From the IMG/VR virus record IMGVR_UViG_3300025151_000226, positions 1 through 27,753 of that record: DNA of 27,753 nt. The stretch is one strand, 5' to 3'. The stretch comes from a virus. Positions 1 through 27,753 of this stretch are shown here, in pieces. Under the pieces are notes generated by a model. The model did no database searches, was not told the DNA's origin, and was given only the letters and a program-made list of their open reading frames with translations. Position 1 is the stretch's first letter; every line of letters begins with the position of its first letter. The translations under genes and the position numbers were made by a program.

Positions 1-1
1 A

Positions 2-1225
2 AATAAAATTGTTAAAGGGTCAGGAAGTAGGATATATTTAAAAGAGGATACTGTATCTGAACAGGCTGATTTTGAAGAAAGATTAGCGCTATACTCCGAA
101 AGACCTGACCATGCAGTTATTGCAAGATTTGAAATTGGAAGCGAAGGAGCTGAGGAAACTAAGACACTACCAAACTTAAAACAGATAGAGAGCTTTCCGA
201 GAATAAATTCAGACATAGCAAGTGGAGTGGTAAATATGTCTTACGGACAAGCTGATAGTATCGTAAAGTATTTTGATTTTAACGGAGATGTTACATACTT
301 AGCTAACCTTTTAAAAAGTATAGCCACTCAAACTTCATTGGAAAATACTTATGCTCATTTAAAGAATGATGCTCTTAGGCTTAAAGTTTATCCTATATTA
401 GATATTCTTCTAGAAGATGAAGAATTTTTAGAAAAATTAAAAGAAGATAAAGAGGATAATTACGAACAAATAATTTCTGATTTAGAAGCGTTAAAAACTC
501 AACTTTCACTAACTAGTGAGGATAAGGGAGTTGAAGAGGAAGTACAGGGAATATCACATAATCTCTTAACTAATGTAGGTTACGTAGATGCTTATCTAGC
601 TGATAATGATGTAAGGAAAAGACTTGAAGAAGATGCGGGCTTAGATGAGTTCCAAGATAAATATACAACAACTGAAAGATTTTTTAAAGCACTTCTTTCT
701 AATGAGGGTATAGCATCTCTTTTTAAAGTATCTGACAAAGTATACAAAGAAGGTAAATTGGTATCCCCAGTCGCTAGAGCTTTAAATATAGGTTTAGAAG
801 AGGAGACCATTGAAGAAGATGAGGAAACACTTGAAGCTGTTTATTACGTTTTAAGAGGTAATAACATTTATAGTGATTATGCTGGTATGACGGAAACTGA
901 TAAAGTTATCGCTAAAACCAATCAAGCTACCCATCTTTTAAACCTTGACCAATGGGTTCAAAACCACACTTTTGCTTTTGAACTTAAAATGAAAACTTTA
1001 GGTATTCCTGAAATGGATACCTTAGACGAAATTAGCTCTCCTAGAATTTTTAATTTTAAGGTGCATGACCTTTCTAGAGAGAATAGTAAAGATATAGAAG
1101 ATGATACAACTCCTATGCATTGGCTAACTGGTCTGTATAGACCTACAGCTATAAATCATACTATAAACAACAGTGTTGGATATACTAGTGAATTTAAATT
1201 ACTAAAAGATATGAGTTTAATATAA
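2..1225 (+). CDS. Probable baseplate hub protein (gp27/gpD-like), 5'-truncated
   Basis: The frame is open from base 2 without a stop, so the gene begins before the window and the first ATG (227) is internal; 407 codons are visible. The last about 90 residues look like the C-terminus of phage baseplate hub proteins: a 'TLGIPEMDTL' segment, then 'HWLTGLYRPTAINHTI', then a closing 'GYTSEFKLLKD' strand, matching the pattern in which gp27/gpD/XkdQ-type hubs end. The middle is acidic and helix-rich. Its stop overlaps the ATG of the spike gene (TAATG), and hub next to spike is the expected pairing because the spike sits on the hub trimer. The family call rests on the C-terminal pattern and position only. 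It could instead be another large baseplate protein. Confidence 0.5.
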   Translation, partial: NKIVKGSGSRIYLKEDTVSEQADFEERLALYSERPDHAVIARFEIGSEGAEETKTLPNLKQIESFPRINSDIASGVVNMSYGQADSIVKYFDFNGDVTYLANLLKSIATQTSLENTYAHLKNDALRLKVYPILDILLEDEEFLEKLKEDKEDNYEQIISDLEALKTQLSLTSEDKGVEEEVQGISHNLLTNVGYVDAYLADNDVRKRLEEDAGLDEFQDKYTTTERFFKALLSNEGIASLFKVSDKVYKEGKLVSPVARALNIGLEEETIEEDEETLEAVYYVLRGNNIYSDYAGMTETDKVIAKTNQATHLLNLDQWVQNHTFAFELKMKTLGIPEMDTLDEISSPRIFNFKVHDLSRENSKDIEDDTTPMHWLTGLYRPTAINHTINNSVGYTSEFKLLKDMSLI

Positions 1226-2175
1226 TGACAGCAATACCTAAAATATACATAGCAGAAGTTACCGCAAATGGTAACAGGGATATAACTCATTCTGGTCAAT
1301 TAGAAGTTAAGCTTTTAAATTGTAAAGAAGAGACTAGGGAATATGTAAATGCTCAATGTATAATGCCTTTCGGAGGGAAAGGTTCAGGTCTTATTGGAGA
1401 TGTTAAACCTTTGTCTAAAGTTTTAGTAGTAAAAGCCATAACTGAAGATTTAGATGATTATCCTTTATACGAATGGTTTTGGATTGGAGTTATCCCAGAA
1501 TCTACCAATGTTAGAAAAGAACCTGAAGATATAGACATAACCGACAAAGAAGATTTAGGTACAATTGGAAGACCTTCAAACCCTGAATCCGATAAAGCTT
1601 ATTATGGCTCTGATGTAAATGATAAAGTTATGATAAAATCTACGATAGGTCATAAATTAGAACTATCAGAAAAAGTTTTAACTTTAGAAAATAAGGTAAT
1701 GCATCAAGAGGATTATGCTTCACTCAAATCCAACCTAGGTCGGGAAATAAAATTAGATGACGGTATTGGTCCAGGCATGGATAGAATAATAATAACTGAC
1801 CAAAACGAAAACAGGATTGTAATAAAAGCAGGAGCTGACGGAGATACACCTGGAGCTAATTCAATGATTATAGAGTGCCAAGGTAATATGCACTTGAATT
1901 CCAAAAAAGGTGAAATGGTTCTCAATGTGGAGAAAGATAGTACTTCTCAAATTAAAATAATAAATGATGGAGCTGGAGATATCAACGTAGAAGCTCGTCA
2001 AGGAGATGTAAATGTAGGAGCTGCTGTAGGTAATATTAATCTAGCAGCCAAAGGAACTGTTCAGATAGATGCTGAGCAAGATATAAATTTAGATGCTAAT
2101 AATGACATAAGCATAAACGCAGGAAATCAAATGACGTTAAAAGCTTCGAGAATTGACCTCAACCCTCCTGATTAA
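1225..2175 (+). CDS. Baseplate central spike protein (gp5/gpV-like), no lysozyme domain
   Basis: This 316-aa protein probably forms the membrane-piercing spike under the tail tube. Residues about 1-105 look like an OB-fold N-terminal domain, as in gp5, gpV and VgrG ('IYIAEVTANGNRDITHSGQL' through 'EWFWIGVIPES'). From about residue 210 to the end there is a run of short alternating strands with recurrent Asn, Asp, Gly and Ala ('GDINVEARQGDVNVGAAVGN', 'INLAAKGTVQIDAEQDINLD'), typical of the intertwined triple beta-helix of gp5 and gpV. T4 gp5 has a lysozyme between these parts (about 575 aa in total). None is seen here, so this is the lysozyme-free arrangement of P2 gpV. It overlaps by one base both the hub gene before it and the PAAR gene after it. 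There is no Shine-Dalgarno; initiation is probably coupled. Confidence 0.8.
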   Translation: MTAIPKIYIAEVTANGNRDITHSGQLEVKLLNCKEETREYVNAQCIMPFGGKGSGLIGDVKPLSKVLVVKAITEDLDDYPLYEWFWIGVIPESTNVRKEPEDIDITDKEDLGTIGRPSNPESDKAYYGSDVNDKVMIKSTIGHKLELSEKVLTLENKVMHQEDYASLKSNLGREIKLDDGIGPGMDRIIITDQNENRIVIKAGADGDTPGANSMIIECQGNMHLNSKKGEMVLNVEKDSTSQIKIINDGAGDINVEARQGDVNVGAAVGNINLAAKGTVQIDAEQDINLDANNDISINAGNQMTLKASRIDLNPPD

Positions 2176-3017
2176 TGTTAACTGATACTAAATTAATAGA
2201 TACTAGTGCACCTGAAAGTTTTGCGTTTTCCTCAGGTTTATTTGGAGCTTTTGAATATGCAAAAAACGCTACCCCTTCTGGAACTTTATATGTTTATGGA
2301 GCCCAGTTTATTCGGCAAAACTATGATGGTACGAATGAATATAGGAGATACCCTATAACCTCTTTAACTTCAAATAATATATCAAATGTAGCTCCTAATA
2401 TGACAGCGGAGATAGTTCCGCTTACAGATAGTGAAGGAAACCAAGCATTTGAAGTTAGATTTACAGGAAATTTAAAAGATGCTACAAATGGAGATGTTTC
2501 CATTACGTACCGAGACGGATTAAATCCTCCAGTAAACACTACTAAATTATCAGATTTTCCGTCTACTGCAAGCCTGACTTCTATATCTCATCCCTTTCAA
2601 AAAACAGAGACAATCCCAATGCGATTTACTGTAGTTGCTGAAAATAAAACCTACAATCTAGTGGTAGGCATTATCGTATTTCATGATAACGTTGTTTTCC
2701 CAGCCCAGACTGCGACCAGAGCAGCTGTAAGAAAAGGACATAAAGAAGCTGACCACGGGTATGGTATTAAAGGAGCTACAGGTGCTAGCGAGGATGTTTT
2801 TATAAATGGGTTTGGAGCTCACAGAAAAGGAGATGATTGGCCAAAGCACTTTAGAGGAGATGATGTTCACCCAGCTCCTGGAGACACACGCACAACCAAT
2901 GCAGGTTCAAGTTCAGTATATATAAATGGAGAGCCTTTAGCCATGATAGCAAATGGTATCGCTAATTGCGGTAATAAAATAGCCGAAGGTTCAGAAACAG
3001 TATTTACAGGAGAATAA
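2175..3017 (+). CDS. PAAR-domain spike-tip protein with N-terminal extension
   Basis: The C-terminal third (about residues 183-280) is a PAAR-type domain: 'RAAVRKGHKEADHG', 'VFINGFGAHRKGDDW', 'SSSVYINGEPLAMI' and 'CGNKIAEGSETVF' follow the order seen in phage PAAR proteins. His189, His194, His216, His225, His232 and Cys265 are candidate metal ligands at the tip. PAAR proteins cap the spike, and the spike gene lies directly upstream with a one-base overlap, which fits. The family is usually about 90-100 aa (T4 gp5.4 is 97). Here about 180 residues of beta-rich, unrecognised sequence precede the domain. That region may be an adaptor, a host-contact domain or a cargo; nothing in it shows a catalytic motif to me. 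There is no clear Shine-Dalgarno. Confidence 0.8.
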   Translation: MLTDTKLIDTSAPESFAFSSGLFGAFEYAKNATPSGTLYVYGAQFIRQNYDGTNEYRRYPITSLTSNNISNVAPNMTAEIVPLTDSEGNQAFEVRFTGNLKDATNGDVSITYRDGLNPPVNTTKLSDFPSTASLTSISHPFQKTETIPMRFTVVAENKTYNLVVGIIVFHDNVVFPAQTATRAAVRKGHKEADHGYGIKGATGASEDVFINGFGAHRKGDDWPKHFRGDDVHPAPGDTRTTNAGSSSVYINGEPLAMIANGIANCGNKIAEGSETVFTGE

Positions 3018-3018
3018 A

Positions 3019-3501
3019 ATGGAAACAAAACAATTCACAATATCTTATGAGCCATCTGCGTATGACCAGAAGGTCTGTATTTATGCTGTTAATCCTAGTG
3101 CATCTTACGCTCAGGTAGAGCAAATCCAAATAGCAAACTCTACCACATCAGCCTTAGATATGGATGTATTTTGGGTAGATTACACTGACGCTACTGTTTC
3201 ATCTATTTCTTATTACGGTAGTGGTGCAGTCCGTCAAAAGTTTAGGTCTTATGGAGGTAGCGCTTTAAATTCAATACTTATAAATGGCAATATACCTAAA
3301 GGAGCTTCTCTAGCTGTTTTAAATAATAACTTATATCTAGAACCTAAAGATTTTATTTTTCTAAGACCTGCATCAACCGGGTCAGGAACCGCTTTCAAAC
3401 CAATGGTTGTTGTAACGGAATACTTTGAAGACACTACATTTATAAAAACTTCTGTAGATTTAGATGTTGCGAATAACGAACTACAAAATAATAAATATTA
3501 A
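3019..3501 (+). CDS. Small beta-rich virion protein, unknown
   Basis: I do not recognise this 160-aa protein. The sequence alternates short hydrophobic strands with Ser, Thr, Asn and Gly turns and has no signal peptide, membrane segment or Cys cluster, as expected of a compact beta-sandwich. The stretch 'NGNIPKGASLAVLNNNLYLE' near residues 90-110 resembles the beta-turns of small accessory structural proteins in marine myoviruses; that is a resemblance, not an assignment. It has one of the few good Shine-Dalgarno sites here (AGGAG about 6 bases before the ATG), one base after the PAAR stop. Its place between PAAR and the LamG protein suggests a baseplate or virion role. Confidence 0.6.
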   Translation: METKQFTISYEPSAYDQKVCIYAVNPSASYAQVEQIQIANSTTSALDMDVFWVDYTDATVSSISYYGSGAVRQKFRSYGGSALNSILINGNIPKGASLAVLNNNLYLEPKDFIFLRPASTGSGTAFKPMVVVTEYFEDTTFIKTSVDLDVANNELQNNKY

Positions 3502-3503
3502 AT

Positions 3504-3932
3504 ATGGCAAATTTCTCACTTCCTCCTATAAAAGAAGCTTTACCTTCAGTACCTTCTCTTAGTAAAGAAGAGTTGTGTTCATTACCTTCCACCTCATTGG
3601 TATCTTTATCTAATAATATGGCAGTAGTTAAATCCGAAGCTTCTATGAAAGCGGCTCAGCTTCAAGCTAGAGCTAAAAAACTTACTGGGGAAGCTTCCGT
3701 AAATATCCCCGGAAAAGGTAGAAACTCGATAGCCTCTACCCAATCTATAGAAAATGTAAAAGCTTCTATGCAGTCTACTATAGGTCCTGTTAACAGTACT
3801 ACAAATTTGATGGGTAGTATAAGCCAAGAAGGAGCAGAGATAGTTAACAATGCAAATGCTGCAGGAACATCTCAAACAGCTGCGAATGATGCATTAACTA
3901 AAATCAACTCATTTACCACGGAGATATTATAA
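3504..3932 (+). CDS. Small helical protein in baseplate cluster, unknown
   Basis: This 142-aa protein is unrecognised. The first 30 residues are rich in Pro, Ser and Leu. The rest is rich in Ala, Ser and Asn, probably helical, with recurrent polar spacing ('ASMKAAQLQARAKKLTGEAS', then a long Asn/Thr/Ala tail). There is no membrane segment or signal peptide. It starts two bases after the preceding stop with no visible Shine-Dalgarno, and its own stop overlaps the ATG of the LamG gene by one base. Translation coupled with the next gene suggests a small partner or assembly protein for the 832-aa product, but that is inference from position alone. Confidence 0.55.
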   Translation: MANFSLPPIKEALPSVPSLSKEELCSLPSTSLVSLSNNMAVVKSEASMKAAQLQARAKKLTGEASVNIPGKGRNSIASTQSIENVKASMQSTIGPVNSTTNLMGSISQEGAEIVNNANAAGTSQTAANDALTKINSFTTEIL

Positions 3933-6430
3933 TGGCGTTAAATGATTTAGACTTGACAGAAGTAGCACTAATAGAAGCTTCGTTAGCTAATTTGCAAGTC
4001 ATTGCTCAAACTGCAGAGGATAATATAGCAAATATTGAGTCAGTATTACAAGATAGAGCTAATGGAATTTTAGAGGAGCCTGAATTAAATTTAGACGCAA
4101 TAGCTTCTCTTTCTAGTGATGACCCTGCAATCCAGGCTGTTGTAGATAACTATTCAAAGTTTGTACAGGATAATATAATAGCACCTTTTGAAGAGAATAG
4201 AAGAAGATTTGAACTATTATCAGATGAGACTCAAACCAGTTTAACAGGAGAACCATTACCTATATTTGATTTGGCTTACGGACCTCCTAAATCAGTAAAA
4301 GGTCAATTTATATTATCTCAAGACGGATTGTACTACGATTCTATTAACGGAGGTATTCCTGAAGTTTCTGGAATGGTAGCAGCAAGCGCTAACTGGAATT
4401 TAAAATATGCTCCAAATTTAGGAGGTAAAGGTGATACATATTCAAATGATAATTTAAATAATTTTGTAGATACAGTTTTTGATTATGATTATACTCCTGA
4501 TGATAGTATAGCTGACGATTATTATAAAACTGATGATATATTACAAACCTTTGAAAAAAATAAAATTTTACATACTACCGTAGTTCATGACCAAATAGAT
4601 GATTTAATTGCTTCAGGATACTCTGCTTCCTCGGCAATGGTTATAAATTACTACAGTAATATTGGAGCAATAGCCTCTGTTTATGACGATAAAATTAGAA
4701 AAAGAAAAAAACAACTTCAATTAATTTCAATCTTTGCTACAGATAGGTATAGCTTTTCTGAAGAAAGCGGTTCCTCTGACCCATTAAATTCAAATTATAA
4801 TCCTAAGAATATAGGATTAGGTACAGGGGTTCTAATAGAGAATACTAGTGATACTACAACTCAAGAATGGCATCCTATAGAAAGAATACCTTTAAATGAT
4901 TTTTCATTTTTGAAAGGTACGGGTGTAGAGGTCTCTTTAAAGAATCAAGAAAAGATTCTTTTATTTTCAGAAGATTTAGAAGATGTAGTTTTACCTATAA
5001 CTCCTGTATTCGTACAATCAAAAGCTCAACCGTTCTCGGTTATAGATAAATTTAATATATCTCCGACTTCTCCTGAAACCTTCCCTTACTTTGATGGTAT
5101 TAGTGATGTTTCTGGGAAATCAGGTCTTGTACAATCCTTGGTTGATTCAATAGTAGCTGATGATTTGTTACTAGGTTATAATTTTATTAAACCTAATATT
5201 GTTGATGCATCTTCAACTAAATTTAACTTAGATAATATAGCACCTGACTCTGGAGGATTTTTAAATGGTCAGTTGGTAGCATCTACATTAGATGGAGTTT
5301 TCCCGTCCGGATTAGGAATAGCTAAACTAACAGGTACTGGAGAGAACGGCTCATATGTAAGATTACCTACAAACTTTACTCCTGCAGGTAAACCTTATGG
5401 AATTTATACTGAACGATTAGATAGCTTGTTCTATCCTAGTAACTTGAAATATAACAATGAAACTAAAACAGGTGGAGGGGTAACTTTTGATTTTTGGGTT
5501 CATGTGCCTAGTTTAGTGATGACCGACACTCACAGGTACAGGTTAGTAGCAGCTTGTGAAAACTCAGGTGGTCACCCTCCAATAGCTGGAGAAACTGAAG
5601 TTAAAGCTAATAGGACTAAGAGAGATGGAACTCAAGATGAGAAAAAAGTTCACGGTATGATATTAGGGTTTAGAGATAGAGGGGGTGCCAGCACTCCAAG
5701 TGGTTTAGAGTTTGGAGTCTTTCCTACCGTATCTCAAAATTCTAATTCAGCAGCCTCTGGACACAACGTGGCAATTGGAGAATCTCATGAATACCTTAAC
5801 GACGTTTTCCAATCCTCTGGAACTAGAGAACTAGGAGCAACTGTAGCCTCTTCAGTAACCGTTAATGGAGTATCTATAACTGACGCTAGCGCTTCTTTTG
5901 TTCACATGGCTACCGTGTTTGAATTCTCATCTAACACTGTTAAAATATTCTGCGATGGTGAATTAATGTCCACCTCCTCATTAGACTATGCGTTTGACCT
6001 AGTTCTAGAAGATACCTTAAACATCCCTAGCCCTGTTAAAGAGCAAGGCTCACCTTCAGACGCTACTTTTACATTATCAAGTTTTAGCAACACCTCTAAT
6101 AATGGTCCAGTAATTGGAAAGCTTAGCGACAATATCAGCAACACTCCTTGGATATTAGGTGGAGGGTTTACCGACGGAATAGAAAAAGAACCAGCTGTAC
6201 ACGCCACTAATCTTCCTGGATTTTTAGGGTATAACGCCAACACTGATACAGGACCAACACCATATTCGCAACACATCTCTCCAAGATGGGCAGTGTCCAC
6301 TACTAAGCCAGCCAGTGGATTACATGGGTTTTTAGGTAGTTTTAAACTTTACTCTAGAGCCCTATCTAATAGTGAGGTTAGAAAAAACTTCACCTTCCAA
6401 AAAGGATTTTTCAAAAATATTCTAATATAA
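3932..6430 (+). CDS. Large virion protein with C-terminal LamG/ConA-like lectin domain
   Basis: This 832-aa protein has an N-terminal helical acidic part (about residues 1-90, 'LIEASLANLQVIAQTAEDNI'), a middle of unknown fold, and a C-terminal concanavalin A/LamG-like region (about 480-830). Marks of the latter are 'VTFDFWVHVP' near 515, 'MATVFEFSSNTVKIFCDGEL' near 660-675, and the closing 'GFLGSFKLYSRALSNSEV' near 800-815, which is the usual last strand of LamG_3-type jelly rolls. These domains bind glycans in many viral and secreted proteins. The gene lies between the spike/PAAR genes and gp25, so it is probably a baseplate component exposed to the cell surface. Whether it binds receptor or only builds the baseplate cannot be told. 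It is joined by TAATG overlaps on both sides. Confidence 0.65.
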   Translation: MALNDLDLTEVALIEASLANLQVIAQTAEDNIANIESVLQDRANGILEEPELNLDAIASLSSDDPAIQAVVDNYSKFVQDNIIAPFEENRRRFELLSDETQTSLTGEPLPIFDLAYGPPKSVKGQFILSQDGLYYDSINGGIPEVSGMVAASANWNLKYAPNLGGKGDTYSNDNLNNFVDTVFDYDYTPDDSIADDYYKTDDILQTFEKNKILHTTVVHDQIDDLIASGYSASSAMVINYYSNIGAIASVYDDKIRKRKKQLQLISIFATDRYSFSEESGSSDPLNSNYNPKNIGLGTGVLIENTSDTTTQEWHPIERIPLNDFSFLKGTGVEVSLKNQEKILLFSEDLEDVVLPITPVFVQSKAQPFSVIDKFNISPTSPETFPYFDGISDVSGKSGLVQSLVDSIVADDLLLGYNFIKPNIVDASSTKFNLDNIAPDSGGFLNGQLVASTLDGVFPSGLGIAKLTGTGENGSYVRLPTNFTPAGKPYGIYTERLDSLFYPSNLKYNNETKTGGGVTFDFWVHVPSLVMTDTHRYRLVAACENSGGHPPIAGETEVKANRTKRDGTQDEKKVHGMILGFRDRGGASTPSGLEFGVFPTVSQNSNSAASGHNVAIGESHEYLNDVFQSSGTRELGATVASSVTVNGVSITDASASFVHMATVFEFSSNTVKIFCDGELMSTSSLDYAFDLVLEDTLNIPSPVKEQGSPSDATFTLSSFSNTSNNGPVIGKLSDNISNTPWILGGGFTDGIEKEPAVHATNLPGFLGYNANTDTGPTPYSQHISPRWAVSTTKPASGLHGFLGSFKLYSRALSNSEVRKNFTFQKGFFKNILI

Positions 6431-6852
6431 TGAATCTCGAAGATATTAACTTACTTACGACATCTAGAACAACTAGATTGAATGGTCTAGCTTTCCCAGT
6501 AATAGAGGGAGCTGGAGGATTCTTCACTATGACAGATGGAGCTGAGACGGTAATGGCAGGGTTAAAACAACTACTCCTCACCAATAGAGGGGAGAGAGTT
6601 ATGAGACCTGATTTTGGAACTTCTTTAAGGAAATCAGTATTTGAGCCTTATACAGCTTCTTTAAAAATACAACTAAGAGAAGAGATAAAAGCAACTATAC
6701 GAAAATACGAACCTAGGGTAGATATTATTGATTTATCTTTATCTTGGGAATCGAGACCACAATCAGCAGGATTACATCACATCTTTATTTCATTGAAATT
6801 TAAATTAAAGGGTGAAATTACCGAACCACAAATTTTAGATATTATAGTATAA
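6430..6852 (+). CDS. 25: Baseplate wedge protein gp25-like (GPW/gp25 family)
   Basis: This 140-aa protein is close to T4 gp25 (132 aa) and P2 gpW in length. Residues about 48-74 carry the family signature 'LLTNRGERVMRPDFGTSL' followed by 'VFEP', the pattern for GPW/gp25 proteins that start sheath assembly and bind gp6 in the wedge. The rest is the expected alpha/beta layout ending in hydrophobic strands. It overlaps the LamG gene and the gp6-like gene by one base on each side, and adjacency to gp6/J is the standard arrangement in contractile systems. Confidence is high because of the intact motif, length and neighbour. Confidence 0.93.
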   Translation: MNLEDINLLTTSRTTRLNGLAFPVIEGAGGFFTMTDGAETVMAGLKQLLLTNRGERVMRPDFGTSLRKSVFEPYTASLKIQLREEIKATIRKYEPRVDIIDLSLSWESRPQSAGLHHIFISLKFKLKGEITEPQILDIIV

Positions 6853-8474
6853 TGGCAGACATAACAGGAATTTTTAACACATCAGCATTTGACGGAAGTA
6901 TCACTTCCGATTATTTGCAATTGGGTACTTTAAGCCCTCAGACTAAAGCATCAAGGGTTGATTATTCTGTAGCTGATTTTGAAGAGTACAGAACAGCTTT
7001 GCTAAACTACATAAAAGCGATATATCCTTTAGAGTATAATAACTTTGTAGAATCTGATTTAGGTATTATGTTGGTAGAAATGTTTGCGTATCTGGCTGGT
7101 GTTTTGTCTCTTAAAGCAGATATGTTAGCTAATGAAAGTTTTTTGGCTTCTGTTGAATCACCTGAAAATCTTAGAAAACTATTACAATTAATAGGTATTG
7201 CACTTAAAGGTCCAATAAGTGCCAAAGCTAGTTGCACAGCTACTTTAGCAACCGCTAACGTATTAGGGTCTGGAGAAACTGTAACCGTATCCTTACCTAA
7301 CCGCTCCTTCTCAGTTCCTAACAATAAAGATACAGGTTTGTTAACTTATACAATGTACGAAGTTGATGGTACAGGAGCAATTGATTTAGAAAATGAAAGT
7401 TTAGTTTTAAACGAAGCTGATTCTCTAAACGCAGCAGGAGCTACCTTTAGCAACCTAATACTATTAGAAGGTCAATTGAAAAAAGTAACTGGAACTTTCT
7501 CCGATACAGACACAGTTCAAACTATAACCTTAACAGACTCTTCTATCGTAGAGGGAAGTTTGCTTGTTAAAACTGGAGGAGATACTTATAATGAGGTACA
7601 GAATTTATTCTTAGCAGATGCTACTGATAAAGTGTTTAGCAAAACATACACCGAAGACTATACAGCCATACTATCTTTTGGTGATGATACTAGAGGTAAA
7701 GCACCTTCCCCTGGAGCTACTTACGAAGTTTTTTATAGAGTAGGAGGCGGTACTAGAGGAAATATAGCTTCAGAGGTGATAGCAGTTACAGTTCCTGGAA
7801 CTCACTCCAATGCAAGTAAGGACGGTTCATTAACAGTAACTAACCCAACTAAAGCTACTGGAGGTTTAAATGCTGAAACGGTAGCCCACGCTAAAAAATG
7901 GTCTCCTTACTTTTTCAAGACTCAGTATAGAGCAGTGACAGGAGAAGATTACACTACATTTGCAAATCAATTTGTAAGTACGGTCGGACAGTCTGGCAAA
8001 TCAAACGCAGTTCTTAGAAACTCAGGAGCTGGTGCAAATATGATTGATATTTATACCGTAGCTTTTGCCGATGAAGTTGATGGAGTACAAGCACAACTGG
8101 AAAGGTCTTCTATTGCGTATAAAAATGAACTACTAACCTATTTGAATAAATATAAAATGATTACGGATGAGGTTACAATTGTAGATGGTTTGATTCGTAC
8201 TTTAGATTTGAAGACAACGATATTTGTAGACCAAACATTCCAACCTTTTGAAGAAGATGTAAAACGAGCTGCTTCTAAAAAAATGTTAGAATTTTTTGAC
8301 CTCTCTAAAAGAGAGTTTGGAGAAAGGGTACGAGTAGATGAATTAAATAGAGAACTATTCTCAGTTCCTGAGATTAGATTCTCCAAGTTAGATAATTTAA
8401 AAGATGATATTAAATTAAATTTTAATGAAATTCTTCAGTTAAATAATTTAGAAATAAATATAGAATACGTATAA
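6852..8474 (+). CDS. 6: Baseplate wedge protein gp6-like (Baseplate_J family)
   Basis: This 540-aa protein matches the baseplate J/gp6 family. The N-terminus includes 'LNYIKAIYPLEYNNFVESDL' followed by 'LVEMFAYLAGVLSLKADMLA', the conserved region where wedge proteins begin. Near residues 287-302 is the hallmark 'YEVFYRVGGGTRGNIASEVI'. Near 360-370 'QYRAVTGEDYTTFANQF' is the usual 'RAVT-x-(E/D)-D(Y/F)' element. T4 gp6 is 660 aa and P2 gpJ about 300, so this is intermediate. gp6 dimers form the inner baseplate ring around the hub and hold gp7 and gp25. The gene follows gp25 with a one-base overlap and precedes the gpI/gp7-like gene by 6 bases. Confidence 0.92.
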   Translation: MADITGIFNTSAFDGSITSDYLQLGTLSPQTKASRVDYSVADFEEYRTALLNYIKAIYPLEYNNFVESDLGIMLVEMFAYLAGVLSLKADMLANESFLASVESPENLRKLLQLIGIALKGPISAKASCTATLATANVLGSGETVTVSLPNRSFSVPNNKDTGLLTYTMYEVDGTGAIDLENESLVLNEADSLNAAGATFSNLILLEGQLKKVTGTFSDTDTVQTITLTDSSIVEGSLLVKTGGDTYNEVQNLFLADATDKVFSKTYTEDYTAILSFGDDTRGKAPSPGATYEVFYRVGGGTRGNIASEVIAVTVPGTHSNASKDGSLTVTNPTKATGGLNAETVAHAKKWSPYFFKTQYRAVTGEDYTTFANQFVSTVGQSGKSNAVLRNSGAGANMIDIYTVAFADEVDGVQAQLERSSIAYKNELLTYLNKYKMITDEVTIVDGLIRTLDLKTTIFVDQTFQPFEEDVKRAASKKMLEFFDLSKREFGERVRVDELNRELFSVPEIRFSKLDNLKDDIKLNFNEILQLNNLEINIEYV

Positions 8475-8480
8475 TAAGCA

Positions 8481-11468
8481 ATGGTTAAAAAATCAGGACT
8501 AGGAAGTAGAGGAAAACCTAAAAAGACCTACCATCAGCATAATTATGTTGATGTTATTAAAACTATAACTCCTGATTTATACCACGATACAGACCATTCA
8601 ATATACGGGTTAGAGGATGATATTTCTTATTCTGTATTAGGTAAAGTTTTAAAAGCAGTAGATGAAGTGTCCAGTATTGTAACTGTCTCTGGAGACCAAG
8701 ATTTGAGGTCTAGGTTTATACTTAGAAATAACCTTACGAATATAAAGCCTTACCTTTTTGAGTATAAAGTTTTAAAACCTTTAGGGGTAGGATTTGATAC
8801 CTTTACAAGCAAAGCTGATTTTACATCATATCTTTCTTCTGTAGTTTTACCTAATATCCACACGAACAGCCCTACAACTACTTTTCTAGATGGGGTTACA
8901 ACTCATGTCGACTCCACAATAACATCTTTGTCTGGAGTTCATGATTACTTGGTTAATAATCTTTCTTGGGTTTATTTTTTAAATACTAGTGGACCTGCTA
9001 CTGGATTCGACCCCTCCTCACAAATTGCAACTTTATTAGGAGATTTGTATGATAATAAACCGATAACAGAAACTCAATCAATTCAATATTTATTTGAGTA
9101 TTTGTGGAGAAATAGAGAAGTATCAGATTTTTATAAAGGCTTCATACCTCATCAATTTAATAGCACGGATGCTACCGTATCTTCGGATACCTATGCTTCT
9201 GGAACCCAATTGTTAGATGGACTAAAAACTTTAATAGGGGTATGGTATAATGAAAAAGATGAGTCCTCTACAACCCTTGATACTTACCTAGACCTTTATC
9301 TTACTACAGGAGAGTTTTCACCTAAACAGGTAGAAGGTGGAGCTTTTACTAAATTTCTACAAGCTGTTAGTTATGGATTCTATGATATTAATTCTACCAT
9401 ACAAGATTTAGAGGATTTAGTAGATATTGAAAGATGTCCTCCTCAATTTTTGCAATACTTAGCATCATTAATAGGATGGCAATTACTTACTGGTGATGTA
9501 GACCGGTGGAGAGCTCAACTTAGAAAAGCAGTATATTTATATAAGAGCAAGGGAACTAGAAGATGTTTAGAGGATGCAGTAAGTTTAATTTTTCCAGGCG
9601 CTAATTTAACCGTAGCTAGTGACCTTGAAGAGACGTGGGAATGTTTCCTTCCTAGAATGATTTATTATTTAATCGCTACAGAATCTGCAGTTCTTAATGA
9701 CCCTAGCTTTGGTAATAACACAGCAGCTTCAGCTTTTAAAGGTATATCTAATGAACAGTTTTTTGTTGATAACTTAGATTTAAATTATAGAGCTGCGACT
9801 GATTACGTTCTTAAAGTTGTTCATGATAATACTCCTGCTAGTGATTTTGCACCTAAGGGAGGAGCGATATACATTAATAATAAAAAATTTGATTTAAGTT
9901 CATATGACCCTACTGACCCTGATTTCCCAGGATTTTATCATAGAGGAAAAGCTAATGTACAAGTACCTCCTTGGGAGAACGATAGGTTTTATGATAATAC
10001 ATTTATCTCTGATGAGCAAATTTTAATTTTAAATGATGTATTAACAGGTAGTAGAAGTGATAGAGGTACTAACACTCCTTTGGGAGGATTAGAAATTCCT
10101 ACAAGTTACGTAGGCTCTCTATCTTCTATCCTTAAAAAAGAAGGTCTAACTGATACTTTATATGATTTAAATTGGAATAAAAAATGGAAATTTCATACAA
10201 GTAGTATGGAAGTACCTCCTAATTTAAGTTCAGTAATAGCGTCAGGTCAATCTGAAAAACTTAACCTGTTAGATTTCTGGAGCTCTAAGAGTTCTTTTGC
10301 TTTTACCTCAATATCCTTAAACAGTATTGCACATACGATTGAAGGGATATCATTAACTTCTGATACAATTCTTAAAAATATACAAAATATTTTTACACAC
10401 TTTGCTCCTTTCCATGTTCATATTAAATTATTTGCGAAAGAAGAAATGACCGATAGGTATCAAGTAGATGAGGTTTTAGATAGCCTTTGCTTTAAAATAG
10501 ATATTCCTTTCTATGATGCAACTACTTCTGGAGATACTGACCAAGTTATTATGACCAATTTAGTTCCTTCAAGTGTAGTGGTATCTGGAATAGGGTCAGC
10601 AGTTGGAAACGGAACTGGGTTATCAGGATATGCACATACTCCTAGAACTTCTGGCAGAAGGAGAAGTTTACGATATAGTTTAAATAGCCCAGCGTTTAGA
10701 AGAAACGGTAGAGGTATGCCTGTAGCAACAGTATTCAATTCTGTATCAGCTATAGAGAATATACAAACATCCGCATATGGAGTACACACTACTGAGTTTA
10801 TACCTTTAGGTTATAATTTTTCTTCTGGACGATACTTTTCAACATCTGGAGATTTTAGTGGAATTTATGATGCGTCTAATGATTTAGCCATGTCAGGATT
10901 ATCTGTAGATTTTTCTGGAACTAGAACTTACTTACCTAATGGAAGAGCTAACCTTACTGATGTAGAATTTGAATACAGTGGAATACACGTATCTTCAACT
11001 TTCCCCTGTAGAGCTTTTTATAAACATGGTAACTGTGAAGTAGCTAGAGATAGAGACACCATTTCTAAAATAAATGCTATTATAATTAAGAAATTAATAG
11101 AGCAAGGAAAGACAGATGATTTTAGTTTGTCTACAATTAATAATTTTGAGTTCGGAGCACGTATACATAAAGACTTCTACGATTCTAGCGGATTATTTGC
11201 AAGTTCTACCATGACACCTGATAATCCTCTAGACCCAATACCTTACTCAGAAAATGAGATAAAAATTATTTATTCCCACTTTAACAGCTTAGTGCAAGGA
11301 AAACAATCTAGAGTCCATACCAGGTCTGAGGCGTTATATTCTACTAGTGGAGGAGCTAGAGGATATTACATAGAGACTGCTGGTGGATTTACAGCTGCTT
11401 CTGGAGGAGTGGCTGATACAGCATCCCCTTACGGTTCAGGAGTAAATTACGAACTGCTTGATGATTAA
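8481..11468 (+). CDS. Baseplate wedge protein with P2 gpI/T4 gp7-like core
   Basis: This 995-aa protein contains, at about residues 313-378, a recognisable P2 tail protein I segment: 'CPPQFLQYLASLIGWQLL', then 'WRAQLRKAVYLYKSKGTRRC', then 'LEDAVSLIFPGANLTV'. P2 gpI corresponds to the N-terminal core of T4 gp7, which forms the wedge heterotrimer with gp6. About 310 residues precede this core, and over 600 follow, with a basic Arg-rich patch near residues 715-740 and a beta-rich Ser/Gly/Phe region with several 'DFSG'/'EYSG' elements. Position right after the gp6-like gene supports the wedge role. Length is close to T4 gp7 (1032 aa). There is no Shine-Dalgarno. The functional call rests on the core motif and synteny; the long flanks are unassigned. 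Confidence 0.72.
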   Translation: MVKKSGLGSRGKPKKTYHQHNYVDVIKTITPDLYHDTDHSIYGLEDDISYSVLGKVLKAVDEVSSIVTVSGDQDLRSRFILRNNLTNIKPYLFEYKVLKPLGVGFDTFTSKADFTSYLSSVVLPNIHTNSPTTTFLDGVTTHVDSTITSLSGVHDYLVNNLSWVYFLNTSGPATGFDPSSQIATLLGDLYDNKPITETQSIQYLFEYLWRNREVSDFYKGFIPHQFNSTDATVSSDTYASGTQLLDGLKTLIGVWYNEKDESSTTLDTYLDLYLTTGEFSPKQVEGGAFTKFLQAVSYGFYDINSTIQDLEDLVDIERCPPQFLQYLASLIGWQLLTGDVDRWRAQLRKAVYLYKSKGTRRCLEDAVSLIFPGANLTVASDLEETWECFLPRMIYYLIATESAVLNDPSFGNNTAASAFKGISNEQFFVDNLDLNYRAATDYVLKVVHDNTPASDFAPKGGAIYINNKKFDLSSYDPTDPDFPGFYHRGKANVQVPPWENDRFYDNTFISDEQILILNDVLTGSRSDRGTNTPLGGLEIPTSYVGSLSSILKKEGLTDTLYDLNWNKKWKFHTSSMEVPPNLSSVIASGQSEKLNLLDFWSSKSSFAFTSISLNSIAHTIEGISLTSDTILKNIQNIFTHFAPFHVHIKLFAKEEMTDRYQVDEVLDSLCFKIDIPFYDATTSGDTDQVIMTNLVPSSVVVSGIGSAVGNGTGLSGYAHTPRTSGRRRSLRYSLNSPAFRRNGRGMPVATVFNSVSAIENIQTSAYGVHTTEFIPLGYNFSSGRYFSTSGDFSGIYDASNDLAMSGLSVDFSGTRTYLPNGRANLTDVEFEYSGIHVSSTFPCRAFYKHGNCEVARDRDTISKINAIIIKKLIEQGKTDDFSLSTINNFEFGARIHKDFYDSSGLFASSTMTPDNPLDPIPYSENEIKIIYSHFNSLVQGKQSRVHTRSEALYSTSGGARGYYIETAGGFTAASGGVADTASPYGSGVNYELLDD

Positions 11469-12397
11469 TGGAAGGACATATTGAAATATTCCAAGGAAGC
11501 CCTTGTAAAGAAAATTTAATTTTTTCAGAGAAAAACTTAATTGTGGATGGAGCTGGTATGCACGTTGTAGATATCTTAACAAACCTACATTCACCTTCTG
11601 CTCTTACTCATAAAATCCAAGCTTCCTCTATAAAAGATTTTGGGATAAAAGCAATCACCTTAGGAAGTGCTCAAGGTGCTACCGGTTATAACAGATATAG
11701 TGTGAGCGCAGATTCAGGACCTAGCGCATTAACTCCAATACCTCCTCAACCTACAGATACTACTATACAACCAGCCACTACTGGTCCAGGGAAAGAAGGT
11801 CACTTTTTAAATTATTATAATTTTTCATCTGCTACTGGATTAACATTGGAAGAGGTTAGAAAGCATGGATGCTATTTACCATCCGCTGGAATTTATTTTG
11901 ATGGTTCAACTTTTGGATATACTCACGACGGTTCTGTATCTAATGACATGTCGGGAGCAGTGTCTGGACATCTAAACACTCAAGGTGCAATTAACAGCGA
12001 TGGATATATTTTAGAATCTACCGTAGCTAGGTCAGCTCAAACTTTAGCTGATGCGAGTGGAGGTTTTATTGTATCTGGGAACAGGTTAGAAGTTAGTGGA
12101 ACTAGAATGGTAAAATATGTCCTCACGATAACCTACGAAGATTGGAAATTTCTAGATTATTATTACGGAGGTATAGGAGCCATAGGATTATGGACTCTAG
12201 ATAGGGAAGCTACTTTAGCTAAATACAACAACGAATCTGAAACTGCAGAGATAGACCTATATAAAGTAGCGGATACGACCAGAAACCCAGTTTTTAAACT
12301 TTTTGCGAAGAAAGTATTTTTACCTGGAGGTCTAAAATTAAACGAAGCAACAGTATATGACGACTATATTACAATTACATGGGGACTTAAATTTTAA
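11468..12397 (+). CDS. Baseplate/tail periphery protein, paralogue of next gene
   Basis: I cannot name this 309-aa protein. It begins 'MEGHIEIFQ' and then 'NLIVDGAGMHVVDIL', and ends with a strand pair 'YDDYITITWGLKF'. The same opening and closing motifs occur in the 193-aa product of the next gene, so the two look like tandem paralogues with the present one expanded by a Ser/Thr/Gly-rich middle (about residues 75-190). The overall look is beta-rich virion protein. It overlaps by one base both the gp7-like gene and its paralogue. Such proteins between wedge and fibre genes in related phages are usually peripheral baseplate proteins (roles like gp8, gp10 or gp11); this is inferred from position. 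Confidence 0.6.
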   Translation: MEGHIEIFQGSPCKENLIFSEKNLIVDGAGMHVVDILTNLHSPSALTHKIQASSIKDFGIKAITLGSAQGATGYNRYSVSADSGPSALTPIPPQPTDTTIQPATTGPGKEGHFLNYYNFSSATGLTLEEVRKHGCYLPSAGIYFDGSTFGYTHDGSVSNDMSGAVSGHLNTQGAINSDGYILESTVARSAQTLADASGGFIVSGNRLEVSGTRMVKYVLTITYEDWKFLDYYYGGIGAIGLWTLDREATLAKYNNESETAEIDLYKVADTTRNPVFKLFAKKVFLPGGLKLNEATVYDDYITITWGLKF

Positions 12398-12978
12398 TGA
12401 CATCTCAATCACTACTCGAATCACTTAATCCTAAAGGACATTTAGAGATTATTAAACGATATAAAGATGGAACCGAAGAAACGGTTCTAGATGACCATAA
12501 TATCATTACCGTAGGTATGGGTATTACATTGGCATCTATGTTCTCCACTACAGAAACTTCAGCTGCAGCCACTGATTTTAGTATAGCTTATTTTCAAATA
12601 GGTGAGGCTTCAGCTCTTATGGCTTCCAGCCTTACTAGATTAGGTAACCCTTTAGAGTCTGCTCAATACGGAGATAGCAGTTTAACTGTCAGCTCTATAA
12701 GACTTGGAGGAGCTGGTGCTACACCTCAAGATGTAGCTTACCTAAACTCAACTTATATTTCTAAAGTTGGGGATGATTCAAGTACTAAAGTTACGTATAC
12801 TTTAAATTTAGAAGAATCTGCTTGTAATGGAATTGATATTAATGAGTGTGGTTTATGGAGTAAAAACCCTTTAAGGGAAGATGAGCCAGCAGCCTACTTA
12901 TGTGCATATCGCTCATTTACCGCAATCGGAAAGACGGACTCGTTCGCTCTCATCTTTAAATGGACATTGGAATTTTAA
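12397..12978 (+). CDS. Small baseplate/tail protein, paralogue of preceding gene
   Basis: This 193-aa protein is unassigned. It opens with 'PKGHLEIIKRYKDGTEETVL' and 'DDHNIITVGMGITLASMFS', a pattern recurrent in virion proteins of marine T4-like phages. It closes with 'DSFALIFKWTLEF', which parallels the end of the 309-aa neighbour ('ITITWGLKF'). The middle contains strands separated by Ser/Gly turns, and 'CNGIDINECGLWSK' near residues 146-160 resembles the 'I-x-E-x-(G/A)-L(W/Y)' element common in phage tail proteins of this kind. There is no enzyme motif. It overlaps the preceding gene by one base and is followed after 3 bases by the large fibre gene, suggesting a connector between baseplate rim and fibre. 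Confidence 0.6.
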   Translation: MTSQSLLESLNPKGHLEIIKRYKDGTEETVLDDHNIITVGMGITLASMFSTTETSAAATDFSIAYFQIGEASALMASSLTRLGNPLESAQYGDSSLTVSSIRLGGAGATPQDVAYLNSTYISKVGDDSSTKVTYTLNLEESACNGIDINECGLWSKNPLREDEPAAYLCAYRSFTAIGKTDSFALIFKWTLEF

Positions 12979-12981
12979 ATT

Positions 12982-15900
12982 ATGATTAATGACGTATCAG
13001 GTGGTAGTTATGTAATAACCTCAACTAATAACTTAGCAGATATTAGAAAGTATAATGCTAGTTCATTCTATAACTGGGAACAAGATAATATCCCTATTAA
13101 TGATTTAGAGACAAGAACTAATTCTTTAGGAGCTAACATTGGACTTACAGCTACTGGTATCGCTGGAGCTACTTTAGTTCTTTCATCTGCAGCTGATAAT
13201 GATAATTCCATATATGATGACATTGACGATATTGTTACTCGTATTCCTAAGATATTAACATTTCCACTCTTGGTTGAAATTTGTTCCTATGGAAATTTAG
13301 GAGCTTTAAAATTAGAAGGTATCAGTATTAAAGGTAATGGTTCTTTACAATTTATAAATAGAAATTTCGGACATTCACTACACGGTGATAGTGCTTATGA
13401 AGTGGTGGTAAGTTCTACTGAAGATTTTAATGGCGTGCCTTTTTCAGGTGCTCCAGAAGAACAAGGATGTACTGCATTATCAGCATATCCTGTCTGGGAA
13501 GAAATATCAAACGCATCCAGCACAAGAGCTGAGCTAAATTGCTACAATAAAGATAGCTGGAATCAAAATGTTAGATTGTTTGGTCATAAGCACCTTACAA
13601 CTGATGCTACTTTTCAGGAACCTATATTTTGGTGTTCTGGGACTAGGGATTTTATAGGTTCCAATACAAATGCAGATTATGTTTTTAGCGGTAACGTATA
13701 TGATAACAGTTATGATGTTACGGTATCGGCTGATGCTAATCCTTTAGAGTATAACACTGCAGGTCAAATACCTATGAGAAAAAATGCATACCTAAGCACT
13801 ATGGCAGCTGGGAACGCCGCTTCCCCATTATACGCTTACGGAAATTATTTTACAAGTGTTAAAGTAGAGAATTGTCACGGGGAGCAAGTACAATTAAAAA
13901 ATATTTGTGTCGATGGTGTAAGCGCTACCGCAGGAGATATTTATTCACATGATAACTCTATAGGGTTTGATATACAAAACTCTGATGTAGTTCTTACTTC
14001 ATGTGCTTCATTTAGAAATAGAGACGCTGGATTTAAAATTAAAAACTCTAATGTAGATATTGAGGGAGGTATAATCGGATATAGGAATTATCAAGTTGAT
14101 GGTTCAGCCGTTGTTGCGGAATTAGGATACAGACCTAGTACTGGATTTGAAGCAACTGATATGTGGGATTTAGCTTCTAACGGAAATGGGTTTGAAGCTT
14201 CAAGGTCTACTATTAATTTTGATGAAACTGGTAGTCTTACTAATGCCTCTGGAACATCTAAATTAGGAAAACATGGATTTATCATGGCATCCAACGGAGG
14301 TAATGGATGGCTTTTTGATAAGTGTAAAATTAATGGAGGTGTTGGAGGACATAACAGTGAAGAAGAGCAAGGAGCTGGTACTGAAGATTATCAAACAACT
14401 CAACTTATCGCAGCCTTTAATAAGGTTAATGGATTTAAAGTTGACAGCTCACAGGTAAAATATCAAGGAATTTTAAGAGCCCAAGGAAATGAAATACATG
14501 GAATTGAAGCTAATAATTCCAGAGTAGCATCCATGGGATTAGTTTCAGAAGTTAATGGAAACACCGGATTTAAATTAGATTCTTCGGAATACATTTATAA
14601 TATGGGAGCTAGTAAATACACCACTGCTTATGATTTATCTCTATCTTCTTGGCATAGTCGAGCAGGTCACTCTAGAGTTATTCCTGCTGTATTGTTAGAT
14701 AGGAATAGTGTTCAAAATTTAACTGTTACAAATAATTCTAAATTTTCAGACAATAGACTTACAAACTCAGGTAGAAGAGCTGGGTTAATAGGCGGTAGAT
14801 ATTTAACTAACGCAAGTCAAAGAACTAATGCTATGCTTGCCAGTAATGGCACCATTGTAGACTCTAACAACGCTAGTGAGTTTGAAAAAGGAAACCTTCC
14901 TTTAATATCAATATCTAATAACTCATACGCTAGGCTTTTAGGGTTAGCAGCTTTAGGAGATACTTTTGACGGAGCCGGAGGTAATTCAGTGGTTCCATCA
15001 GGTTCTGTTAAAGGTAGAGCTTTAAGTGTAACCGATAATTCTAAAGTAGACTTATATGGAACATCCGCATATAATACTAATATCGGAATGTATCAATATA
15101 TAAATACTCTTTCTGAATTAAAGACCACTTGGACTAAGTCAGCAATTTACGCAGGTCAAAACTCTAAAATTAGAATTTCTGGACCTACAAAAATTTCAAA
15201 CTTTGGTGTAGCAGCTTTGGCTGAGGATAACTCTAAAATTGAAATAGGTCCCGCATTGTCAGAGCTAGGAACGCCTGATACCTCTTTAGACCCTACTGAT
15301 GTAAGTGGTCATACAATGGTTGAGTTACATGCTACTAGAGCTTGTTTGGTCGCTAATAATAAATCTACTTTAGAGATGGTTAAATGTGGAGCAGATATAG
15401 GCACCCCTGACGGTACTTGGGTTTCTAGTATAAACTCTGTGGACGCTGATTTAGCTACTAGTGCATATCATACAAGTTCTTTTATCCAGTTTTATCCAAA
15501 CGGATTTACTGCAGAACTTGCAAATCCAGGAGGAGGGAGATACGTAGACCAAAACTTCTTCGCAGCTGTAAGTTCTATAGCAGGAGCGAGAAACAGACAG
15601 CTACCAGGGTTCGATGAATTTGTAGACCCTAATAGATTTAATCACAATTCAAACTCAACAGGTGGAATGTGCGTAAGAGCTGTTGGAGGAAGTACCGTTA
15701 TTGCTGACCAAGTTAACTTTGAAGTTCATATGCCCGTCGATGACCTTTCTGGAGCGTATTATAATATAGATGGCTCCGCAGCTGAAGGTACCAGCATATA
15801 CACAGGAATGTCCGCATTACCTAATATTAATCAGGCAATGGGCTCAGCCTCAGCACATTATGGAGGCTCTCAAATTTTCATGTGGAATATAGCTGATAAT

Positions 15901-16740
15901 TCTAGGATTAATGCGAGTAATTTGAAAGTTAATGGAGTGGATGGTAGCGCAGCTGGATTCCATGGACCTGCTGGTAGGTGGGGTTCTTTTGCTGCTGGAA
16001 TGGGAAGCGAAGAAAGTTTAGGACCTATAGATTATTATGGAAAGACTGGAGCTTATGGACAGATTTCTCCATCTGGAGATGTCGCTCAACATTACAACCA
16101 TGGACCTTTCCGACTTATGACCGGAATCAGCGCAGATTTGATGACATACTCAGAAGGTGTGGAAGCTTTAGACGGTTTAAGTTATGTACCAATCATGTCA
16201 GCCTCAGGTATTGGCGGAAACGCAATAGCTCAGTTAAACGCTCAAGGTTACCCAGGTCCTGGTTATACAGCTAGTTCTATATATGCTTCTGACCATAGGC
16301 AACATTCATTAATAGAAACTCAAACTCAATCTAGCGCACCTAATTATGGTCAACCTATATTTGGTGCGAGAGGGGGAGCTGATAGTGGAAATGTTACAGG
16401 TGGGAACACTAGACACTTAATTGGAAATGCTATGATACAAGATGTATTTGGATTTGATGGTGATGGAGCCGCTGAGCATACATTCCCTAATATTCCAATC
16501 CCTCCAATCCATATGGAATGGCAAGGATACCTAAGGAATTTCGTAGACGAATCAGCTGCTGACGTTTTTGCTAATGCTAAACATGGAGCTAGCAAAATGA
16601 TTAAACTTTGTTCTATCTATAGGTCTACTATCGACCCAACGAGAGGTGGAGAAGGTAGAGATGGAAACCCAGAAGAAGATTACGCATTTGGACGAGGAGT
16701 TCGTTCACTTAACATATTTGACCTTGATAAATTAGTATAA
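12982..16740 (+). CDS. Large tail fibre/tailspike with right-handed beta-helix
   Basis: This 1252-aa protein is the largest in the window. Residues about 21-42 hold an N-terminal anchor motif ('IRKYNASSFYNWEQDNIPIN') shared with the next gene. From about residue 325 to 975 a short element, (D/N)-(N/S)-S-x-(V/I) followed by strand residues, recurs at least 12 times, often 21-24 residues apart ('IEANNSRVASMG', 'VTDNSKVDLYG', 'AEDNSKIEIG'). That spacing and the stacked Asn/Ser fit a parallel right-handed beta-helix of pectate-lyase/tailspike type. The C-terminal about 250 residues are Gly-rich and non-repetitive, possibly the receptor-binding or trimerising end. No catalytic pair can be assigned by eye, so glycan cleavage is possible but unproven. 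It probably sets host range. Confidence 0.75.
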   Translation: MINDVSGGSYVITSTNNLADIRKYNASSFYNWEQDNIPINDLETRTNSLGANIGLTATGIAGATLVLSSAADNDNSIYDDIDDIVTRIPKILTFPLLVEICSYGNLGALKLEGISIKGNGSLQFINRNFGHSLHGDSAYEVVVSSTEDFNGVPFSGAPEEQGCTALSAYPVWEEISNASSTRAELNCYNKDSWNQNVRLFGHKHLTTDATFQEPIFWCSGTRDFIGSNTNADYVFSGNVYDNSYDVTVSADANPLEYNTAGQIPMRKNAYLSTMAAGNAASPLYAYGNYFTSVKVENCHGEQVQLKNICVDGVSATAGDIYSHDNSIGFDIQNSDVVLTSCASFRNRDAGFKIKNSNVDIEGGIIGYRNYQVDGSAVVAELGYRPSTGFEATDMWDLASNGNGFEASRSTINFDETGSLTNASGTSKLGKHGFIMASNGGNGWLFDKCKINGGVGGHNSEEEQGAGTEDYQTTQLIAAFNKVNGFKVDSSQVKYQGILRAQGNEIHGIEANNSRVASMGLVSEVNGNTGFKLDSSEYIYNMGASKYTTAYDLSLSSWHSRAGHSRVIPAVLLDRNSVQNLTVTNNSKFSDNRLTNSGRRAGLIGGRYLTNASQRTNAMLASNGTIVDSNNASEFEKGNLPLISISNNSYARLLGLAALGDTFDGAGGNSVVPSGSVKGRALSVTDNSKVDLYGTSAYNTNIGMYQYINTLSELKTTWTKSAIYAGQNSKIRISGPTKISNFGVAALAEDNSKIEIGPALSELGTPDTSLDPTDVSGHTMVELHATRACLVANNKSTLEMVKCGADIGTPDGTWVSSINSVDADLATSAYHTSSFIQFYPNGFTAELANPGGGRYVDQNFFAAVSSIAGARNRQLPGFDEFVDPNRFNHNSNSTGGMCVRAVGGSTVIADQVNFEVHMPVDDLSGAYYNIDGSAAEGTSIYTGMSALPNINQAMGSASAHYGGSQIFMWNIADNSRINASNLKVNGVDGSAAGFHGPAGRWGSFAAGMGSEESLGPIDYYGKTGAYGQISPSGDVAQHYNHGPFRLMTGISADLMTYSEGVEALDGLSYVPIMSASGIGGNAIAQLNAQGYPGPGYTASSIYASDHRQHSLIETQTQSSAPNYGQPIFGARGGADSGNVTGGNTRHLIGNAMIQDVFGFDGDGAAEHTFPNIPIPPIHMEWQGYLRNFVDESAADVFANAKHGASKMIKLCSIYRSTIDPTRGGEGRDGNPEEDYAFGRGVRSLNIFDLDKLV

Positions 16741-17558
16741 TGGTAGTAAACGACATAAAAGAAAATATTAGATTTTATAAAGCAAATGACCCGTATTTTT
16801 ACGAGGTTGATAACCTTCCTTTGATTGATTTGTTAAATAACGATAAGATTTTAAGAGATGAAATTAATTTAATTTTAGATTCAACAGCTGCTTACGTTAC
16901 AGAAAGTTCTGTAGACACTACCGTTCAAGAAGCTATAGGAGATGCTACTAAAGTAGATATTGATAATACAGATGGAAGTGTAGACCATACTAATGTTATT
17001 TCTTGGATAGAAGCTCAAGAGTATGGAGGGAAAACTATTACTGGAGCTACTGATACTGCTATTGATAATCCTAGCGATGGAGATACTTTAGTATATTCAG
17101 ACGCTACAGGAAAATGGGGTTTAGGGGCTAACCTGATAAATCAACAAAAAGAAATAACAGTTTCTGAGGTAGTAACTTTTGATAGATTAGGTAAATTAGG
17201 TATGGATATCAATACTGATTTGAAAATAAATAGTACGAAAATAGAAAATTTTCTAGGAGTTGGTGCAGGAACTTTAAGCGGTATTACCCATTATATTGTA
17301 AGAGCTGGTATGAACAATGCCACTGGTACATCTAAAATGATGTATCAAGGTGGAGATAAGACAGATAAAACCACTTGGTTGAGAACTTCAGGAGGTATTG
17401 GCAAAGGGGAAACTTATGTAGAAAATCACGGTATTATTGGAGCACGTACAGACCCTACCGAAGATACAAGACTGTATAGGGAAAATGCTGGCACTGCTAA
17501 GTACGCTGAAGTTTTAGGATACATAATAAATCATAAGATAAAAGCTGTTCTAGCATAA
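16740..17558 (+). CDS. Short tail fibre protein sharing the N-terminal anchor motif
   Basis: This 272-aa protein starts with 'IRFYKANDPYFYEVDNLPLI' (residues 10-29), which lines up with residues 21-39 of the large fibre just upstream (Ile-Arg, Tyr, Ala, an acidic-Asp-Asn-Ile/Leu-Pro core). The same kind of opening is common in fibre and baseplate proteins of T4-like marine phages and probably docks to the baseplate. The rest has a helical or coiled stretch (about 30-75), then strands with Gly/Thr turns, and a beta-rich end containing 'THYIVRAGMNNATGTSKMMY'. There is no lectin or enzyme motif I recognise. Its start overlaps the upstream stop by one base. It may be a short fibre or a connector for the long one. 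Confidence 0.6.
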   Translation: MVVNDIKENIRFYKANDPYFYEVDNLPLIDLLNNDKILRDEINLILDSTAAYVTESSVDTTVQEAIGDATKVDIDNTDGSVDHTNVISWIEAQEYGGKTITGATDTAIDNPSDGDTLVYSDATGKWGLGANLINQQKEITVSEVVTFDRLGKLGMDINTDLKINSTKIENFLGVGAGTLSGITHYIVRAGMNNATGTSKMMYQGGDKTDKTTWLRTSGGIGKGETYVENHGIIGARTDPTEDTRLYRENAGTAKYAEVLGYIINHKIKAVLA

Positions 17559-17562
17559 AGAT

Positions 17563-18021
17563 ATGTATAAATTTTTATTTTTTTTACCTTTACTATTGTC
17601 TTGTTCAACTTTAGCACCAATAGTAGGAGGAGCAGCAGGAGCTGCAGCTGGCTCTTTAGGAGGTCCAGCAACCGCAGCTATTGGTGGAGCAGCAGGTGTA
17701 GCGGGAGCTCAAATGATGTTTCCAAATGAATCAGTAGACCCTACAGTTGCATTAGCAGCAGCCCAAGCAGGTAAACCAGCTCCAGGAACAGTAGCATCCA
17801 CGATACATGAAACTAAAGGACTTGTTTTTGAATTAGGTTGGATGTATCTATTAATTTTTGTATTAGTTCCTCTTTTAACTAAGAGAGGTAGAACTTGGAT
17901 TAAGAAGTTTAGTGAAATACATAATACAGTCTCTCAAAAAGATATAGAAGAAAGAGATTCTCAACAAGATGACAGACTAAATAAACTAGAGGAGAAATTA
18001 CACACACTCCTAAATAAATAA
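17563..18021 (+). CDS. Predicted lipoprotein with glycine-zipper and transmembrane segment
   Basis: This 152-aa protein starts with a lipoprotein signal: one basic residue (Lys3), a hydrophobic core, and the lipobox L-L-S-C with Cys14, followed by Ser rather than Asp. Residues 19-51 are a Gly/Ala-rich glycine-zipper-like stretch. A second hydrophobic helix (about 89-106, 'LGWMYLLIFVLVPLL') is followed by 'KRGRTWIKK', so the C-terminus should be cytoplasmic, ending in a charged coiled coil (120-150). An N-terminal lipid anchor with a downstream inner-membrane helix recalls the topology of unimolecular spanins such as T1 gp11, but the zipper and coiled tail are unlike them. Other options are a holin-like or superinfection-exclusion protein. 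It sits between fibre and head-core genes; no lysis gene is nearby. Coding status is solid; function is not. Confidence 0.65.
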   Translation: MYKFLFFLPLLLSCSTLAPIVGGAAGAAAGSLGGPATAAIGGAAGVAGAQMMFPNESVDPTVALAAAQAGKPAPGTVASTIHETKGLVFELGWMYLLIFVLVPLLTKRGRTWIKKFSEIHNTVSQKDIEERDSQQDDRLNKLEEKLHTLLNK

Positions 18022-18025
18022 TAAA

Positions 18026-18424
18026 ATGAACTTTATAGATTATAATTTTGTTTCAGATGAGGTAGCAAAGAACCTCATGGAATCTTACGGCTACGATGTA
18101 CCTGCTGCAGAAGAAACTCCTGCAGAGGAAGTAATTAGCGAAGATGCTGTAGTAGACCTACCTGATTACGTTTGTGTAGTTAATGAAACTGCATATGCTC
18201 TTTGCGAAGGTGTAGAAGAAGTTGACGGACAACTATTTATTCCTGTAGAAGAAATTTCAGAAGAACTACATGAATCTTTAGCAGATAATGAAACTACTTT
18301 ACTAGAATCTGTAGAGTTTGAAGATGCCTACTACGAGTTCGGAGATATCTTCGAAGATACTGAAACTAATGAATTGTACGTTGCTATTAACGAAACAGTA
18401 GCTGACGATTCAGAAGAAGAGTAA
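18026..18424 (+). CDS. Acidic prohead core protein, gp67-like
   Basis: This 132-aa protein is very acidic, with Glu/Asp runs such as 'AAEETPAEEVISED' and a C-terminal 'DDSEEE', and no membrane segment. T4 gp67 is a small acidic prohead core component (80 aa) encoded just before gp68 and gp21; this gene occupies the equivalent slot, two genes before gp21. Several L/I-x-E sites, the cleavage pattern of T4-type prohead proteases, are present, as expected for a core protein removed during maturation. Sequence identity to gp67 is not evident by eye; the call is by acidity, size and position. There is no Shine-Dalgarno, only an A-rich leader. Confidence 0.55.
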   Translation: MNFIDYNFVSDEVAKNLMESYGYDVPAAEETPAEEVISEDAVVDLPDYVCVVNETAYALCEGVEEVDGQLFIPVEEISEELHESLADNETTLLESVEFEDAYYEFGDIFEDTETNELYVAINETVADDSEEE

Positions 18425-18427
18425 ACC

Positions 18428-19273
18428 ATGACTAAAACTGTAATGGAACAAGCGGATGAAATCCTCGCTAACATGGGGATTTCTGATGCAGTTCCATTAT
18501 CGGAGTCAACTACAGAATCTATAACTGCTGTAGGTAAAAACTATGACAGTGAAGAACTCCCTCAAATAGACGACTCTCAAAGACTTGCATTATTAGAAGG
18601 ATGTGGAGCCATCTCAGAAGCCGTTACAGGAGTAGGTTCTATAGGTGTAAACTTAGCAGGTCCTCAAGAAGAAAAACCTAAAAAGAAAAAATTAAACAAA
18701 AAAAAGGTTGAAGAGCATAGTGTAATACAAGGAGCTCCTACTGGTGAAGACGGTAGAAACTTTGACAATGCTTGGAAAGTTTCCGACAAAGATTTGAAGT
18801 TCTTTTCAGGTGTTAATAAAAAATTAAAGGAAGATTGGAGACAGGATGACCCTTTCGCTGATTGGAATGAAGAGGATGATGATGAATATGACGAAGACAA
18901 AGATAAGATAGAAGAAAAATCTCCTGCATGGCAAAGGAAAGAAGGTAAAAGCAAATCAGGAGGATTGAATAGAAAAGGAGTAGCATCTTATAGAGCCGCA
19001 AACCCAGGTTCTAAATTAAAGACTGCTGTAACTACTAAACCATCAAAACTTAAAAAAGGTTCTAAAGCAGCTAATCGTAGGAAAAGTTTCTGTGCCAGAA
19101 TGTCTGGAATGAAAAAAAGAAGAACTTCTGCTAAAACTGCTAGAGACCCTAACAGCCGTATAAACAAGTCTTTACGTAAATGGAACTGCAATGAAAACCA
19201 ATCACCTACAGTAACTAAATTAAATAAAGCTACTGATAAATTTATAAACAACACATTTAAAGGATTATTTTAA
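18428..19273 (+). CDS. Prohead core-like protein fused to basic DUF6321-type C-terminus
   Basis: This 281-aa protein sits in the gp68 slot, directly before gp21. The N-terminal half (1-165) is mixed acidic and basic, with a Lys run (83-93, 'KPKKKKLNKKK') and an acidic run (148-159). Residues about 165-254 are a strongly basic module: 'SPAWQRKEGKSKSGGLNRKG', 'NPGSKLKTAVTTKPSKLKKG', 'RRKSFCARMSGMKKRRTSAK' and 'DPNSRINKSLRKWNC'. I recognise this as the DUF6321 pattern of many marine phage proteins; its function is unsettled, but charge and conserved Cys222 and Cys254 suggest nucleic-acid contact or scaffolding. T4 gp68 is 141 aa, so this is about twice as long. The core role is inferred from position. 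A weak purine-rich site precedes the ATG. Confidence 0.65.
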   Translation: MTKTVMEQADEILANMGISDAVPLSESTTESITAVGKNYDSEELPQIDDSQRLALLEGCGAISEAVTGVGSIGVNLAGPQEEKPKKKKLNKKKVEEHSVIQGAPTGEDGRNFDNAWKVSDKDLKFFSGVNKKLKEDWRQDDPFADWNEEDDDEYDEDKDKIEEKSPAWQRKEGKSKSGGLNRKGVASYRAANPGSKLKTAVTTKPSKLKKGSKAANRRKSFCARMSGMKKRRTSAKTARDPNSRINKSLRKWNCNENQSPTVTKLNKATDKFINNTFKGLF

Positions 19274-19274
19274 C

Positions 19275-19898
19275 ATGTCTAACATACTAAGAGATACGTA
19301 TTCATTTGGAGAACTTCAGATTCTTTCTGAAGGTAAATCTTCTGCAGGTCCTATGGTAGTTCAAGGATTATTCCAAGAGGCTGAGGCTAAGAATGGTAAT
19401 GGTAGAGTTTACTCTAAAACTATCTTAGAAAGAGAAATTAAAAATTTGCAAGAAGGTCCTCTAGTAGAGCGTAGATTAGTTGGAGAGTTAGACCATCCAT
19501 CTAATGAAGTTGTGCATCTAGCAAACGCTTCACATATTGTAACTGGACTTACTATGGAAGGTAATAAAGTTATTGGAACTGCTGAAATATTAAATACACC
19601 TTCGGGTAAAGTTCTACAAGAGCTGTTAAAAGCAGGTGTTAAAATAGGAATATCCTCCAGAGCTGTAGGAGGACTTACATATAACTCTGATAAAGATTGT
19701 TACGATGTTAATGAAAATCTAAGAATGATTACATGGGATATGGTATCTGAACCTTCATGTCATGGAGCTTTTCCTGGGTTGATGAGTGAAAATAAAGTAA
19801 TGACAGAATCTTCTAAACGAATTGCAGAGGATGTAGACCATCTAAGAGCTGAGAGATTGTTTATCCACTCTTTGAAAAAACATTTAAACAAAAAATAA
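19275..19898 (+). CDS. 21: Prohead protease gp21
   Basis: This 207-aa protein (T4 gp21 is 212) has the T4-type prohead protease layout (MEROPS U9/S78 group). 'VQGLFQEAEAKNGNGRVYSK' is near residue 29-48; 'GELDHPS' carries His74, the expected catalytic His (T4 His85); 'VKIGISSRAVGG' carries Ser127/Ser128, the expected catalytic Ser (T4 Ser140). The protease sits inside the prohead and cuts core and capsid proteins at L/I-x-E sites before packaging. The short basic tail 'SLKKHLNKK' may be a self-processed core-binding end. It starts one base after the preceding stop and is followed by a small hairpin and a late promoter for gp22. Confidence 0.95.
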   Translation: MSNILRDTYSFGELQILSEGKSSAGPMVVQGLFQEAEAKNGNGRVYSKTILEREIKNLQEGPLVERRLVGELDHPSNEVVHLANASHIVTGLTMEGNKVIGTAEILNTPSGKVLQELLKAGVKIGISSRAVGGLTYNSDKDCYDVNENLRMITWDMVSEPSCHGAFPGLMSENKVMTESSKRIAEDVDHLRAERLFIHSLKKHLNKK

Positions 19899-19902
19899 AA
19901 AA

Positions 19903-19919
19903 TATCTAACTTTTAGATA
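19903..19919 (+). other. Short perfect hairpin between gp21 and gp22
   Basis: TATCTAA, a CTT loop, and TTAGATA form a 7-bp inverted repeat between the gp21 stop and the gp22 late promoter. It is followed by A, not T, so on the + strand it does not look like an intrinsic terminator; on the - strand the run of T after it would fit. It may be an RNA processing or stability element, or chance in AT-rich DNA. Confidence 0.35.
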
Positions 19920-19926
19920 AAACTAT

Positions 19927-19934
19927 CATAAATA
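19927..19934 (+). promoter_or_regulatory. T4-type late promoter (CATAAATA) for gp22
   Basis: CATAAATA differs from the T4 late consensus TATAAATA by one base. It ends 18 bases before the gp22 ATG, giving an expected start near 19940 and a leader of about 13 bases. The spacing nearly equals that of the perfect box upstream of the 58-aa gene, which supports both. Recognition would need gp55- and gp33-like late factors, not in this window. Confidence 0.6.
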
Positions 19935-19952
19935 CAGAGATAGGCAATAATT

Positions 19953-20528
19953 ATGACCACATTCGAACAAATCGCGAAACTTCTTCCTGAGAATTTTTCT
20001 GAATCAGGATTGGAGGAAATCCAAGCTATCATCGAAGAAACTATCCAAGAGCGTGTCGACGCTGAAGTAAAGTCCTTAGAGGCTAAAGTTGGCGGTTTTA
20101 TGAGAATGAAGCTTAATGAGATGAAAGAGCAAGCCGTAAAAGAACTAGAGAAAGATAACGAAACTTTCCGTGCAGTTAAAATTTACGAAACTCTTAAATC
20201 AGTTATAGCAGAAGATATTGCAACTTCTGACGAAGAAGCAGTAGCTTCTACTTACAAAGCTGATAATGAAAAATTACAAGAGACTGTAAACAACTTAAAT
20301 GATACAATCTCTACCTTAATGACTGAAAATAAAACTTTAGAAGAGTCTGTAATAAATTTGAAAGAAGATGTTCAGACCCTCGATGAGGTATCTAAAGCAC
20401 CTTTCAAGTCATCAGAACAAGCTCTCGTTATAACTAACGAAAGTATCAAAGAGGACTCAACACCCACTTCCGAGGTGATTAATGAGTTTCTTACAGAAGA
20501 CGTAGTCCGTCTTTCACAACTAACCTAA
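19953..20528 (+). CDS. 22: Prohead core scaffold protein gp22
   Basis: This 191-aa protein is Glu/Lys-rich and almost wholly helical, with long coiled-coil stretches (about residues 20-85 and 88-135, 'EKLQETVNNLNDTISTLMTE'), as expected for the main scaffold around which gp23 assembles. T4 gp22 is 269 aa, so this one is short but within the range seen in the wider group. L/I-x-E cleavage sites recur ('IIEE', 'FLTE'), consistent with degradation by gp21. The C-terminal 'INEFLTEDVVRLSQL' is the kind of tail scaffolds use to contact the capsid protein. It lies between gp21 and gp23 as in T4, with its own late-promoter-like box and a partial AGG ribosome site 8 bases before the ATG. Confidence 0.88.
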   Translation: MTTFEQIAKLLPENFSESGLEEIQAIIEETIQERVDAEVKSLEAKVGGFMRMKLNEMKEQAVKELEKDNETFRAVKIYETLKSVIAEDIATSDEEAVASTYKADNEKLQETVNNLNDTISTLMTENKTLEESVINLKEDVQTLDEVSKAPFKSSEQALVITNESIKEDSTPTSEVINEFLTEDVVRLSQLT

Positions 20529-20541
20529 TCTTACCAAAATT

Positions 20542-22050
20542 ATGATTGAAAACAACACTTCAAAAGCTCTCTGTGACAAGTGGGCACCAATTCTAGAAGG
20601 AGTTGAGGATTCGTATACACGTGAGACAACTGCGGTTCTTCTTGAAAACCAAGCTCGCCACGTACTCGCTGAGCAAGCGAAGTCTGGTATGCTAGAGGAA
20701 GCCACAACAGCTGTCGGCAACCTGGGTACTTTCCAAAAATTTGCTTTCCCTCTAGTTCGCCGGGTATTTCCGGAGCTTATTGCCAATAAGGTAGTAGGTG
20801 TACAACCTATGCAAGGTCCAGTTTCTCAAGTATTCTACCTTGGTTATGACCGCACAATTGGTGACGGTGCAACCGAAACTGTATATAGCAAGCACAACCT
20901 AACTTACAAAGGTCTTACGACTTCTGCGTTGGGCAATGTTAGTGGTCTTGACAGCACTCGTTCTCCGGGTACTGTAGACACTTCTGCTATTAACGCTTCA
21001 GGTGGCACTATGGGTCAAAACATTGCTGCTTTCCCTGATACTACAAGTCTTCAACAGTGGGCTACGTCTGCTGGTGAGGGTCTAGGTGTTAGTGGAGCCG
21101 GTAGCACTGGTACAATCCCTGACATCAGCTTCCATATCGAGCAACAAGCTGTGATTGCTAGAACACGTAAATTCCGTGCTCTATGGACAATCGAAGCTTC
21201 TCAAGACTTGAAAGCTTATCACAACCTTGATTTAGAGCGTGAATTGACTGACCTACTAGGTAAGGAAGTTGCTCTTGAGATTGACCGTGAAATTATCGAA
21301 GACCTTCGTTCTATCGCATACGATTCAGTTGACAGCGCTAACAGCTTGTTCAACCGCGCTATGCTTGATAACGCTGGTTCTAACGCAGTACCTACTGAAC
21401 GTAAAGACGGTGGAACTACCGATTACGAATACGGGTTCTCTCCAGATGGAGCTGAAACTCTAGGTGCTAATAAAAACGTAACCTTCGTTGACTTCGCTAG
21501 TACAGCATTATCACTAGCTCCACGTCACGTTGGTGAAGTTTACTCTAACCTCCTTGCTGCAGTTAACTTTGCTGCTCAAGACATCTACAAAACTACTTTC
21601 CGTGGTGCAGGTAACTTTATAATCACTTCTCCAGTTATCGCAGCTATGCTACACTCAGCTGCTAAACTTGAAGGTGGTTTGAGTGCTGAAGAAGCTGGCT
21701 CACTTGGTGCTAATATACAGTACAAAGGTAAATGGGCTGGTATGTACGACGTTTACGTAGACCCGATGTATCCTGAGGATGAAATCATGGTTGGTTACAA
21801 AGGTAACAATGCCATGGAAACTGGTTACGTATATTCACCATATATTCCAATCCAGATGCTACCAACAGTAGTGGACCCTAATAGCTTCCAACCACGTAAA
21901 GGTTTGATTACTCGTTACGGTAAGACTGCTATTTCTCCATCATCTCGCTGGTACCGCATCATTCGTCTAGTTGGTGCTGACAGCCGATACCTAACTTCAC
22001 CGTTCGGTACTATGGGTCAGACATTCGCTAACGCTAACGACGGAAGCTAA
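20542..22050 (+). CDS. 23: Major capsid protein gp23
   Basis: This 502-aa protein (T4 gp23 is 521) has the T4-type capsid sequence: 'LCDKWAPILEG' at the start, 'NLGTFQKFAFPLVRRVFPEL' and 'VGVQPMQGPVSQVFYLGYDR' near 60-98, and a conserved HK97-fold end ('RYGKTAISPSSRWYRIIRLV'). Residues 51-53 (L-E-E) before Ala54 fit the gp21 cleavage motif, so the mature subunit probably starts at Ala54 (T4 cuts after residue 65). Codon use differs from the rest of the window: Arg is mostly CGT/CGC rather than AGA, as in very highly expressed genes. It follows gp22 by 13 bases without a Shine-Dalgarno and is closed by a strong terminator. Confidence 0.97.
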   Translation: MIENNTSKALCDKWAPILEGVEDSYTRETTAVLLENQARHVLAEQAKSGMLEEATTAVGNLGTFQKFAFPLVRRVFPELIANKVVGVQPMQGPVSQVFYLGYDRTIGDGATETVYSKHNLTYKGLTTSALGNVSGLDSTRSPGTVDTSAINASGGTMGQNIAAFPDTTSLQQWATSAGEGLGVSGAGSTGTIPDISFHIEQQAVIARTRKFRALWTIEASQDLKAYHNLDLERELTDLLGKEVALEIDREIIEDLRSIAYDSVDSANSLFNRAMLDNAGSNAVPTERKDGGTTDYEYGFSPDGAETLGANKNVTFVDFASTALSLAPRHVGEVYSNLLAAVNFAAQDIYKTTFRGAGNFIITSPVIAAMLHSAAKLEGGLSAEEAGSLGANIQYKGKWAGMYDVYVDPMYPEDEIMVGYKGNNAMETGYVYSPYIPIQMLPTVVDPNSFQPRKGLITRYGKTAISPSSRWYRIIRLVGADSRYLTSPFGTMGQTFANANDGS

Positions 22051-22071
22051 TAACAAACTGAATAGTTTTAA

Positions 22072-22103
22072 AAAAGAAGGAGGCTTTATGGTCTCCTTCT
22101 TTT
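22072..22103 (+). terminator. Intrinsic terminator after gp23
   Basis: AAAAGAAGGAGGC pairs with GGTCTCCTTCTTTT (13 bp including one G-T pair) around a loop of about six bases, and the right arm ends in TTTT. It lies 21 bases past the gp23 stop, so it should end the capsid transcript and separate head from neck/tail genes. Confidence 0.85.
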
Positions 22104-22127
22104 GCTATATAATATGAAGATACGGAA

Positions 22128-22135
22128 TATAAATA
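22128..22135 (+). promoter_or_regulatory. Perfect T4-type late box TATAAATA abutting the gp13 ATG
   Basis: This is an exact TATAAATA directly after the gp23 terminator, where a new promoter is expected. However, it touches the gp13 ATG at 22136, and a T4-like start would fall near 22141, inside the gene. Either the transcript starts elsewhere (a TATAAT lies at 22108-22113), or the annotated start is wrong, or the box is chance. See the findings. Confidence 0.45.
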
Positions 22136-23011
22136 ATGAGCTCACAATCACCTATACAACCCAAAACTAGTTGGGGTAATTCAACTGCGCTAAAAGTAGG
22201 CTCGGACAATACGGCTAGTGCTCATACTCCATATGGGGAAATTGATTACGATACTTTGAACCGTAGCAGATTCTCTGATGCAATAGAGTTTAGTAAATTT
22301 TATTCTATTATTAAAGACTCTGTCCTTTCTCGTTTAGGGTCTCCTGTAATTAGAGTAGAGCTTACCGACCATCAATTACTTACCGCTATAGATGAAGCGG
22401 TATCTAAATTAGACTATCATGCACCTCAATGGTGTACGAACTATTTAAGCTTTACTACTCAAGTAGATGAAAATCTGTATGAACTCCCACGATTTGTAAT
22501 GAATAACTTACAGTACGTGGTCTATAAGAAATCTCTCCTATCGGTGGCTCAGCAACAAGGCTCGTTAGAGTTTGATTTCTTTATTAAATATTTTCAGGAT
22601 AATTTCCTTTTCAAGGATTTCCAAATTACAGACTTTTTACTGATGACCATGCACTTAGAACAGATGCGAAAGATTCTTTCTATGGAAGGTTCTTTTGATA
22701 TTATTGACAATCGTTATATAATGGTGTATCCTATTCCACAGCGAGCTGAAGAAGTGATTGTTCAGTTTAGAAGCCTCAATAGCGACACCTTACATCCGTT
22801 CTATGTCAACTGGATTCAAAAATTTGCAACTGCAGTATGTAAAGTAATTCTAGGAGGAATACGAGGAAAATACACAACACTACCATCTCCCGGAGGTGGA
22901 GCACAGTTGAACGGTTCAGACTTAGTTCAGCAAGGTAACCTAGAGATGGAAAACTTAGAAGAAGTTCTTTTAAGTGAGATTGAAGAACCTCCGGCATTTA
23001 CTGTATTTTAA
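22136..23011 (+). CDS. 13: Neck protein gp13-like
   Basis: This 291-aa protein (T4 gp13 is 309) contains 'FYSIIKDSVLSRLGSPVIRV' followed by 'ELTDHQLLTAIDEAVSKLDY' at about residues 53-92, the conserved N-terminal element of T4-like gp13 neck proteins, and later 'IMVYPIPQRAEEVIVQFRSL'. gp13 and gp14 seal the filled head and accept the tail. The first about 40 residues are Ser/Thr/Asn-rich and look like an added or mis-called extension; no Shine-Dalgarno precedes the ATG, and the only alternative start I see before the conserved part is TTG at 22256. The stop overlaps the gp14 ATG. The assignment is good; the exact start is uncertain. Confidence 0.8.
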   Translation: MSSQSPIQPKTSWGNSTALKVGSDNTASAHTPYGEIDYDTLNRSRFSDAIEFSKFYSIIKDSVLSRLGSPVIRVELTDHQLLTAIDEAVSKLDYHAPQWCTNYLSFTTQVDENLYELPRFVMNNLQYVVYKKSLLSVAQQQGSLEFDFFIKYFQDNFLFKDFQITDFLLMTMHLEQMRKILSMEGSFDIIDNRYIMVYPIPQRAEEVIVQFRSLNSDTLHPFYVNWIQKFATAVCKVILGGIRGKYTTLPSPGGGAQLNGSDLVQQGNLEMENLEEVLLSEIEEPPAFTVF

Positions 23012-23583
23012 TGACTTACGGAAAAAACCTTAGATATGTCCCTCCGCATGAAAGAAAAGTTTCATTTGCGGACGAGGAAATGTTTTCTAAAAGTTCTGGA
23101 GAGTTGAACATGTTCGATAAAACTAACCCTGATACCAGGCTGTTCGACTCAGTAGATGGGGAGATGGTACGATTAGCAGGGTCTGAATTGTTACTATTTC
23201 GATATACTAAAGACAGTAATTATGACGATTTATATGATGAACATAAAGGGAAGGTAATATTCCAAAAACCTGTATTGGTATATGGACATTATGACCCAAG
23301 ACCTATAGAAGAGGAAATGTCTGAGTTTGGTATAGAGCTTACAAATGACCAGGTATTTACTTTTAACAAAACAACTATTGAAAATGCAATAGGTAGACCT
23401 ATAGCACCTGGAGATGTTATTAGACCAAAATTTCAAAATATTTATTATGATGTATTTGAAGTTCAGGAAGATAGCTTTGAAGCTTACGGAGTATATCACT
23501 TAGTATGCGCTGCCAAGATTCTAAGGGATGCAAAAGGTTTACTGGGTAACCAGTACATTCCAGATAGCCAAATAGAATCATAA
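23011..23583 (+). CDS. 14: Neck protein gp14-like
   Basis: This 190-aa protein, shorter than T4 gp14 (256 aa), lies between gp13 and gp15 with TAATG overlaps on both sides, as in T4. The middle and C-terminal strands ('KVIFQKPVLVYGHYDPRPIE', 'RPIAPGDVIRPKFQNIYYDV', 'AYGVYHLVCAAKILRD') follow a beta-barrel pattern typical of head-closure proteins, with a 'PGDVI' turn often seen in gp14 relatives. The N-terminus is charged and low in hydrophobics. It should join gp13 at the neck. Assignment relies on position plus general pattern, so it is less secure than its neighbours. Confidence 0.7.
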   Translation: MTYGKNLRYVPPHERKVSFADEEMFSKSSGELNMFDKTNPDTRLFDSVDGEMVRLAGSELLLFRYTKDSNYDDLYDEHKGKVIFQKPVLVYGHYDPRPIEEEMSEFGIELTNDQVFTFNKTTIENAIGRPIAPGDVIRPKFQNIYYDVFEVQEDSFEAYGVYHLVCAAKILRDAKGLLGNQYIPDSQIES

Positions 23584-24338
23584 TGAGAGGATTAGATTAT
23601 TTTAGAAAAAAAATACAGGAATTTGAATTGATAGCTCCTGTAGAAAAATCAGATTTTTATAGAGAGTATACTAAGTTTATTATTGATAAAATGAATACTA
23701 TAAACATAGTGGATTCTGAGGGAAAAGCTGTAGATGTTAACGCTTTTTTCGCTAACCCAGAAAGAGCTATTGCAAAGATAAAAGAAGATAGAAACTTAGT
23801 TCTTCCTATCATTAGCGTTTCTATAGATGACGTAGATGAGGATACTGAAAGACGTAAAACTGCTACTAATATAGAAGTAACTACTATGTGGGATGTTAAA
23901 GAGAGAAGAGCTAAGAGAGTTATATCTAAAGCAGCTAAGCCTGTAAACCTATCTTTTACTATAAACATATGGTCTAAGTATAGAGAAGATTTAAATCAAA
24001 TCCTAGAAACGGTATTAAAAATGTTTAATCCTTCCTTAGATTTTAAAACGAAACACTCTACTAATACAAAAGCATTTATAGAGCAGATAACTGATAGTTC
24101 TGTCAATTCAGTAGGAGATAGAGAGGATAGGATAGTACGTAAGATGATTGTAATAACAGCTGAAGCATATTTACCTAATCCTAAGTATCTGGTTACTAAT
24201 ACAGGTGAAATTGAATTTTTAGGGACAGATGTTAGACTCGTAGATAGGCTCGTTGATATCGATACTGTAGCAGGTAGAAAACCAGACCCTTCAGAAACTA
24301 TACGAGAAACATCTGATATTTCACGAGTAGGACCATAA
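23583..24338 (+). CDS. 15: Tail terminator gp15-like
   Basis: This 251-aa protein (T4 gp15 is 272) follows gp14 and precedes sheath and tube genes, the T4 slot for the tail terminator that caps the tube and sheath and docks to the neck. Visible features are 'LVLPIISVSIDDVDEDTERR', an Arg/Lys-rich turn, then 'PVNLSFTINIWSKYREDLNQ' with 'ILETVLKMFNPSLDFKTK', a strand-helix unit conserved in gp15-like proteins, and 'VRKMIVITAEAYLPNPKYLV'. There is no membrane segment. It overlaps gp14 by one base and is followed by 74 bases containing the late promoter of the next gene. A gp3-like tube terminator is a less likely alternative. Confidence 0.78.
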   Translation: MRGLDYFRKKIQEFELIAPVEKSDFYREYTKFIIDKMNTINIVDSEGKAVDVNAFFANPERAIAKIKEDRNLVLPIISVSIDDVDEDTERRKTATNIEVTTMWDVKERRAKRVISKAAKPVNLSFTINIWSKYREDLNQILETVLKMFNPSLDFKTKHSTNTKAFIEQITDSSVNSVGDREDRIVRKMIVITAEAYLPNPKYLVTNTGEIEFLGTDVRLVDRLVDIDTVAGRKPDPSETIRETSDISRVGP

Positions 24339-24387
24339 AAGACTCTAAACAATTGATTTAAATTTGGTAAATTTCATCACCAGCTCC

Positions 24388-24395
24388 TATAAATA
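24388..24395 (+). promoter_or_regulatory. T4-type late promoter TATAAATA
   Basis: This is an exact match to the T4 late promoter in a non-coding gap. The expected start is near 24401, leaving a leader of about 12 bases that begins at the GAGG ribosome site (24401-24404), 8 bases before the ATG at 24413. It probably drives the 58-aa gene and the sheath gene after it. Confidence 0.8.
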
Positions 24396-24412
24396 ACATA
24401 GAGGTATTTAAC

Positions 24413-24589
24413 ATGATTACTGTAAAAAATTTAACAAAACAGGGACGTGAAGTCATTTTTAAAGAAGCTAATGGGTATAAACATCACTGGCTAAAATCTC
24501 ACGATTCAGTAACAGTAGCCGAATCCTCCCTTACTGAAACAGTAAAAGAACTTGCTCGTCGCAAAATCCTCAAACTACAAACCAAATAA
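24413..24589 (+). CDS. 58-aa conserved-looking small protein, unknown
   Basis: This short gene starts with ATG after a clear Shine-Dalgarno (GAGG, 8-base spacing) and a perfect late promoter, so it is very probably translated. The product is basic: 'MITVKNLTKQGREVIF' looks like two beta-strands, a central Tyr-Lys-His-His-Trp patch (residues 22-26) follows, and 'LTETVKELARRKILKL' forms a terminal helix. I do not recognise a family. It lies 6 bases before the sheath gene, so it shares its transcript. Roles could be a sheath assembly chaperone, a small virion protein or a regulator; none is shown by the sequence. Confidence 0.75.
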   Translation: MITVKNLTKQGREVIFKEANGYKHHWLKSHDSVTVAESSLTETVKELARRKILKLQTK

Positions 24590-24595
24590 AATAAT

Positions 24596-26677
24596 ATGCC
24601 AACCTACTCAAGCCCAGGAAATTATGTAATCGAGAAAGATTTCTCTGAATACGCACCTGCCGTAAATTCATCTATTGCAGGTATTGTCGGATTTGCTTCA
24701 AAAGGTCCAGCTAACAAAGCAACACTTATCACAAGCCCAGCTCAGTTAATTAGGACTTTTGGAGAAACTGACCAAGTTGTCGGAGGTCAAGGACTTTTAG
24801 CAGCTCTTGAAATTTTAGCTAGAACTAATTCAATTTATTTTGTTAGAGCTGAAAATGGAACCACTGCTACTGAAGCTTCAGGCTTAGTAAGCTGGGGTGC
24901 TTGTCCAGCACTTCAAGTTTCTGGTCTTACACCTAATACAGAAATTAATTTTTACTTCTCATCAACAGATGAAACCGGAACCTCTAACACTCCAGGAGGA
25001 GATGGCTACAAATTAAACTTAACAACCACCTCAACTGCAGATGGAACTGGAGACCTCGCTGCAGATGTTCTAGCAGCACAAGCAGGCATAGAAACTGTAG
25101 ATTGGCCGTGGACGGCTGTATCAGGATTTGACATGTCTAGTGTGTATTTTGTAAATACTCACGCTGGTAAAGACGCATATTTACAAGTATCATCCGACGG
25201 AGGTTTTGGAACTAACGCCTTTAACGCATCTGGAGATGCTACTCCTACGGTAGACCCAGTATCAGCTGTAAAAGCTGGAGGTTATACAGTATCAGGAGTC
25301 AACCAGGATGGAGGTGTTTATTTTGTAGAATCTCTCTATAATGGAGCTGGATACAACGCATCTACAACCACGACTGCACAAGGTGTAGTTAATTACGGTA
25401 TTAAAGTGAAAGTGGATTCTAGAGCAGGAAAATACTTTAACTTTGAAGTTTTAAACGAAGGTGTAGCAGCCGAAGCTTTTGAGATGAATTTTGAACAATC
25501 TGCAGGAGTTAAAGGATACTTCCCTGAAGACGTAGTTAATATAGGTCTCACTGATAATGTTTCAGAATATATTAAAGCTTCCTTTAAAGATTCTGCAGGA
25601 GCGACCGACAATGCTTGGACTCCTCCTACTTTATGGACTAGCAAAATGACTGGAGGTGTAAACTTAGAAGATTCTGGTGGTGACCTCTATCGAGACGCTA
25701 ATCCTAGATTTGTTAAAATGGTAGACGGAACTTATTCACTATCTGGTGGTGTAAACGGAGATACCGCTGGAGGAGCTATTACAGGAGATGTAAGGTCAGC
25801 TCTTTTAGGTTCTCCTGCTACTAAAACAGGTATACACGCTTTAGATGATGATTCACTAAACATCTCAATGGCAGCTGTTCCTGGAATAACTGAACAACAA
25901 GTGCAAAACGAGTTGATTACACTAGCTGAAAATTCTCAAAACTTCCTAGCAGTAGTAGCTCCACCTGAAGGATTAACCACTCCTCAAAAAGCTATCAACT
26001 GGCATAACGGTCAAGGAGACGGTAGGACTGCATCTATCAACAGCAGTTACGCTGCAATATATTGGCCGTGGTTAAAAGTGTTTGATGTAGCTACTGCAAC
26101 AGACATATATCTTGACCCAGCAGCATACGCTATCTCAGTAATGTGTCATACAGACGCTGTATCTGACCCGTGGTTCGCACCAGCAGGTCTAACTAGAGGT
26201 CGTCTAACTAAACCTACAGATGTAGAAGTTATCCTTAACCAAGGAGATAGAGACTCTCTTTACCAACCAGGAAACGCAGTAAACCCAATTGCAAAATTTG
26301 CACAAGATGGTATCTGTATCTGGGGTCAAAGAACAGCTCAAAGAACTCCAAGCGCTTTGGATAGAGTTAATGTCCGCAGAATGATGATTCAAATTCGCAA
26401 GATGATTCTAGCAGCTACTAGACAAATTGTATTTGAACCTAATGACCCTCTAACATGGAACAGAGTAGTTAATCTACTACAACCTGCTATAGATGAAATT
26501 CGCAGACGAAGAGGTATTACAGAGTTTAGAGTAATCTGTGATGATACTACAAACACTCCTCTCCGTATTGATAGAAATGAAATGTGGTGTAGAGTTCTAA
26601 TTAAACCTACGAAAACAGCTGAAGTTTTAGTCTTCGAACTAAACCTGACTAACCAATCTGCTAACTTAGGTGGATAA
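24596..26677 (+). CDS. 18: Tail sheath protein gp18
   Basis: This 693-aa protein (T4 gp18 is 659) is the contractile sheath. The N-terminal 'PGNYVIEKDFSEYAPAVNSS' and 'IAGIVGFASKGPANKATLIT' are the usual opening. The C-terminal 'AKFAQDGICIWGQRTAQRTP' (near residue 562) through 'RRMMIQIRKMILAATRQIVF', 'LTWNRVVNLLQPAIDEIRRR' and 'GITEFRVICDDTTNT' is the strongly conserved core that interlocks neighbouring subunits. The middle (about 100-400) is variable, Thr/Gly-rich and probably surface-exposed. It starts 6 bases after the 58-aa gene without a Shine-Dalgarno, and gp19 follows by 26 bases with its own ribosome site. Confidence 0.96.
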   Translation: MPTYSSPGNYVIEKDFSEYAPAVNSSIAGIVGFASKGPANKATLITSPAQLIRTFGETDQVVGGQGLLAALEILARTNSIYFVRAENGTTATEASGLVSWGACPALQVSGLTPNTEINFYFSSTDETGTSNTPGGDGYKLNLTTTSTADGTGDLAADVLAAQAGIETVDWPWTAVSGFDMSSVYFVNTHAGKDAYLQVSSDGGFGTNAFNASGDATPTVDPVSAVKAGGYTVSGVNQDGGVYFVESLYNGAGYNASTTTTAQGVVNYGIKVKVDSRAGKYFNFEVLNEGVAAEAFEMNFEQSAGVKGYFPEDVVNIGLTDNVSEYIKASFKDSAGATDNAWTPPTLWTSKMTGGVNLEDSGGDLYRDANPRFVKMVDGTYSLSGGVNGDTAGGAITGDVRSALLGSPATKTGIHALDDDSLNISMAAVPGITEQQVQNELITLAENSQNFLAVVAPPEGLTTPQKAINWHNGQGDGRTASINSSYAAIYWPWLKVFDVATATDIYLDPAAYAISVMCHTDAVSDPWFAPAGLTRGRLTKPTDVEVILNQGDRDSLYQPGNAVNPIAKFAQDGICIWGQRTAQRTPSALDRVNVRRMMIQIRKMILAATRQIVFEPNDPLTWNRVVNLLQPAIDEIRRRRGITEFRVICDDTTNTPLRIDRNEMWCRVLIKPTKTAEVLVFELNLTNQSANLGG

Positions 26678-26682
26678 AACTA

Positions 26683-26688
26683 TATAAT
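26683..26688 (+). promoter_or_regulatory. Possible -10-like TATAAT before gp19
   Basis: TATAAT sits in the short gp18-gp19 gap, ahead of the GGAG ribosome site and 15 bases before the gp19 ATG. It also reads as an imperfect late box (TATAATAA). There is no clear -35. It could boost tube expression but may be only AT-rich spacer. Confidence 0.25.
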
Positions 26689-26703
26689 AAGGAGACTTAC
26701 TAA

Positions 26704-27273
26704 ATGGCAAACGCTTACTACGCAACACAAACACAGAGAACCCTAAATAACGGGGAACTTCCTACACTCTCTCATAGTTTAGAATCATTCCGTGCATTTC
26801 AATGGGAGGTAGAAATTATACTTCCTGCTGGACAAGATGGAGAAGATGTTCTAACTTTAGCTGCTAAATCAGTATCTCAGATAGCCTTTACATCAGAAGA
26901 CATTGTAGTTGATAGGGTAAATGATAAATTTTTCTACCCTGGAAAAGTAACCCCTGAAGAGGTTACAATTACTTTCGATAACTTAGTAAAAGGTTCTGTA
27001 GCTGAAAAGCTGTTTGATTGGATGTCAAATACTTATGACCCAATCAATGGAGTGTTTACCCCTCAATTCACGAATGGTAACGGAGGTTTCAAATCCCATA
27101 TTAAGATTTACCAACTGGATAACGCAATGTTCCCAGTTAAACACGTTAACTTATACGGAGCTTACCCTAAAGCTTGGAAACTTGCCGAGTTTAATTACAG
27201 TACTAATGAATTCCACTCTGTAGAGTGTATCATTCGTTACGACTTTGCAGTTCAATACGCAGGTTTGGATTAA
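26704..27273 (+). CDS. 19: Tail tube protein gp19
   Basis: This 189-aa protein (T4 gp19 is 163) follows the sheath as in T4 and forms the inner tail tube. It has the tube-protein pattern: 'LESFRAFQWEVEIILPAGQ' at the start, a strand pair with 'AAKSVSQIAFTSEDIVVDRV', 'NDKFFYPGKVTPEEVTITFD', and a closing 'ECIIRYDFAVQYAGL'. A good Shine-Dalgarno (AAGGAG, about 9 bases upstream) supports the ATG. A hairpin terminator follows within 60 bases, so this is the end of the neck/tail transcript. Confidence 0.93.
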   Translation: MANAYYATQTQRTLNNGELPTLSHSLESFRAFQWEVEIILPAGQDGEDVLTLAAKSVSQIAFTSEDIVVDRVNDKFFYPGKVTPEEVTITFDNLVKGSVAEKLFDWMSNTYDPINGVFTPQFTNGNGGFKSHIKIYQLDNAMFPVKHVNLYGAYPKAWKLAEFNYSTNEFHSVECIIRYDFAVQYAGLD

Positions 27274-27295
27274 TTAAAAATAAAATCTTACTATA

Positions 27296-27334
27296 ATAGG
27301 GTAGTTTCTTTATAGGGACTATCCTATCTTATTT
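27296..27334 (+). terminator. Intrinsic terminator after gp19
   Basis: ATAGGGTAGT pairs with ACTATCCTAT (10 bp with one G-T pair) around a 12-base loop, followed by CTTATTT. It lies 22 bases past the gp19 stop and before the next ATG. It is weaker than the one after gp23 but well placed. Confidence 0.7.
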
Positions 27335-27340
27335 TAAAAT

Positions 27341-27753
27341 ATGGAACAATTTAACTCTCTACTGACCTCTTATTCTAAGCTGAGGAAAAGAACCTATAGA
27401 TTGGGTATATCCGAAACTCAAGAGATAGGGTCTAGAGCAGCAGTACGTCAGATTGATAAGGAGAGATTAAATATAATACAATCTCAGTTTAACAGGATAG
27501 GAACATATTCCCACCTAGCTCCTCAATTAGCAACTGCATTTAAAACTGCTAAACCATTTGAGCAAAAAACAGATTCTGATTTAGTATGGATATCTAAAGA
27601 CGGTACTAAATTTAGTTTTAGAGGAGATAGACCTGATGCTAGTTCAAGTTTACCTATAGAATTTTTAGATGATATTATTCTTTTTTTGGAAAAAGGAGGA
27701 GACATATTAACCGACCCTAAAGATTTTGTGGAAGGGGAAGGACGAATTGGAAT
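27341..27753 (+). CDS. Unidentified late gene, 3'-truncated by the window edge
   Basis: An ATG at 27341 opens a frame of 137 codons that runs off the right edge. The visible part begins 'MEQFNSLLTSYSKLRKRTYR', has a mixed charged helical region ('RQIDKERLNIIQSQFNRI'), then 'DSDLVWISKDGTKFSFRGDR' and 'LPIEFLDDIILFLEKGGDIL'. I do not recognise it. In T4 the gene after gp19 is the portal gp20, but this start does not look like known gp20 N-termini, and I do not claim it. No Shine-Dalgarno is visible; the leader is AT-rich directly after the terminator. Codon use matches the neighbouring tail genes. Confidence 0.7.
   Translation, partial: MEQFNSLLTSYSKLRKRTYRLGISETQEIGSRAAVRQIDKERLNIIQSQFNRIGTYSHLAPQLATAFKTAKPFEQKTDSDLVWISKDGTKFSFRGDRPDASSSLPIEFLDDIILFLEKGGDILTDPKDFVEGEGRIG

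Follow-up and report, generated by a model that had tools for sequence, protein, structure and literature searches.

The locus and the predicted architecture of protein A

The window analyzed here, the whole stretch of 27,753 nucleotides, represents a fragment of 27.7 kb from an uncultured T4-like virus deposited in IMG/VR. On its plus strand, baseplate and fibre genes are followed by the gene of protein A, the subject of this study, and then by genes for an acidic protein, a DUF6321 protein, gp21, a gp22-like scaffold, gp23, a neck protein, and the tail sheath and tail tube (Table 1). The gp22, sheath, tube, and baseplate assignments come from position and reading of the sequences. The gp23 of the window is ∼31% identical to that of the best cultured phages. 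The fibre-type gene preceding A gave no family match in Pfam and other family searches. Two successive fibre proteins (window 12982-17558) carry a common N-terminal motif, FYNWEQDNIPINDLETR in one and PYFYEVDNLPLIDLLNND in the other, which recurs in the fibre genes of relatives and is perhaps a docking motif. Because only 4 nt separate A from the last fibre gene and again from the next gene, A is very probably cotranscribed with the flanking virion genes. No endolysin or holin gene lies next to A in the window.

Protein A begins with MYKFLFFLPLLLSCSTLAP, and its lipobox LLSC with Cys14 was called by motif. The transmembrane helix starts at about residue 88/91. AlphaFold2 modeling with 33 sequences predicts a hairpin of helices 18-33 and 35-52 (pLDDT of about 73) and further helices at residues 60-69, 78-105, 107-121, and 125-151, with low to moderate confidence. 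The two models made have mean pLDDT values of 62 and 68; the one described here (mean pLDDT of 67.6 and pTM of 0.29) does not give a reliable arrangement of the helices.

Table 1. Coordinates of protein A, its parts, its neighbors, and related features (window coordinates unless a genome or locus is named)
Feature	Position	Strand	Basis or remark
Last tail-fibre-type gene, upstream of A	16740..17558	+	position and shared fibre motif
Lipoprotein A, 152 aa (gene under study)	17563..18021	+	translated ORF; relatives in IMG/VR
Signal peptide of A, residues 1-13	17563..17601	+	MYKFLFFLPLLLS ahead of Cys14; motif only
Lipobox Cys14, invariant	17602..17604	+	1.00 in 33 nonredundant relatives
Glycine-zipper helical hairpin, residues 18-52	17614..17718	+	G26, P35, G41, G45 invariant; AlphaFold2
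Periplasmic linker, residues 53-90	17719..17832	+	38 aa in A, 26-40 across relatives
Transmembrane helix, residues 91-106	17833..17880	+	mean KD 2.22; all relatives 1.66-2.26
Basic stretch, predicted cytosolic side	17881..17925	+	K107, R110, W112 conserved; AlphaFold2 helix 107-121
C-terminal coil, residues 125-151	17935..18015	+	AlphaFold2 pLDDT 82-86; absent in short-tailed relatives
Acidic 132-aa protein, directly downstream of A	18026..18424	+	same slot kept in most relatives
DUF6321 protein, probable prohead core	18428..19273	+	Pfam PF19846, 1.4e-16
Prohead protease gp21	19275..19898	+	Pfam PF03420, 5.5e-21
gp22-like scaffold	19953..20528	+	inferred: between gp21 and gp23, coiled-coil character
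Major capsid protein gp23	20542..22050	+	Pfam PF07068, 6.3e-81
CTATATAATA upstream of tail tube gene	window 26680; G001:13291; G014:63330; G015:25841; G016:65407; G017:13080; G002:10908		
Micro-protein B, examples	L033:8735-8962; L158:3001-3219; also L094, L106, and others		

Conservation and genomic setting

Queries of IMG/VR with protein A itself, alignments, and a distant relative gave about 60 loci, and more were found next to protein B, described below. A nonredundant set of 33 proteins (<85% identity, near copies removed), all on uncultured viral contigs, shows total lengths of 123 to 190 aa. Cys14, G26, P35, G41, G45, G92, P103, R110, and W112 are fully invariant in this set, and G30, G34, V46, Y95, and K107 are invariant or nearly so. 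The lipobox, the glycine zipper, and the membrane helix with positive residues behind it, all claimed in the sequence-only reading, are borne out by these relatives. The LLSC motif is present and its Cys is kept throughout, followed by Ser, Gln, or Gly but never Asp; the zipper measures 36 to 38 residues in all relatives, with its four invariant positions joined by G30 and G34 at frequencies of at least 0.91; and the helix, with a KD of 2.2 in A, is followed by 16 residues carrying a net charge of +3 to +8 in every relative. The zipper hairpin itself is only mildly hydrophobic (KD of 1.0 to 1.4). Values of dN/dS between relatives of 0.06 to 0.20 point to strong purifying selection, and together with the invariant lipobox Cys they indicate that the features of A are more than chance.

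The distance from the Cys to the transmembrane helix, measured on the alignment, is 65 to 80 residues in all relatives (median, 78), whereas the tail behind the helix ranges from 16 aa (L105 and L107) to 81 aa (L035), and L105, L107, L169, and L101 have lost the coil. The unit of lipid anchor, zipper, linker, and transmembrane helix is thus the conserved core, and the coil is an optional addition. A cytosolic coiled coil of ∼43 residues had been proposed for A; a C-terminal helix is indeed predicted there, but the coil is not a family feature. A periplasmic Cys is absent from 32 of the 33 proteins, the exception being L087. Overall, the conservation of A is similar to that of gp21, gp22, and gp23 and exceeds that of the fibres and of the gene that follows A. 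At one locus (L158:3216-3680), A is 71% identical to the A of the window, compared to only 54% for gp21, which hints at transfer of a B-A module between lineages or at unusually strong constraint.

Searches of Pfam, PHROG, NCBIfam, PADLOC, and PDB sequences gave nothing convincing for A, and none of 21 members matched the Pfam glycine-zipper models at an E value of ≤0.1. At the sensitivity used, tblastn found no match in phage and plasmid collections, and A was absent from bacterial genomes (GTDB); it is also absent from Rhodothermus phage RM378, S-CAM4, and Melnitz. Structure searches with the models of A yielded no significant fold match, although the weak PDB list includes the TraT decamer (E value of 5.8, not significant). 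Matches to tape-measure proteins (E values of 0.003 to 0.07) and to NCLDV capsid families are weak and probably compositional, those to tape-measure proteins falling on Gly/Ala-rich stretches only.

In most relatives, as in the window, A follows the last fibre gene and precedes those of the prohead core, in agreement with the earlier placement of A inside the structural operon. This placement does not extend to three genomes. The prohead clusters of G013 and G018 lack A; its gene stands alone ∼11 kb away, encoded on the opposite strand and surrounded by replication-type genes. In G011, where gp23 lies at 64 to 66 kb, A is found ∼60 kb away at 127 kb, amid genes for small and Cys-rich proteins. 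The relocation of A alone in these genomes and its retention there argue that A needs no prohead neighbors in cis.

The surroundings of the relocated gene in G011 (G011:121647-129379, locus L116) include a run of small proteins with a common N-terminal motif similar to M.SYERIY.LLTE. This motif resembles capsid-targeting peptides, which terminate at a cleavage site of the gp21 type, and the small proteins are possible internal head proteins. A reading of the surroundings of A in G011 and G012 as a lysis cassette, with a lysozyme-like open reading frame and a two-transmembrane protein, was rejected: it has no support from Pfam or PHROGs, and the cluster holds many probable capsid-internal proteins. 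The lysozyme-like frame near A in G011 shows a weak two-segment similarity (E value of 2e-4) with no Pfam match. Elsewhere, G001 encodes a secreted destabilase-type lysozyme on the minus strand (G001:56769-57299; Pfam PF05497, 2e-12), a candidate endolysin for these viruses, and G016:1905-2342 appears to encode a further lysozyme-like protein that is exported. The proteins of G011:123544-123930 and G016:4854-5444 are homologous (phmmer, about 1e-15), with a coiled coil and two transmembrane helices, and are possible holins.

The upstream protein B and expression signals

Directly upstream of A, 23 of the 51 distinct loci with enough sequence encode a small protein, B, of 34 to 120 aa with the form MWK.IL..INA.I..NWK and one transmembrane helix; most of these proteins also carry LLSC, similar to a lipobox, and end in an acidic tail. 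The stop codon of B and the start codon of A usually overlap as ATGA, and in several loci B comprises 34 aa and stops right after the helix. G001, G014, and G016 contain both genes, but apart; B was not seen in G011 and G012, nor next to A in the window. Searches including Pfam and PHROGs found no known relatives, and B is a previously unrecognized micro-protein family that may assist A as a holin-like or regulatory partner.

In seven records, the window included, the tail tube gene is preceded at a distance of 21 to 29 nt by the motif CTATATAATA, which occurs again at window position 22105, 31 nt upstream of a neck gene. Further copies lie upstream of A in G011 and of B in G001, G016, and G005. 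Its genome-wide counts are not clearly above Markov expectation. These positions are at most suggestive of late expression, and the motif is a candidate late promoter unlike the T4 late promoter TATAAATA, for which no pattern was found.

Possible roles of A at the host envelope

The best reading of A, to which we give an even chance, is that of an analogue, not a proven member, of the unimolecular spanins (u-spanins), bridging both host membranes and helping to breach the outer membrane at lysis. This reading draws on the invariant core in 33 relatives under strong purifying selection and on the nearly fixed distance between Cys and transmembrane helix, close to the 85 residues of T1 gp11, in contrast to the variable tail. 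The periplasm-spanning, u-spanin-like topology suggested earlier is backed by the same conservation and spacing. Of the two features then held atypical of spanins, the coil proves dispensable in relatives, and the invariant glycine zipper stays atypical. The lack of a periplasmic Cys in 32 of 33 proteins agrees with all 58 catalogued u-spanins (PMC6139136). The relocation of the gene by itself, away from the prohead genes, and its retention are what a stand-alone function would lead one to expect. The timing of lysis fits a gene placed directly after the last fibre gene and probably cotranscribed with virion genes, and the candidate late motif CTATATAATA ahead of A or B in four genomes adds to this. 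The B-A pair also has a parallel in T1, where a one-transmembrane holin and a u-spanin share a cassette.

In the mechanism proposed, signal peptidase II and the Lol pathway would place the lipidated N terminus of A in the outer membrane, with the C-terminal helix remaining in the inner membrane and the tail in the cytosol. The glycine-zipper hairpins would pack together and insert into, or lie on, the outer membrane, comparable to helical parts of other outer membrane lipoproteins. Once the endolysin cuts the peptidoglycan, the oligomers of A could pull the two membranes toward each other and thereby disrupt the outer membrane. A more far-reaching version, which we regard as unlikely, combines A and B in a new two-gene trans-envelope machine unlike both spanin classes, in which glycine-zipper lipoprotein oligomers of the outer membrane, firmly connected with the inner membrane through the C-terminal helix of A itself, are triggered by B.

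Several points speak against the spanin-like reading. A has no sequence similarity to gp11, and its periplasmic part is predicted to be helical instead of mainly beta; if the hairpin is inserted in the membrane, only a short stretch of 26 to 40 residues is left to cross the periplasm. The conservation of A, equal to that of gp21 and gp23, also contrasts with the great diversity usual among spanins. Furthermore, no endolysin or holin adjoins A in the window, and CTATATAATA is not enriched over chance genome-wide.

Four less probable explanations compete with this reading and rank in the order superinfection exclusion, head-assembly tether, pore, and virion component. The foremost, itself improbable, describes A as a superinfection-exclusion or envelope-modifying glycine-zipper lipoprotein oligomer that blocks the entry of a second phage. 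A lipoprotein with an oligomerizing hairpin able to insert into the outer membrane would suit this role, and the TraT decamer of the nonsignificant fold list is an outer membrane helical barrel (PMC11733297). However, A is found within the late structural genes or downstream of a late-type motif and not with early genes, it has no PADLOC match, and an inner membrane helix and a conserved cytosolic basic motif are needless for an exclusion protein of the outer membrane. Prohead initiation in T4 is membrane bound, and A could be a membrane tether for head assembly, its cytosolic basic and coil part anchoring the portal initiation complex or the prohead core to the inner membrane. In most relatives the gene directly precedes those of the prohead core, protease, scaffold, and capsid, and its conservation is about equal to theirs, as would fit such a tether. 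The tether is nevertheless improbable, given the prohead genes of G011, G013, and G018 that lack a neighboring A and the four relatives that lack the coil; lipidation and the fixed periplasmic zipper would be left unexplained.

Glycine zippers are a classic helix-packing motif, and together with the one-transmembrane protein B, encoded just upstream in 23 loci and mostly overlapping as ATGA, they bring to mind a holin-like pore, in which the lipid anchor, the hairpin, and the transmembrane helix of A all lie in the inner membrane and form a hole with B. In Escherichia coli, an Asp after the lipobox Cys retains lipoproteins in the inner membrane; the Ser, Gln, or Gly of the A proteins and the mild hydrophobicity of the hairpin make a pore quite unlikely. 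The least probable rival, to be considered very unlikely, is a virion or DNA entry component carried in the particle and acting on the envelope of the next host. A is encoded among virion genes and has tape-measure matches, yet these are driven by composition, and a lipoprotein signal would send A to the envelope of the producing cell.

Comparison with known systems

The spanin-like reading is best measured against the u-spanin gp11 of phage T1 (PMC6139136), the only u-spanin compared. Like A, gp11 has an N-terminal lipobox, a C-terminal transmembrane helix with aromatic residues at its start, and no periplasmic Cys, and it is of similar length, 133 aa compared to 123 to 190 aa. Its Cys22 is 85 residues from the best transmembrane window (residues 107-125), compared to 65 to 80 residues in the relatives of A, and its tail comprises 8 residues. 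No homology was detected between the two proteins (BLAST E value of 14; hhalign probability of 3%). In contrast to gp11, A shows an invariant glycine-zipper hairpin, a longer and variable cytosolic tail, and a periplasmic part predicted to be helical, with low to moderate confidence, where mainly beta structure is predicted for gp11. Because of the helical zipper and the lack of an evident lysis cassette, A is not filed as a member of the u-spanins, although lysis genes of T4-like phages are not clustered (PMC6139136). The T1 cassette, with its one-transmembrane holin and u-spanin, is comparable to B and A.

The overlap of the lipoprotein gene A with the upstream one-transmembrane gene B also recalls the i-spanin/o-spanin pairs of the two-component Rz/Rz1 type. 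Unlike these, A has its own inner membrane helix, and the minimal B of 34 aa has no periplasmic domain; ending after its helix in several loci, B does not show the transmembrane helix plus periplasmic coiled-coil domain of i-spanins.

The glycine-zipper outer membrane lipoproteins of the 17-kDa antigen/SlyB type have a lipid-modified Cys followed by a glycine-zipper hairpin, an arrangement that A shares, its lipidation being predicted. These lipoproteins are not known to have an inner membrane helix, in contrast to A, which for its part has no Pfam glycine-zipper match. The T5 lipoprotein Llp and plasmid TraT achieve exclusion by means other than the glycine-zipper oligomer envisaged for A. 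TraT, a lipidated protein whose helices can assemble into a barrel in the outer membrane (PMC11733297), resembles the proposed state of A, a lipoprotein oligomer with helices inserted in that membrane, but differs in its beta-sandwich domain and the absence of an inner membrane helix. For marine T4-like phages without a close cultured member, A is a concrete and testable candidate for the opening of the host envelope. If the spanin-like reading is true, A would represent a third design of phage outer membrane disruptor, built on a glycine-zipper hairpin and accompanied by an unrecognized micro-protein partner.
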